Source of the DNA: an uncultured bacterium
GTDB lineage: Bacteria > Actinomycetota > Actinomycetes > S36-B12 > CAIYMF01
DNA length: 52,402 nt
Assembly: GCA_903927265.1 (NCBI GenBank)
Contig: CAIYMF010000270.1
Location: 1-52,402, forward strand
Direction: 5' to 3'
Made by a program: the position numbers and the translations under genes. The notes under the pieces were generated by a model that was given only the letters and a program-made list of their open reading frames with translations, did no database searches and was not told the DNA's origin. This document shows, piece by piece, positions 1 through 52,402 of this stretch (position 1 is its first letter; each line of letters starts with the position of its first letter).

Positions 1-243
1 GGCGCCGAAACAGACGCGCTCGCTGCACTGTCACCCGACGCGACCATCGACAACTACTGCATCAGTTGCCACGACTTCAAAGGGCCGTCAACGGCAACCT
101 TGGATCACGTACGCGAGTGGCTTGCGACCAACGTGGGTGAACCCACCAGGCACCCGAGCACTCCTGAGGCACCCTGGGTGGGCTTCTACCTATATGCCAC
201 GAACCGAAGCGTCGCTGGCGATTCCACTCACGGCACTGCGTAG
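1..243 (+). CDS. C-terminal end of a CxxCH-containing protein (partial)
   Basis: An open frame enters the window at base 1 and runs to a TAG stop at 241-243, giving about 80 residues of a C-terminus. It contains one CxxCH motif (C20-I-S-C23-H24), the pattern used for covalent heme c attachment, followed by a short helical stretch with a Trp. This could be the tail of a c-type cytochrome or of a larger exported protein, but the N-terminus and any signal peptide lie outside the window. Its last 54 bases overlap the 3' end of the convergent phosphatase gene, so one of the two tails may be longer than it really is. The heme role is inferred from a five-residue motif only. Confidence 0.45.
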   Translation, partial: GAETDALAALSPDATIDNYCISCHDFKGPSTATLDHVREWLATNVGEPTRHPSTPEAPWVGFYLYATNRSVAGDSTHGTA

Positions 244-810
244 CGCCGCCACCACGGCAGCGTGATCGACGCGCACTTCACCATGCGCATCCGCGATATC
301 GAGATCTAGGCCCGAACCCATTGAGGCAATCCCACGTCCGGCATTCAATTCCGAAACCCACCACAGCAATCGCGCACGCGGGTCTGACGGTGCGGGCGGT
401 GCCGGCGGCACTTCCAGACTCTCCGGTACCGGAGACCCGGCCGCATGCCACTTCGACAGGGCGGCAGCTTCGCGCAGAGTGAAAGTGCGTTTGCGAGCCG
501 AGAGGTCCTTCTCAACCACGGCTGCGCGGTGCGCCTGCTCAGCCGTGAGAATCAGGTCGGCTGCCGCAATATCGGCCGTAGTAAGCCGCTTCGCTGTGTG
601 CTGCAGTGTGCCGACACCGGCTTGCTGCACTGCAAGCCCACATACGGGGTCGCCGTCATTGGCCCACACCCCGCTGGAGTGCACGGCAACCAGCCCCGAG
701 GCCACCTCGCTGGCGAGCGCGCGCTGAAGGAGCGCCGCCGCAGCTGGACTTCGACAGACGTTGGCAGTACACACCACCAACACGGTGAACGGTGCCGAGT
801 CACCACCCAT
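190..810 (-). CDS. low-molecular-weight protein-tyrosine phosphatase
   Basis: A cytoplasmic phosphatase of the LMW-PTP/arsenate reductase fold that removes phosphate from tyrosine, often on polysaccharide-export kinases. The N-terminal P-loop C14-TANVC-R20-S is intact, and the family motif DLILTAEQAHR follows in the middle. The general-acid region near the C-terminus reads DIADAHG, where most relatives have a Pro after the Asp (DP-Y/H-G), so the acid loop is slightly unusual. I chose the ATG at 810 because only a few residues then precede the first beta strand; a TTG at 819 would add three. It is divergent from the membrane metalloprotease-like gene, and no polysaccharide genes are adjacent. 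At 206 aa it is longer than the classic ~150 aa because of a Pro-rich insert near residues 130-145. Confidence 0.85.
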   Translation of the reverse strand: MGGDSAPFTVLVVCTANVCRSPAAAALLQRALASEVASGLVAVHSSGVWANDGDPVCGLAVQQAGVGTLQHTAKRLTTADIAAADLILTAEQAHRAAVVEKDLSARKRTFTLREAAALSKWHAAGSPVPESLEVPPAPPAPSDPRARLLWWVSELNAGRGIASMGSGLDLDIADAHGEVRVDHAAVVAALRSAVSGIASDASVRGI

Positions 811-923
811 GTGGACCAACCCCAGTCCTCTAACTCCAGTTTCATGGTGGCACAGACGACATTAGAGAGTGCGCGCTTTGTAAAGACTCAGCCCGATTAT
901 CTACATGGGAGGGAGTGAAGCAG

Positions 924-1547
924 ATGAATGCTTTCAACCTGCCCATGCGACCAATTCTGTTGGCATTACTGGCACTGCTCATCGTGCTTTATCTCGTCTG
1001 GGCAATTCGCCATGGCGGCATTGATCGACTGACGGCGGTGATTCTGATCGCGTTAACCGGAGTGCTGGTGTGGCAGGGGATGGCTGAGCGCAGTTGGACG
1101 GCCAATCAGGCTCGGCTTTCAGCCGTTGCCACGCAGATTGCCGGCACTCCGGTGAGCGTGCACTGCCAACGATTCAGCGAGACCTACTTCTCAGCCTCGA
1201 GCGCCGAAGGCATCGTGGGAGTCGACGAGAACGGTGCCCCCCAAGGTGAGGCAGACCTTACCTATTCGGCGTGCCGCGACCTCGCCGCCTGGCTGAGCAG
1301 CAACAAGGGCTCCCCCACGCGCGAGCAGATGATCGCCGTGCACGTGCTGACCCATGAGGCGATGCACGTCAGCGGCGTCATGGCCGAAGGCGATGCCGAG
1401 TGCGACGCACTGAGCTTCGACGCTCGCACGGCGCAACTTCTGGGCGCGACACCGAAGGAGGCAACGGCGTTGGCCGCGTACTACCGAACGAAGGTGTATC
1501 CCTCGATGCCTGCCGGGTACCGCACCAACAGTTGCCGCTGGGCGTGA
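924..1547 (+). CDS. two-TM membrane protein with HExxH motif, putative metalloprotease
   Basis: About 207 aa. The N-terminus carries two hydrophobic helices (roughly residues 9-28 and 37-53), leaving a C-terminal domain that is probably extracytoplasmic. That domain holds H144-E-A-M-H148, the zinc-binding HExxH motif of gluzincin/minigluzincin metalloproteases, followed about nine residues later by EGDAEC, which could give the third ligand. Three cysteines (in VHC, SAC and NSC) could form a disulfide. The start at ATG 924 has a GGGAGGG ribosome site nine bases upstream; a GTG at 915 overlaps that site and is less likely. I do not recognise a named family. Protease activity is inferred from the motif only. 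Confidence 0.7.
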   Translation: MNAFNLPMRPILLALLALLIVLYLVWAIRHGGIDRLTAVILIALTGVLVWQGMAERSWTANQARLSAVATQIAGTPVSVHCQRFSETYFSASSAEGIVGVDENGAPQGEADLTYSACRDLAAWLSSNKGSPTREQMIAVHVLTHEAMHVSGVMAEGDAECDALSFDARTAQLLGATPKEATALAAYYRTKVYPSMPAGYRTNSCRWA

Positions 1548-1557
1548 GTTCTTAACG

Positions 1558-1586
1558 TTTACAGGTGTCAGTAGCCTGCGTTAGTC
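1558..1586 (+). promoter_or_regulatory. candidate sigma-70-type promoter of the HTH/RES module
   Basis: TTTACA (1558-1563) and TTAGTC (1581-1586) are separated by exactly 17 bases and lie about 25 bases upstream of the HTH start. The spacer begins with GGTGTCAG, so ACAGGTGT straddles the -35 box. The same octamer recurs in the operator-like palindrome before the XRE gene at 2836. Assignment is by consensus only. Confidence 0.4.
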
Positions 1587-1611
1587 TGGAGCCATCACGT
1601 CGGAGGTGACC

Positions 1612-2223
1612 ATGACCGCAGCAGCACACGCAACCTCTGCGCCCGACCTTGCCACACGACTCGAGCGAGTGGCTGCACTCTTGGGCACTCCCGCCGAGCA
1701 ACTGCTCGACGAGTGGGAGTCGCTGGCGCCACCTGCCGGTTCTCATGCCCCGCAGTCAGTGCTCACGCAGCCCGAGTCGAAGGCGCTCGCGCGGGCTGGT
1801 GTGCGCGTTGCGCCCGTTCCACAGTTCAGCGAGCGCGCGTCAACCAGCACGCTCGAGCAGGTGCTGCAGATGCAGCTCGACGGCTACACCACCAGCGAGG
1901 TCGCGCAGTTACTTCACCTCACCGACGGTCGCATTCGCCAACGCATCGCCAGCGACCAACTCTTCGCAGTCAAAGGCGCGGCCGGCGAATGGCGTGTGCC
2001 TCGCTGGCAGTTTCACGGACGCCACACCATTCCTGGATTACCGCAGGTGCTCGCCGCGATGCCACAGGAATGGCCGCCGATTGCCATTGAGCGCTTCTTG
2101 TCGCAGCCCAGCGACGACCTCATCGTCGACGGCGAGTCCGCGTCACCGATTGAGTGGCTGAGCGAAGGACTCAGCCCCGAACCCGTGGCCGCACTCGCGC
2201 GTCAACTCGACATCGGCCTGTGA
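1612..2223 (+). CDS. helix-turn-helix protein, putative antitoxin of the RES module
   Basis: A 203-aa protein with an Ala/Leu-rich N-terminal half and, at about residues 80-135, a DNA-binding helix-turn-helix segment (GYTTSEVAQLLHLTDGRIRQR, followed by a wing-like GEWRVPRWQF), resembling excisionase/MerR-type HTHs. The start is ATG 1612, five bases after GGAGG; a GTG two codons upstream overlaps that ribosome site. Its stop overlaps the start of the RES-domain gene (GTGA at 2220-2223), so the two are translationally coupled. This antitoxin-first order is typical of type II modules such as mycobacterial MbcA/MbcT, although this protein does not look like MbcA's DUF2384. It probably binds its own promoter and its partner. 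Confidence 0.7.
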   Translation: MTAAAHATSAPDLATRLERVAALLGTPAEQLLDEWESLAPPAGSHAPQSVLTQPESKALARAGVRVAPVPQFSERASTSTLEQVLQMQLDGYTTSEVAQLLHLTDGRIRQRIASDQLFAVKGAAGEWRVPRWQFHGRHTIPGLPQVLAAMPQEWPPIAIERFLSQPSDDLIVDGESASPIEWLSEGLSPEPVAALARQLDIGL

Positions 2224-2813
2224 CGCCGCGCACCACGCTGCCCGCTGGCAGTTTGCTGGCACGCATTCACTTCACGACTGGGCCGCACCCTGCCGCGTGG
2301 AACACCTGGCGCATTCACGGCCCGCTCGCGATCGGACGATTCGATCCGCACCCACTTCCAATCACCAACCATCGTGTGCACGGCGTGATCTATGCGTCGC
2401 TTGCCAACGGACAGGTCGATCCGATGACGCATTGCCTAGCCGAGGTATTCCAGCGCGACCGCACCATCGCACTGCATCGCGGCACCCCCACGTTCACACT
2501 GTTCGAGATCTCCCGCGATGTATCGCTCATTGACCTACGTGCGCAGCACGCGAGTTCCAACCCGCGATCGGCGACGCATGAGTGGGCGCGCGACGCGTAT
2601 CGCGACACTCCCCCAGCCGACGGAGTGCTCTACCCCACGGGTTTGGCCGCGCGACCCGGAGTTGATGCGGCGATGACGTCGGTGTGCCTGTGGAAGCGTC
2701 GACGTTCATGCCTGCCACCGCAGCCGATCTTCAGCCGGCCGTTGGCCGATGCGAGTCTGCGCGGGGCGGTCGAACTCGCGGCAACGCAACTGAACTACCT
2801 CCTACTGGTGTGA
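2220..2813 (+). CDS. RES-domain protein, putative NAD-degrading toxin
   Basis: RES-domain toxins such as MbcT degrade NAD+ by phosphorolysis or hydrolysis. This protein shows the domain layout over its whole 197 aa: the Arg of LARIH near residue 15, WN and GRFDP, VIYASL, the conserved Glu in HCLAEVFQ, then SLIDL, ATHEWARDAY and DGVLYPTG. The position that gives the family its S is usually a Ser in the last motif; here it reads YPTG, so Thr may substitute. The start is GTG 2220, overlapping the HTH stop by four bases; a longer reading from 2154 would run inside the HTH gene. No separate ribosome site is visible, which fits coupling. Confidence 0.75.
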   Translation: MTPRTTLPAGSLLARIHFTTGPHPAAWNTWRIHGPLAIGRFDPHPLPITNHRVHGVIYASLANGQVDPMTHCLAEVFQRDRTIALHRGTPTFTLFEISRDVSLIDLRAQHASSNPRSATHEWARDAYRDTPPADGVLYPTGLAARPGVDAAMTSVCLWKRRRSCLPPQPIFSRPLADASLRGAVELAATQLNYLLLV

Positions 2814-2835
2814 CTCACGACAACAATTACCAATA

Positions 2836-2847
2836 CAACAGGTGTTG
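2836..2847. promoter_or_regulatory. operator-like palindrome before the XRE gene
   Basis: CAACA-GG-TGTTG is a dyad with five-base arms, five bases upstream of the XRE start and next to an AT-rich CATATAT that could be a -10 box. The position suits autoregulation by the XRE protein. The core ACAGGTGT also occurs at 1561-1568 before the HTH/RES module. Confidence 0.4.
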
Positions 2848-2852
2848 CATAT

Positions 2853-3455
2853 ATGCTTACATTCATGAATGATGCGGCGGCCCTCCTCCATCAGGCACGA
2901 ACCGATGCCCACATCTCGATTCGAGGTCTCGCCTCGTTAGCAAACGTTTCCGCGTCAACAATCTCGCGCATTGAGTCAGGTCAAATGGATCCGACCATCG
3001 GCATGCTTTCACGACTTCTCGATTCGGCCGGATTGGAGATGCAGCTCACCGCTCGCATTCTCTCGACCCCTCGACTCGCCTCTCTCGCAGACGCGTGGCA
3101 CCCATCGCGACACGGAGATTCCATCGATTGGACTCGCCTGCGCGCCTTTCTCGATTACCTCAACCAGCACCCGGAAGTCACCCGCCCAGCATTACGTCAT
3201 AAACCGCGGGCATCTGGCTCAGAATTGCTCGACAACCTTCTCGCCGGCATCGCCGAAACTCAGTGCGAGGATTTGGGCCTCGAACCCCCAGATTGGACAG
3301 CACATGTCGCACGGATGCGGGAACCATGGCTGACCCCCGGCACGCCACGCATTCAGCAGCAGGCACGCGCCACTACTCCGCCCGCCATCGCAGTTCGCGG
3401 CCTTACTCTGGCGCGCACCAGTCTGTGGAGGGAGAGGGCCACTGTCAGCAACTGA
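2853..3455 (+). CDS. XRE-family HTH antitoxin-like regulator
   Basis: A 200-aa protein with a clear XRE helix-turn-helix at about residues 10-65 (ISIRGLASLANVSASTISRI then ESGQMDPTIGMLSRLL). A C-terminal extension ends in TPPAIAVRGLTLARTSLWR, a tail style seen in XRE antitoxins paired with nucleotidyltransferase toxins. The start could be ATG 2853 or ATG 2865. The upstream DNA is AT-rich compared with its neighbours and holds a dyad that may be its own operator. The expected partner gene directly downstream is broken (3442-3687), so this looks like an antitoxin left behind after toxin loss. Confidence 0.7.
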   Translation: MLTFMNDAAALLHQARTDAHISIRGLASLANVSASTISRIESGQMDPTIGMLSRLLDSAGLEMQLTARILSTPRLASLADAWHPSRHGDSIDWTRLRAFLDYLNQHPEVTRPALRHKPRASGSELLDNLLAGIAETQCEDLGLEPPDWTAHVARMREPWLTPGTPRIQQQARATTPPAIAVRGLTLARTSLWRERATVSN

Positions 3456-3687
3456 CAAACCCTTCCTCGTACTCGGAGCACCGTTCGATCAGGTCTTCTT
3501 GATGAAGTTGTATCGAGCAGGCGCACAGGATTACGAGGACCTAATTAGCCTTTGGCCTCTCAGTGGATTCGCGTCGCCTGAGACTGCCGCACGTATGTTC
3601 TATGACGCATACCCTCACGCACCGGAAGACACGTTTCTCACCGGCATGATTCGAGAAATCGCGGTCAAGGCCGCAGAGCGCCCGTAG
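3442..3687 (+). pseudogene. C-terminal remnant of a nucleotidyltransferase-type toxin
   Basis: In this frame the readable sequence includes KPFLVLGAPFDQVFLMKLYR, then AGAQDYEDLISLWPLSGF, then YDAYPHAPEDTFL. This matches the C-terminal part of DUF6036/AbiEii-like nucleotidyltransferases (the MKL..R..D..D..LW region and AYPHAPED). The N-terminal catalytic half, with its GG(S/A) and DxD signatures, is absent: the frame runs back into the XRE gene without a credible start. A short internal start (TTG 3499/ATG 3502) would make only about 60 residues. I read this as an internal deletion that removed the toxin's catalytic domain. Family assignment is from remembered motifs. Confidence 0.6.
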
Positions 3688-3701
3688 CCGCACCCCTCAT
3701 C

Positions 3702-3707
3702 TACGCT
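3702..3707 (+). promoter_or_regulatory. -10 box of a leaderless promoter for the GNAT gene
   Basis: TACGCT ends exactly six bases before ATG 3714, placing the transcription start at or next to the start codon. No ribosome site is present. The same geometry recurs at many genes in this window. Confidence 0.5.
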
Positions 3708-3713
3708 GCGTTC

Positions 3714-4259
3714 ATGGCTGACGGCGACATTCGACCTGCGACTCCCGACGACGTACCCGAGATCGTGCGCATGATCCGCGAACTCGCGGAATACGAAAAG
3801 GGGCTCGACCAATGTGACGCCACCGAGGAACTGCTGATGAGCGTGCTCTTTGGCGGCGAGGTCGACGGGGTCGCGCCCGCCTCGCATCACGGCCGCGCAG
3901 CGGCGTGGGCGCACGTCGTCGAACACCGCGACGACACCTGCGATCCGCCACGCACCCTCGCCGGCTTCGCGCTGTGGTTTCTCAACACCAGCACCTGGAC
4001 CAGCCGCCACGGCATCTATCTCGAAGACCTCTACGTGCGCCCTGAGTTCCGAGGACACGGCTACGGACAGCGCCTGCTCGCCACCCTCGCGGCCCTCTGT
4101 GTTGAGCACGGCTACGCGCGCCTGGATTGGTGGGTGCTCGACTGGAACACCCCCGCGATCGACTTCTACCTCTCGCAATCGGCAGTCGCCATGGACGAGT
4201 GGACCGTCTTCCGCATCACCGGCGACGCACTTCCCCGACTTGCGGCCCGCGCGACATAG
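3714..4259 (+). CDS. GNAT acetyltransferase, diamine/thialysine acetyltransferase-like
   Basis: A 181-aa single-domain GNAT enzyme that should transfer acetyl from acetyl-CoA to an amine. The sequence follows the spermidine/spermine N1-acetyltransferase (SSAT) pattern: IRPATPDDVPEIVRMIRELAEYEK at the N-terminus, LEDLYVRPEFRGHGYGQRLL (strand 4 and the Q/RxxGxG pyrophosphate loop) near residue 105, then RLDWWVLDWNTPAIDFY and MDEWTVFRI. An acidic, His-containing insert at about residues 50-75 is not usual for SSAT. The substrate, probably a polyamine or a lysine analogue, is inferred. It is likely transcribed alone from the leaderless-type promoter before it. Confidence 0.8.
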   Translation: MADGDIRPATPDDVPEIVRMIRELAEYEKGLDQCDATEELLMSVLFGGEVDGVAPASHHGRAAAWAHVVEHRDDTCDPPRTLAGFALWFLNTSTWTSRHGIYLEDLYVRPEFRGHGYGQRLLATLAALCVEHGYARLDWWVLDWNTPAIDFYLSQSAVAMDEWTVFRITGDALPRLAARAT

Positions 4260-4328
4260 ATTCCCATAGTGGGAATGTGGGAGACTGGCTGTGGATAGCG
4301 CTCACGCCACCGTCCCGAAAGGTGCATC

Positions 4329-4559
4329 GTGTCGTACATGATCGAAACCGACGCCCGCAGCCGAGCGGTCATCACCGGCCATCCCAATCAGAGGTTTCTC
4401 GTGTACGAGAACGCCGACGGGAGTTTGCTTTTGCAGCCCGCCATCGTGGTGAGTGAGGCGCAGCACGAGTACGACACCGACCCTCGCCTGCAGGAACTGC
4501 TCACACGCGCGTCGAAATCGCGCACGGTTCGCCGCACCCGCACTCCTCGCCCGGTCTGA
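4329..4559 (+). CDS. small protein, putative antitoxin of a two-gene module
   Basis: A 76-aa protein starting at GTG 4329 after an AAAGG site. The N-terminal half could form a short beta-rich domain (AVITGHPNQRFLVYENADGS, then LLLQPAIVVSEAQHEY). The C-terminus is a basic, Arg/Thr/Pro-rich tail (SKSRTVRRTRTPRPV) that could bind DNA or a partner. The stop overlaps the next start (TGATG at 4557-4561), so the two are coupled. I do not recognise a family; the antitoxin label rests on size, order, overlap and the RelE-like look of the next gene. Confidence 0.55.
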   Translation: MSYMIETDARSRAVITGHPNQRFLVYENADGSLLLQPAIVVSEAQHEYDTDPRLQELLTRASKSRTVRRTRTPRPV

Positions 4560-4825
4560 TGACCAAGGGCGCGTATTCCCAGATTGCCGACGAGCAACTC
4601 GATGCACTCGAGGCCGGCGACGATGCCGAGTTGTACAACGCCGTACTTGACGCATGCGCGCTGATTTTCGAGTACCCCGAGAAGGCGCAGTCGCTCTCGA
4701 CTGCCATCACCACGGCCGAGGGCATTCGACTTCGACTACCCGTGGCAGGACACCCGCCGTACAAGGTCTTCTGGTCGAGTCAGCTTCCCCGTATCGAGGC
4801 GGTGTTTCCACACCCGAGTCGCTAG
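4559..4825 (+). CDS. small protein, putative RelE/ParE-like toxin
   Basis: An 88-aa protein whose second half has the alternation typical of RelE/ParE-fold toxins: a helix (LYNAVLDACALIFEYPEKAQ) followed by strands ending GIRLRLPVAGHPPYKVFWSS and RIEAVFPHP. In the superfamily this is where the basic catalytic strand and the last H/R-rich strand lie; here a single His and the Arg/Lys residues remain. It is translated from an ATG that overlaps the upstream stop. The toxin role is inferred from architecture, and other small cytosolic proteins remain possible. Confidence 0.5.
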   Translation: MTKGAYSQIADEQLDALEAGDDAELYNAVLDACALIFEYPEKAQSLSTAITTAEGIRLRLPVAGHPPYKVFWSSQLPRIEAVFPHPSR

Positions 4826-4932
4826 CGCGCGCTATCCACGCCCGCGCTCACGGAAGTGATCCAGACTTCCCGTCCCACGGACAACAGGGCCACACCACAG
4901 CCATGGTGCACTGCCTCTGACACCCCGCGCGG

Positions 4933-4938
4933 TAACGT
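4933..4938 (+). promoter_or_regulatory. -10 box of a leaderless promoter for the anti-sigma/sigma pair
   Basis: TAACGT ends six bases before ATG 4945. No SigB/SigF-type promoter (GTTT then GGGTAT) is visible just upstream, so I see no sign of autoregulation. Confidence 0.5.
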
Positions 4939-4944
4939 CGCACC

Positions 4945-5331
4945 ATGAGCACTCCGTTGATCGAATTGCGCGTGCCACCCGACGCTGCGTCAGTGTCGGT
5001 GGTGCGCACGTCGGTGGCATCCCTGGCGTCGCGCCACGACTTCACGCTCGACCGCCTCGAAGACCTGCGCTTGGCGACGAACGAAGCGTGCGCGCTACTG
5101 CTCGACCTCACCAGCGAAGACACCGCGGCCCTCACGGCCATCGTGGTCTCACCTGCCACCGGAACCCTGCGCGTCACCCTGCGCCGCCGCGGTTCCAGTT
5201 CAACGCTGCCCGGCCCTGAGTCATTCGCGTGGATGGTGCTCAACGCATTGGTCGACGACCTCACCGTGCTCGACAGCGACGGCGAAGTACACCTCGTGCT
5301 GACGGCAACGAGCGGAACGGACCTGGCGTGA
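4945..5331 (+). CDS. RsbW-like anti-sigma regulatory protein (HATPase_c_2 fold)
   Basis: A 128-aa protein in the position of an anti-sigma factor, directly before a SigB/SigF-group sigma gene. It shows the N-terminal strand/helix pattern of RsbW/SpoIIAB (IELRVPPDAASVSVVRTSVA, DRLEDLRLATNEACALLL) and a closing LVDDLTVLDSDGEVHLVLT. The canonical N-box is E-A-x-x-N; here NEAC is followed by ALLL, so the metal-coordinating Asn is missing, and a clear glycine-rich ATP lid is not seen. It may bind the sigma factor without kinase activity. Its stop overlaps the sigma start (GTGA), giving coupled translation and near-equal amounts. Confidence 0.75.
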   Translation: MSTPLIELRVPPDAASVSVVRTSVASLASRHDFTLDRLEDLRLATNEACALLLDLTSEDTAALTAIVVSPATGTLRVTLRRRGSSSTLPGPESFAWMVLNALVDDLTVLDSDGEVHLVLTATSGTDLA

Positions 5332-6098
5332 GTTCTGCTGAGGACGCGCTGCTTGCCAAGCGCGAGGGTGAACGGGCGATGCTGCGCGAGTTCGCAGCCA
5401 TGTCCCTTGACGATCCGCGCCGCGCGGCATTGCGCGAACGCATCGTCACCTCGCACTTAGCGCTCGTCGTCGCGATGAGCCAGCGCTTCCGTGATCGCGG
5501 CGAACCACTCGACGACATCATTCAGGTCGGCAACGAAGGACTCATCAAAGCTGTCGACCGATTCGACCCTGATCGTGGAGTGGAGTTCAGCACGTTTGCA
5601 ACTCCGACCATCATCGGCGAGATCAAGAGACACTTCCGCGATCGCTTGTGGGCTGTGCGCGTTCCGCGACGCCTGCAAGAAATGCGCATGCAGGTCAACC
5701 GCGCCACGGAAGAACTCACCAGCACCATTGGCCGGTCACCCACGGTGCGCGAGATTGCTGAACACACAGGCCTCAGCGAAGACGATGTGCTCGACACTCT
5801 TGAGTCATCGCAGGCGTACGCGACGTTGTCACTTGATGGCGGAGACGACGACGAGTCGATGTCGATCGGTAACACCATCGGCGAAGAAGATGCCTCACTC
5901 GAATACGTCGAAGTACGCGAGACCGTGATGCCGCTGCTCAACTCATTGCCCGCGCGCGAACGGCGCATTGTGGTGATGCGTTTCTTCGAGAACAAGACGC
6001 AATCCGAGATCGCCACTGAACTCGGAATCTCGCAGATGCACGTGTCGCGATTGCTTGCGCGCTCACTCGATCAGATGCGCACCACGATGGAGAGTTGA
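5328..6098 (+). CDS. SigB/SigF-group stress sigma factor
   Basis: A 256-aa alternative sigma factor of group 3. Region 2 is clear (LDDIIQVGNEGLIKAVDRFD, then GVEFSTFATPTIIGEIKRHF, then VRVPRRLQE), region 3 follows (GRSPTVREIAEHTGLSEDDV), and region 4 has the -35-binding HTH (TQSEIATELGISQMHVSRLL). This is the SigB/SigF/SigG pattern used for general stress and differentiation. The start is GTG 5328, overlapping the RsbW-like stop by four bases; an upstream reading from 5229 lies inside that gene. Activity is probably held by the coupled upstream protein through partner switching. No RsbV-type antagonist is seen nearby. Confidence 0.92.
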   Translation: MSSAEDALLAKREGERAMLREFAAMSLDDPRRAALRERIVTSHLALVVAMSQRFRDRGEPLDDIIQVGNEGLIKAVDRFDPDRGVEFSTFATPTIIGEIKRHFRDRLWAVRVPRRLQEMRMQVNRATEELTSTIGRSPTVREIAEHTGLSEDDVLDTLESSQAYATLSLDGGDDDESMSIGNTIGEEDASLEYVEVRETVMPLLNSLPARERRIVVMRFFENKTQSEIATELGISQMHVSRLLARSLDQMRTTMES

Positions 6099-6101
6099 GC
6101 G

Positions 6102-6356
6102 CTACTCGACGCGTAGGCCGGCGCGCAGATCGATCACCGATTCAATGCGCCGCAGATCGATCACGTTGTCAGGCATGCGGGGCCGCTCGAGCGAACGCAG
6201 CAGGCCAATCACTTCGAGTTCTTCGGGTGACGGCGAGTGGAATCGCGCCTCTGCGGCCGCGTCACTCTCCTCGAAAAGCACCGGACTGCTCCCCTTCACC
6301 CACACGGCGTAATCAGGCCTGCACCCGGTACGTGGTTTGACAGTAGAGGCGAGCAC
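6102..6356 (-). CDS. hypothetical small acidic protein
   Basis: An open frame of up to 84 codons, convergent with the sigma gene and three bases from its stop. The part that looks most protein-like is the C-terminal two thirds (FEESDAAAEARFHSPSPEEL, then EVIGLLRSLERPRMPDNVID, then LRRIESVIDLRAGLRVE), which is acidic and helical. The start is uncertain: GTG 6356 or an internal GTG near 6312. I do not recognise a family. A 9-bp-spaced direct repeat lies just upstream (6399-6413). The frame could still be a chance one. Confidence 0.45.
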   Translation of the reverse strand: MLASTVKPRTGCRPDYAVWVKGSSPVLFEESDAAAEARFHSPSPEELEVIGLLRSLERPRMPDNVIDLRRIESVIDLRAGLRVE

Positions 6357-6398
6357 TGGGGTGACACAACGCGATTCGCTCTATCGTGGACGAAAAAT

Positions 6399-6413
6399 GT
6401 GACTGATGTGACT
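6399..6413. promoter_or_regulatory. TGTGAC direct repeat, 9-bp period (copy 1)
   Basis: TGTGAC-TGA-TGTGAC. On the other strand it reads GTCACA-TCA-GTCACA, matching the 9-mer direct repeats described for the response regulator MtrA in mycobacteria (GTCACAgcg). It lies between two minus-strand genes, 43 bases upstream of the small acidic protein. The factor is inferred. Confidence 0.4.
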
Positions 6414-6476
6414 CGCTGTATTCAAAGTGGCAAATGAGGTTACGTACCGACGATCTACTTTCACGCGCGGTGAGTT

Positions 6477-6923
6477 TTACTGTGAAAGCTGGCCCGATCC
6501 TCGTTCGGAAATCATCACGAAAGCCGCGGCCACGGCGAGCACGATCACGGCGAAGCCGAGCACCTTGACCCACCCCACATCACCGGTTGCCAAGGTCCAG
6601 GCGCCCACCACGACAAACGCCTGCATCAGGAAGAACGGGGTGCGGGCTGCGGCCTTGCGATTCCACACCGACCACGCCACCAGCGCGGCGAGCGCACCGA
6701 GTACAGCGATGAGCACCACGAGCGCCAGAGGCGCGAGGTCAGTCGATCCGGAGATGCCCTGCGTCGTTCCGCCGAACACTTCGAACACCAGAATCGACAG
6801 CGCGTATCCAATGAGTAGCAACGCTTCGAAGGCGCCGACGATCACCGCGAACGTCAACGCAGCAGTGCGCGGACCGGGCTCGGGAGCCACGCCTTCATCG
6901 TCATCGATCGGCACATCGTTCAC
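6477..6923 (-). CDS. four-TM membrane protein of unknown function
   Basis: A 148-aa protein starting at GTG 6923, with an acidic, Pro-rich N-terminal tail (NDVPIDDDEGVAPEPGPRTA) and then about four hydrophobic helices: LTFAVIVGAFEALLLIGYAL; LALVVLIAVLGALAALVAW; a third around FLMQAFVVVGAWTLAT; and a fourth around VLGFAVIVLAVAAAFVMI. Upstream in-frame sequence to 7160 overlaps the divergent lipid kinase and is not protein-like. No ribosome site is visible; TATCGT lies seven bases before the GTG, so leaderless expression is plausible. It shares a 56-base divergent promoter region with the kinase gene. Function unknown. Confidence 0.7.
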   Translation of the reverse strand: MNDVPIDDDEGVAPEPGPRTAALTFAVIVGAFEALLLIGYALSILVFEVFGGTTQGISGSTDLAPLALVVLIAVLGALAALVAWSVWNRKAAARTPFFLMQAFVVVGAWTLATGDVGWVKVLGFAVIVLAVAAAFVMISERGSGQLSQ

Positions 6924-6967
6924 GCGGGCGACGATAGTCCGCTGCGCAACGGCGATGTGGCCGGGCC

Positions 6968-6973
6968 TACCCT
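6968..6973 (+). promoter_or_regulatory. -10 box of a leaderless promoter for the lipid kinase
   Basis: TACCCT ends six bases before GTG 6980; there is no ribosome site. A mirror-image TATCGT on the other strand serves the divergent membrane-protein gene. Confidence 0.5.
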
Positions 6974-6979
6974 GTAGCG

Positions 6980-7933
6980 GTGCGCGGATACTTGGTGGTG
7001 AATCCCAATGCCACCGCAACATCGCCCCGAACCCGGGACGTGCTGGTGCATGCGCTCGCAGCCGAGCACGACATTGAAGTGATCGAAACCAACCACCGCG
7101 GCCACGCAGAAGAGATCGGTCGACGCGCTCGACACGAACGCGCCGACATTGTGGTGGCACTGGGCGGAGACGGCACGGTCAACGAGCTCGCCAACGGCAT
7201 GCTCGAAGGCGGCCCCGGCCCTGACGTTCCGGTACTCACCGCGGTGCCCGCTGGCAGCGCCAACGTGTTTGCGCGGGCCATCGGCTTTCCGCCCGACCCG
7301 GTTGAAGCAACCGGCATGGTGCTCGAAGGCATGCGCGAGAAGCACATTCGCACGATCGGGTTGGGCAATCTTGAAGCCACGCGCGCCGACGGCAGCGCGT
7401 TCAGCCGCTGGTTCCTATTCAACGCGGGCCTCGGTGTTGACGCCGAAGTGATTCACGCAATGGAACGACTACGCGAGAAGGGCACCCCCGCCACGGCGAC
7501 GCGTTACGCGCGCACGGCACTCGAGCAGGTGCTGCTGCACACCGATCGACGCAGTCCGGCGCTGACCGTCGTGCGCCCCGGCGTTCCGCCGATCGACCAT
7601 GTGTTCCTGGCCATCGTGCAGAACACCGCACCCTGGACCTTCCTCGGATCGCTGCCCATCAACCCGAGCCCACGGGCGTCGTTCGACACCGGCCTCGACC
7701 TCTGGGCGCCCCGCACGTTGTCGATCTTGCCCACGCTGCGGTACTTCCGTCGGATGGTGACTGGATCCAAAGCCGGCAGTACCCGGCGAGGCCTGCTCGC
7801 GGTGCACGATGCCGCCGAATTGAACTTTGAGGCCTCACGGCCGGTGGCTTTGCAGGTCGATGGCGAGGGTCTGGGCGATGTGGTCGCAGCGTCGATGCGG
7901 TCGATGCCACGGGCCCTGAGAGTAATTGTCTGA
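6980..7933 (+). CDS. diacylglycerol/sphingosine kinase-family lipid kinase
   Basis: A 317-aa DAGK-catalytic-domain protein that should phosphorylate a diacylglycerol-like lipid with ATP at the inner membrane face. The N-terminus YLVVNPNATATS is the first strand and loop of the family; the nucleotide motif GGDGTVNELANGM lies at about residues 57-70, and VPAGSANVFARAIG follows near residue 90. The C-terminal beta domain ends QVDGEGLGDV, the usual closing motif. The next gene on this strand is whiB1, an arrangement also seen in Mycobacterium (Rv3218-whiB1). Translation is probably leaderless from GTG 6980. Confidence 0.88.
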   Translation: MRGYLVVNPNATATSPRTRDVLVHALAAEHDIEVIETNHRGHAEEIGRRARHERADIVVALGGDGTVNELANGMLEGGPGPDVPVLTAVPAGSANVFARAIGFPPDPVEATGMVLEGMREKHIRTIGLGNLEATRADGSAFSRWFLFNAGLGVDAEVIHAMERLREKGTPATATRYARTALEQVLLHTDRRSPALTVVRPGVPPIDHVFLAIVQNTAPWTFLGSLPINPSPRASFDTGLDLWAPRTLSILPTLRYFRRMVTGSKAGSTRRGLLAVHDAAELNFEASRPVALQVDGEGLGDVVAASMRSMPRALRVIV

Positions 7934-8050
7934 TCAACCACTCGCGGAAATGGCTAGGTGACTCTGAGTAGCCAAAATCCCTCCGATTAGCCATTTGTGC
8001 GGGAAGTCGGCTACGCTAGGCCACATTGTGATCTAGCCGACATGTACTTA

Positions 8051-8254
8051 AGTCCCTTCACAGGGACTGAAAGGCTTGTCTCAGCGGTTGCAGTATGTGA
8101 CGCTTGTGACTAAGCACGTACTCGGTGGTACTCAGCGTGATGATTTCCCCGTCCGGCCAGATAGGGCCGGACACTGCATGATGTCGCACGTGAATCCCTT
8201 CACGAGCGAAGAAAACCGGATCGACCCGTTCGATCCCTGCCGGCAACTGCCGGC
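8051..8254 (+). promoter_or_regulatory. hairpin-rich leader of whiB1
   Basis: The 339-base gap between the lipid kinase and whiB1 has five perfect hairpins in a row on the sense strand: AGTCCCT/AGGGACT (8051-8068, loop 4); GTCCGGCC/GGCCGGAC (8151-8172, loop 6); CGTGAA/TTCACG (8189-8204, loop 4); GGATCGA/TCGATCC (8218-8236, loop 5); and GCCGGC/GCCGGC (8239-8254, loop 4). The last ends six bases before AAGGAGG (8261-8267). I recognise no known riboswitch. It may be a structured 5' UTR acting on translation, RNA stability or attenuation. The gap also holds a TGTGAC direct repeat (8096-8110), and I see nothing else in it. Confidence 0.5.
8096..8110. promoter_or_regulatory. TGTGAC direct repeat, 9-bp period (copy 2), upstream of whiB1
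   Basis: TGTGAC-GCT-TGTGAC, with the same spacing as copy 1 at 6399. It lies 160 bases before the whiB1 start, between the first and second hairpins, a normal place for an activator or repressor of whiB1. TGTGA is also a CRP half-site, but both halves point the same way, which argues against CRP. Confidence 0.45.
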
Positions 8255-8272
8255 GTAGACAAGGAGGACACC

Positions 8273-8530
8273 GTGGATTGGCGCCATCGCGCTGCCTGCC
8301 GTGACGAGGACCCGGAGCTGTTTTTCCCGATTGGGAACACCGGGCCTGCACTGCTGCAGATCGAGGAGGCCAAGCAGGTGTGCCGTCAATGCGAGGTCGT
8401 CGAAGACTGCCTCACCTGGGCCCTTGAGTCCGGCCAAGATGCTGGCGTGTGGGGTGGCCTCAGTGAAGATGAGCGCCGTGCCCTCAAGCGTCGCCGTCAG
8501 CGTGCCAACGCTGCTGCTCGCCTGGTCTAA
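8273..8530 (+). CDS. whiB1: WhiB-family iron-sulfur transcription regulator, WhiB1-like
   Basis: An 85-aa protein with all four [4Fe-4S] ligands, C9, C37, C40 and C46, at the same positions as in mycobacterial WhiB1, followed by the GVWGG turn and a basic C-terminal DNA-binding tail (RRALKRRRQRANAAARLV). WhiB1 senses nitric oxide through its cluster and binds the primary sigma factor; it is essential in mycobacteria. The start is GTG 8273, five bases after a perfect AAGGAGG. The neighbours (lipid kinase before, pdtaS convergent after) match the mycobacterial whiB1 locus. The end overlaps the pdtaS stop by four bases. A long structured leader precedes it. Confidence 0.95.
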   Translation: MDWRHRAACRDEDPELFFPIGNTGPALLQIEEAKQVCRQCEVVEDCLTWALESGQDAGVWGGLSEDERRALKRRRQRANAAARLV

Positions 8531-9999
8531 ACGACCGGTACGCCGATCGTCACCTGAGCGCCGGGTCCGCCCACTGGTCCGAGGTTGAGAGTTCCGCCCA
8601 GATCTTCTTCAATCAACGTGCGCACGATGCGTAGGCCGAGGCCATTGGATACGTCGGCGTTGGCTGAGAAACCCGGGCCTTCATCGGCGACCACGAGCGT
8701 GACTTCATCGTCGGTGCGTTGCGCCTTCACAGTAATGGTGCCGCCATCGGGAGCGAGTCCGTGTTCGACGGCGTTCATCAGCAACTCGGTGAGCGCCATC
8801 GCCAACGGAGTGGCGCGTTCGGCGGGCCACATTCCGACCGAGCCTTCGCGCACGACCTGACCTCCGTGTGCGCTGGCGGTATCGGCGGCGAGCGCCACCA
8901 CACGTTGCATCACGTCGTCGAAGTCGACCGTTTGTCCGGGAGCCAGTGCGAGCACTTCGTGCACGACGGCGATAGCGCCGACGCGGCGCACGGCTTCATC
9001 GAGGGCGAGACGTGCTTCACCTTCGGGAATGCGTCGCGCCTGCATGCGCAGCAACGAGGCCACGGTTTGCAGATTGTTCTTCACGCGGTGGTGGATCTCG
9101 CGAATGGTGGCGTCTTTGGTGAGCAGCGCGCGGTCACGGCGGCGCAGGTCGGTGACATCGCGCACGAGTACAAGTGAGCCGACGGGGCGACCCGACGCGC
9201 GCAAAGGCAGGCCGCGCAACGTCATCACGCCGATGCCACTGTCGACTTCGGATTCACCCGCCACTCCCCCACTGGCCACGATGGCGAGTGATTCATCGAT
9301 GGCGCCGGCGCGGTGACGCAGTCGGCTGACGGTGCCGGAGAGTTTGGAGCCGGTGAGTTGTGCGCCGAGTCCGAGACGGTGGAATGCCGAGACTGCATTG
9401 GGGCTGGCGAACTCGACGACCCCCTGAGTGTCGAGACGCAGCAAGCCATCGCCCACGCGCGGTGTGGCAGTTCCGACCGACAGTGATTCGGCGTAGGGCC
9501 ATTCGCCGCCCGCGAGCATGCGCGCCAAGTCGTCGAATGAACGCAGGTAGACCTGCTCGAGTTCACCGAGTGCGAGTGAGTCGGCGTCGCCCGTGGCAAG
9601 GCGTCGGCGCAGCATCGAGGCGTGGCGCGCGATGACGCCGATGACGCGGCCTTCGCGCACGACTGGCACGGCTTCGACGTCTTGCGGTACGAGTGGAAGT
9701 GAGTCGTCGCGCGAGAGCACCGGTGCACGCGAGGCGATGGCGCGATCGACGCATACCCATTCACCGCGCGGGGCGAACTGACCAACGAGGTCGTCGGGCA
9801 CCGAGGTGGCGCCGGTGGTGGGACGCACCTGTGCCGCGGCGATGACGCCACCGTCGTTCCAGGTGGGCACCCACAGCACGAGGTCGGAGAAGCCCAAGTC
9901 AGCGAGTAGCGACCATTCGGCAACGACCGCTTGCAAATGAGTAGCGTCGTCGTCGGAGAGTTCCGTGCGGTCGCGTGCCAGCACCGTCAGACTTGTCAC
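8527..9999 (-). CDS. pdtaS: PdtaS-type soluble sensor histidine kinase
   Basis: A 490-aa cytoplasmic kinase with no membrane helix. The order is an N-terminal GAF-like domain (about 1-150), a PAS-like domain (about 170-275), a HisKA_2-type dimerisation/phosphoacceptor helix (TIREIHHRVKNNLQTVASLL, about 298-317, with the phospho-His in the HH pair), and a HATPase domain with the N-box (ALTELLMNAVEHGL), DEGPGFS and NGLGLRIV. In mycobacteria PdtaS phosphorylates the RNA-binding antiterminator PdtaR and takes part in stress, metal and nitric oxide signalling. No PdtaR gene is in the window. The start is GTG 9999. A tiny membrane-peptide gene lies immediately upstream in the same direction. Confidence 0.9.
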   Translation of the reverse strand: MTSLTVLARDRTELSDDDATHLQAVVAEWSLLADLGFSDLVLWVPTWNDGGVIAAAQVRPTTGATSVPDDLVGQFAPRGEWVCVDRAIASRAPVLSRDDSLPLVPQDVEAVPVVREGRVIGVIARHASMLRRRLATGDADSLALGELEQVYLRSFDDLARMLAGGEWPYAESLSVGTATPRVGDGLLRLDTQGVVEFASPNAVSAFHRLGLGAQLTGSKLSGTVSRLRHRAGAIDESLAIVASGGVAGESEVDSGIGVMTLRGLPLRASGRPVGSLVLVRDVTDLRRRDRALLTKDATIREIHHRVKNNLQTVASLLRMQARRIPEGEARLALDEAVRRVGAIAVVHEVLALAPGQTVDFDDVMQRVVALAADTASAHGGQVVREGSVGMWPAERATPLAMALTELLMNAVEHGLAPDGGTITVKAQRTDDEVTLVVADEGPGFSANADVSNGLGLRIVRTLIEEDLGGTLNLGPVGGPGAQVTIGVPVV

Positions 10000-10008
10000 G
10001 GCGGGCGC

Positions 10009-10098
10009 CTACAAGACCTGCAGGATCACAAGCAGCAACATGAAGACGATCAGAATAAGTGCGACTGCCGCCATGAAAGTGCGGTTCATGTCCATCAT
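10009..10098 (-). CDS. small single-pass membrane peptide upstream of pdtaS
   Basis: A frame of 29 codons from ATG 10098 (32 from GTG 10107) that ends nine bases before the pdtaS start. Apart from a short polar N-terminus it is one hydrophobic helix (FMAAVALILIVFMLLLVILQ). TAGTGT lies seven bases before ATG 10098, the leaderless-type geometry found across this window. It is probably co-transcribed with pdtaS and could tether or sense for that soluble kinase, but this is a guess from position. It is too short for homology calls by eye. Confidence 0.5.
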   Translation of the reverse strand: MMDMNRTFMAAVALILIVFMLLLVILQVL

Positions 10099-10135
10099 GT
10101 CGGTCACACTACCCCGAGACCCCGGCATGTCGCGG

Positions 10136-10141
10136 TAGCGT
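10136..10141 (+). promoter_or_regulatory. -10 box of a leaderless promoter for the TPP enzyme
   Basis: TAGCGT ends six bases before GTG 10148, back to back with the promoter of the membrane peptide/pdtaS pair. Confidence 0.45.
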
Positions 10142-10147
10142 CGATCC

Positions 10148-11857
10148 GTGAGCGATTCCGACGAGATTTCAATGACCACAGGCCACGGCGGAGTGCACGC
10201 CGTCGCCGCCGCCCGGGCCCACGGTGTGAGCGCAATGTTCACACTGTCAGGAGCCCACGTGTTTCCGCTCTACGATGCCGCAGTGGGCGGTAGTGAGGCC
10301 GTGGCTGCCGAGGGCGGGCCGGCGGCCGTGAGGGCGTCGAACCCGCGACTGATCGATGTGCGCCATGAGGCAACGGCCGCGTTCGCTGCTGAAGCTACGG
10401 GCCGGCTCACGCGCATTCCGGGCTTGGCGGTGGTCACTGCCGGGCCTGGCGTGACGAACGTCGTGTCGCCCATCACGTCGGCGAAGTTCAACGGAGCGCC
10501 GCTGGTGGTGATCGGCGGCCGCGCCCCCGATTTCCGAGCTGGCACTGGCGCATTGCAGGAACTCGACCAGCCGCCACTGCTGGCACCGGTGACGAAGTAC
10601 GCGGGCACGGTGCATGACGCTGGGTTGATCGGATCGTCGGTCAACGAGGCATTTGCGCGCGCTGATGCGGCGCACCGCGGACCGGTGTTCCTCGATATTC
10701 CGATGGACGTGCTGTACCAACCCGTCGACGCGGCGACTCCCGTGGCCGCGGCGCGCGAGGTGCATCTTCCCGACCCCGACCTCGTCGATGAAGTGGCGGC
10801 GCTACTGGCGGGCGCGTCGCATCCGGTGCTGCTGCTGAGCACCGACGTGTGGGCCGATCGGGCGGAAGTTCCGGCGCGACGATTCGCCGAGGAACTCGGC
10901 ATTCCGGTGATTACCAACGGACTCGGCCGCGGCATTCTTCCGAACGGACACCCGCTGCTGGTGACGCGCGCGCGGTCGACGGCTTTCCGTGAAGCTGACC
11001 TGGTGATCGTGGCCGGTGCGCCACTCGACTTCCGACTGGGCTACGGAGTGTTCGGTGCGGCCGACAATCCGGTGCCGGTCGTGCAGTTGGTCGATTCGTT
11101 CGATCAGGTGGCGCGACATGCGAAGGCTGTTGCGGTGAGTGTGGTCGGCGACCTTCCGATTACGTTCGAGGAACTCATCGATGCATGGACGGGTTTGGTG
11201 CGACACCCCGATTTGACGGGCTGGACCGAGCGTTTGCGTGCGATCGATGCGGCGGCGCGTGCCGAGGATGCGGCGTTGCTGCGCAACGATTCCGACCCCA
11301 TTCACCCGGCGCGCATTTACGGCGAGCTGCTTCCGCGGCTCACCGACGACACGGTGGTGATTGGCGATGGGGGCGACTTCGTGTCGTTCGCGGGACGGTT
11401 TGTTGAGCCCGCGCTGCCCGGCCGTTGGCTCGACCCCGGGCCGTACGGGTGTCTTGGATCGGGTGTCGGGTACGCGATGGCGGCGAGTCTGGCGCATCCG
11501 AGTTCGCCGGTGGTGTTGCTGCTCGGCGACGGCGCGGCGGGGTTCAGTCTGATGGACGTCGATTCGCTGGTGCGGCACAAGATGCCCGTGGTGATGGTGA
11601 TGGGCAACAACAGTGCGTGGGGGCTGGAGAAGCACCCGATGCGACTGCTGCACGGGTATGACGTGATCGCCGATCTCAATCCCGCCGTGCGTTACGACGA
11701 GGTGGTCATCGCACTCGGTGGTGGTGGCGAGAGGGTGACCAAGCCGGGTGACGTCGGCGCGGCAATTGATCGCGCGATGGCGTCGGGGATTCCTTACTTG
11801 ATCGACATTGCGACTGACCCCGAAGCGATGTACCCCCGCACAACGATGGGCATCTAG
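10148..11857 (+). CDS. thiamine-diphosphate enzyme, acetolactate synthase large subunit-like (IlvG type)
   Basis: A 569-aa ThDP-dependent enzyme with the three standard domains. The N-terminal PYR domain has GVSAMFTLSGAHVFPLYDAA and the cofactor-activating Glu in RHEATAAFAAEATGR, then VVTAGPGVTN. The middle domain spans about residues 200-330. The C-terminal PP domain has GDGAAGFSLMDVDSLVRHKM followed by NNSAWGLEKHPM, the GDG..NN metal/diphosphate motif. It resembles the second acetolactate synthase-like protein of actinobacteria (mycobacterial IlvG) more than the housekeeping IlvB, so the substrate could be pyruvate or another 2-oxo acid. The start is GTG 10148; ATG 10172 is an alternative. 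No small subunit gene is adjacent. Confidence 0.8.
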   Translation: MSDSDEISMTTGHGGVHAVAAARAHGVSAMFTLSGAHVFPLYDAAVGGSEAVAAEGGPAAVRASNPRLIDVRHEATAAFAAEATGRLTRIPGLAVVTAGPGVTNVVSPITSAKFNGAPLVVIGGRAPDFRAGTGALQELDQPPLLAPVTKYAGTVHDAGLIGSSVNEAFARADAAHRGPVFLDIPMDVLYQPVDAATPVAAAREVHLPDPDLVDEVAALLAGASHPVLLLSTDVWADRAEVPARRFAEELGIPVITNGLGRGILPNGHPLLVTRARSTAFREADLVIVAGAPLDFRLGYGVFGAADNPVPVVQLVDSFDQVARHAKAVAVSVVGDLPITFEELIDAWTGLVRHPDLTGWTERLRAIDAAARAEDAALLRNDSDPIHPARIYGELLPRLTDDTVVIGDGGDFVSFAGRFVEPALPGRWLDPGPYGCLGSGVGYAMAASLAHPSSPVVLLLGDGAAGFSLMDVDSLVRHKMPVVMVMGNNSAWGLEKHPMRLLHGYDVIADLNPAVRYDEVVIALGGGGERVTKPGDVGAAIDRAMASGIPYLIDIATDPEAMYPRTTMGI

Positions 11858-11865
11858 GTTCTTCG

Positions 11866-11928
11866 CGCGAGTCCATCACTTACGCGGCCTAAACCGGCCG
11901 GATAACCCGCGTAACTGATGGACTCGCG
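11866..11928. repeat. palindromic repeat, copy 1
   Basis: A near-perfect 63-base palindrome nine bases after the TPP-enzyme stop. Outer arms of 13 bases (CGCGAGTCCATCA and TGATGGACTCGCG) are followed by one mismatch and inner arms of eight (TTACGCGG/CCGCGTAA) around a loop with GGCCTAAACCGGCC. Copy 2 at 13009-13079 is almost identical and in the same orientation. There is no T-run, but it sits between convergent genes where a terminator is expected. It could also be a REP/MITE-like element. Confidence 0.8.
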
Positions 11929-11946
11929 GACGGGGGTAGAGAGTGG

Positions 11947-12948
11947 TCAGGCCGCGCGGGCCATTCCGAGAACAGAGAGCAGCCGGTGGAACAGGCGGCC
12001 CGACGCGATGTCGGCCCACGTCCAGCGCACGATCACGTAGCCGAGGTCGCGTAGCAACGTTTCCCGCTGGCCCTGCATCAGCAGATCATGCTGCCCCCTG
12101 TATTTCATCGCCCCATCCGCCTCGCCGATCACGCCAAATTCCCGCCAGAGGAAGTCAACGCGCGCGATCTGACCCGTGGCAAGCTCAATCACCACCTGAA
12201 CTTCCGGCAAGGGCAGGTCACACTCAAGGAAGTACGCGAACGAGAACGATTCCAGCGAGCTTTCGCGTCCGCCGTCAAGATGGGCCAAGGCCAAAGCCGC
12301 ACGTCGGGTGCCCGGACGATCGTCGAGAACGATGAGGTCATCGGCGAGTTGTCCCGGCGTGACGAGTCCCGAGCGAATCGCCCGATCACCAACCGACAGG
12401 GCGTCGGCCAGGCTCGCAGTGCGCGCCACATCGAGCACCGTGCGCGAGGGCGACGTCACGAGTCCGAGCGCGGGCGCGGGCGCCTGACCGGAACGAAGTG
12501 GCTCTCCCCTCGCAGGGTCACGCCAGATGTCGTGTACGTCGACCACGCTGGCATCGCCTGCACGAATTCCGCGGCGATGGGCGATCACTCCCGCGCGCGG
12601 GCCGCTCGGGGCCGTGGGCGGCGCAGTGAGATGGGGAACCGCCGGAGTTCCTGACACCAACGGCAGTCGCAGTGCCAACGCGGCAGACGAATGCGATACG
12701 ACCGATCCAGGCCGGGCCGCCGCGGCTCCGAGAGCGGAATACACGTGCATGAGGTCGCGCTGTTCGGCGTCGCGTGGCGCCGTCAGGGTTGCCTCGAGAC
12801 GAAGGAACACTCCTCGGTGCAGCCGCACCCAGCGCCCCGCGGACACTCGAGCCGCAACCATGTCGCGGCTGATTCCCGCCGCCTGAGCTTGTGCTGCCGT
12901 CACAACGGCCGGCAGTCCCGGCGGATCAGCAGATGCGTGTCGAGCCAT
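11947..12948 (-). CDS. AbiEi-type HTH plus DUF559/Vsr-like nuclease-fold protein
   Basis: A 333-aa protein. The N-terminal ~50 residues (VVTAAQAQAAGISRDMVAAR, then WVRLHRGVFLR) match the winged-helix domain of AbiEi-type antitoxins; the middle resembles the rest of that family (GSVVSHSSAALALRLPL). The C-terminal ~90 residues carry RVDFLWREFGVIGEADG followed by a Lys-containing strand and LRDLGYVIVRWTW, the PD-(D/E)xK layout of DUF559/Vsr-like nucleases (E in ESSLES, D of VDF, E of GEADG). Many actinobacteria have such proteins; their role is unproven. It stands alone, flanked by two near-identical palindromes. CACCCT lies six bases before the ATG. Confidence 0.75.
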   Translation of the reverse strand: MARHASADPPGLPAVVTAAQAQAAGISRDMVAARVSAGRWVRLHRGVFLRLEATLTAPRDAEQRDLMHVYSALGAAAARPGSVVSHSSAALALRLPLVSGTPAVPHLTAPPTAPSGPRAGVIAHRRGIRAGDASVVDVHDIWRDPARGEPLRSGQAPAPALGLVTSPSRTVLDVARTASLADALSVGDRAIRSGLVTPGQLADDLIVLDDRPGTRRAALALAHLDGGRESSLESFSFAYFLECDLPLPEVQVVIELATGQIARVDFLWREFGVIGEADGAMKYRGQHDLLMQGQRETLLRDLGYVIVRWTWADIASGRLFHRLLSVLGMARAA

Positions 12949-13008
12949 GCCGCAAGGGTGCCCGATTCAACGAGGCCCCGCGGAATTCATCCACAGCCCC
13001 TACCCAAC

Positions 13009-13079
13009 GTTCCGCGAGTCCATCACTTACGCGGCCTAAACCGGCCGAATAACCCGCGTAACTGATGGACTCGCGGAAC
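13009..13079. repeat. palindromic repeat, copy 2
   Basis: A 71-base palindrome with perfect 17-base outer arms (13009-13025 and 13063-13079), one mismatch, then TTACGCGG/CCGCGTAA. Apart from slightly longer arms and one loop base (GAATAA for GGATAA) it equals copy 1. It lies nine bases past the M23 peptidase stop and 60 bases upstream of the AbiEi/DUF559 gene, so the two copies bracket that gene as direct repeats. Confidence 0.8.
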
Positions 13080-13088
13080 AAGAAGGGG

Positions 13089-13964
13089 TTAGAAGCAGAG
13101 CTTCTTGATGAGCGGAACCGGGTCGACTGCCGACGCGTGGTACCAGGCGTCACCGGGCGATCCGGGCCGGTACTCGAAGTGCAGGTGCACGGCTCCGGGT
13201 GCGCCAGTGTCGCCCGCGCGCCCGATGAGTTGACCGGCCTTGACCGTGTCGCCATCGCTCACCAGGTTCTTGGACTGGTGACCGTAGTACCAGACCGCGC
13301 CGCTCTTGCCCTTGATAGTGATCGCGAGCGCACCGTTGCTCTGCATCTTCGCCCCGGCCACCACACCGCCTTCAACGGCGTAGATCGGCCGACCCATCGT
13401 GGTCATCAGGTCGATGCCTTGATGTGAGTGATCGCCACGATTGGCGCCGAAGCCGTCGCCCAAGTAGGCGCCGATGGTCGGGCAGAAACGCCCGGAAGTC
13501 GCTGTCGTCTTACAGGTGCGGCCGGTGAACGATCCACAGCGCGCAGTGGTGCCACCGCCGGTGCTCGTCGATCCACCGCCACTGCTCGAGCCGCCGGTGT
13601 TGGCCTTCCAGCCGGTGATCGACGCATACGTCTTGGGGCCCACCGCGGGCGACGGGCCGAGGTCGTGCGCCTTCTTGTAACGCATGATCGTGGCCATCGT
13701 CGCCGTGCCAAGCACACCGAACTTGGTGCGGCTGCTGGCCAGCGTGAGGCCCGAAATCTTGTAGCCGTGGGCGAGCAGACCCTTCTGCACGGCCGTGACA
13801 GCAGCACCGTGCGAGCCCGCCTTGAGAATGCCTGGGAAGTTCGGCACCGACGCGCGCACAACGACGCCCGTGGGAGCCGGTGCAGCGGTAGCGGCAGTCG
13901 CTGGAATCAGCGCGGCCGAGAGGGCGAGAACGGACATAGCAGCGAACGTGAGACGTCGTGACAC
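13089..13964 (-). CDS. secreted M23 (LytM-type) endopeptidase with peptidoglycan-binding domain
   Basis: A 291-aa exported cell-wall hydrolase. A Sec signal peptide (LTFAAMSVLALSAALIPATA) ends near Ala27. A peptidoglycan-binding_1-like domain follows (about 45-115: LKAGSHGAAVTAVQKGLLAHGY, then GPKTYASI), then a Gly/Ser linker, a cysteine-containing segment (RCGSF..CKTT..FCP) and the M23 domain. Zinc ligands are visible in HSHQGIDL and HLHFE; the strand YAVEGGVVAGA and YYGHQS are typical. It should cut peptide cross-bridges in peptidoglycan. The start is GTG 13964, eight bases after GGAGGT. Directly upstream is a ydaO-type c-di-AMP riboswitch, so expression should fall or rise with c-di-AMP. 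Confidence 0.9.
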   Translation of the reverse strand: MSRRLTFAAMSVLALSAALIPATAATAAPAPTGVVVRASVPNFPGILKAGSHGAAVTAVQKGLLAHGYKISGLTLASSRTKFGVLGTATMATIMRYKKAHDLGPSPAVGPKTYASITGWKANTGGSSSGGGSTSTGGGTTARCGSFTGRTCKTTATSGRFCPTIGAYLGDGFGANRGDHSHQGIDLMTTMGRPIYAVEGGVVAGAKMQSNGALAITIKGKSGAVWYYGHQSKNLVSDGDTVKAGQLIGRAGDTGAPGAVHLHFEYRPGSPGDAWYHASAVDPVPLIKKLCF

Positions 13965-13980
13965 AGTCGGACCTCCGCAC

Positions 13981-14190
13981 GCCTACGAGGTGAGCTGTCG
14001 GGTTCGGACCATCGCTATGGCCCGGCCCTCCGTGAGGAGAACTTCACCCCAAGGGCACCACGGTCGGTGCTCAGAAGGTTGGGTCCCCCGCTCCCGCCCG
14101 AGGGGGTATGGCACCCGGGTGAGGGCGGGATTTGGCGTTCACCCGGCGACCGTCCCCTTCCCCAGGGACGATGCGGAAACGTTACCAGCC
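13981..14190 (-). promoter_or_regulatory. c-di-AMP riboswitch (ydaO/yuaA type) for the M23 peptidase
   Basis: On the minus strand the leader carries hallmark ydaO segments in order: GGGGACCCA, then GGGGTGAA, then CCGAACCCGACAGCTCACC followed by TCGTAGGC. These conserved blocks form the two c-di-AMP pockets in this class, which in actinobacteria often precedes cell-wall hydrolases. The 3' end is only a few bases from the GGAGGT of the peptidase gene, so it could act on ribosome access, although ydaO switches usually end transcription. The 5' limit is approximate. The rest of the gap to 14329 shows nothing I can name. Confidence 0.88.
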
Positions 14191-14329
14191 GAGGTTCCGC
14201 GCGGCCGCATTTCGAGTGTGTTGCCGGGCACTCAGCGCCCGACCCCTCGTGGAACCCTTCCCGAATAGTAGGAATCGCGAGGGAGACCCCCGTGAAGGTC
14301 CGTTTCAGACACCCGGCAGGATCAAGGTC

Positions 14330-14830
14330 GTGACTGACACACACCTCGTCGTACGCGAAGCCCGCCCCGATGAATGGCACGCGGCCGGCGAACTCGCGGT
14401 GCGCGCCTACCGCGCGGGCGGACACGACGCGATCGACAACGGCTACCTCGAGGTCGTACTCGATGCCGCATCGCGCGCGATTCCCGGCCCGCTGTTCGTG
14501 GCCCTGCGCGATGATGTGATCGTCGGAACCGGCACCCTCTGCGCACCCGGAACCAGCCACGCCGAACTGTGTCGCGACGACGAGTGCGAGTTCCGATTTC
14601 TGGCCGTCGAACCCGACGCCTGGGGAACGGGAGTCGCGGCCGCGCTGCTCGACGCCCTCGAGGCCCACGCGCGCGAGGCTGGCGCCCGACAACTGGTGTG
14701 CTGCGTCATCACCTGGAACGAACCCGCGCATCGGCTGTACGTCGCGCGCGGCTACCAGCGCATTCCCGAACGTGACTGGCTGCCAATTCCGGAAGTGACG
14801 TTGCTGGCTTACGCCTTGCCACTTGCCTGA
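14330..14830 (+). CDS. GNAT-family N-acetyltransferase
   Basis: A 166-aa single-domain GNAT enzyme. The N-terminal strand LVVREARPDEWHAAGELAVRAY, the central strand FRFLAVEPDAWGTGVAAALL (pyrophosphate loop WGTGVA, near residue 85) and ITWNEPAHRLYVARGYQR near the C-terminus are all standard. The acceptor is unknown. The start is GTG 14330, preceded by CAGGAT seven bases away and AAGG, so either leaderless or weakly ribosome-site-driven. Its last 22 bases overlap the convergent thioesterase gene. Confidence 0.8.
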   Translation: MTDTHLVVREARPDEWHAAGELAVRAYRAGGHDAIDNGYLEVVLDAASRAIPGPLFVALRDDVIVGTGTLCAPGTSHAELCRDDECEFRFLAVEPDAWGTGVAAALLDALEAHAREAGARQLVCCVITWNEPAHRLYVARGYQRIPERDWLPIPEVTLLAYALPLA

Positions 14831-15213
14831 GCACGCTCAAGGAAGTGCTCGCGGTTGAGGATGACGCGCACGATTTCTCCATGCGCGATCAGCGTCTCGC
14901 CATCGGAATCGTGCCGCACTGCTTCAATCTCGAAGGTGATGATGCGCCCATCGGTCGCGACTACCGTCGCACGCGCCGTGACCGTCTGTCCGACTGGTGA
15001 GGGCTGCACGTGCTCGATCTGAATGCGCGTACCCACGCACACGTCAACCTCGCGAATTCCTGACCCGACCGCGGCCATCGTGGCGGCCTCACACCACGCG
15101 ATGATGCGCGGAGTAGCCAGCACCTCAACGGTGCCGCTCTCAAGCGCTACCGCAGTGTCGTTCTCGGTGACAGTTCGAGTGACTTCACCGGACATCCCCA
15201 CAATCACAGGCAT
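14809..15213 (-). CDS. thioesterase, fluoroacetyl-CoA thioesterase (FlK)-like hotdog protein
   Basis: A 134-aa hotdog-fold protein resembling FlK-type thioesterases: SGEVTRTVTENDTAVALESG at the start, EVLATPRIIAWCEAATMAAV (catalytic helix with Glu and the family T/P-x-M/I-x-x-x-E spacing), then GTRIQIEHVQPSPVGQTVTA. It should hydrolyse a small acyl-CoA thioester in the cytosol; the substrate cannot be told here. I chose ATG 15213 because TACGCT ends six bases before it; GTG 15219 would add two codons. It is transcribed alone, between the convergent GNAT gene and pilT. Confidence 0.75.
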   Translation of the reverse strand: MPVIVGMSGEVTRTVTENDTAVALESGTVEVLATPRIIAWCEAATMAAVGSGIREVDVCVGTRIQIEHVQPSPVGQTVTARATVVATDGRIITFEIEAVRHDSDGETLIAHGEIVRVILNREHFLERAQASGKA

Positions 15214-15219
15214 GGCCAC

Positions 15220-15225
15220 AGCGTA
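15220..15225 (-). promoter_or_regulatory. -10 box of a leaderless promoter for the thioesterase
   Basis: TACGCT on the minus strand, separated by GTGGCC from ATG 15213. It decides the start over the GTG at 15219. Confidence 0.45.
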
Positions 15226-15260
15226 GAGCCACTGCGCGCTCAGACGCGAGCGTGCCGGTA

Positions 15261-16400
15261 CTACTTGAGCAAGCCCAGTCGACGCAGTTCAACGGTGAGG
15301 TCGTGGGGGCTTGTCGAGGCCTCCATGGCATCGTCGAGCGTGATCACCCCATCGCGGACCAGATCTGTGAGGTGCTGGTCGAAGGTCTGCATCCCGTAGA
15401 AGTCGCCCTCGGCCACGATTTGGCGAATCGTGTTGGTCAGATGTGGGTCAACGATCGCCTCGGCAATACGTCCGGTGTTCACCGCAACTTCCATCGCGAC
15501 ACAACGACCTTGCCCATCGGCCCGCGGCACCAGCCGCTGACATACAACGCCGCGCAACGCGCCGGCAAGCGCCGTGCGTACCTGCTGCTGTTCGTGCAAT
15601 GGGAAGAAGTCGATGACGCGCGCCACCGTTTCTTGTGCGTCGACTGTGTGCAAGGTCGAGAACACCATGTGACCGGTCTCGGCCGCGGAAATCGCCGCGC
15701 GCACTGTTTCGGTGTCGCGCATCTCGCCGATGAGAATGACGTCGGGGTCTTGGCGCATCGCAGCGCGCATCGCCGTGGTGAAGTCGTCGGTATCGACGTG
15801 AACTTCGCGCTGATTGACCATGCCCATCTTGTCGCTGTGAATGACTTCGATGGGGTCTTCGAGGGTCATGATGTGCACGTCGCGATGCTCGTTGACGTGG
15901 TCGATCATGCCGGCCAGGGTCGTGGTCTTTCCCGAACCCGTCGGCCCGGTCACCAGCACCAGTCCGCGCGGTTCGAGGGCGAGTTTGCTCACCACCTCAG
16001 GCAGTCCCAATTCCGACAGTGGAATGGCGCCGATCGAAACCCGACGCATCACCAGTCCGACGGCTCCGCGCTGGACGAATGCGTTGACGCGGAAACGGCC
16101 GACGTCGTCGAGGGTGAAAGCGAAGTCGGCTTCGTGCGTGCGTTCAAAAGAATCAACCAAGTCGGGGCGAATCACTTCGCGGCACATGGCGGCGGTTTCG
16201 GCCTCGGACAGTGGGGGCGCATCGAGGGCGCGCAGGCGGCCGTCAATGCGAACGCGGGGCGGCGAACCGGCCTTGATGTGCAGGTCGCTAGCGCCGAGAT
16301 CGACCACCGAGCGCAACAGCGGATAGATCGACCGCGCCGGGGCGTCATCCACCTGAAACCCACGCAATTCGCGCAGCAGTTCGTCGGCCATATCGGTCAC
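15261..16400 (-). CDS. pilT: PilT-like type IV pilus retraction ATPase
   Basis: A 379-aa secretion-type ATPase. The N-terminal PilT domain includes GASDLHIKAGSPPRVRIDGR; the core has the Walker A motif (TGPTGSGKTTTLA, about residue 155), the Asp box (IMTLEDPIE), the Walker B-like DPDVILIGEMRD and the His box (GHMVFSTLHT). These are diagnostic for PilT. PilT depolymerises pilin to retract type IV pili. It starts at GTG 16400 (or ATG 16391) and is the last gene of a minus-strand run with a biotinyl carrier and two HD-domain proteins. No pilin, PilB or PilC genes are in view, so the rest of the machine must be elsewhere. Confidence 0.92.
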   Translation of the reverse strand: MTDMADELLRELRGFQVDDAPARSIYPLLRSVVDLGASDLHIKAGSPPRVRIDGRLRALDAPPLSEAETAAMCREVIRPDLVDSFERTHEADFAFTLDDVGRFRVNAFVQRGAVGLVMRRVSIGAIPLSELGLPEVVSKLALEPRGLVLVTGPTGSGKTTTLAGMIDHVNEHRDVHIMTLEDPIEVIHSDKMGMVNQREVHVDTDDFTTAMRAAMRQDPDVILIGEMRDTETVRAAISAAETGHMVFSTLHTVDAQETVARVIDFFPLHEQQQVRTALAGALRGVVCQRLVPRADGQGRCVAMEVAVNTGRIAEAIVDPHLTNTIRQIVAEGDFYGMQTFDQHLTDLVRDGVITLDDAMEASTSPHDLTVELRRLGLLK

Positions 16401-16439
16401 ATCGCAATATTCGGCACATCGGCCAGAAACCTTGAGCCC

Positions 16440-16661
16440 TCAGCCCGTGGGAGCAATGATCATGAGCACGTCGTCGGCCTGCACCACATCGCCCGGGGCG
16501 ACGCGGATTTCAGTAACAGTTCCGGCTGCCTCGGCCAGCACGGGGATTTCCATCTTCATCGACTCCAGCAGCACGACCATTTCGCCTTCGGCAACGGTTG
16601 CACCCACCTCAACCACCACGGAGGCGACGTTCGCCACCAACTCGCTGCAGACCTCGATCAC
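16440..16661 (-). CDS. biotinyl/lipoyl-attachment carrier protein, TB7.3-like
   Basis: A 73-aa single biotinyl domain. The modified Lys sits in ESMKMEIPV at about residue 36, flanked by the paired glycine turns GATVAEGE and GDVVQADD. It resembles the mycobacterial biotinylated protein TB7.3 (Rv3221c), encoded next to the sigH/rshA locus as here. It probably serves an acyl-CoA carboxylase, but its carboxylase partner is not adjacent. The start is GTG 16661 with GAGGAGG four to five bases upstream, the clearest ribosome site in this operon. Confidence 0.9.
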   Translation of the reverse strand: MIEVCSELVANVASVVVEVGATVAEGEMVVLLESMKMEIPVLAEAAGTVTEIRVAPGDVVQADDVLMIIAPTG

Positions 16662-16715
16662 CGGACCTCCTCATGGGGCCTACGCCCTCGCCCATCCAAC
16701 CACGGAGGGATCGAC

Positions 16716-17984
16716 CTACATCGAGTAGGCGAGATCGCGGCCAACGATGCGCGACAGCACATCAACAACCCGCGCGTCGTACACCTGCGAACTCGATAGC
16801 CGCAACCGCTCGAGAGCCTGCAGGCGTCGATCGGATTCCAGGCCACTTCCGACCAGATCGTCATAGGCGTTGCATACCGAAATGATTCGCGAGCCGAGTG
16901 GCACGTCGTCGTCGGTCGGAACCACCGGACGCACCCAGTCAGCCTGATGCTCAACGATGTCGGCGACACGCGCCAACGACGCGGTCTGTCGAATGACGGC
17001 GGCACCCATACCCGCGATGCGCCGCTGTTCTTGCGACGACACCATCGTCGTGGCACCGCCGGCAATGGGTTCTTGCAGCGAGAGCTGTCCGATGTCGTGC
17101 ATCAGAGCGGCGTACTCAAGGTCCATGAGATCTCGCTCGGACAGACCCATCTCGCGGCCAATCATCAACGACATGTGTGCCACGCGTCGCGCATGACCTG
17201 TCTCGGTGTAGCCACCGACTTCCGTCACACGAGCAAGTGAACGAATGGTCTGCAGGTACGTTGCGCGAATCGATGCGTAGCGTCGGAACGAGAACTGGGT
17301 CAACAACAGTGGAATCGCAAACACCACGAGCGACCACCACGCCATGACGTCGCCGGCAAGAGCGATCAACACTCCGGTAGCGGTAATAGCCGAACCAATA
17401 CCAATGACCGCGCGCGCTTCGTCAATAAGTGTTCGTGCGAACGGTGCACGGTCGCGTGCCGAACGCATGACCGCGGCCAGCAACGTGTCGACAGTGAAAC
17501 CGGCCACAGCGATCGCCGACATCGTCAGCGCCAGCACCGCCACGCTGTTCCACTCGCGATCGAGCAGCGGTCGGAAGAGTGCGGCGACAACGGCCGTGAC
17601 GATGACGCGCCGCGTGAATTCGTCGATGCGCATTGAACGGCCAGCAGCGAGATATGGAATGGCACCGAGCGCGGTTCCGACACTCACCACGACAACGGCC
17701 TGCGGAACACCGTAGGTCATCTGCTCGCCATCGAAGCCCGGCAGCAACGCGTACGCGAGCGCACCAGCGGCAGCAAGAGGCGCCGCCTCACGGTCACCGG
17801 GCAGGGTGATGCGAACAACTTCACCGACTGCGATGAGCACAGCGAATGCAGCCGCGATACGTGCGCCTTGAATTCCTTGTACAGCAAGCATGGCGGCTGA
17901 TGCCACGACGATGAGTCCGGCGAGAACAGCAACCGGAAGTTGGCCGCGCAACGTGGAGTCGTCAATACGACGGGGACCCATCAT
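16716..17984 (-). CDS. membrane HD-domain protein with degenerate GYP motif
   Basis: A 422-aa protein with about seven hydrophobic helices in the first 240 residues and a cytosolic HD domain after them. The HD part has GHARRVAHMSLMIGREMGL and ALMHDIGQLSLQ, so the metal-binding H...HD is there, but the HHExxDGxGYP signature of c-di-GMP phosphodiesterases is replaced by EHQADWVRPVVP. It may have lost c-di-GMP hydrolysis and act as a sensor or partner of the canonical HD-GYP protein just upstream. The start (ATG 17984) overlaps the upstream stop (ATGA), so the two are coupled and probably expressed together. Confidence 0.8.
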   Translation of the reverse strand: MMGPRRIDDSTLRGQLPVAVLAGLIVVASAAMLAVQGIQGARIAAAFAVLIAVGEVVRITLPGDREAAPLAAAGALAYALLPGFDGEQMTYGVPQAVVVVSVGTALGAIPYLAAGRSMRIDEFTRRVIVTAVVAALFRPLLDREWNSVAVLALTMSAIAVAGFTVDTLLAAVMRSARDRAPFARTLIDEARAVIGIGSAITATGVLIALAGDVMAWWSLVVFAIPLLLTQFSFRRYASIRATYLQTIRSLARVTEVGGYTETGHARRVAHMSLMIGREMGLSERDLMDLEYAALMHDIGQLSLQEPIAGGATTMVSSQEQRRIAGMGAAVIRQTASLARVADIVEHQADWVRPVVPTDDDVPLGSRIISVCNAYDDLVGSGLESDRRLQALERLRLSSSQVYDARVVDVLSRIVGRDLAYSM

Positions 17985-19480
17985 GCCGGCGGCTCACTGG
18001 CATCAGTTTCGGACTCGCGTGCAAGTCGGTATTCCAAGCCCCACAGGTCGGCCATCGCTTCATCAACTTCGGCCGCGGTGTCGGCGACGGTCGCTTCCTC
18101 AGCACGCGCCGGTGCTTCCGATGCAGCGGCCGCAAGATCGGCACCCGAGGTGGGATCGTCGTCGTCGCGTCCGTAGGTCGGAACGGAGTACGGCGACGGA
18201 TCGGCAATGGGTTCGAGACCGACCTCGCGGGTCCAGCCTTCTTCTGCGAGTGCGGCCGTCATCGCGTCAACCATGACGGGGTCGAACTGCGTGCCCCGGC
18301 AGCGATCGAGTTCGAGAATGGCGTCGTCGAGCGGGCGGGCGCCACGGTACGAGCGAGTGGTGGTCATCGAGTCGAAAGCGTCGGCGACTGCGATCACGCG
18401 CGCGAACTCAGGAATGTCGTCGCCGGCGAGTCCGAGCGGATAGCCGCGACCGTCGAGTCGTTCGTGGTGGTGGTAGATGCCTTCGACGGCCTCGCCGAGG
18501 AAGTCGAGGTCGTGGGTGATTTCGCGTCCGCGCACCGGGTGCAGTTGAATCGCAGCGAACTCGTCGTCGTCGAGTCGACCCGCCTTCTGCAGCACACGCG
18601 TGGGTACACCGAGCTTGCCCACGTCGTGCAAGATTCCGGCGTAGCGCAGTGATTGCACGCGGTCTTCGCGCATGCCAATGCGTCGGCCGATCATCACGCT
18701 CGCGCGAGCCACACGTTCGCTATGACCGCGCGTGTACGAGTCTTTAGTTTCAACGGCCTGGATGAGTGAGCGGATCGTGCTGTCGTAGGCCTCTTGTTCA
18801 GCAGCGAAGAGGGCGAACACCCACCGCGCCACTAGGAGGGGCGCGAGCACCAGCACGGCAGCGAACGGTCCGACGCCGCTTGACCATACGACCGCGAGCA
18901 GCAGACCGAAGACGGAGTAGACAAAGTAGGGAAGCGCTGAGGTGCGCATGGTGCCGGTCCAGACGCGCGCGGCCGACACCTTTTCAACCAGGCTGATGAC
19001 GCCTACAACCAGCAGTCCGTTGACCATTTCGAAGGCGGCGTTTCCGAGCAACATCGGAAGCAACACACCGCGCGGCGAGAAGCTGGTGAGTGGCGACTGA
19101 CCGCCAACCGAGACGTACACCCAACCGGCGGCGAATGCAGCGATGGCCATCTGCGCGCCGTTGAACGCGCGCTTGAGTAAGGGAAGTCGGCTGATCTCCA
19201 GAGCACTGGCCGCGCCGACGAGCGCGGCACCCCACGGGCCGAGCAGCAGTACTGACGCGATGACGATCGGCGTCGTGACCGAGACACCCACGTCACTTCC
19301 GCGGCTGACACTGCGCGACAGCGTGGTGCTCAGAGCTTCCGAACCAACGACGAGTGCGGCAAGCACCGTCACCGTAATCCAGGTATCGACCTCGCTGGCG
19401 GCGGCCAGAACGATGGCCATGCCGAGCAGAATGACGGCCACCACATAACCGCGCGCGGCAAGAGGCAACGAACGCATCAT
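17981..19480 (-). CDS. membrane HD-GYP domain protein, probable cyclic-di-GMP phosphodiesterase
   Basis: A 499-aa protein. The N-terminal half has about seven membrane helices, including FAAVLVLAPLLVARWVFALF before the catalytic domain. The HD-GYP domain is complete: GHSERVARASVMIGRR, ILHDVGKLGVP, HPVRGREIT, HHHERLDGRGYPLGLAGDDI and ADAFDSMTT. A C-terminal acidic, Ala-rich tail of about 80 residues follows. It should cut c-di-GMP to pGpG/GMP in the cytosol. I start it at ATG 19480, nine bases after AGGAGGA, rather than at 19600, because the extra 40 residues are Pro/His-rich and not conserved-looking. The operon ends with PilT, and c-di-GMP control of pili is a familiar link. Confidence 0.88.
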   Translation of the reverse strand: MMRSLPLAARGYVVAVILLGMAIVLAAASEVDTWITVTVLAALVVGSEALSTTLSRSVSRGSDVGVSVTTPIVIASVLLLGPWGAALVGAASALEISRLPLLKRAFNGAQMAIAAFAAGWVYVSVGGQSPLTSFSPRGVLLPMLLGNAAFEMVNGLLVVGVISLVEKVSAARVWTGTMRTSALPYFVYSVFGLLLAVVWSSGVGPFAAVLVLAPLLVARWVFALFAAEQEAYDSTIRSLIQAVETKDSYTRGHSERVARASVMIGRRIGMREDRVQSLRYAGILHDVGKLGVPTRVLQKAGRLDDDEFAAIQLHPVRGREITHDLDFLGEAVEGIYHHHERLDGRGYPLGLAGDDIPEFARVIAVADAFDSMTTTRSYRGARPLDDAILELDRCRGTQFDPVMVDAMTAALAEEGWTREVGLEPIADPSPYSVPTYGRDDDDPTSGADLAAAASEAPARAEEATVADTAAEVDEAMADLWGLEYRLARESETDASEPPA

Positions 19481-19603
19481 GGGCGCTGATCCTCCTGTCG
19501 GGCGATGGCTCGCCGTGAATCGAGGGCAGGTCGGCGAAATAGGGATCGGCAGCCGATGGCTTTCCACCGGATGTGTGCGCGATCCTGTGGGATGACCCAA
19601 GGG

Positions 19604-19669
19604 TCACCTCCAGGACCACGCGGCCTCGGCGCTGAGCATGCGCTCAACAGCGGCCGTGATCTTCTTCAT
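19604..19669 (-). CDS. 21-codon small ORF with near-ideal ribosome site
   Basis: MKKITAAVERML...WSWR, 21 residues, ending in TGA. The reason to list it is the ribosome site: AGAGGTGAT lies a few bases before the ATG, almost the full complement of the 16S tail, better than that of most real genes here. The peptide has a Lys-rich start, an amphipathic helix and two Trp near the end. It could be a leader peptide for the HD-GYP operon 120 bases downstream, or a small secreted or signalling peptide. I recognise no family. Confidence 0.45.
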   Translation of the reverse strand: MKKITAAVERMLSAEAAWSWR

Positions 19670-19876
19670 TGGGATATCACCTCTGGGATTAATGTCACGG
19701 GCGTCCGCTGATTAGCCCGTGCAGAATCCGCTCCGCTTGAGATGAACTAGCAATTCACAGGTAACTCGCACCCTCCGCGGACCCTTCGAGGCCAGGCCTC
19801 GCGCGATACACGTGGGGAAGTGGTGCGCCGTGGACTGCCGATCCCTACTCCGCCGCTCTGCAGTTGTGGTCAGCCC

Positions 19877-19891
19877 TGTTACTTGTGTGAC
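19877..19891. promoter_or_regulatory. TGTTAC/TGTGAC direct repeat, 9-bp period (copy 3)
   Basis: TGTTAC-TTG-TGTGAC, one base different from copies 1 and 2 but with the same period, and again followed by TCG or a near match. It lies between the HD-GYP operon (minus) and the 20138 gene (plus) and could serve either. Confidence 0.35.
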
Positions 19892-20125
19892 TCGTGTTGC
19901 TTTCGTTATCTACGTGACTAGCGGGACTGATGAGTCCAATGACACTACTGGGAGTAATGATTGTCAAGTTGAACATGGGACTAAATTGGGTTTTCCTGCG
20001 GCAAATGGGTCATGAATTCACACATGTGTGTCTGTGTGATTACTCTGCGTTAACTTTCCGACGGATTTTGCGAATGCCTCACCGGTTACCCGGCGCGCTA
20101 TCCGAGCGCGCGGGATCGGCCCCCG

Positions 20126-20131
20126 TACAGT
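20126..20131 (+). promoter_or_regulatory. -10 box of a leaderless promoter for the 20138 gene
   Basis: TACAGT ends six bases before ATG 20138; no ribosome site is present. Confidence 0.5.
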
Positions 20132-20137
20132 GGCGCC

Positions 20138-20545
20138 ATGGCGTCAGCGCCCCTCGATCCCGACCTCGTCACCGCACTACTTGCGGCGCGCGATGATGTG
20201 GCGACCACCGCATTTGACGATGCGCTGCGATCTGCCGAAGCGTCCGGACGTATCGACCCCACCACCGCGCGCGAGCTGCAGTACTGGCAACGTCGCAGCC
20301 TCGACGCTCTGGTCGACCACGCGGCCGCTGTGATTCCGGCCAGCCTTGAGGCACGCAAACGTTCCGACGCTGCCGCCCGCGAGGCCACTGCCGAGGCGCG
20401 GATGAGTTGGCATCAGGCCCGTGCACTGATGAGCGCGGGGGCCGACGAGGCAGCACCTGCCGCTGACGACCCCATCGACACCTCCGGCGCGGCAACGCGA
20501 CGTGTGGGTGCCACCGGCCTTAGCGTGGTGTCCGATGAGGACTGA
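20138..20545 (+). CDS. conserved-looking hypothetical protein, helical
   Basis: A 135-aa Ala/Asp-rich protein predicted to be mostly helical (LVTALLAARDDVATTAFDDA, then ARELQYWQRRSLDALVDHAA) with an acidic, probably disordered C-terminus. No signal peptide or membrane segment. I do not recognise a family. It begins at ATG 20138, probably as a leaderless message, and is followed 48 bases later by another gene of unknown function in the same direction, so the two may form an operon. Confidence 0.6.
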   Translation: MASAPLDPDLVTALLAARDDVATTAFDDALRSAEASGRIDPTTARELQYWQRRSLDALVDHAAAVIPASLEARKRSDAAAREATAEARMSWHQARALMSAGADEAAPAADDPIDTSGAATRRVGATGLSVVSDED

Positions 20546-20593
20546 CCACCCCGAGAGTTCACTCCCATCCGTACTTACCCCCGGAGGTCGGCG

Positions 20594-21250
20594 ATGACCG
20601 CACTGCGCCTGCTACCCGAACTTGAAGATGCGCTGCGCAGCATTCCCGGAGTACGCGCCGTCAGCGTGGTCACCGGGCCCAATGCCGAGCCCATTGAGGT
20701 ACACGTGCTGGCCACCACGGCCAAACCGGCCAAGCAGATCGTGCGCGACGTGCAGTCACTGGCCATGGCCTCGTACGGAATGGCCCTCGACCATCGCATC
20801 GTGTCGGTCGTGCAACTCGGCGATGAGCCTGAAGTTGCCACCATCGGAACCGCCGCCGCACTCACTCCCGCCATGGCGCCGCGCCCCTCGCTCACGTCGA
20901 TCACAGTGCACAGCCGCGACGGTGAGGTCGAGATCAGCGTCGCGCTCACGATCGACGGCACCGTGTTCACCGGAACGGCCACCGGGCCTGGTTCACCGGC
21001 TCACCGGGCGCGCATTGTGGCCGAGGCGTCGCTGCGGGCCGTCGACGATCTACTCGGACTTCCCTCACACGTTGATTCGGCCGCCCTCATTCCGTGTGCC
21101 GATCGCCTGGTCGCGCTCGTGGTCATCACGCTGTCGATTCCACGCGTAGGCGAGCAGGTGATGTGCGGCTCGGCGCTCGTGCGCGGAGACGACGAGGATG
21201 CCGTGGCGCGCGCTGTGCTCGCCGCAATCAACCGCCGTCTCGCTGGCTAA
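20594..21250 (+). CDS. conserved actinobacterial protein of unknown function
   Basis: A 218-aa cytosolic protein with two halves. The N-terminal ~75 residues look like a small alpha/beta regulatory fold (LEDALRSIPGVRAVSVVTGP, then EPIEVHVLATTAKPAKQIVR), and the C-terminal ~120 residues contain repeated beta strands (EVEISVALTIDGTVFTGTAT, then RLVALVVITLSIPRVGEQV). I recall similar sequences as unnamed proteins in many actinobacteria, but I know no function. The start is ATG 20594 with GGAGGT six bases upstream. It is convergent with the POT transporter gene. Confidence 0.65.
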   Translation: MTALRLLPELEDALRSIPGVRAVSVVTGPNAEPIEVHVLATTAKPAKQIVRDVQSLAMASYGMALDHRIVSVVQLGDEPEVATIGTAAALTPAMAPRPSLTSITVHSRDGEVEISVALTIDGTVFTGTATGPGSPAHRARIVAEASLRAVDDLLGLPSHVDSAALIPCADRLVALVVITLSIPRVGEQVMCGSALVRGDDEDAVARAVLAAINRRLAG

Positions 21251-21287
21251 CGTTCACTTCGCGCATCGCCGAGAGCGGCCTCGTCGT

Positions 21288-22772
21288 TCACACCACCCCG
21301 TGCATTTTGCGTCGAATCCACGGCACGCCCACGAACATCGCCACGGCGGCAGCCCCCGTGAGTAGAGCGCACCACAGGAATGTGGTCAGCGGTGCACCGC
21401 CGGTGAGCAGCCCGATGCGGGCGCCGATCGTCGCACCTACCGCGCCCGACACGAACCACAGCGCCAGCAGTTGACCCTCTGCTCCCCGCGGCGCCAGCTT
21501 CGTGGACGCCGAGAGCCCCACCGGTGTGATGCACAGTTCGGCCCACACCTGCACCATGTACACGCCCACGATCCACCAGATCGCCGCCTTGTGCCCCTCG
21601 TTCACGTAGCCGCCCACGGGCACGATGAGCATCAGGAACACCAGTGCGTTAATCGTCAGTCCGATGGCCGACTTCATCAGTGTCGACGGCGCCCGTCTTC
21701 CCAGTCGCACCCACAGCAGACCGAACAGCGGCGCGAAGAGGATGACGAACAACGGGTTGGCCGACCCAATCCACGCCGGCGGCACCGCGAAACCACCCAC
21801 GTTGAGGTCAGTGCCATCGCGCGCGAACAACGTCAGCGTCGAGCCCGACTGCTGGCCGAACAATCCGAACACGGCTGATCCGAGGAACAGCACGAGGAAG
21901 GCGGTGACACGGTCCCGCTCGACCGAACCGAGCCCGCGACGGCGAAACAGCGCCACGAAGTAGACGAACGGAACGGCGAGTGTCACCAAGCCGATGGCAG
22001 TAGCTAGGTCGCCAATCACAGGACCGTCGGGGAACACTGCGTTGAGCACCGCGGTCACCGCCACGATCACCAGCACCACGCCGCCCACCACCATCGAGGC
22101 GCGACGTCGGGCGGGCGAGTCGGCCGGACTGCCAGGAGTCGCGCCGATACCGCTGAGTCGCCGGTAGCCCGCGAGGTAGAGACCCAGCGCAATGGTCATT
22201 CCTAGGCCTGCGATGAGGAAGCCCCAGTGGAAGCCGTAGCGGTCAGCGACGTAGCCCACCAGCAGGGGTGCGGTCAGCGCGCCGATGTTGATGCCCATGT
22301 AGTAGTAGGTGAAGCCTGAGTCGCGGCGCGGGTCGGCCGGACCGTAGAGCGCGCCCACCATCACGCCCACGTTGGGTTTCAGTAGGCCGGTGCCTACCGC
22401 GATCACGAGCAAGCCAACCCACAACAGCAGGTCAACGCGCGTGGCCATCGCATAGTGGCCGCACGCGATGAGGATGCCACCCACGAGCACCGTGCGCCGC
22501 GCACCCAGCAGTCGGTCGGCGACCCAGCCGCCAGCTACCGGCAGCATTCCGACGATCGCGACGTAGGTACTGAACACCGCGATGCCCAGGCCTTCCGACA
22601 TTCCCAGGCCGCCCTCGCTCACCGGAGCGGTGAGGTACAGCACCAGAATTGCGATCATCCCGAAGAAGGAGAACCGCTCCCACATCTCCGTCAGGCACAG
22701 CGTGACGAGCCCGCGCGGGTAACCGAGTGGCACCTCGGCGCGGTCGAGATCAGCGCTCTGGGAGACCGGCAC
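21288..22772 (-). CDS. POT-family proton-coupled oligopeptide transporter
   Basis: A 494-aa major facilitator protein of the POT/PTR family that imports di- or tripeptides with protons. The signature EMWERFSFFGMIAILVLYL in helix 1 is the family's ExxERFxYYG motif. GWVADRLLGARRTVLVGGIL is the MFS loop 2-3 motif, and NVGVMVGALYGPADPRRDSG, FTYYYMGINIGAL (the second POT signature) and the usual 12-14 hydrophobic helices follow. It starts at GTG 22772. A seven-unit 11-bp repeat array lies immediately upstream, between this gene and bL37, and may be its operator. It is downstream of bL37 and rsrA-sigR on the same strand, but a terminator at 22884-22909 separates them. Confidence 0.9.
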   Translation of the reverse strand: MPVSQSADLDRAEVPLGYPRGLVTLCLTEMWERFSFFGMIAILVLYLTAPVSEGGLGMSEGLGIAVFSTYVAIVGMLPVAGGWVADRLLGARRTVLVGGILIACGHYAMATRVDLLLWVGLLVIAVGTGLLKPNVGVMVGALYGPADPRRDSGFTYYYMGINIGALTAPLLVGYVADRYGFHWGFLIAGLGMTIALGLYLAGYRRLSGIGATPGSPADSPARRRASMVVGGVVLVIVAVTAVLNAVFPDGPVIGDLATAIGLVTLAVPFVYFVALFRRRGLGSVERDRVTAFLVLFLGSAVFGLFGQQSGSTLTLFARDGTDLNVGGFAVPPAWIGSANPLFVILFAPLFGLLWVRLGRRAPSTLMKSAIGLTINALVFLMLIVPVGGYVNEGHKAAIWWIVGVYMVQVWAELCITPVGLSASTKLAPRGAEGQLLALWFVSGAVGATIGARIGLLTGGAPLTTFLWCALLTGAAAVAMFVGVPWIRRKMHGVV

Positions 22773-22800
22773 AGCACATCATGGCGCGACGGGGTCGTTT

Positions 22801-22877
22801 ATCGCGACCTGATCGCGACCTGATCGCGACCTGGACGCGAGGCGAGTGCGACCTGGGCGCGAGGAAAGTGCGAGGCA
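22801..22877. repeat. seven-unit 11-bp phased repeat array
   Basis: Seven consecutive 11-base units with no gaps: ATCGCGACCTG three times (22801, 22812, 22823), GACGCGAGGCG (22834), AGTGCGACCTG (22845), GGCGCGAGGAA (22856) and AGTGCGAGGCA (22867). Every unit has GCGA at the same place. The period equals about one DNA turn, so all the copies face the same side of the helix. It ends 28 bases before the POT start on the minus strand. Confidence 0.75.
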
Positions 22878-22883
22878 AGCAGA

Positions 22884-22909
22884 CAGCCCAGACCCGAAGG
22901 CCTGGGCTG
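22884..22909 (-). terminator. terminator hairpin after bL37
   Basis: CAGCCCAG/CTGGGCTG, a perfect eight-pair stem with a ten-base loop, 22 bases past the bL37 stop. There is no T-tract, as is common in high-GC actinobacteria. Confidence 0.55.
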
Positions 22910-22931
22910 CGCTGGATGAACGGTGCGGCAG

Positions 22932-23009
22932 TCAGCTGCCGTTGGGGCGCTTTCCGTGGTTCGCGCCCTTCTTCTTGCGGTCCTTCTTCTTACGTCCGCG
23001 CTTGCTCAC
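22932..23009 (-). CDS. 50S ribosomal protein bL37
   Basis: A 25-aa, very basic peptide: MSKRGRKKKDRKKKGANHGK then RPNGS. The K-R-G-R-K-K-x-R-x(n)-NHGKRPN pattern matches the tiny actinobacterial ribosomal protein bL37, seen in mycobacterial ribosome structures and often missed by gene finders. GTG 23009 is preceded by GAGGAG six bases upstream. It is encoded just after rsrA, a neighbourhood I recall from other actinobacteria, and is followed by a hairpin terminator. Confidence 0.9.
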   Translation of the reverse strand: MSKRGRKKKDRKKKGANHGKRPNGS

Positions 23010-23092
23010 GGTGATCTCCTCGGTACGTTGACTTCGGACTTACATCGTCCCACGCCGGTCGAGCGCCTCGGGCACTGGGGAATGAACAGCCT

Positions 23093-23368
23093 TCAGTCGG
23101 ACTGATACCGGTAGGTGACCCGCACCTCGCTGATGCGCTGTACCACCCGCAGACGTACCTGATCAGGAGCCGGTTCGGAGCAACACGACCGCGCCACCAA
23201 CGTCTTGACCATGCGATCGAGCGCCGCCTGTGCCAGACACGGCGCGCATTCCTCGAGATGGTGCTGAATCTGCTCGCTGGTCGCGGTGTCGAGTTCAGAA
23301 TCAAGAAAGTCGTAGAGGCGCGCCAACACCTCGTCGCACGGTGTTTCGTGGGGGCGGCCGCAACTCAT
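23093..23368 (-). CDS. rsrA: zinc-binding redox-sensing anti-sigma factor, RsrA/RshA-like
   Basis: A 91-aa ZAS-family anti-sigma factor. The zinc/redox residues C11, H37, C41 and C44 (HHLEECAPC is the H-x3-C-x2-C core) are at the positions known from Streptomyces RsrA; there, oxidation joins C11 with C44, zinc leaves and SigR is freed. Further Cys residues at C3 and the CC pair near 62 also match RsrA. The start ATG 23368 overlaps the sigR stop (ATGA), so the two proteins are made in step. The role is to hold SigR under reducing conditions. Confidence 0.92.
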
Positions 23369-24039
23369 GTCGCGCTGCCCGCCGAGGTGAGGAAGCCGCG
23401 CTCGATGGCGTAGTCGGTGAGCAAGTCGCGCAACTGGCGACGGCCGCGGTGCAGCCGACTCATCACGGTGCCAATCGGCGTACCCATGATGTCGGCGATT
23501 TCCTGGTACGAGAATCCCTCGACATCGGCCAAGTAGACGGCCTCGCGGAATTCTTCCGGAATCGACTGCAGGGCTTCTTTGACGTCACTGTCGGGCAGGT
23601 TGTCGAGCGCGACCGCCTCGGCCGAACGCAACCCGGTCGAGGTGTGCGACTCGGCGCGGTGCATCTGCCAGTCTTCAACGTCATCGGTTGACGACTGCAG
23701 CGGCTGACGCTGCTTTTTGCGGTAGGTGTTGATGTAGGTGTTCTGCAGAATGCGGAACAGCCACGCCTTGAGGTTGGTGCCATCGCGGTACTGGTGGAAG
23801 GCCGCGAATGCGCGCGCGAAGGCATCTTGCAGCAGGTCTTCGGCGTCTTGCTGGTTGCGCGTGAGGCGCAGGGCCGTGGCGTACAACTGGTCGAGGAAGG
23901 GGAGGGCGTCGCGCTCGAAACGAGCGGCGCGTTCTGCGTCGGTTTCACCTTCGGGGGCGCGCGTGAAGTCGACGCCTTCACCTTCACCAATCAACTCGGT
24001 GAGGCTAGCGCCGGTCTCGTCGCTTGCATCGGTTGTCAT
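23365..24039 (-). CDS. sigR: ECF sigma factor SigR/SigH, thiol-oxidative stress
   Basis: A 224-aa group 4 sigma factor. Region 2 ([20 protein letters not shown], then [20 protein letters not shown], then [20 protein letters not shown]) and region 4 ([20 protein letters not shown], then [16 protein letters not shown]) are canonical for SigR/SigH. It directs thioredoxin, mycothiol and protease genes under disulfide stress. Start ATG 24039 gives the standard product. The frame stays open upstream to ATG 24243, 21 bases after a SigR-type promoter, so a longer isoform (68 extra residues) is likely, as in Streptomyces. The stop overlaps the rsrA start. Confidence 0.93.
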
Positions 24040-24263
24040 TACAGAAGAATCTACCCCGTGGGTACGACCCTCGCCTGTCGCCGGGACTCCCAACTGAGCC
24101 GTGAAGCCTGCCGCTGCCTCTCCGAGTGGGCCAAATGAGCCCGGGTCGCCCACGATTGTCTTGTCGCCCTTGACCTTCTGGTCGGCGATCGGGCTCGGGC
24201 TGATGGCGAACGGGTCACCTGACCCAGAACGGGTGGCAGTCATCGAAATCGGCACATCATCGC

Positions 24264-24290
24264 AACGACCGACGCCCCGCAATTCATTCC
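24264..24290 (-). promoter_or_regulatory. candidate SigR-dependent promoter of sigR-rsrA
   Basis: GGAAT (24290-24286) and GTT (24266-24264) with 19 bases between, close to the SigR consensus GGAAT-N18-GTT. Transcription would begin near 24257, some 14 bases before the upstream in-frame ATG at 24243 and 218 bases before ATG 24039. This gives positive autoregulation, the classic SigR loop. Confidence 0.6.
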
Positions 24291-24342
24291 CGACATTCCC
24301 GCGCTCGATCCTCGGCGCCACGCCATTTCGATTCCTACTTCA

Positions 24343-24432
24343 TTGGTCAAGAGATGCCCGTCCGGGGCTTCGTTGGTCAAGAGATGCCCGTTGAGGGCCC
24401 GTCCGGGGCTTCGTTGGTCAAGAGATGCCCGT
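24343..24432. repeat. three copies of a 19-bp direct repeat
   Basis: TTGGTCAAGAGATGCCCGT occurs at 24343, 24373 and 24414, with spacers containing CCGGGGCTTCG. The third copy includes the yedK stop codon; the others lie between yedK and the sigR promoter. It looks like local duplication of the gene's 3' end. The rest of 24040-24417 holds the SigR N-terminal extension frame and its promoter. Confidence 0.75.
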
Positions 24433-25170
24433 TAACGGCACCGGCGTGAGTAGTTCCGGGCCGTTGTTCCGAACGAAATTGACCGCCGTCGACACGGGGT
24501 AGGCGTCGAGCACGCCGTCGAGCGCAGCTTCCAGTCGCGCAACGGTTTCCGAGGGGTCAATCACCGACGGGTCGAGCCACCCGGCACGCTCGGCGGGAGG
24601 CACGAGCAGCGGCGTGCGGTCGTGAATGTGACCGAGCGCGTCGGTGGCTTCGGTCGTGAGCACCGTGGCCGTCCAGAGCCAGGCCGCCGGGTCATCATCA
24701 TCGCGGGTCGGATCGCGCCAAATTTCGTAGAGGCCGGCCATCGCGAGCACTGATCCGTCGCGAGGGTGCAGGTACCAGGGCTGCTTGAGCGGCTTGCCCG
24801 ACTTTCCGCGCGGCGCATCGGGAGAGTCGACCGCCTGCCATTCGTAATAGCCGTCAGCGGGGATGATGCAGCGTCGGCGCGCCCAGGCTTTGCGAAACGA
24901 CGGCTTCTCGGCAGCGGTTTCCAGTCGCGCGTTGGCCATTCGGTTTCCGATCGAGGGGTCCTTGGCCCACGACGGCACAAGTCCCCACCGCACCACTGCG
25001 AGTCGTCTGTGCACATGATCGTCGGAATCAGCGCGCTCGAGCACGGCGTACACCGGCTTGGTGGGTGCGACATTGAAGTCGGGCGGTAGTTCTTCGGTTG
25101 GAGGTGTGTCGACCTCGAACTCTTCGACGAGTTGGTCGGCCGACTTGGAAGCCGCGTAACGTCCGCACAT
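24418..25170 (-). CDS. yedK: HMCES/YedK (SRAP) abasic-site processing protein
   Basis: A 250-aa SRAP-domain protein that caps abasic sites in single-stranded DNA through a covalent link with its second residue. The start must be ATG 25170, which gives M-C-G-R-Y-A with the catalytic Cys2 exposed after Met removal. Other family motifs are FNVAPTKPVYAVL, RLAVVRWGLVPSWAKDPSIG, NARLETAAEKPSFRKAWARR, CIIPADGYYEW, and FAGLYE-like MAGLYEIW with a TTEA motif. The catalytic His is usually in a HDRMP-like motif; here IHDRTPLLV fits. CAGACT lies six bases before the ATG. Divergent from aroA across a 44-bp dispersed element. Confidence 0.92.
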   Translation of the reverse strand: MCGRYAASKSADQLVEEFEVDTPPTEELPPDFNVAPTKPVYAVLERADSDDHVHRRLAVVRWGLVPSWAKDPSIGNRMANARLETAAEKPSFRKAWARRRCIIPADGYYEWQAVDSPDAPRGKSGKPLKQPWYLHPRDGSVLAMAGLYEIWRDPTRDDDDPAAWLWTATVLTTEATDALGHIHDRTPLLVPPAERAGWLDPSVIDPSETVARLEAALDGVLDAYPVSTAVNFVRNNGPELLTPVPLTGIS

Positions 25171-25240
25171 GGGCAGAGTCTGACACCCGCCGGCCGATTT
25201 CCGAACGTCGGAATAGGCCGAGCGCGCCATGCTGGGGTAG

Positions 25241-25284
25241 GAAAACTGCGTCTATGCGTGCTGAATGTCCCCCCATGCGCAAAA
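25241..25284 (+). repeat. 44-bp dispersed element, copy A
   Basis: Core begins GAAAACTGCGTCTATGCGTG and ends CCCCCCATGCGCAAAA, followed by a G-rich run (GGGTAGGTTTGGGGGGTG) that leads into the aroA start. It differs from copy B at 39474-39517 by two bases and from copy C at 50548-50591 by about four, with no gaps. It sits between divergent genes. Nature unknown. Confidence 0.85.
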
Positions 25285-25299
25285 GGGTAGGTTTGGGGG

Positions 25300-26589
25300 G
25301 TGCCCTCACCGTGGAATGCGCCGCGCGCGCTCACTGCCGTGCAGACCACCGTCACCGTTCCCGGCTCGAAGTCGGTCACCAATCGCGCGCTGGTGCTCGC
25401 CGCACTCGCCGACGGCCCCTCGCGCATCGACGACGCGCTGGTCGCCCGTGATACCTCGCTGATGATCGCGGCACTGCGATCGCTCGGAACCTCCATCGAC
25501 GGCGACGCCACCTCACTCACCGTCGAGCCGGGCACCCTGCGAGGCCCGGCCACCATCGACTGCGGCCTCGCCGGAACGGTCATGCGCTTCGTTCCCGCAG
25601 TCGCCGCACTCGCCACCGGCGACATCGCATTCGACGGCGACGAACGCGCTCGCTCACGCCCCATGTCGCCGGTCATCGACGCACTGCGACAACTCGGAAC
25701 CACGGTCGACGACCACGGCACCGCGTCGCTGCCCTTCACCGTGCATGCCACCGGAAGCGTCACCGGCGACGAGGTCACCCTCGACGCCTCGGCATCGAGT
25801 CAGTTCGTCAGCGCGTTACTGCTCGCCGGCGCTCGCTACGACCACGGAATCACCGTGCGCCATCGCGGCACGGCTGTTCCGTCGATGCCGCACATCGACA
25901 TGAGTGTGGCGATGCTGCGCGAACGCGGTGTCACTGTCGACGTTGATGTCACCGATCCGTCGGCCGCCACCTGGACCGTGCATCCCGGAACCATCGCGGC
26001 TCTCGACGTTCGCGTTGAACCCGACCTTTCCAACGCCGCCCCCTTCCTCGCTGCGGCGGCCGTCACTCGCGGCCGCGTCACCATCACTGGCTGGCCGCGC
26101 ACCACCACGCAGGCCGGTGATGCGCTTCGCGCGCTGCTCGCCGACATGGGGTGCAACGTCACCCTCGACGACGGTGGGCTCACCCTCACCGGTCCCGACG
26201 AACTACTCGGCATTGACGTCGACCTACACGACGTCGGCGAACTCACCCCCGTCATCGCTGCGCTCGCAGCACTCGCCTCAACGCCCAGCACGCTGCGCGG
26301 AATCGCTCATCTGCGCGGACACGAAACTGATCGGCTCGCCGCTCTCGAACACGATCTACGCACGGTCGGCGCCGACGCAACCCAAACCGACGACGGCCTG
26401 CACATCGCGCCAGCCCCGTTGCACGGTGGCGCGTGGCTCGCCTACGACGACCACCGCATGGCCACGGCCGGCGCAGTGCTCGGACTCGTCGTCGATGGCA
26501 TCACTGTCGACGACATCGACACCACCGCGAAGACATTGCCCGACTTCCCCAGCCGCTGGGCCGCGTTGATTGGTCACGGAACCGCGTGA
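25300..26589 (+). CDS. aroA: 3-phosphoshikimate 1-carboxyvinyltransferase (EPSP synthase)
   Basis: A 429-aa enzyme joining shikimate-3-phosphate and phosphoenolpyruvate in aromatic amino acid synthesis. Motifs in order: [17 protein letters not shown] (about 21-37), [11 protein letters not shown] (the PEP-binding LNxGTAxR region, in the actinobacterial form), [49 protein letters not shown], and [14 protein letters not shown] near the C-terminus. The start is GTG 25300 inside a G-rich run belonging to the tail of the dispersed element. The last four bases overlap the rsgA start. The aroA-rsgA-hisN order beside sigR is also found in Streptomyces. Confidence 0.95.
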
Positions 26590-27632
26590 GTCCGCGCGGT
26601 GGCCGCAGCGGCCGCGAACTCGACGAGGATGACGTACGCGTACGCCCACAGCGCGGAAAGTCACGACCGCGGTCAAAGGATCGCCCCGATCACGCCAACG
26701 CCGAACCCGGGTACGTCGTCGCTGTCGATCGCGGCCGATTCACGTGCGTCTCGGGTGATCCGCATGACGATCGACCCGACGACGTCGAACCCACCTTGAT
26801 CATGGCGATCAAGGCCCGCGAACTTGGCCGCAAGGGCGTGGTGGTCGGCGACCGTGTGGCAATCGTGGGCGATACCAGTGGCGAAACTGATGCGCTCGCT
26901 CGCATCGTGCGCGTCGAACCGCGCGTCACGTCGTTGCGTCGCACTGCCGACGACACCGACCCCGTTGAACGCATCATCGTGGCGAACGCCGATCGCTTGG
27001 CCGTTGTAGTGTCACTGGCTGAACCTGCACCGCAACCGCGTTTGGTCGATCGCGCACTCGTTGCCGCCTACGACGCCGGACTCGAACCACTTCTCGTTCT
27101 CACCAAGAGCGACCTCGCCTCACCTGACGAACTCCTCGCCGACTACGCCGCACTCAACGTCGACACCGTGGTGTTGCAGCGCGGTTCTGATCTGGCCGAA
27201 CTACGCGCGCTGCTGCACGATCAGGTCACTGTGTTCCTCGGATCGTCGGGCGTCGGAAAATCCACGCTCGTCAACGCGCTCGTTCCCAGTGCCCAGCGGG
27301 CCACCGGTCACGTCAACGAAACCACCGGTCGCGGTCGGCACACCTCAACCTCGGCGGTCGCGCTGCCACTTCCTGGCGGCGGCTTGATCGTCGACACCCC
27401 GGGCCTTCGTTCCTTCGGTCTGGCCCATGTCGATTCCAGTCGTGTCATTGACGCCTTCCCCGAATTCACCGATGGCACCACCGACTGCCCACGTGCGTGC
27501 TCGCATGATGAGGAAGAGTGCGGCCTCGACGCCTGGGTTGCCGAGGGGCACGCCGGAACCGGTGGAGCCGAACGTCTGTCATCGCTGCGGCGAGTGTTGC
27601 GTTCACTGGCTGACGATCACGCCAACGGGTGA
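26586..27632 (+). CDS. rsgA: ribosome small-subunit biogenesis GTPase RsgA
   Basis: A 348-aa circularly permuted GTPase that helps mature the 30S subunit. An OB-fold N-terminal region with a basic tail is followed by G motifs in the permuted order: VLTKSDL (G4), [16 protein letters not shown] (G1), [13 protein letters not shown] (G2) and [12 protein letters not shown] (G3). The C-terminal zinc knuckle is present ([17 protein letters not shown]). The start is GTG 26586, overlapping the aroA stop (GTGA); readings further upstream run inside aroA. The N-terminal 40 residues are very Arg/Asp-rich. Confidence 0.94.
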
Positions 27633-27697
27633 AGTGCGCCCGTCGGCCACTACGACCCGATCAGATTCGCGCTGAGCTTCCTCGGTAGCGTCATACT

Positions 27698-28507
27698 GTG
27701 AACGTGCCGTGGGCAGATGATCTCGCTTTGGCGCTGCGCCTTGCAGACGCAGCCGATGCACTCACCACCGACCGTTTCCGGGCCGGCGACCTGCAGGTAG
27801 CCACCAAGCCCGACCTCACCCCTGTCACTGAGGCCGACCGCCGAACAGAATTGGCAATCCGCGCGATCCTAGAGCGTGAACGCCCCGGCGACGCGGTGCT
27901 CGGCGAGGAATTCGACGACACCGGTGACAGCGATCGACTCTGGGTCATTGATCCCATCGACGGCACTAAGAACTACGTGCGCGGAGTTCCGGTGTGGGCC
28001 ACACTGATCGCACTCGTCGTCGGTAACGAGCCCGTCGTCGGCGTGGTGAGCGCACCCGCACTCGGTCGCCGCTGGTGGGCGGCTGCTGGTAGCGGCGCCT
28101 TCACGCGTGACGTTGATGGAAGTGAACGCCTCATTCGATCCTCGGCCGTGACGCGCCTGTCCGACGCCTCATTGAGCTACAGCGACCACGAGAGGTGGGA
28201 CGACGTGGCCGCATCCGGCACCGACAGTAGCGCGGGCTTTCACACATTGCTCGACACCTGCTGGCGCAGTCGCGGCTACGGCGACTTCTGGTCGCACCTA
28301 CTGGTCGCCGAAGGAGCCGTCGACATCGCCGCTGAGCCGCACCTCAATCCCTGGGATGTCGCCGCACTCGTTCCCGTGGTGCGCGAGGCCGGTGGACTCA
28401 TCACTCGCTTCGATGGCACCCCCACATTCAGCGGAACCGGAACGACCAGCTGCGTCACCACCAACGGACACCTGCATCACGAGGTACTGGCCCTGCTTGG
28501 CCCATGA
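27698..28507 (+). CDS. hisN: histidinol-phosphatase, inositol monophosphatase family
   Basis: A 269-aa (or 267 from the second GTG) metal-dependent phosphatase. The IMPase motifs are intact: GEEFDD (metal Glu), LWVIDPIDGTKNYVRGVPVW (WxDPxDGT) and WDVAALVPVVREAGG (WDxAA). It most resembles actinobacterial HisN, which removes phosphate from histidinol phosphate, and its place after aroA-rsgA supports this. Two starts compete: GTG 27698, and GTG 27704, which has CATACT six bases upstream and fits the leaderless rule seen elsewhere here. I keep the longer one with that caveat. Confidence 0.88.
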   Translation: MNVPWADDLALALRLADAADALTTDRFRAGDLQVATKPDLTPVTEADRRTELAIRAILERERPGDAVLGEEFDDTGDSDRLWVIDPIDGTKNYVRGVPVWATLIALVVGNEPVVGVVSAPALGRRWWAAAGSGAFTRDVDGSERLIRSSAVTRLSDASLSYSDHERWDDVAASGTDSSAGFHTLLDTCWRSRGYGDFWSHLLVAEGAVDIAAEPHLNPWDVAALVPVVREAGGLITRFDGTPTFSGTGTTSCVTTNGHLHHEVLALLGP

Positions 28508-28630
28508 CTGCGCCAATGGGGCGTACCACCGTGTGACCCATATACGGCAGCAGTTTTCGGCAGTACAGTCGCAGTAGTTCGCACCCGTGACCCCGCCGAA
28601 CTCGGTGGGACCTCGGCACCGGGAGGCATC

Positions 28631-29065
28631 ATGAAGGTTTCTGCCATTCTTGATCACAAGGGCAACTTCGTTGCCTCGATCACTCCCCACTCCTCCGTGA
28701 CTGAAGCGCTACGAATGCTCGCCGTCAATGGAGTAGGAGCTCTCGTTGTCAGTGACGATGGGCAAACGATCATTGGCATCATCTCCGAGCGCGATATCGT
28801 GCGCCAACTTCATGACGACGCGGGCACTCTGACTATGCGCGTACACGAACTCATGACGCTGGCCGTGCACACCACGAAGGCCGACTGCCTCGTCGACACA
28901 CTCATGCGCGAGATGACCGACCGCCGCATCCGCCACGTTCCAGTTGTCGACGACAACGGGCACATGGTCGGCATTGTCAGCATCGGTGACGCAGTCAAGG
29001 CGCGGCTTGGCGAACTCGAGGGAGAACGCAGCGCCTTGATTGGCTACATCACTACCGGCGGGTAA
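28631..29065 (+). CDS. two-CBS-domain protein
   Basis: A 144-aa protein made of a tandem CBS pair. CBS1 is about residues 8-65 (SSVTEALRMLAVNGVGALVV, then GIISERDIVRQL) and CBS2 about 75-132 (DCLVDTLMREMTDRRIRHVP, then VVDDNGHMVGIVSIGDAVKA). Such stand-alone modules bind adenine nucleotides and regulate a partner. No catalytic domain is present. The start is ATG 28631, preceded by CGGGAGGC. The partner is not evident; neighbours are hisN and an acyltransferase. The C-terminal helix (LGELEGERSALIGYI) probably dimerises. Confidence 0.85.
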   Translation: MKVSAILDHKGNFVASITPHSSVTEALRMLAVNGVGALVVSDDGQTIIGIISERDIVRQLHDDAGTLTMRVHELMTLAVHTTKADCLVDTLMREMTDRRIRHVPVVDDNGHMVGIVSIGDAVKARLGELEGERSALIGYITTGG

Positions 29066-29132
29066 TGCGTGTGAACTAACCCCACTCTGGCAGGATCGAC
29101 TCATCGACCCTGCGAGGAGTGTCAGTACCCCC

Positions 29133-30293
29133 ATGACTGCCACCGCCCCGGCCGAGACGGGCACAGCGCCCACTCGCCGTGATCCTTACGTCGACCTGCT
29201 GCGAGCGCTCTCGCTGTGCGTCGTCGTACTGTGGCATTGGGGTTTCACGATCATCGCGTGGACCTCGCACGGCCCCGAACCCACCAGCCCCCTGCAGTGG
29301 ACCTACGGCCTCTGGCCGCTCACGTGGCTGTTCCAAGTCTTGCCGTTGTTCTTCTACGTCGGCGGGTACGCGCACCTGCGCGTGTGGGACAAGGTGCGTG
29401 CCAACGGCGGAGGCTACGGAGTGTTCGTGGCCGGTCGCGTACGCCGTCTCGTACTGCCCACTGGTGCGCTCATTGCGGTGTGGCTCGGAGTCTTCGAAGT
29501 CGTCAAGTTCATTTGGAACCCGGACTGGATGTGGCGATCGGTCATTCTCATTTTGTCGCCGCTGTGGTTCATCGGCGTCTACCTCTTACTCGTGCTGATC
29601 GCACCGGTAATGATCAACTTGCACCGCCGCTGGGGAGTTGCGGTGCTGGTCACTCTCGGCGGTATCGCCTGCCTGATCGACGTGGGTCGCTTTCACCTCG
29701 GAATCGACTGGCTTGGCTGGGTCAACTTCATCTTCGTGTTCGCGTTTTGCCATCAACTCGGATTCTTCTTCGACGACCTCGTGGCACTGCCGCGCCATGT
29801 CGCCTGGTCTCTGACTCTCGGCGGACTCTTCGGGCTCGCGGGGCTGATCTTCTCGGGTGTCTATCCGGCATCCATGGTGGGCGTGAACACCGACAAGATT
29901 TCGAACATGGGGCCACCCAACTTCACCATCATCATGTTGGTGTTATTCCAAGCAGGCGTTGCTGAACTACTCAGACCGTACGCACTGGTATGGCTGGAGA
30001 AACCTCGCGTCGGCATCTTCAACGCAATGCTCAACCGCGTCTCGTTGCCGTTGTTCCTTTTCCACACCACGGCCATGGCGTTAGTCATCCTGTTCGTCGT
30101 GATCATCTTCGGGTACCGACCACCGTCTGAACCCACACTGCTGTGGTGGGCCGAACGACCGCTATGGGTGGGCGCGGCCCTACTGATGATGGTGCCGGTG
30201 TTGTGGGTGTTCTCGCGCAAGGACCTCTGGTACGCCTTCGACTCGATCAAACTGCTGCGCGCGGATGCGCACCAGAACGAGTCGAGCTTCTAA
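29133..30293 (+). CDS. membrane acyltransferase, acyltransferase-3 family
   Basis: A 386-aa protein with about ten membrane helices. The N-terminus RRDPYVDLLRALSLCVVVLW is the family opening (xDxLRAxA.....HW), with H-W in VVVLWHWGF as the likely catalytic His, and LPLFFYVGGY as the second motif. Such enzymes O-acylate extracellular sugars, lipids or peptidoglycan. The substrate is unknown. The start is ATG 29133; AGGAG lies about 14 bases upstream, a long spacing. The stop overlaps the convergent P450 gene by four bases. Confidence 0.82.
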   Translation: MTATAPAETGTAPTRRDPYVDLLRALSLCVVVLWHWGFTIIAWTSHGPEPTSPLQWTYGLWPLTWLFQVLPLFFYVGGYAHLRVWDKVRANGGGYGVFVAGRVRRLVLPTGALIAVWLGVFEVVKFIWNPDWMWRSVILILSPLWFIGVYLLLVLIAPVMINLHRRWGVAVLVTLGGIACLIDVGRFHLGIDWLGWVNFIFVFAFCHQLGFFFDDLVALPRHVAWSLTLGGLFGLAGLIFSGVYPASMVGVNTDKISNMGPPNFTIIMLVLFQAGVAELLRPYALVWLEKPRVGIFNAMLNRVSLPLFLFHTTAMALVILFVVIIFGYRPPSEPTLLWWAERPLWVGAALLMMVPVLWVFSRKDLWYAFDSIKLLRADAHQNESSF

Positions 30294-31669
30294 CCTTCGT
30301 CAGCAACAAGGCGTCGCACTCGCATCGGCAATCCATCGCGCGGTCGCACGGTCACCAGTGGCTCAGCATGCACCGATGCAGCGTCGACACCTTCGAAAGT
30401 CCAACGACGCGCGAGTGACGACATGATGAGCGTTGCCTCAAGCAACGCAAAGTCACGGCCAATGCACATCCGCGGGCCCGAGCCGAATGGCAGATAGCCC
30501 GTGCGATTGGAGTCTGAAGCGCCCGTGCCAAGGAATCGTGACGGTTCGAACCGCTCGGGGTCGGGCCACAGATCAGGGTGCCGATGCACAATCCACGGAC
30601 TGATGATCACCAGCGCTCCCGCCGGGACCGTATGCCCGGCCAACACATCGTCTTCGTGAGCCTTGCGCGTAATCAGCCACGCCGGTGGATACAAGCGCAG
30701 CGCTTCATCAACCACCGCGCGCGCGTACGGCAGGTGAGGGAAATCGGCGAATGTCGCATCACGGTCACCCAGCACCGTCAGTGCCTCGTCACGCAGCATC
30801 GCGGCGGCATCAGGTGAGGTATCGAGCAGGTGCCACGACCACGTCAGCGCGCTGGCGACCGTCTCATGACCGGCCACCAGAAACGTGACCATCTGATTGC
30901 GCACGGGCCCACCCCCGCCGAACCCTTCGACCAGCAGATCAAGCATGTCGGGTTCACGCTCGATGCCGACCGGTCGTAAGCGCCGCTCGGCGAGCATGCG
31001 TTCAACGGCGCCGTCGAGAATTGACAAGCTGCGTCGCAGGGTGAGGTTGCCCGGCGTCGGAACCCATAGTGGCGGCGAGAGCGGGTTGCGCGCCTTGCCT
31101 ACCACCACATCGAGGGCAGCAAGAGTCGCGTGAGCAAGCGTCGCTGCATCACCGGATAAGTCGGTACCGAACAACGCCCGGCCCACCACTTCCAGCGCCG
31201 TGTGCATCATCGCGGCGTCGACATCGATCACCGTGCCGTCGGGAAGCGCACTCCATTCACCATCAAGGCGGGCACACGACACCGCCACGTGATCGGCCAC
31301 TTTCTCAACCTGCGTGGGATGAAACGCCGGTTGCACGACGCGTCGCTGCTGACGCCAGGCCTCAGTGTCGGCGGTAAGCAACCCTTCACCCGTCACCAAT
31401 GACAACGACGTGTACTGAATCGTGCGCTTGCCGTACGCGCGTTGATTCACTCGCAGCACCCGGTCAACTGCTTCGGGATCACTGATCAGATACGACGGCG
31501 GTGACGGAATCGGAAACTGCACGACATCACCGAGCTCGTGCCAGGTTTGCTCAAGGAATGCCAACGGGTTGGTGCGAATGAGTCCAAAGGCGCGCAGCAT
31601 GTCGCCGCCCTGCGGCCCGGGCGCCGTTACCGGAGTTCGGAAGTAACGCTCTGGCGGGCCCTTACTCAC
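30290..31669 (-). CDS. cytochrome P450
   Basis: A 459-aa heme monooxygenase. Landmarks: the oxygen-binding helix I motif AGHETVASALTW (about residue 253), the ExxR pair in DEALRLYPPAW, and the heme loop PFGSGPRMCIGRDFALLEAT with the proximal Cys at about residue 402. The pattern is closer to CYP102/CYP4-like or CYP197-type enzymes (class with PERF then FLG...FGSGPRxCIG) than to typical small actinobacterial CYPs. It acts on a hydrophobic substrate with an unlinked reductase; no ferredoxin gene is adjacent. The start is GTG 31669, overlapping the transporter stop (GTGA), so it is coupled to the TauE gene. Confidence 0.92.
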   Translation of the reverse strand: MSKGPPERYFRTPVTAPGPQGGDMLRAFGLIRTNPLAFLEQTWHELGDVVQFPIPSPPSYLISDPEAVDRVLRVNQRAYGKRTIQYTSLSLVTGEGLLTADTEAWRQQRRVVQPAFHPTQVEKVADHVAVSCARLDGEWSALPDGTVIDVDAAMMHTALEVVGRALFGTDLSGDAATLAHATLAALDVVVGKARNPLSPPLWVPTPGNLTLRRSLSILDGAVERMLAERRLRPVGIEREPDMLDLLVEGFGGGGPVRNQMVTFLVAGHETVASALTWSWHLLDTSPDAAAMLRDEALTVLGDRDATFADFPHLPYARAVVDEALRLYPPAWLITRKAHEDDVLAGHTVPAGALVIISPWIVHRHPDLWPDPERFEPSRFLGTGASDSNRTGYLPFGSGPRMCIGRDFALLEATLIMSSLARRWTFEGVDAASVHAEPLVTVRPRDGLPMRVRRLVADEG

Positions 31670-32577
31670 GACACGTCCTGCGCGACCCGAGCCGCTGAAC
31701 GCTCGCGGATGAACTGGAACACGAGCACGACGACGCCCGCGATCGCGATCGTTCCGCAAATGACGGTTGAGACCCCGAGTAACTTCAATGCGGTCGCGGC
31801 CAGCACCACCATCAGCAACGCCTTGAGCAGGCGGCCGTCATAGCGCGAAGACATGCGCGCTCCGAGCCACACGCCGGGAATCTGCCCGACCAGCAACGCA
31901 CCGGTGACTCGCCAATCAACGTCGCCGATCGTCATGTGGGCCAACGCTCCCGCGGCCAGCATCGGAACCGCCTGAGTCAGGTCAGTGCCCACCAAGACGC
32001 GCGGCGCCAACAGCGGGTACAACACCAACAAACTGATCACAATGAGCGAGCCCGAGCCCACCGATGTCATTCCGACAATGATTCCGACTACAAAACCCAC
32101 CACGAGGGTGAGGGCACGCTTGATCGGCGCCATCGGTCCACGACGAGGATCGTCGGGAGCCACCACTTCGACGTCAGAACGACGCAGGCGCACAATCCAC
32201 GGGCGCACCACACTGGCGGCCAATGCGATGAGCAAGACGATGCCGATGATGTATTTGAGTTGAGCCGCACTCGCCGGATCTGCCAACGTGCGAGCGAACA
32301 CGATGGTGCCCAGCAGGATGCCAGGAACAGAACCTAAGGACAGCCATTGCACGAGGCCCCAGTGCACCGTGCGGGTGCGGATATGGACGATCGAACCGAC
32401 GGGCTTAATGACCGCGTTGGCGACAACATCGCTCGACACTGCAACGGCGGGTGGCAGTCCAAAAACCAGAATCAACAGCGGCGTCACGAGTACCGCGCCG
32501 CCCATTCCGGTGAGGCCCACCATGAGCCCCGCCAGCAGTCCCCCCACCGCAAGCCAGATGTCGAGTGACTCGATCAA
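31666..32577 (-). CDS. TauE/SafE-family anion exporter
   Basis: A 303-aa membrane protein with about eight helices in two similar halves. Each half opens with the family signature: LLAGLMVGLTGMGGAVLVTP and later VGFVVGIIVGMTSVGSGSLI (G-x-x-x-G-x-G-G/S). TauE/SafE proteins move sulfite, sulfoacetate or other organic anions. The start is TTG 32577, seven bases after AGGTGACC; TTG is unusual in this window but well supported by that site. It is coupled to the P450 gene, which suggests joint handling of one compound, though this is only inferred. Confidence 0.85.
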   Translation of the reverse strand: MIESLDIWLAVGGLLAGLMVGLTGMGGAVLVTPLLILVFGLPPAVAVSSDVVANAVIKPVGSIVHIRTRTVHWGLVQWLSLGSVPGILLGTIVFARTLADPASAAQLKYIIGIVLLIALAASVVRPWIVRLRRSDVEVVAPDDPRRGPMAPIKRALTLVVGFVVGIIVGMTSVGSGSLIVISLLVLYPLLAPRVLVGTDLTQAVPMLAAGALAHMTIGDVDWRVTGALLVGQIPGVWLGARMSSRYDGRLLKALLMVVLAATALKLLGVSTVICGTIAIAGVVVLVFQFIRERSAARVAQDVS

Positions 32578-32701
32578 ACTAGGTCACCTCACCTGTGCGG
32601 TGACGCTGTCTCACGCCCCGTGCACTGCCCGATGTGCCCACGTTCCGAACCTAACGCACCCGTGTCGACCGCCGAGTGTGGGAATGCCGCGAGTCGATCG
32701 A

Positions 32702-32725
32702 TAGTTGTTACATCAACTACAGTTG
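32702..32725. promoter_or_regulatory. overlapping palindromes before pirin
   Basis: TAGTTG-TTACAT-CAACTA (32702-32719) and CAACT-AC-AGTTG (32714-32725) share one half-site, 22 bases before the pirin start. Both fit a winged-helix (MarR-type) dimer. No regulator gene is next to it. Confidence 0.5.
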
Positions 32726-32746
32726 GAACGACCAAGGAGGTCCCTC

Positions 32747-33715
32747 ATGCCGGCCATTACCGCTGACACGCTCACCCTGCCGCGCCTCGACGCCATCGAC
32801 GCGACTGCGCGCCCGCGCTCGGTGAAGGCGGTCTCGACCGCCCCTCGCGGGCACGAGGGCGAGGGCTTCCCCGTACGTCGCGCGTTCGCTGGCATTGACC
32901 TCACCGATCTCGATCCGTTCATTCACATGGATCAGATGGGTGAAGTCGAGTACGCACCCGGCGAGCCCCGCGGAACCGCATGGCACCCGCACCGCGGTTT
33001 TGAAACCTTCACGTACCTCATTGACGGCCGTTTCATTCACCAAGACTCCAACGGTGGGGGCGGCACGATTTCCGATGGAGGTACGCAGTACATGACCGCC
33101 GGCGGAGGCGTGCTGCACATTGAGACACCGCCGGAAGACCTCGTCATGAGCGGCGGTCTCTTTCACGGTTTGCAGCTCTGGATCAACCTGCCGCGCGAGA
33201 AGAAGCTGATCGCTCCGCAGTACCAAGATCTGCAGGGGCGCGACTTCGCTCTGGTCAGTTCACCCGATGGCGGGGCGCTGTTGCGCGTTCTCGCCGGAAG
33301 CATCGCCGGTCATTCCGGTCCGGGTATTTCGCACACGCCCCTGGCCATCGCCCACCTCACGCTGGCACCTGGCGCGCGCATCGAAATTCCGTGGCCGCAC
33401 GAATTCAATGCTCTTGCGTACGCACTCAGTGGGCAGGGCAGCGTCGGTGCCGAGCAACGCGCCATTCGCGAAGGCCAGTTGGCGGTGTTCGGCGCGGGCG
33501 ACACGGTGGTGATTGAGGCCGATTCGCGGCAGCAGTCGAACATGCCGAGCTTGGAAGTGTTCCTGCTCGGTGGAGTTCCGCTGCGTGAACCGGTCGCTGC
33601 CCACGGTCCGTTTGTCATGAACACCCGCAGCGAACTCGTTCAGGCATTCGAGGACTACCAGTCAGGCAAGTTGGGCACCGTACCGCCCAACGCGATCCAG
33701 CCGTTCTACGGCTAA
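32747..33715 (+). CDS. pirin-family cupin protein
   Basis: A 322-aa bicupin. The N-terminal cupin has the metal site in GTAWHPHRGFETFTYLIDG (two His plus Glu) and GGGVLHIETPPED further on, with MDQMGEVEYAPGEPRG before it, all standard for pirin. The C-terminal cupin is degenerate. Some bacterial pirins degrade quercetin, others act as redox sensors or modulators of enzymes; which applies here cannot be told. The start is ATG 32747 after AAGGAGG. Two overlapping palindromes lie at its promoter, and it is divergent from the TauE-P450 pair. Confidence 0.9.
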   Translation: MPAITADTLTLPRLDAIDATARPRSVKAVSTAPRGHEGEGFPVRRAFAGIDLTDLDPFIHMDQMGEVEYAPGEPRGTAWHPHRGFETFTYLIDGRFIHQDSNGGGGTISDGGTQYMTAGGGVLHIETPPEDLVMSGGLFHGLQLWINLPREKKLIAPQYQDLQGRDFALVSSPDGGALLRVLAGSIAGHSGPGISHTPLAIAHLTLAPGARIEIPWPHEFNALAYALSGQGSVGAEQRAIREGQLAVFGAGDTVVIEADSRQQSNMPSLEVFLLGGVPLREPVAAHGPFVMNTRSELVQAFEDYQSGKLGTVPPNAIQPFYG

Positions 33716-33721
33716 TTGTCG

Positions 33722-34969
33722 CTACGAGGCGGGCAGTCGCTCGGGCAGTGGGTGCAAGAACAGCCCACTGCCGAGTTTGGGCTCGAACCACGTCGACTTG
33801 GGCGGCATAATCTCGCCGCGATCAGCCACCGCCACCAATTGCGCCACCGACGTCGGCATCAGCGAGAACGACACGGCGTCGTGACCTTCATCGACGAGTC
33901 GTTCGAGTTCGGGCAAGCCGCGAATTCCGCCCACGAAATGCAACCGCTGATCGCGCCGGGGGTCGCCGATTGCGAGCACAGGCTCGAGCAGATCGGCCTG
34001 CAGTACATCGACATCAAGCACATCATCATCGCGGTCGATTGTTGACCGCAGGCGGTACCACTGACCGTCGAAGTACATGCCGAATTCGCGCAGGCTCGTG
34101 GGCTGAAGAGCGTCGCTGACCACTTCAACAGAGAAGTTCTCGCTCACTGCAGCAAAGAACTGCTCGGAGGTGAGGCCGCTGAGGTCGGCAACCGCACGGT
34201 GGTACGGCATCAGCGTGACCTGATCGGCGGGAACCACGACCGCGAGGAACTGCTCGGCTGTGCCGAGGTCGGCACCGGCGCCGTGTTGCTCGCGACGCGC
34301 ATCACGCACACGTTGCGCTGCGGCACTGCGGTGATGGCCGTCGGCGACGTAGAGGGCCGGCATGTCGGCGATCGCGCTGACTGCGGTGGCGATCTGATCG
34401 CCATCGGACACGATCCATACTTCATGCGAGATGCCGGTGTCAGACACTGCCGAATAGTCGGCAGGCGAGGCGACCACCACGGCATCAAGGAGAGCCGCGA
34501 TGCGCTTGTCTGGCGGACTGAGCAGGAACACCGGCTCATCGTGTGCGCCGACACCTTCGATGTGGCGCACACGGTCGTTTTCCTTGTCGGGCCGGGTCAG
34601 TTCGTGCTTGCGAATGATTCCGGCTGCATAGTCGTCAACGGAAGCGGCGAGTACCAGACCCACCTGCTCAAGGTCACCCATGCGCATGCGGTACACCGAC
34701 AATGTGGGCTCGTCATCAAGGCGCAACACGCCACGCTCAATGAATTCGGTGAGTGCTGCCCCTGATCGCGAGTACACCGCATCGTCATACGGACTGATCG
34801 ACTCGTCGAGATCGATCTCGGCTCGTGACACGTGCAGGAAACTGTCGGGTAGACCCACGGCCATCTCGCGCGCTTCCGCGACGTTCATGACGTCGTATGG
34901 AAGCGCCAACACCGCCTGCGAGGAATCGGCCGTGGGGCGTAGTGAACGGAACGGACCTACGGCAACCAC
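33722..34969 (-). CDS. DUF1015-family protein
   Basis: A 415-aa cytosolic protein of the DUF1015 family. It has the N-terminal VGPFRSLRPT and LPYDVMNVAEARE, then FLHVSRAEIDL, RPDKENDRVRHIEG and the signature VADGHHRSAAAQR at about residue 207, ending VMPPKSTWFEPK-like (IMPPKSTWFEPKLGSGLF). The biochemical role of the family is not settled; it is often near serine/lactate or one-carbon metabolism genes. The start is GTG 34969 with AGGAGA upstream. It follows the NlpC/P60 gene by 25 bases on the same strand and is probably transcribed with it, hence perhaps also under the c-di-AMP switch. Confidence 0.9.
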   Translation of the reverse strand: MVAVGPFRSLRPTADSSQAVLALPYDVMNVAEAREMAVGLPDSFLHVSRAEIDLDESISPYDDAVYSRSGAALTEFIERGVLRLDDEPTLSVYRMRMGDLEQVGLVLAASVDDYAAGIIRKHELTRPDKENDRVRHIEGVGAHDEPVFLLSPPDKRIAALLDAVVVASPADYSAVSDTGISHEVWIVSDGDQIATAVSAIADMPALYVADGHHRSAAAQRVRDARREQHGAGADLGTAEQFLAVVVPADQVTLMPYHRAVADLSGLTSEQFFAAVSENFSVEVVSDALQPTSLREFGMYFDGQWYRLRSTIDRDDDVLDVDVLQADLLEPVLAIGDPRRDQRLHFVGGIRGLPELERLVDEGHDAVSFSLMPTSVAQLVAVADRGEIMPPKSTWFEPKLGSGLFLHPLPERLPAS

Positions 34970-34994
34970 GGCCGATTCTCCTGACGGTTGGGCG

Positions 34995-36218
34995 TTAGCC
35001 GACCGGGCGGCCAGCGTAACTGAAGTGCGATGACGACCAACTGTTCCACGCGTCGGTCACGTGCACACCAACGGAGGGGCTTGCCGCTTCAACAATCTGA
35101 CCGCCGCCGATGTACATGGCCACGTGGTGCGCATTGTTGAAGTAGAACAGCAGGTCACCGGGCTGCAGTTGATCGGTGGAAATGTGCCGCACTTCGTTGG
35201 CCTGGTCATATGAGTACGGGGTGAGAGACACACCTGCTTGTCCCCATGCCCACGCAGTGAGCTTGGAGCAGTCCCACGTGTCCGGCGGGTGAGCGTCGTA
35301 GGTGTACGGCTCGCCCACCTGAGCCAGTGCCGCGGCCACAGCGATCGCTGCCTGATCGGAACCGACGAAACCACCGTTCTGGCCGCCGCTGGATCCGCCG
35401 TTATTCGAGCCACCATTACCGCTGGCGGGACCACCGGTGTCGGCGGTGTCGTTGCTCGAACCGCTCGAGCTACTTGAGCCGCTCGTGGTGTCGTTGTTGT
35501 TGGCCGCGTTGGCCGCACGTGCTTGAGCATCGGCTGCTGCCTGCTCGGCCGCTGCTTGTGCAGCCGCCGCGGCCTGTGCCGCCGCCGCTGCGCGAGCCTG
35601 GCGCTCGGCCTCAAGGCGTCGACGCTCTTCTTCCTTGAGTTGACTGAGCACCTGCTCTTGCTCGGCGAGGTTTGCCCTGATCGCGGCCTGCTGGTCGGCA
35701 ATTTCTTTTTCAACCGCGGCAGCGTCGGATTCTTGCTGACCGAGTTCGGCGGTGGCCTGCGACAACTGAAGGCGAGCCGCAGTGGTGCGGCGCAGCACTG
35801 CGTTCTGGCCCTTGGCCACAATCTCAAGTGCGGCGCTCTGCTGCAGGAAGTCTGCGGGGTTGTCGGCCATGAGTAACTGGACCGACGTGTCGAGCCCACC
35901 CGAACGGTAGGCGACCGAGGCCATCTCGCCGAGGTTGCCCGCTTCCTTGGCAAGTGCTGCCTTGGCGCGAGTGGCCTTCTTCTTGGTGAGATCTTGCTTG
36001 TCGTGAATGCGCTGGAGCCTCACCCGCGCACCATTGAGGTCTTCGGCAACCATTTCGGCCTGGGTCTGAAGGTCGGAAATCTCCGCCTCCACCTCAGCGA
36101 TGGTCTTGGAGGGTGCCGCCGTTACTGCAGGAACCGCAGTAAACGCCACACCCATGAATACGGCCGCGGTGACGGCGATGATGGTGCGCCGACCACGCTT
36201 GATACCTGACAACTGCAC
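34995..36218 (-). CDS. secreted NlpC/P60 peptidoglycan hydrolase with coiled-coil N-terminus
   Basis: A 407-aa exported hydrolase resembling RipA/RipC-type proteins. A signal peptide (TIIAVTAAVFMGVAFTAVPA) is followed by a long coiled coil (about 40-225) rich in Ala, Gln and Glu. A Ser/Gly/Asn linker comes next, then a C-terminal NlpC/P60 domain with catalytic Cys in DCSKLTAWAWGQAG and His in NNAHHVAMYIGGGQI. The usual DCSG has Lys for Gly here. The coiled coil usually holds the enzyme inactive until FtsEX-like partners open it. The start is GTG 36218 near AAGG. A c-di-AMP riboswitch precedes it. Confidence 0.9.
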   Translation of the reverse strand: MQLSGIKRGRRTIIAVTAAVFMGVAFTAVPAVTAAPSKTIAEVEAEISDLQTQAEMVAEDLNGARVRLQRIHDKQDLTKKKATRAKAALAKEAGNLGEMASVAYRSGGLDTSVQLLMADNPADFLQQSAALEIVAKGQNAVLRRTTAARLQLSQATAELGQQESDAAAVEKEIADQQAAIRANLAEQEQVLSQLKEEERRRLEAERQARAAAAAQAAAAAQAAAEQAAADAQARAANAANNNDTTSGSSSSSGSSNDTADTGGPASGNGGSNNGGSSGGQNGGFVGSDQAAIAVAAALAQVGEPYTYDAHPPDTWDCSKLTAWAWGQAGVSLTPYSYDQANEVRHISTDQLQPGDLLFYFNNAHHVAMYIGGGQIVEAASPSVGVHVTDAWNSWSSSHFSYAGRPVG

Positions 36219-36236
36219 GCCTTGTCCTCTCCCCTG

Positions 36237-36420
36237 CCGCCTACCGAGTTAGCTGACGGGCTCGGGCTGGGAAAAGGCCCTACCACCGACCGAAGTCGGA
36301 GGATTCGCCCCAGGAACACGTGGGTCCCCGGCTCTGGACTGGCCCTGTCGGACCTGCCGCAGATTCGGCGGTTCGCGGTTCGAGGCCACTGGAGTGACCC
36401 CGACTGACCTCGTCAGCGTA
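36237..36420 (-). promoter_or_regulatory. c-di-AMP riboswitch (ydaO/yuaA type) for the NlpC/P60 hydrolase
   Basis: On the minus strand GCCGGGGACCCA, then GGGGCGAATCC, then CCCGAGCCCGTCAGCTAACT followed by CGGTAGGCGG appear in the same order and spacing as in the switch at 13981-14190. These are the conserved ydaO cores. A pairable TCCGACTTCGGTCGG hairpin lies in the variable region. The 5' edge is approximate. Confidence 0.88.
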
Positions 36421-36486
36421 CCAAGTGATCGTGAATCTGCCGACCGAGAGGGTGAATTGTGCATAGTCGCTATATCCGTTATGCGC

Positions 36487-36517
36487 GCTATGCCCACCGC
36501 GCCGCGAGGGGCATAGC
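36487..36517. promoter_or_regulatory. 9-bp inverted repeat upstream of the GcvT-like gene
   Basis: GCTATGCCC (36487-36495) and GGGCATAGC (36509-36517) form a perfect inverted repeat with a 13-base gap. GCATAG, CTATA and TTATGC words cluster just upstream (36460-36485). It lies 134 bases before the GcvT-like start and could be the operator of the GcvT/oxidoreductase operon. I see no glycine riboswitch in the gap 36421-36650. Confidence 0.45.
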
Positions 36518-36650
36518 AATCTCACCAGGCGGGAATGCAGATCAATTCGTCCCGGATCTGCCGACCCACTCGCACGGCGCGACGTCAATGCCTAGGGTGG
36601 GCACACGGCTGAACCGTCCCTGCCTTCGACGCCAACTGCGAGGAACGACC

Positions 36651-37859
36651 ATGGTCCTGACCACCCCGTTCCACCCACGCCTGTCCGAACTCAACGAAAC
36701 GGGCCTCTACGGGCATTGGGCGGGCTATCTGTCAGCACTGCGCTATCAGTACTCAGCCAAGAACGAATACTTCGGTATCCGCAACGCCGCTGCGGTCTTC
36801 GATGCCTCGCCCCTGTACAAGTACTGGATTCGTGGTCGCGATGCTCAGAAGTTCCTTGAAGGCTTGATGTCGCGCGACGTACGCACCTGCAAGCCAGGTC
36901 GCGCGCAGTACACGATCTGGTGCGATGACAATGGCCACGTCCTTGAAGACGGTGTGCTGTTCCGGCACGCGCCTGATGAGTTTCTCCTCACCGCCGCCCG
37001 CCCCAACCTGGGTTTCCTGCAAGATCAGGTACGCCGCCTCAACGTCGAGGTCATCGACGCGTCCGACGACTTCGGCGTGCTCGCACTTCAGGGTCCCCGT
37101 TCACGCGAGATCCTCACGCCACTCGTTCCCGAAGTTGCGGAGTTGTCGTTCTTCGGGATGACCCCCGCCAAGATCGCCGGACACAGCGTCACCATCAGCC
37201 GCACCGGATTCACCGGCGACCTGGGATACGAAGTGATGGTTCCGGCAGAGTCGGCCATTCCGGTACTTGATGCGATTCTCGAATCAGGCGCACCGCACCA
37301 CCTGCGTCCCTTCGGCGAGGAAGCCCTTGGCATGGCGCGCATTGAGGCCGGACTTCCGCTGATCGACGTCGACTTTTCGTCATCGCGCTTTGCCTACAAC
37401 GACGACCAGCGCTTCTCTGCCTGGGAACTCGGATTCGGTTGGACCTTGCGCGGAATCGACGACGACTCGCGCGTGTTCACTGGCCGCCGCGCACTACTAC
37501 GCGAACGCGACGAGAACACATCGCGCTGGTCCACGGTCGGCATCTCGATCGCCCAGACTGATTACCGCGCACTGCATGAAGAACACGGCGTCGTTCCGTA
37601 CATGGACGAGATTCCGGTCGACTGGCACACGATGCTCTACGAAAACAGCGACTGGGTGCGGGCCGGCTACGCGACGAGTTTGATGTACTCACCCCTGATG
37701 CAGCGACACATCGGGCTGGCTCGGGTGCGTCCGCACTTGGCCGAACCGGGCACCATCGTGCACGTCGAACAAACAATCAACCACGAGTACTTCACGGTGC
37801 CGGCCACAGTCGTGCCGCTGCCCTTCTTCAACCCGGAGCGAAAGGTGTCAATGGCATGA
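36651..37859 (+). CDS. GcvT-fold folate-dependent aminomethyltransferase-like protein
   Basis: A 402-aa protein of the GcvT/DMGDH-C family. LSALRYQYSAKNEYFGIRNA then VFDASPLYKYWIRG matches the N-terminal folate-binding fold; FGVLALQGPRSREILTPLVP and ISRTGFTGDLGYEVMVPAES are the conserved core, followed by FGEEALGMARIEAGLP. Such proteins take a one-carbon unit from an N-methyl donor to tetrahydrofolate. It is larger than GcvT itself (about 365 aa), lacks the H- and P-protein genes nearby, and has an insert at about residues 290-330, so it is unlikely to be the housekeeping GcvT. The start is ATG 36651 after GAGGAAC. Its stop overlaps the following oxidoreductase (ATGA). Confidence 0.85.
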   Translation: MVLTTPFHPRLSELNETGLYGHWAGYLSALRYQYSAKNEYFGIRNAAAVFDASPLYKYWIRGRDAQKFLEGLMSRDVRTCKPGRAQYTIWCDDNGHVLEDGVLFRHAPDEFLLTAARPNLGFLQDQVRRLNVEVIDASDDFGVLALQGPRSREILTPLVPEVAELSFFGMTPAKIAGHSVTISRTGFTGDLGYEVMVPAESAIPVLDAILESGAPHHLRPFGEEALGMARIEAGLPLIDVDFSSSRFAYNDDQRFSAWELGFGWTLRGIDDDSRVFTGRRALLRERDENTSRWSTVGISIAQTDYRALHEEHGVVPYMDEIPVDWHTMLYENSDWVRAGYATSLMYSPLMQRHIGLARVRPHLAEPGTIVHVEQTINHEYFTVPATVVPLPFFNPERKVSMA

Positions 37860-39445
37860 GCGAGGGCAACCAGTACGACGCGATCGTGGTCGGGGGCGGA
37901 CACAACGGCCTCACCGCCGGCGCGTACCTCGCCAAGGACGGCTTGCGCACACTGATCCTCGAGCAGCGTCACCTCGTGGGTGGTGCGGCAATTACTGAAG
38001 AACTTCGCCCGGGCTTCCAGTTCACGACGTTCAGCTATGGCCTGAGCCTGCTGCGACCGGAAGTCATTCAGGAACTTGAACTCGTGAAGTTCGGGTTCAT
38101 GCCGCTCGAGATGCCCACCACGTTCTGCCCGATGGAGAACGGCGACTACCTGCTCATGGGACCCGACCATGACGCCAACCTGCGCGAGATCGCACGCCAC
38201 TCGCCACGCGACGCCGACGCCACCGAACGTTACGATCACGACATCTCGCGGGTAATGCAGTACGTCAAGCCCCTGTTCGACCGTATGCCGCCCAACCTGT
38301 TCAGCGGAGATCCCGAAGATAAGGCCGAGATCACCTGGCTGCTGCAGCATCTGGGGTCGGGCGACAAGAAGGTCGTGCACGACACCGTGCGTCTACTCAC
38401 CGGCAGCATCGCCGACTTCCTTGATGACTACTTCGAAAGCGATGTCATCAAGGGACACCTGGCATCGAGCGGAATCATCGGTACCAAGGTTGGTCCGATG
38501 TCACAAGGCTCTGGCCTGGTGTACCTGCTGCTCGCAGTGGGCGAGCACGACGGCAACATCGGCAGCTGGTCATTCCACAAGGGCGGCAACGGTGGCGTCA
38601 CGCAGGTCATTGGTCGGGCCGCTGAGGCTTACGGCGCCGAGATTCGCTTGAACTCACGCGTCAATCACGTGTTGGTCGATAACGGTCGGGCCACCGGCGT
38701 GGTACTCGACGACGGCACCGAATTCCACGCACCGGTGGTCATCAGCGCCCTCGATCCGCGCCACACCTTCCTCGAGCTCGTCGACTCACGCGAATTGCCC
38801 AACGATCTGGTCGAAGCCGTTGAGCGCTACCGCTTCCAAGGCACCGCGTCGAAGGTGAACTTTGCACTCGACGCCGCGCCGCGTTTCCCCGCCCTCGGTG
38901 ATCGCACCGATCAGTACCGGGGGTTCATCAACATTGGTCCGTCGATTGAATATCTCGAACGCGCATTCGATCAGGGCAAGTACGGCTGGTACTCCGACCG
39001 CCCCTACCTCGACTGCTGCATTCAGTCATTCCTCGACCCCGACATGGCACCTCCCGGCAAGCACGTGATGTCGTGCTTCACCATGTACACGCCCTACGAA
39101 CTCAAGGGCAGCGATTGGGAAACCGAGCGCGAGAACCTCGGCGACGCCGCGCAGCGCACCCTCGCGTCATTCTTCCCGGGCTTCGACGATCTCGTGCTGC
39201 AGCGCGAGGTGGTCACCCCGCTCGACATCGAGCGCATCACCGGACTCTCCGAAGGCAACATCTACGGTGGCGAGTACCTGGCACCGCAGACGTGGATCTT
39301 CCGACCGGCACCGGGTTACACCGACTACCGCACGCCGATCGAGGGCTACTACCAGGGCGGATCAGGAACCCACCCCGGCGGTTGCGTCAGTGGCGGACCG
39401 GGTCGCTTCGTCTCACAGCAAGTCCTCAAGGACCGCCGCACCTAA
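37856..39445 (+). CDS. FAD-dependent oxidoreductase, phytoene desaturase/PYROXD2-like
   Basis: A 529-aa flavoprotein of the phytoene desaturase-like amine oxidase superfamily, nearest in look to PYROXD2 (C10orf33-type). FAD-binding GGGHNGLTAGAYLAKDGLRT, then EQRHLVGGAAITEELRPGF, then YLLLAVGEHDGNIGSWSFHK, and the C-terminal GGSGTHPGGCVSGGPGRFVS are present. Substrate unknown. It is translationally coupled to the GcvT-fold gene, so the pair likely oxidises an N-methylated or carotenoid-like compound and captures a one-carbon unit. It starts at ATG 37856. Downstream is copy B of the dispersed element. Confidence 0.88.
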   Translation: MSEGNQYDAIVVGGGHNGLTAGAYLAKDGLRTLILEQRHLVGGAAITEELRPGFQFTTFSYGLSLLRPEVIQELELVKFGFMPLEMPTTFCPMENGDYLLMGPDHDANLREIARHSPRDADATERYDHDISRVMQYVKPLFDRMPPNLFSGDPEDKAEITWLLQHLGSGDKKVVHDTVRLLTGSIADFLDDYFESDVIKGHLASSGIIGTKVGPMSQGSGLVYLLLAVGEHDGNIGSWSFHKGGNGGVTQVIGRAAEAYGAEIRLNSRVNHVLVDNGRATGVVLDDGTEFHAPVVISALDPRHTFLELVDSRELPNDLVEAVERYRFQGTASKVNFALDAAPRFPALGDRTDQYRGFINIGPSIEYLERAFDQGKYGWYSDRPYLDCCIQSFLDPDMAPPGKHVMSCFTMYTPYELKGSDWETERENLGDAAQRTLASFFPGFDDLVLQREVVTPLDIERITGLSEGNIYGGEYLAPQTWIFRPAPGYTDYRTPIEGYYQGGSGTHPGGCVSGGPGRFVSQQVLKDRRT

Positions 39446-39473
39446 CCCCGCCCCCCCCCACTGTTTCCGCCCT

Positions 39474-39517
39474 TTTTCCGCATGGGGGGACATTCAGCAC
39501 GCATAGAGGCAGTTTTC
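39474..39517 (-). repeat. 44-bp dispersed element, copy B
   Basis: Read on the minus strand it starts GAAAACTGCCTCTATGCGTG and ends CCCCCCATGCGGAAAA. It continues into a G-rich run (nine consecutive G near 39451-39459 on that strand). It lies between the oxidoreductase stop and the thioesterase start, in the opposite orientation to copies A and C. Confidence 0.85.
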
Positions 39518-39562
39518 GGTACCCAAGCAGACCGAGAATCGCGTTCCCGGCAGGATGAGCGC

Positions 39563-40393
39563 ATGAGCTCGTTCACCGATCTACTTGCCCTCGAACGCGT
39601 CGACCGCGACATCTTCACCGGAAGTTGCCACGCGGGGGCTCCCCTGCGCGTCTTCGGCGGACACGTCGCCGCGCAAGCGCTCACGGCCGCCGGAATCACC
39701 GTCGAAGATCCCGATCGAGGGCTTGACTCATTGCACGCGTACTTCCTGCGCCCTGGCCGCACCACCGACCCGATCGTCTACCTCGTCGACCGACCACGCG
39801 ACGGCCGCTCGTTCACCACTCGCCGAGTTCAAGCCGTTCAATACGGCGAAGTCATATTCGTTTTGAGCGCATCCTTCGCCATTTCCGAAGATGGACCCGA
39901 GCATCAGCCCGAGGCTCCCCACGTCCCCGCGCCCGACGACTGCCCCGTGCTCGACATGCGCTGGCTCGACGCCGCAACCGAAGATGCCGGTGGAACTCTG
40001 ATCGAAGCTCGCGAGATTCCGGCAGATGCAGTGCGCGACGACACTCACGGTCGCTTTGAAGGCGGCCTCTGGGTGCGCGTGCAGGGAGAGATGCCGGCCG
40101 ACCAGCGCGTACACAACTGCGCACTCACCTACATTTCCGACCTTCGACTCGCTGGCGCCGCACTGATGAAACACGGCGGCTACGAGAAGAACCCTGGAAT
40201 GTCGATCACGTCCCTTGACCACGCGATGTGGTTTCATCGTGACTTCCGTGCCGACGAGTGGCTGCTGTTCGTGCAGGGTTCACCAGTGGCAGGCGGCGGT
40301 CGCGGGCTCAACCTCGGCCAATTCTTCACTGCCGACGGCAAACTCGTCGCCTCAGCTGTGCAGGAATCATTAATGCGTCGACTCGCTGACTGA
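39563..40393 (+). CDS. tesB: acyl-CoA thioesterase II (TesB-like)
   Basis: A 276-aa double-hotdog thioesterase. The N-terminal part has ERVDRDIFTGSCHAGAPLRV, then FGGHVAAQALTAAG and SLHAYFLRPGRTTDPIVYLV; the C-terminal half has SLDHAMWFHRDFRADEWLLF and NLGQFFTADGKLVASAVQES, with the catalytic Asp/Gln positions of TesB. It hydrolyses medium to long acyl-CoA. The start is ATG 39563 with CAGGAT exactly six bases upstream, suggesting a leaderless message; AGGATGAG could also be read as a weak ribosome site. It is followed 40 bases later by a peroxiredoxin on the same strand. Confidence 0.92.
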   Translation: MSSFTDLLALERVDRDIFTGSCHAGAPLRVFGGHVAAQALTAAGITVEDPDRGLDSLHAYFLRPGRTTDPIVYLVDRPRDGRSFTTRRVQAVQYGEVIFVLSASFAISEDGPEHQPEAPHVPAPDDCPVLDMRWLDAATEDAGGTLIEAREIPADAVRDDTHGRFEGGLWVRVQGEMPADQRVHNCALTYISDLRLAGAALMKHGGYEKNPGMSITSLDHAMWFHRDFRADEWLLFVQGSPVAGGGRGLNLGQFFTADGKLVASAVQESLMRRLAD

Positions 40394-40433
40394 CCTTGAC
40401 CGTGTGACACTGGCAAGAACCCAAGGAGGAACC

Positions 40434-40916
40434 GTGGCAGGACCCGCGATCGGCCAGCAAGCTCCAGACTTCACGTTGCCAGGACTCGTCCTACGCGATG
40501 GCACCGCCGAACGCAGTGACTTCACCCTCTCGCAGCACCGCGGTGCACCCATCGTGCTGGCGTTCTACCCCGGCGACGAAACTCCCGTGTGCACCAAGCA
40601 AATGTGCGCGTACTCCAATGAACTCGAACAGTTCAATGCACTCGGCGCGCAGGTCTGGGGCATCAGCCCGCAAGATCTCGACAGCCACGAACGGTTCGCC
40701 CGCAAGGAATCACTCACCTTTCCGCTACTTGCCGACGTGGGGCGCGGCGTCGTGAATGCGTACGGAATCGGAGTCCCCGGACTCGGCCTGCGTCGTTCGA
40801 CATTCCTCGTCGACGCCGATGGCGTACTGCGTTGGAAGAACGTGTCGTTCCTCGGCTTGAAGTTCGACAGCGTCGACACTCTCGCCAAAGAAATCAGCTC
40901 ACTGACGAAGAGTTGA
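40434..40916 (+). CDS. BCP/PrxQ-type thiol peroxidase
   Basis: A 160-aa peroxiredoxin of the AhpC-TSA/PrxQ group. FYPGDETPVCTKQMCAYSNE places the peroxidatic Cys at C53 and a resolving Cys five residues on at C58, the layout of atypical two-Cys BCP. It reduces peroxides with thioredoxin. The start is GTG 40434 with AAGGAGGA seven bases upstream; a further ten codons upstream are open but lack a site. The 3' end overlaps the convergent ACR3 gene by 23 bases. Confidence 0.9.
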   Translation: MAGPAIGQQAPDFTLPGLVLRDGTAERSDFTLSQHRGAPIVLAFYPGDETPVCTKQMCAYSNELEQFNALGAQVWGISPQDLDSHERFARKESLTFPLLADVGRGVVNAYGIGVPGLGLRRSTFLVDADGVLRWKNVSFLGLKFDSVDTLAKEISSLTKS

Positions 40917-41961
40917 ACCAACGACGCTTCGCCCACAGCGACACGTACACCAAAGCAACCAGCGCGGGAACTTCAATCAGCGGTCCAACAACGCCCGCAA
41001 GTGCCTGACCAGACGTCACTCCCCACACACCGATGCACACGGCGATGGCGAGTTCGAAGTTGTTTCCCGCTGCAGTGAACGCAAGCGTCGCCGTTTTGGG
41101 ATAGCCCAACTTCGAGCGCGCACCCAGTACGAACGACGCACCCCACATGATCGCGAAGTACGCGAGCAACGGAATCGCAATGCTCACGACCGCCCAAGGA
41201 TCGGAAAGAATCGCATCACCCTGCAGCGAGAACATCACCACGATGGTGAACAGCAACCCGTACAACGCCCATGGCGAGATGCGCGGAATGAAGACGGTGT
41301 CGTACCACTCGCGCCCCTTGGTGCGCAGACCAATGCGCCGCGTCAGGTAACCCGCCGCGAGTGGAATTCCGAGGAAGATCAGCACCGCCTTCGTGATTTC
41401 CCAGGTTGAGAACTGCACGTCTTGCGTATCGAGGCCGAGCCAACCAGGAAGGATGCGCAAATAGAAGGTGCCGAGCAACGCGTACGCAAGAATTTGGAAC
41501 ACCGAGTTGATGGCCACCAGCAACGCGGCCGCCTCACCGTCACCACATGCGAGGTCATTCCAGATCAGCACCATCGCAATACATCGCGCGAGTCCAATGA
41601 CGATGAGTCCAGTTCGGAATGCCGGCTGATCGGCCAGAAAGAACCACGCGAGCGCAAACATCAACAACGGTCCGATGACCCAGTTCAGTAGCAGCGACAG
41701 CCACAGCAGCTTTCGGTCACCGGTGACATGACCCATGTCCTCGTAGCGCACCTTCGCCAACACTGGGTACATCATTAGCAGCAGACCCAGCGCAATCGGA
41801 AGTGATGTCTGCCCGATCTTCACCGCGTCCAGCGCGCTCTGAACACCTGGCACAAACTTGCCGAGCAGGAGTCCTCCTGCCATCGCGAGCAAAATCCACA
41901 CGGGCAAGAAACGATCGAGCCGTGACAAACGGCCAAGTACTGCTTCTTGCTCAACCGGCAC
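40894..41961 (-). CDS. acr3: ACR3-type arsenite efflux transporter
   Basis: A 355-aa membrane protein with about ten helices. It has the ACR3 motifs LALGLLLMMYPVLAKVRYED-like (ALGLLLMMYPVLAKVRYEDM), LNWVIGPLLMFALAWFFL and GLARCIAMVLIWNDLACGDG, whose Cys binds arsenite. ACR3 exports As(OH)3 driven by the proton gradient. The N-terminal part, EQEAVLGRLSRLDRFLPVWI, is typical of actinobacterial members. No arsR or arsC gene is adjacent, so regulation is not evident. The LMW phosphatase at the other end of the window is unrelated by position. Confidence 0.92.
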   Translation of the reverse strand: MPVEQEAVLGRLSRLDRFLPVWILLAMAGGLLLGKFVPGVQSALDAVKIGQTSLPIALGLLLMMYPVLAKVRYEDMGHVTGDRKLLWLSLLLNWVIGPLLMFALAWFFLADQPAFRTGLIVIGLARCIAMVLIWNDLACGDGEAAALLVAINSVFQILAYALLGTFYLRILPGWLGLDTQDVQFSTWEITKAVLIFLGIPLAAGYLTRRIGLRTKGREWYDTVFIPRISPWALYGLLFTIVVMFSLQGDAILSDPWAVVSIAIPLLAYFAIMWGASFVLGARSKLGYPKTATLAFTAAGNNFELAIAVCIGVWGVTSGQALAGVVGPLIEVPALVALVYVSLWAKRRWFNSSSVS

Positions 41962-42034
41962 GCAGACTCCTCAGGCAGTGAAACTCCAACCCTTGCATTC
42001 TGGTCCCTCAACCCACTAGGCGACCGGCGAACCC

Positions 42035-42150
42035 ATCAGCGTTGACACACCTCGCGTCGATGTGCCACCCGCAACACCCACACTGTCACTCGACTGTCAT
42101 CAATGAAGTAGCCCACTCGGAAGTCACCCGCTCGCACGCGCCTTCGACGC
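42035..42150 (-). pseudogene. remnant of a RelE-family toxin C-terminus
   Basis: On the minus strand a readable tail RAGDFRVGYFIDDSRVTVWV then LRVAHRREVCQR ends at TGA 42037-42035. RxGDFRVxYxxDD...V.V..V.HRR.VY is the standard C-terminus of RelE/ParE-like toxins. The ~30 residues before it are Arg-rich and do not resemble the N-terminus, no start codon or antitoxin gene precedes it, and the length is far below the usual 85-95 aa. I read it as a degraded toxin gene. The rest of 41962-42229 shows nothing clear. Confidence 0.55.
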
Positions 42151-42229
42151 GGCCGGCTCCTCGCTTCTACCGCACCTGCCCTGTGGACTGCTCGCACTGT
42201 CCACAGGCGACAGCGTCCACGCTGACTTC

Positions 42230-42766
42230 ATGAGCAACCACCACCGCATGAGCGGACACACGCACACCCCCTACGACGACTTCGCAGCGGCCGAGCGCCG
42301 CTGGGGTCACCTCTCGCCCGACGAATTGCGGGCCGCAGCAGACGCCGATCCACTGCGCTTTGTCGCCGACAACATCTCGGTTCGTGACAGGCGCCAGGGT
42401 TCAGTCGTCTTGATCGCGAATCTCGGCCCGGGCCAACCTCCCGCGCTGGTCGTCGTTCCCGATGCACCGCCGGAGCCGACATTCGAAGACTGCGCACTGC
42501 TCGTCGGCAGGTTCGGCATGCACCTCGACGAGATACGCGACGTTGGCGCACCGTTCAGTGTCGGCCTGATTCACCATCGCCTCGGCAACACGGCAGTCAA
42601 CGACCTCGACCGTCGATGGCAACTAGCCCTCGAGACGTTGGCACCGGAATTCGGCTACTCGATCCTTGGCGTGATGGCACGCACCGAGTCGGGCGCGCTC
42701 GTCACCGTGATCGCGAGCAGTGCTACGCGCGAATCCTCGCGTTCGTCGGGTCGTACAACGGCTTGA
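42230..42766 (+). CDS. hypothetical protein with RadC/JAB-like C-terminal pattern
   Basis: A 178-aa cytosolic protein. The segment FSVGLIHHRLGNTAVNDLDR followed by RWQLALETLAPEFGYSILGV resembles the HxH...S..D...L.....GI.LL pattern of RadC/JAB domains, with HHRLGNTAVND in place of HNHPSG..PS..D, so metal ligands are partly lost. This likeness is weak. N-terminal residues 1-20 are His/Thr-rich. The start could be ATG 42230 (CACGCT six bases upstream) or ATG 42248. Its last 44 bases overlap the convergent dehydrogenase gene. I give no function. Confidence 0.55.
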   Translation: MSNHHRMSGHTHTPYDDFAAAERRWGHLSPDELRAAADADPLRFVADNISVRDRRQGSVVLIANLGPGQPPALVVVPDAPPEPTFEDCALLVGRFGMHLDEIRDVGAPFSVGLIHHRLGNTAVNDLDRRWQLALETLAPEFGYSILGVMARTESGALVTVIASSATRESSRSSGRTTA

Positions 42767-45197
42767 GCGACGCGATCGCCGGATACACCTGCCCTGCGAT
42801 CTCCACCGTCCACTCCCCCGCATCGATCCATGCTGTATCGATGGGTTCATCAGCCTCGATCATCGCGAGTCCCACTGCGCCACCGAGCGTGAAACCATAC
42901 GATGCGGCACGAATGTAGCCCACCGGAACTCCGTTGCGCAGTACCGGTTCGGCGTGGAACATCAGCGGTTCGGGGTCAGTGACCTGCACCTGAAGCAGTC
43001 GCTTGCGCAATGCCCCTTCGGCCTTGCGCGCCATCACCGCATCACGTCCGATGAAGCCGCCTGGCTTATCGAGTGCCACCGCGAAACCGAGTCCGGCTTC
43101 GAGCACCGAGTCGGTGTTGTCGATGTCGTGGCCGTAGTCGCGGTAGCCCTTTTCCATGCGCAGGCTGGCGAGCGACTTGAGGCCGACCGGCATTAGTCCG
43201 TAGTCAGCGCCGGCTTCAGAAATGCGGTCGTAGACGTGCAGGGCGTGTTCGCTCGGAACGTACAACTCGTACCCGAGTTCGCCAAGGTACGTGATGCGAA
43301 TGCACAACGCGCGAGCGAAACCAAGATCGATCTCGCGTGCTGCGCGGAATGGGAACGCCTCGTTGGACATGTCAGCGGAAGTGAGCCGCTGCATCAACTC
43401 GCGCGAACGGGGACCCTGAACATTGAGTTGCGCGTAGGCACCCGTGATGTCGGTGATGAACACGTGGCGGTCACCGATGTGTCGCTGCATGCGCGTGAGC
43501 ACATGGCGATGTGCGGTATCACTTGCCACTACCCAGAAGCGATCGTCATCGAGTTTGGTAACGGTGAGGTCGGCTTCGAGGAGTCCGCGATCGTTGAGCC
43601 ATTGCGTATAGGTGATGACGCCGCTCTCGCCGTTGACAGCGTTAGCCGACAGTTCGTCAAGTAGCGCGCCCGCGTCGCGACCTTGCACAAGGAACTTGGA
43701 CATGAACGACATGTCCATGAGGCCCACGGCGTCGCGCACCGCCTCATGCTCGGCACGCCACTGGTCGAACCACTGCGGACGACCCCACGTGAGTTCACCC
43801 TGCTCGGGTTCGGTGCCTTCAGGTGCAAACCAGTCAGCACCTTCCCAACCACTGACGTCACGGAAGAATGCCCGCTGCTCAACGAGGCGCTCGTGCACCG
43901 GTGACAACTTCACACCGCGCGCGGTTTGCATCGAACGTCCTGGGTAATGGCACTGGTAGACCATGCCCAGCGACTCGACGGTGCGCGTCGCGCGGTATTC
44001 CGGAGTGCTTTGGTATGGGTGCAGCCGGTCGATGTTCATGGCAGTGATGTCGATTCCTGGATCACCGTCGATGACCCAATGCGCCATCGCGCGACCCATT
44101 CCACCGCCGGTGAGAATGCCGATGGAGTTCAAGCCGGCGGCCACGAAGTAGTTGCGTACCTCGGGTGCTTCACCCACCACGGGCGCAAGGTCGGGGGTGA
44201 ATGATTCAGGGCCGCAGAAGAAGGTGCGAATGCCGGTGTCGGCGGTGATCGGCACGCGCGACATGGCGCGTTCCAAGTACGGTCCCATACGGTCCCAGTC
44301 AGGCTCAAGGGTGCCGAACGAGAAGCCATCTGGAATTCCGTCGACACTCCATGGTGCACACACCGGTTCGAATAGGCCGATCATCAGCCCGTCGCCCTCT
44401 TCGCGGTAGTACCCGTGGCAGCCCGGATCTTCGAGTACCGGCCACGACTTGTCGACGCCCGCGATCGGTTCGGTAATCAGGTAGTAATGCTCAGCTGCCT
44501 GCAACGGAATGGTGACCCCGGACTTTTCACCGAGTTGGCGCGCCCACATGCCCGAGCAGTTGATGACGTAATCGCATTCGATGTCACCCATCGGAGTACG
44601 CACACCGGCAACAGCGCCGTTGCGCACGATGACGTCGACCACCGGGCATTCCTCGATGATGCGTGCGCCGCGCATGCGCGCACCCTTAGCCATCGACATC
44701 GTGCAGTCGACAGGATTCACACGACCGTCATCGGCAACGTAGAAACCAGCGAGCAAATCGTCGGTGCGGGCAAGAGGGAACATCTCGCCTACCTCGCGCG
44801 GCGAGATCTCCTGAACGTCAACGCCCATCAATCGGTTGAACGCCGACACGCGGCGGTACTCCTCAAGGCGACCTTCGTCAGCGGCAACTTCGATGAATCC
44901 CACCTGCATGAGGCCGGTGGCAAGACCCGTTTCGGCTTCGAGTCGCGCATACAGATCGCGCGTGTACTGGCGCAGTCGCGTTGAAGTCTCCGATGTCGAC
45001 CCAAAGGTCACCATCAAACCCGCGGCGTGCCAGGTGGTTCCTGAGGTCAACCGGTCGCGCTCGAGCAGCACCGAGTCGGTCCAGCCGGCCTCAGCGAGGT
45101 GGTAGAGAGTCGACGTTCCAATGACACCACCGCCGATCACCACCACGCGGGCGCGGGAGGGAAGTGCGGATGCCGAGGTCTCGGTCGTCAAGGTCAT
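42723..45197 (-). CDS. dimethylglycine/sarcosine dehydrogenase-like flavoprotein with GcvT domain
   Basis: An 824-aa multidomain enzyme. An N-terminal DAO-type FAD domain (about 15-400: VVVIGGGVIGTSTLYHLAEA) includes GTTWHAAGLM, with His57 at the covalent-FAD position known from dimethylglycine dehydrogenase; FAO_M follows; then a GcvT domain (about 440-720, LNVQGPRSRELMQRLT, ITYLGELGYELYVPSE) and a GCV_T_C barrel (VGYIRAASYGFTLGGAVGLA). It should oxidise an N-methylated amino acid at FAD and pass the methylene group to tetrahydrofolate. The true substrate (dimethylglycine, sarcosine or related) is unknown. It starts at ATG 45197 after GGAG. A glycosyltransferase gene lies upstream on the same strand. 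Confidence 0.9.
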   Translation of the reverse strand: MTLTTETSASALPSRARVVVIGGGVIGTSTLYHLAEAGWTDSVLLERDRLTSGTTWHAAGLMVTFGSTSETSTRLRQYTRDLYARLEAETGLATGLMQVGFIEVAADEGRLEEYRRVSAFNRLMGVDVQEISPREVGEMFPLARTDDLLAGFYVADDGRVNPVDCTMSMAKGARMRGARIIEECPVVDVIVRNGAVAGVRTPMGDIECDYVINCSGMWARQLGEKSGVTIPLQAAEHYYLITEPIAGVDKSWPVLEDPGCHGYYREEGDGLMIGLFEPVCAPWSVDGIPDGFSFGTLEPDWDRMGPYLERAMSRVPITADTGIRTFFCGPESFTPDLAPVVGEAPEVRNYFVAAGLNSIGILTGGGMGRAMAHWVIDGDPGIDITAMNIDRLHPYQSTPEYRATRTVESLGMVYQCHYPGRSMQTARGVKLSPVHERLVEQRAFFRDVSGWEGADWFAPEGTEPEQGELTWGRPQWFDQWRAEHEAVRDAVGLMDMSFMSKFLVQGRDAGALLDELSANAVNGESGVITYTQWLNDRGLLEADLTVTKLDDDRFWVVASDTAHRHVLTRMQRHIGDRHVFITDITGAYAQLNVQGPRSRELMQRLTSADMSNEAFPFRAAREIDLGFARALCIRITYLGELGYELYVPSEHALHVYDRISEAGADYGLMPVGLKSLASLRMEKGYRDYGHDIDNTDSVLEAGLGFAVALDKPGGFIGRDAVMARKAEGALRKRLLQVQVTDPEPLMFHAEPVLRNGVPVGYIRAASYGFTLGGAVGLAMIEADEPIDTAWIDAGEWTVEIAGQVYPAIASLKPLYDPTNARIRA

Positions 45198-45245
45198 CGA
45201 GCGTTGCTCCGTTCAATCACAGGGCGGACACCACCGGTACCGACC

Positions 45246-46328
45246 CTACTGCGCGAGCACCGTCAACCATTGGGCGAAGACCTTCTCTTGAGTGAACCGA
45301 CTGGTCGACTCCTCGGCAGCCCTGCCGAGGTCCTCACGATAGTTGGGGTCGTTGATCAGTGCCTCCAAGGCGGCGGCCATGGCGCAATCATCGCCCACGG
45401 GAACGAGAATGCCGGCTCTCCCTTGATCGAGAATCTCCTTACCACCGCCGGGGCAGTTCGTCGCAACACAGGCACACCCACTGGCGGCGGCTTCGAGCAG
45501 CGCATTGGGAAAACCCTCGTGCAGTGAGGGAAAGGCGAAAATCGACGCGGCTCGGTATTCCGGAGCGATGTCGTGCAGCGGGTCGACGGTCTCGGTCTGC
45601 GCGGAGACACCGAGACGTTCAATGAGTTCGTCAATGTCGCTGCGCAGCGGCCCCTCACCGATGATGCGCAACTTCCACGCGGGGTGCGCTGACGCGATAC
45701 GTGCCCATGCACGAATCAACGTGGCGTGGTCTTTCACCGGAGCAAAGCGACCGACGTTGAGAATGACGTTCTCTCGTTGGGTCGGCGGCGCCAACTCAAT
45801 TGCAGGCGCGTTCGGAATCACCACCGCGTCAGTCACTCGCCACATCGTCGCGAATCGCTCGGCAATGTCGGTCGTCTGTACGACGAACACCGCAGCCCTG
45901 CGACGCACAAGCGGTCCGCCCATCAATCGCGTGCGCCAGCGCTGTTCTAGAGCGATGGGTGTGCTGCGTTCGGAGACAACCACGGGCGTGGGCAGTCCGA
46001 CGGTCGCAATCAGGGTCGCGAGGTTGGCGTCGGTTTGAAATGAGAGCACCACATCGGCATCGCGCGCCAGATGCCGGACTCTACGCATGAATCGCAGGCG
46101 GCTGACATGGAAGTCGAGGCGAGAGGCGTCCGTTGAGTCCCACACTCCGACCCGCTTCACCTCCGGTGGAAGCGGATAGAAATCGTCCGTCGGTACGAAC
46201 CACGTTCCAAGTGTCACCTCATGGCCCGCAGCGACCAGTTGATTAGCGAGCCACGCCATCACGCGTTCAGCGCCTCCGCAGCGCATGTGAATGTTGACCA
46301 GCACCACCTTCACGACGGTGATTTCCAT
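45246..46328 (-). CDS. glycosyltransferase family 4
   Basis: A 360-aa GT-B-fold glycosyltransferase. The N-terminal half has VNIHMRCGGAERVMAWLANQ (the GGAERV loop), the C-terminal half VGRFAPVKDHATLIRAWARI, then KLRIIGEGPLRSDIDELIER and the donor-binding motif ASIFAFPSLHEGFPNALLEA (E-x7-E). It transfers a sugar from a nucleotide donor, probably in cell-surface glycan or glycolipid synthesis. The start is ATG 46328, or an internal GTG 46313. No other polysaccharide genes are in view. It is divergent from the P1 peptidase. Confidence 0.88.
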   Translation of the reverse strand: MEITVVKVVLVNIHMRCGGAERVMAWLANQLVAAGHEVTLGTWFVPTDDFYPLPPEVKRVGVWDSTDASRLDFHVSRLRFMRRVRHLARDADVVLSFQTDANLATLIATVGLPTPVVVSERSTPIALEQRWRTRLMGGPLVRRRAAVFVVQTTDIAERFATMWRVTDAVVIPNAPAIELAPPTQRENVILNVGRFAPVKDHATLIRAWARIASAHPAWKLRIIGEGPLRSDIDELIERLGVSAQTETVDPLHDIAPEYRAASIFAFPSLHEGFPNALLEAAASGCACVATNCPGGGKEILDQGRAGILVPVGDDCAMAAALEALINDPNYREDLGRAAEESTSRFTQEKVFAQWLTVLAQ

Positions 46329-46406
46329 CGCGAGTAGGACATACCGAATCTAAGCACTATGCGCGACGGCCAGATACTTCCATCCACTTGGTGGCAGGAT
46401 CGGGGC

Positions 46407-47471
46407 ATGGCTCGCCTCGCCGACATCGGCACGCTTCCTTCTGGCCCCACACGCTCGATTCTTGACGTGCCGGGGGTGGGGGTGGGCCACGCGACGATTG
46501 AGTACGACGACGCGGCGCCACCACAGGGTCGAGGAATTGCGCGCACCGGAGTCACGGTGATCGATCCTGGCGGCGATTGCTGGGCTTCCCCCGTGCCTGC
46601 CGGAGTCGCACTCATCAATGGCGCTGGAGAACTCACCGCTCGTTCACAGATCGATGAGTGGGGCGTATGCGAGACGCCGATTTTCCTCACCTCAACGATG
46701 CAGGTGGGGCGCGTCTACGACGCGGCGTGTCGGCTGCTGATGAGTGAGCAACCCGCGATCGGAATCGATGACGTCATCATTCCTGCGGTGGGTGAGTGCG
46801 ATGACTCATGGCTCAGTGATCCGCGAACGATGCACGTGCACGATGAACACGTCGCTGAGGCGATGAGCGCGGCACGCGCCAGCGTCGGCTCAAGCGACGC
46901 GCCGCCGCTCGGCGCAGTCGGCGCTGGCACGGGCATGGTGTGTTTCGGTTGGAAGGGCGGCATCGGATCCGCGTCGCGCATACTTCCTGACGGACACACA
47001 GTGGGCGTGCTGCTGCTCACCAACTTTGGTCAGTGGGATCGATTGACGATCGACGGCGTTGCGGTGGGTGCCGAACTCGGAATGCCCGCACATCTTCAGC
47101 CACCTCCGGCGGGTTCGTGTCTGGCCGTGGTCATCACCGATGCGCCGATCGATCATCACGGCTGCGAACGACTCGCGCGTCGAGTGGGTCTGGGGCTCGC
47201 GCGCTCCGGGTCGACAGCCCATCACGCATCGGGTGAGATCGCGATTGCACTCGCGACCGGGTTACGAGCTGCGCGCGGCGAGTCGAGTGCCGTCGCACCG
47301 TTGCACGGTCGCTCATTCGATCCCTATTTTGAGGCCGTGGTCGACGCCACGGAAGAGGCGGTGGTGAGCTCACTGCTTGCAGGGCGTGACGTCACTGGCG
47401 TCGGTGGCCGCACAGTTCCCGCACTTCCTATCAACGATGTACAACGCATTCTGGAAGGACACCGCGCATGA
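46407..47471 (+). CDS. P1-family (DmpA/BapA-type) aminopeptidase or amidase
   Basis: A 354-aa autoprocessing Ntn-like peptidase of MEROPS family S58. ILDVPGVGVGHATIEY, TGVTVIDPGG, INGAGELTARSQIDEWGVCE, PIFLTSTMQVGRVYDA and VGVLLLTNFGQWDRLTIDG are family motifs, and HHASGEIAIALATG holds the nucleophile Ser at the start of the beta chain (DmpA has SGDI). The residue before this Ser is Ala instead of the usual Asn/Gly, so processing may differ. Such enzymes remove N-terminal D- or beta-amino acids. The start is ATG 46407; CAGGAT lies six bases upstream. The stop overlaps the following CocE-type gene (ATGA), so both may serve one peptide-like substrate. Confidence 0.85.
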   Translation: MARLADIGTLPSGPTRSILDVPGVGVGHATIEYDDAAPPQGRGIARTGVTVIDPGGDCWASPVPAGVALINGAGELTARSQIDEWGVCETPIFLTSTMQVGRVYDAACRLLMSEQPAIGIDDVIIPAVGECDDSWLSDPRTMHVHDEHVAEAMSAARASVGSSDAPPLGAVGAGTGMVCFGWKGGIGSASRILPDGHTVGVLLLTNFGQWDRLTIDGVAVGAELGMPAHLQPPPAGSCLAVVITDAPIDHHGCERLARRVGLGLARSGSTAHHASGEIAIALATGLRAARGESSAVAPLHGRSFDPYFEAVVDATEEAVVSSLLAGRDVTGVGGRTVPALPINDVQRILEGHRA

Positions 47472-49411
47472 ACGAGGGCACGAAGGTCGACGACTGGATT
47501 CCGATGCCCGATGGTCGGCGCCTCGCCGTCACGCTCTATGTTCCTCACGCCGACGCCGGTTCCAATCCGTGCATCATCGAGGCGCTTCCTTACCGCAAGG
47601 ACGACCTCACCTCTTCGTACCGCCCCGAATACACGCGCCTGCGCGATGAGTATCACTACGCTGTGGCCCGCATCGACGTGCGCGGTACCGGAAGCAGCGA
47701 GGGTCGCGCCACTGACGAATACCCGCTCACCGAACGCACCGATCTCGCCGCCGCCATGACGTGGCTCGCCGCGCAGCCGTGGTGCGACGGCAACATCGGC
47801 ATGTACGGAACGTCGTACAGCGGCTTCAACTCCCTGCAACTGGCATGCGAACAGCCGCCCGAACTCAAGGCCATCATCGCCATCTACGCCACTGATGACC
47901 GTTACACCGATGACGTGCACTACATGGGCGGTATCCGTCGCTGGGTCGATCTGGTCGACTACTGCTCGTACATGACACCGCTCAATGCGCTGCCACCGGT
48001 TCCCGCAGTATTCGGCCCGGGCTGGCGCGATGAGTGGCGCGCGCGCCTTGCCGAACACGAGCCGTGGATTCTCAACTGGACCGAGCAGCACAACGATGGA
48101 ACGTACTGGCGCAACGGTTCGGTGCGGCCCGACTACAACCGCATCATCACCCCGACCATGATCATTGCCGGTTGGGCCGACGGCTATCGCAGCAATTCCT
48201 TCCGAACGTTAGAAGCGTTGCGTGCCAACGGAACTCCGCATCGTCTGTTGGCGGGTCCGTGGTCACATGCGTCGACCGCGACGTCGATTCCCGGACCTCG
48301 CATCGACTCGGTACCTGAGATGGCGAAGTGGTGGGATCGATGGCTGCGCGGTATCGACAACGGAACTGACACCGATCCGACATGTGCCTGGTTCGCGATC
48401 GAATCTCACACACCGGCACCCGACCTCGACACGCTTCCGGGAATATGGCGTGCTGACGACTGGCCAACGACTCGCACGTCGTGGGCAACGTATGCACTCG
48501 AGGCGCGCGAACCTCTCGTTGTGCGCCCCGACGTTGGCATGGCGGCGTGGATTTCGTGCGCTGGTCACTTGCCCTACGGACTACCCCTTGATCAACAGCA
48601 CGATGAGCGCGCGTCACTCACGTGGGACATCGCTGAGGGTCCGTTGGAAATCGCAGGAATGCCTCGCGTCACGCTGACACTCTCCTCATCTGTACCCGTT
48701 GCGAATGTCGTGGTGAAGTTGAGCGACGTGGCACCCGATGGCACATCGACTCTGGTCGCGCGCTGGGCTCAGAACCTCAACCGGCATCTGAGTTTGTCCG
48801 AGCCTGTCGACCTGAGTCCGGGAGAGCCGATCACTCTCACGGTTGACCTTGAAGCGTCGGCGCACCGCTGGCTTCCGGGGCATCGCGTGCGCATCACCGT
48901 GGCCGGTACCGACTGGCCCAATACAGCAGCACCTCCCGGGCCGGTCACTCTCACGGTGTACGGCGGTGAGGTGTCGCTTCCCCTCTACGATCCCGCGGGT
49001 TCTCCAACTCCTCCGGCATTCACGCCAGGTGAACCCACATCGAGTGAAGAACTCACTGGCATCGTGTGGCGCTTTGAGCATGACGTAGTGAGGCGCACCA
49101 GTTCGGCCGTCGTCGCGAGTGGTGGCGAGTTCTACGACATTCCCTACGGCCGAGCAATGGAGCGGTACGAAGGAACGGTCACCATCGACACGCGCACGTT
49201 CGAGCAGACTGCCGACGCGTACGCCGGATTCGTTCTCGATTTCAGCGACGATGCGAGTGGTGCGCCGGTCACGGTGGCCGTTGAGTCACGCATGCGTATG
49301 AAAGCCGATGCCTCGACCTACTCGATCGATATCGACCTCATCGCACGTGAAGGTGACGAGGTCGTCGGCACCCGTGAATGGCGTCGCACCTTCCCTCGCG
49401 ATCGTGTGTGA
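47468..49411 (+). CDS. CocE/NonD-family serine hydrolase (X-Pro dipeptidyl-peptidase-like)
   Basis: A 647-aa alpha/beta hydrolase of the CocE/S15 family. MPDGRRLAVTLYVPHADAGS opens the catalytic domain, and RIDVRGTGSSEG lies before the nucleophile motif YGTSYSGFNSL (Ser at about residue 120). The acid is in IIAGWADGYRSNSF and the His in AGPWSHAS. The C-terminal jelly-roll domain (about 350-620, EISLSSSVPVANVVVK-like) is standard. Substrates include esters, amides and Xaa-Pro peptides. It starts at ATG 47468, overlapping the P1 peptidase stop, so translation is coupled. No signal peptide is seen. Confidence 0.9.
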   Translation: MNEGTKVDDWIPMPDGRRLAVTLYVPHADAGSNPCIIEALPYRKDDLTSSYRPEYTRLRDEYHYAVARIDVRGTGSSEGRATDEYPLTERTDLAAAMTWLAAQPWCDGNIGMYGTSYSGFNSLQLACEQPPELKAIIAIYATDDRYTDDVHYMGGIRRWVDLVDYCSYMTPLNALPPVPAVFGPGWRDEWRARLAEHEPWILNWTEQHNDGTYWRNGSVRPDYNRIITPTMIIAGWADGYRSNSFRTLEALRANGTPHRLLAGPWSHASTATSIPGPRIDSVPEMAKWWDRWLRGIDNGTDTDPTCAWFAIESHTPAPDLDTLPGIWRADDWPTTRTSWATYALEAREPLVVRPDVGMAAWISCAGHLPYGLPLDQQHDERASLTWDIAEGPLEIAGMPRVTLTLSSSVPVANVVVKLSDVAPDGTSTLVARWAQNLNRHLSLSEPVDLSPGEPITLTVDLEASAHRWLPGHRVRITVAGTDWPNTAAPPGPVTLTVYGGEVSLPLYDPAGSPTPPAFTPGEPTSSEELTGIVWRFEHDVVRRTSSAVVASGGEFYDIPYGRAMERYEGTVTIDTRTFEQTADAYAGFVLDFSDDASGAPVTVAVESRMRMKADASTYSIDIDLIAREGDEVVGTREWRRTFPRDRV

Positions 49412-49423
49412 GTGTTCCCTGTT

Positions 49424-49429
49424 TACACT
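49424..49429 (+). promoter_or_regulatory. -10 box of a leaderless promoter for the DUF1905/YdeI gene
   Basis: TACACT ends six bases before ATG 49436, only 12 bases after the CocE stop. So this gene likely has its own promoter in spite of its position. Confidence 0.5.
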
Positions 49430-49435
49430 CGGCCC

Positions 49436-49879
49436 ATGAAGCTGACGCTTGATGTGATTGCCACGGGAAAGACGACTGCCACAGTGCTGTTGACACAGGA
49501 ACAGGTCGATGCGATCCGAGGCGAATCAGGCCGCGCACGCGTTCCATTGGCGATCACGTTCAAGGGCAACACCTTTCGCACGAGCGTCTCCGTGTATCGC
49601 GGTGAGTGGATGACGGTTGTCAATGCCGAGATGCGCGAGGGTGGACTCGTTCCTGGTGGAAGTTACCCATGCGAGGTTACGCGCGATGTTTCCGAGCGCA
49701 CGGTTGATGTTCCTGAAGACCTTCAGGCTGCTATCGACGCTGCGGGGCTCAGTGAGCAGTGGAATGCACTGTCGTATTCACACCGCAAAGAACACGTACG
49801 CGCGATCGAAGACGCTAAGAAGCCCGAGACACGGGTCAAGCGAATCGACAAGGCAGTCGAGAAGCTGAGCGCCCGCTGA
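49436..49879 (+). CDS. DUF1905 plus YdeI/OmpD-associated protein
   Basis: A 147-aa protein with two small domains: a DUF1905 beta barrel (about 1-80: TLDVIATGKTTATVLLTQEQ, then ITFKGNTFRTSVSVYRGEWM) and a YdeI/bacteriocin-protection helical domain (about 90-147: EDLQAAIDAAGLSEQWNALS, then YSHRKEHVRAIEDAKKPETR). The biochemical role of the family is not known. It is made from its own leaderless-type promoter. The 230-base gap after it holds no clear gene. Confidence 0.88.
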   Translation: MKLTLDVIATGKTTATVLLTQEQVDAIRGESGRARVPLAITFKGNTFRTSVSVYRGEWMTVVNAEMREGGLVPGGSYPCEVTRDVSERTVDVPEDLQAAIDAAGLSEQWNALSYSHRKEHVRAIEDAKKPETRVKRIDKAVEKLSAR

Positions 49880-50109
49880 CGATACGCCGTGATGACCGCT
49901 ACTCCATAGGCGGCAAGCGTGCGATCTCGTGTGACGAGAGTGAGCGATTCGGTCACTCTCTGCCCACTCTTCATCGGTGGGAAATGTGAATTTGCCCTTC
50001 CATGCGCCCGGAACCCGCGGCTTGCGGGCCGGCGGAACCTTGGTCAATCCACCGATGTGAACGGCGGCCGATAGCGTGTCTCTACCAATTCGACCTTCAG
50101 GAGATTGCG

Positions 50110-50526
50110 ATGTCCTTCACTACCGCCGACGCCCTCGAGATCGTTGCCGCCGCCCAGATCGAAGCCGCCACTCTCGGCGTCAGCGTCACCTGCTGCGTCT
50201 TTTCCGCCGACGCGCGCGAACTGGCCACCGTGCGCATGGACGGCGCCGGTTGGTTCACCCCCGACATCGCCCGTTCCAAGGCCACGTCGGCCGCCACGAT
50301 GGGCAGCGATTCCGGAGACTTGGCAAAGCTCATTGACCGGCACCCCGAACTCAACGATTTGATCGGCGACCAACTTCCCGTTCCCTTCACCACACTCGCC
50401 GGTGCAGTCGCGGTGCGCAGTGACGGTGTCGTAATCGGAGCCGTGGGCGTGAGTGGCGCGACCTCCGAGCAAGACGTGACCATCGCCCGCGCGGCCGTGG
50501 CTGCCTGGACCGCTGCGCGCAGTTGA
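50110..50526 (+). CDS. GlcG/HbpS-like (DUF336) heme-binding-fold protein
   Basis: A 138-aa single-domain protein of the DUF336 family (GlcG/HbpS). ALEIVAAAQIEAATLGVSVT and the conserved RMDGAGWFTPDIARSKATSA (HbpS has a metal/heme site nearby), then TTLAGAVAVRSDGVVIGAVG and VSGATSEQDVTIARAAVAAW. Relatives bind heme or act as small oligomeric scaffolds beside oxidoreductases. No His ligand is obvious in the conserved segment, so heme binding is unsure. The start is ATG 50110 after AGGAGA. The stop lies 21 bases before copy C of the dispersed element. Confidence 0.85.
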   Translation: MSFTTADALEIVAAAQIEAATLGVSVTCCVFSADARELATVRMDGAGWFTPDIARSKATSAATMGSDSGDLAKLIDRHPELNDLIGDQLPVPFTTLAGAVAVRSDGVVIGAVGVSGATSEQDVTIARAAVAAWTAARS

Positions 50527-50547
50527 TTTTCGAAGTTCCTGTGGTAG

Positions 50548-50591
50548 AAAAACTGCGTCTATGCGTGCTCAGTGTCCCCCCATGCGGAAAA
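50548..50591 (+). repeat. 44-bp dispersed element, copy C, with G-quadruplex-like tail
   Basis: Same core as copies A and B with about four changes; it ends CCCCCCATGCGGAAAA. It is followed by an extremely G-rich run at 50594-50626 (GGGAGGGTGGG, then GTG and a run of seven G, GCGGGGCGGG), which fits a G-quadruplex. It sits between convergent genes. Confidence 0.85.
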
Positions 50592-50627
50592 GTGGGAGGG
50601 TGGGTGTGGGGGGGCGGGGCGGGCGGC

Positions 50628-52402
50628 CTAGCCGCGCAGGAGTGAGCCGCTCGGGTCGTACGGCACCTCAGGAAGGATCCGTGCGGGTCGTCGCTGCCCG
50701 ATGACCGACACCAGCAGTGCAGCGTCGTCAGTGACGTGCGCATCGACGTAGGCCAACGCCAAACTGCGTTGCACGTGATGTCCGTAGGATCCCGACGTCA
50801 CGAACCCGACGACCTCATCACCGCACCACACGGGTTCATCACCCGCGGCATCGGCGTCTGACGCGTCAACGTCGAGCAGCACGAGTCGCCTACTCGCGCC
50901 CTCAGCACGTTCACGTTCAACCGCCTCACGTCCGACGAACTCCCCCTTGTCGAACGCCACGAAACGATCGAGTCCTGACATGCCCGGCGTGTAGGCCTGA
51001 GTGAACTCGGTCGACCAGATTCCGTAGCCCTTCTCCAATCGAAGGCTGTCGATCGCGCGATCGCCGACGGGCCGAAGGCCGAGATCACTTCCGCAAGAAC
51101 GCAACGCGCGCCACAAGTCAGCGTGCACATCGCAAGACACGGTGATCTCGTAGCCGAGTTCGCCGGTGAGCGACAATCGCGCGACTACTCCCGACGTACC
51201 CAACACCGGCATCGACCTGATCGCCATGAACGGCAACGCCTCGTTACTCACCTCACCTTCGACAACCCGCGACAGCACCTCGCGTGAGTTCGGGCCTGAG
51301 ATCGCGAAACCGAGCCACCGTCCGGTGAGATTATCGACCGTGACGCCCTTCTTCGGAAGCGACTTTTCAAACCACCGCTGATGCCATTCCTGCAAGTAGT
51401 ACGAACCCACTAACCAGAAGCGATCGTCACCGAGGCGCGACACGGTGAGATCGCCCACGAGCGTCCCCTTGGGGTGCAACATCGGCGCCAACCGCATCCG
51501 CCCCACCTCAGGGATGCGGCAGGCCAGCGTGCGATCAAGCCATTCGAGGGCACCGGGCCCGCTCACTTCATAACGCGCGTACACGCCCGTTTCGTAGGCC
51601 CCCACTGCCGTGCGTACTGCGGCCACTTCATCAGCAACGAATCCGAATGCGTTCGACCGTCGCAAGGACGGCACTTCGACAAAGTCTGGCTGCCCAGAAG
51701 CGAAGTATTGCGGCACTTCCAATCCCCACGTGGCGTTGAATCGACCACCGTCGGCGACAAGCTCGTCGTAGGCAGGTGTGGTGTGCAGCGGGCGACCGGC
51801 CGGCAGAAATTCATTGGGGTACGCGATCAGAAATCGGCGCGAGTAGAACTGCGATGTTGTCGGCAGGAGATACGAATCGTCCGAAGCCCACGGTCCGAAG
51901 CGCGCGACATCCATGGCGAACACGTCGTCACCCGGATCGCCATCGACCATCCAGTTCGACAATGCCAACCCAATCGCCGCGCACTGCGAGAAGCCGGCCA
52001 TCACTCCGCAAGCGGACCAGTAGCCGGGCACTCCTCGCACCGGACCGACGAGCGGGTTTCCATCGGGTGTGAAGGTGAACGCGCCGTTGACCCACTTCTT
52101 GATCCCAGCCTCTGCAAGCGCCGGGAATCGCCGCAGACCGATCTCCAGTTCAGGACTGATGCGGTCGATTTCTTCGGGCAGCAGCGTCATGCCGAAGTCC
52201 CACTCCGCCCCTTCGGTCATCCAGTGCTTGGGGTTGCGCTCATACACGCCGAGCAGCACACCGTCCTGCTCGCGCTGCAGGTAGGTAAAGCCTTCGAGGT
52301 CAGTCACCGCTGGCATCACGTGTGTGAGCGCCGCAACTTCCGGAATCGACTCGGTGACCAAATAGTGATGCTGCATCGGAGTGACGGGGTGATCGACGCC
52401 GA
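50628..52402 (-). CDS. second dimethylglycine/sarcosine dehydrogenase-like protein (5' end outside window)
   Basis: About 591 residues of the C-terminal part of a protein related to the one at 42723-45197. It enters mid-FAD domain (VDHPVTPMQHHYLVTESIPE), then has the DAO end (TFTPDGNPLVGPVRGVPGYW), FAO_M, a GcvT domain (FAISGPNSREVLSRVV, ARLSLTGELGYEITVSCDVH) and the GCV_T_C tail (VVGFVTSGSYGHHVQRSLAL). The same catalytic logic applies: FAD-linked demethylation with folate capture. The N-terminus, including the His that would bind FAD covalently, is beyond base 52402, so I cannot test it. The tail has a few unusual acidic residues (DVDASDADAAGDE). Confidence 0.88.
   Translation of the reverse strand, partial: GVDHPVTPMQHHYLVTESIPEVAALTHVMPAVTDLEGFTYLQREQDGVLLGVYERNPKHWMTEGAEWDFGMTLLPEEIDRISPELEIGLRRFPALAEAGIKKWVNGAFTFTPDGNPLVGPVRGVPGYWSACGVMAGFSQCAAIGLALSNWMVDGDPGDDVFAMDVARFGPWASDDSYLLPTTSQFYSRRFLIAYPNEFLPAGRPLHTTPAYDELVADGGRFNATWGLEVPQYFASGQPDFVEVPSLRRSNAFGFVADEVAAVRTAVGAYETGVYARYEVSGPGALEWLDRTLACRIPEVGRMRLAPMLHPKGTLVGDLTVSRLGDDRFWLVGSYYLQEWHQRWFEKSLPKKGVTVDNLTGRWLGFAISGPNSREVLSRVVEGEVSNEALPFMAIRSMPVLGTSGVVARLSLTGELGYEITVSCDVHADLWRALRSCGSDLGLRPVGDRAIDSLRLEKGYGIWSTEFTQAYTPGMSGLDRFVAFDKGEFVGREAVERERAEGASRRLVLLDVDASDADAAGDEPVWCGDEVVGFVTSGSYGHHVQRSLALAYVDAHVTDDAALLVSVIGQRRPARILPEVPYDPSGSLLRG

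Follow-up and report, generated by a model that had tools for sequence, protein, structure and literature searches.

The whiB1 locus and its promoter

The window (the whole 52,402-nt stretch of DNA that was analysed) carries whiB1 on its forward strand. The identity of the gene, given as whiB1 in the initial annotation, was confirmed by a Pfam Whib match and by its neighbours, which encode DAGK and a PdtaS-type kinase (Pfam); we take the gene order to be that of M. tuberculosis Rv3218-whiB1-pdtaS. WhiB1/WblE is an essential protein and binds an iron-sulfur cluster. The features of the gene and of the region before it are listed below.

8027-8042 (+): CRP-like site TGTGA-N6-CGACA, a putative activator site, kept in most orthologues of the order
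8051-8068 (+): hairpin 1, perfect stem of 7 bp, loop of 4, after the CRP-like site and before the -35 element
8076-8104 (+): predicted promoter, -35 TTGTCT (8076-8081), 17 nt, -10 GACGCT (8099-8104), extended TG
8151-8172 (+): leader hairpin, perfect stem of 8 bp, loop of 6 (AGATAG), recovered in folds
8187-8206 (+): putative Rex operator CACGTGAATCCCTTCACGAG, drawable as a hairpin at 8189-8204 (6 bp, loop of 4)
8218-8236 (+): leader hairpin, 7 bp, loop of 5 (ACCCG), recovered in folds, identical in the sister species
8239-8254 (+): leader hairpin proximal to the Shine-Dalgarno (SD) sequence, perfect stem of 6 bp, loop of 4 (AACT)
8261-8267 (+): SD sequence AAGGAGG, kept in orthologues, starting six bases past the last stem
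8273-8530 (+): whiB1, 85 aa, GTG start, Pfam Whib (97 bits, 1e-27)

Promoter elements were compared in the upstream regions of 46 orthologues. Most of these share a layout of a CRP-like site, 31 nt, a -35 element TTGT/TGGA, 17 nt and a -10 element TGnGAnCCT. The distance from the CRP-like site to the -35 element is 33 nt in the window, 41 nt in three loci of family f6 (L032, L039 and L045) and 21 nt in a locus of a reduced genome (L030). These steps of ten nt suggest helical phasing, as with a CRP-type activator, and the window agrees with a CRP-activated promoter in the helically phased spacing between a CRP-type palindrome and the -35 element; the right half-site of the palindrome, CGACA, is imperfect. 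CRP-family proteins are encoded in the genome, the best being a 244-aa protein (L228:1053-1787). The promoter was predicted from the column-wise agreement of about 30 orthologues, and 34 of 35 positions in this region are the same in the sister species. Transcription of whiB1 would start near 8110. Because the predicted promoter at 8076-8104 places hairpin 8051-8068 upstream of it, this hairpin is probably untranscribed and outside the leader.

CRP is known to control whiB1 of M. tuberculosis through sites in tandem, activating and inhibitory (PMC4117774). The window resembles that CRP-controlled promoter in its upstream CRP-like site and in its gene neighbours. It differs in having one CRP-like site, at about -76 from the predicted start, whereas Mycobacterium has its CRP sites in tandem, one at around -57.5 and one closer to the start. 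Unlike the window, the mycobacterial loci L168-L172 have no Rex-like palindrome evident by eye.

The hairpin row and a candidate Rex operator

A stem scan of the window recovered five non-overlapping perfect stems within 214 nt upstream of whiB1, at exactly the coordinates first reported, against a background elsewhere in the window of 0.23 per 214 nt on average and 2 at most. In the whole window, all 214-nt stretches with more than two stems overlap the whiB1 leader site. The last stem ends at 8254, six bases before AAGGAGG, as had been noted. RNA folding gave z = -2.9 for 8040-8290, z = -3.6 for 8110-8258 and z = -4.4 for the 50 nt at -60 to -10 before whiB1. The proposal that the five stems form one leader RNA was upheld in part: the region is structured beyond chance, but hairpin 8051-8068 probably lies upstream of the transcription start, which leaves four stems in the leader, and of these the stem at 8189-8204 is best explained as a Rex operator in the DNA, with the three others as leader stems. 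Within the cluster, one Rex operator is well supported by homology, and an RNA role for the stems at 8151-8172, 8218-8236 and 8239-8254 is plausible from what was seen in relatives.

The comparison set comprised one other genome from the window's genus and 17 from its family, so that operator and stems were compared within the genus between two near-identical genomes only. Relative to the sister species, the leader (8131-8272) carries three substitutions, of which one is in a stem, a C-to-T change in 8239-8254 that leaves a U-G pair in place. In the sister species, stem 8051-8068 matches at only 11 of 18 positions and its pairing is disrupted. Since whiB1 itself (8273-8530) does not differ from that of the sister species (L003) at any of its 258 positions, not even at third codon positions, the close match of the leader does not count separately as a sign that the stems are constrained. 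In neighbouring genes, about 84-85% of third positions are the same in these two species, and the full identity of whiB1 may reflect either a strong constraint on its codons or gene conversion at this locus.

The palindrome at 8187-8206 contains GTGAA-N4-TTCAC exactly, has one mismatch to TYGTGAA-N4-TTCACRA and fits the Rex operator consensus TTGTGAANNNNTTCACAA. With at most one mismatch the pattern occurs at five sites in the 3.67-Mb genome, the whiB1 site among them; perfect matches occur at two only, before nuoA and serA. That of nuoA (L227) lies 56 nt upstream of the gene. The perfect Rex-type palindrome of serA (phosphoglycerate dehydrogenase, L192) stands at about position 1501, 67 nt upstream. 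Rex is encoded in the same genome (PF06971, 1.3e-19 at G000:C168; 227-aa ORF at L226:1424-2107).

In S. avermitilis, the wblE leader is enriched with Rex by ChIP and footprinted by it with DNase I from +108 to +135, Rex represses wblE, and a block of RNA polymerase was suggested by the authors; the effect of NADH was shown on cydA1, the wblE leader being shown as binding only, and nuo is among the proven targets of Rex (PMC5355995). The site in the window shares with that operator the orthologous gene, the type of palindrome and a position in the 5' leader downstream of the start, and nuo is a target common to the S. avermitilis Rex regulon and the window genome. The differences are that the operator of the window reads CACGTGAATCCCTTCACGAG, is one of four leader stems and lies at a distance from the start that was estimated rather than mapped. 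The site at 8187-8206 is best explained as a candidate Rex operator, representing a known kind of control of whiB1/wblE.

The same palindrome stands 30-140 nt upstream of whiB1 across most of the order, and also before whiB1/wblE in Streptomyces, in Pseudonocardiales, in Streptosporangiales-like loci and in other actinobacterial loci. Among 47 loci of the order, rex was present for 29 of 29 site-bearing loci, and the six loci with no detected rex were all devoid of the site (Fisher p = 0.0017, with kinship ignored, several genomes incomplete and two sites near the start codon scored as absent). At least nine loci with rex have no site (f3 and part of f4). The base pair adjoining GTGA/TCAC is C-G in 51 loci but C.A in another 49, as expected of TTGTGA/TCGTGA half-sites; C.A is no standard RNA pair and would not be favoured in an RNA stem, whereas a DNA half-site tolerates it.

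The loci from genomes with no detected rex, whose whiB1 leaders have no palindrome, were L005, L013, L015, L016, L018 and L031, and the leaders of L005 and L013 are wholly unlike those of their f6 relatives. Another palindrome, GGGTGAGTTCACTCACC-like, was seen in Pseudonocardiales (L081, L086, L106, L148 and L149) about 40 nt before the whiB1 -35 element TTGACA.

Folding of whiB1 leaders in related genomes

The initial annotation had named covarying stems in related whiB1 leaders as the feature to look for, and such stems are present in relatives, in genus g3 and in family f6. Leaders of g3, which belongs to the same family as the window, contain a post-start hairpin, a pre-operator hairpin, a stem of the operator spacer with bases just after, and an SD-proximal hairpin. 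For the first three elements 86.9% of cells were paired, against at most 45% in slid versions, a control that favours the structure because it was derived from the alignment also used for counting. Double-change cells numbered 31, compared with 10.4 after shuffling (0 of 500 shuffles as high), and double changes occurred in 16 of 29 pairs. Hairpin 8151-8172 of the window matches in position hairpin B/P2 of relatives, and its counterpart covaries in g3.

Hairpins that differ in sequence are found just before the SD in many orthologues. Folding of this region gave a mean z of -1.1 for whiB1 leaders (n = 45) and 0.04 for 46 other genes (p = 3e-5), the latter being crudely called genes on 21 stretches of the same genomes. 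With operator overlaps and near-duplicates removed, the mean for whiB1 leaders was -0.78 (n = 30, p = 0.003).

The whiB1 leader of f6, a related family, is much better conserved and is a structured RNA of ~145 nt (alignment A5; loci L035, L036, L077, L080, L085, L087, L091, L098, L239, L266 and others). In 30 sequences the operator spacer (AGCAA) pairs with an upstream UUGCU, the upstream and spacer segments occurring as TTGCT/AGCAA, AAGCA/TGCTT, AAGTC/GACTT and TTACC/GGTAA; the partner of the operator loop is an upstream segment in f6 and a downstream segment in g3. In this helix 92% of cells pair (slid versions at most 57%) and double changes occur in five of five pairs, and an unguided scan of a 15-sequence alignment returned it as the best-covarying helix. 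The pairing may be either a pseudoknot or a kissing helix. The GUGA/UCAC stem is almost invariant, as expected if Rex holds it. Stem P1, a long-range helix, surrounds a hairpin and a conserved CUUCCUCC and exists in many compensating versions; as P1 is misregistered by MAFFT in the f6 alignment, the 68% paired in one fixed register understates it. Base pairing of the conserved CUUCCUCC with the SD would be possible.

A covariance model of the 30 f6 sequences (R1) gave scores of 56-134 bits for 62 loci of the f6 clade, among which are the 30 training loci and some duplicates, and of 33-128 bits for 8 loci that were not in the training set, some of them copies of training sequences. The window leader reached 10.8 bits (E 0.17), less than the 12.3 bits of an unrelated stretch, a score that is not significant for membership in the f6 RNA. 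The window and the f6 leader RNA have in common the gene, the order and a similar succession of hairpin, operator hairpin and SD-proximal hairpin, and the window leader aligns in register, with TTTCCCC where f6 has CUUCCUCC. The window differs in having no demonstrable P1 or pairing of the loop with an upstream segment. By inspection, the window leader holds no clear complement of AATCCCTT. Pairing of the operator loop of the window with GGAUU at the start codon was considered and rejected: it has five pairs, but chance would give about as many matches of this kind.

The earlier statement that no named RNA has such a layout agrees with the Rfam searches: no family scored above the gathering threshold in 7940-8540 or in 12 related loci, and nothing credible appeared in the leader at E up to 10. 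Covariation in relatives backs the folding of such leaders as RNA, and from this we infer it for the window.

A leader peptide at 8177-8258 (+; 26 codons, ATG at about 8177, TAG at 8256-8258) was rejected as unconserved in the family beyond the constraint of the operator; both substitutions in this frame relative to the sister species are synonymous. The leader of whiB7, which contains a uORF and an attenuator (PMC4128351), is like that of the window a long regulated leader of a WhiB-family gene. Unlike whiB7, the window leader has no T-tailed terminator by eye, and its family has no conserved leader peptide.

Control of whiB1 and alternative explanations

Taking the analysis as a whole, we consider it likely that the whiB1/wblE leader combines a Rex operator with a folded mRNA leader. 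Transcription would begin at about 8110, at a promoter preceded by a CRP-like site, and the putative operator at 8187-8206 would lie about 86 nt into the transcript. By homology with S. avermitilis wblE, Rex would occupy the operator at low NADH and block RNA polymerase, and would be released as NADH rises. The stems at 8151-8172, 8218-8236 and 8239-8254 would make up the folded mRNA leader, for which a part in mRNA turnover or in ribosome access near the SD might be the likeliest role. Redox control via Rex offers the best explanation among the mechanisms considered. Redox sensing had been among the functions initially suggested, and it is retained here through the predicted Rex operator in DNA and not through five stems acting as one RNA; no support was found for sensing of NO or of a metabolite by the leader.

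An undescribed riboswitch-like RNA, sensing a ligand or controlling translation, with the stems as aptamer or expression platform, appears unlikely. Structured, covarying leaders in two clades speak for it, as does the f6 RNA, in which the conserved CUUCCUCC could base-pair with the SD and which model R1 scores in 62 loci. It is opposed by the window's own family, which has no aptamer-like conserved nucleotides outside operator and SD (BLAST matches start at the SD), by the score of the window against the f6 model, which is below that of a chance match, and by the want of any Rfam family. The covariation in g3 and f6 also argues against the cluster being a product of chance or of GC-rich composition with no function beyond the operator. 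The decay of stem 8051-8068 between sister species and the lack of leader conservation beyond the genus (BLAST) would fit such an origin, but the density of five stems against a mean of 0.23 and the leader z of -3.6 do not, and we regard it as improbable.

The conserved palindrome could also be a CRP/GlxR site and not a Rex operator, in that it fits GTGA-N6-TCAC, CRP-family proteins are encoded in the genome, and CRP controls whiB1 of M. tuberculosis (PMC4117774). However, the extended half-sites TCGTGAA/TTCACAA fit Rex, absence of rex predicts absence of the site, and the homologous site of S. avermitilis was footprinted with Rex (PMC5355995); moreover, the palindrome lies downstream of the predicted promoter, and a separate CRP-like site is phased upstream of it. 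CRP in place of Rex at 8187-8206 was judged less likely, and we give this assignment little credence.

With a Rex operator in the whiB1/wblE leader across Actinobacteria, the link to NADH/NAD+ balance would extend well beyond Streptomyces. A further, tentative reading, which we hold possible though not probable, is that the whiB1 leaders of the order make up a new class of structured RNA that regulates in cis, with the Rex operator as central hairpin and its loop pairing elsewhere in the leader, and that the window is a diverged member. If this were true, one sequence would serve as both DNA binding site and RNA hairpin, and the leader in the window would couple NADH sensing at the DNA level to control at the RNA level of an essential iron-sulfur regulator. 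The f6 leaders are unusual in that the half-sites contacted by the protein are invariant and the spacer between them covaries at the RNA level with a segment about 85-90 nt distant. Should this base pairing in f6 have a function, these leaders would provide a testable case of DNA-level and RNA-level control in one sequence.

Elsewhere in the window, two c-di-AMP riboswitches (RF00379) were found, at 13964-14147 (-; 61.6 bits) and at 36222-36380 (-; 81 bits).
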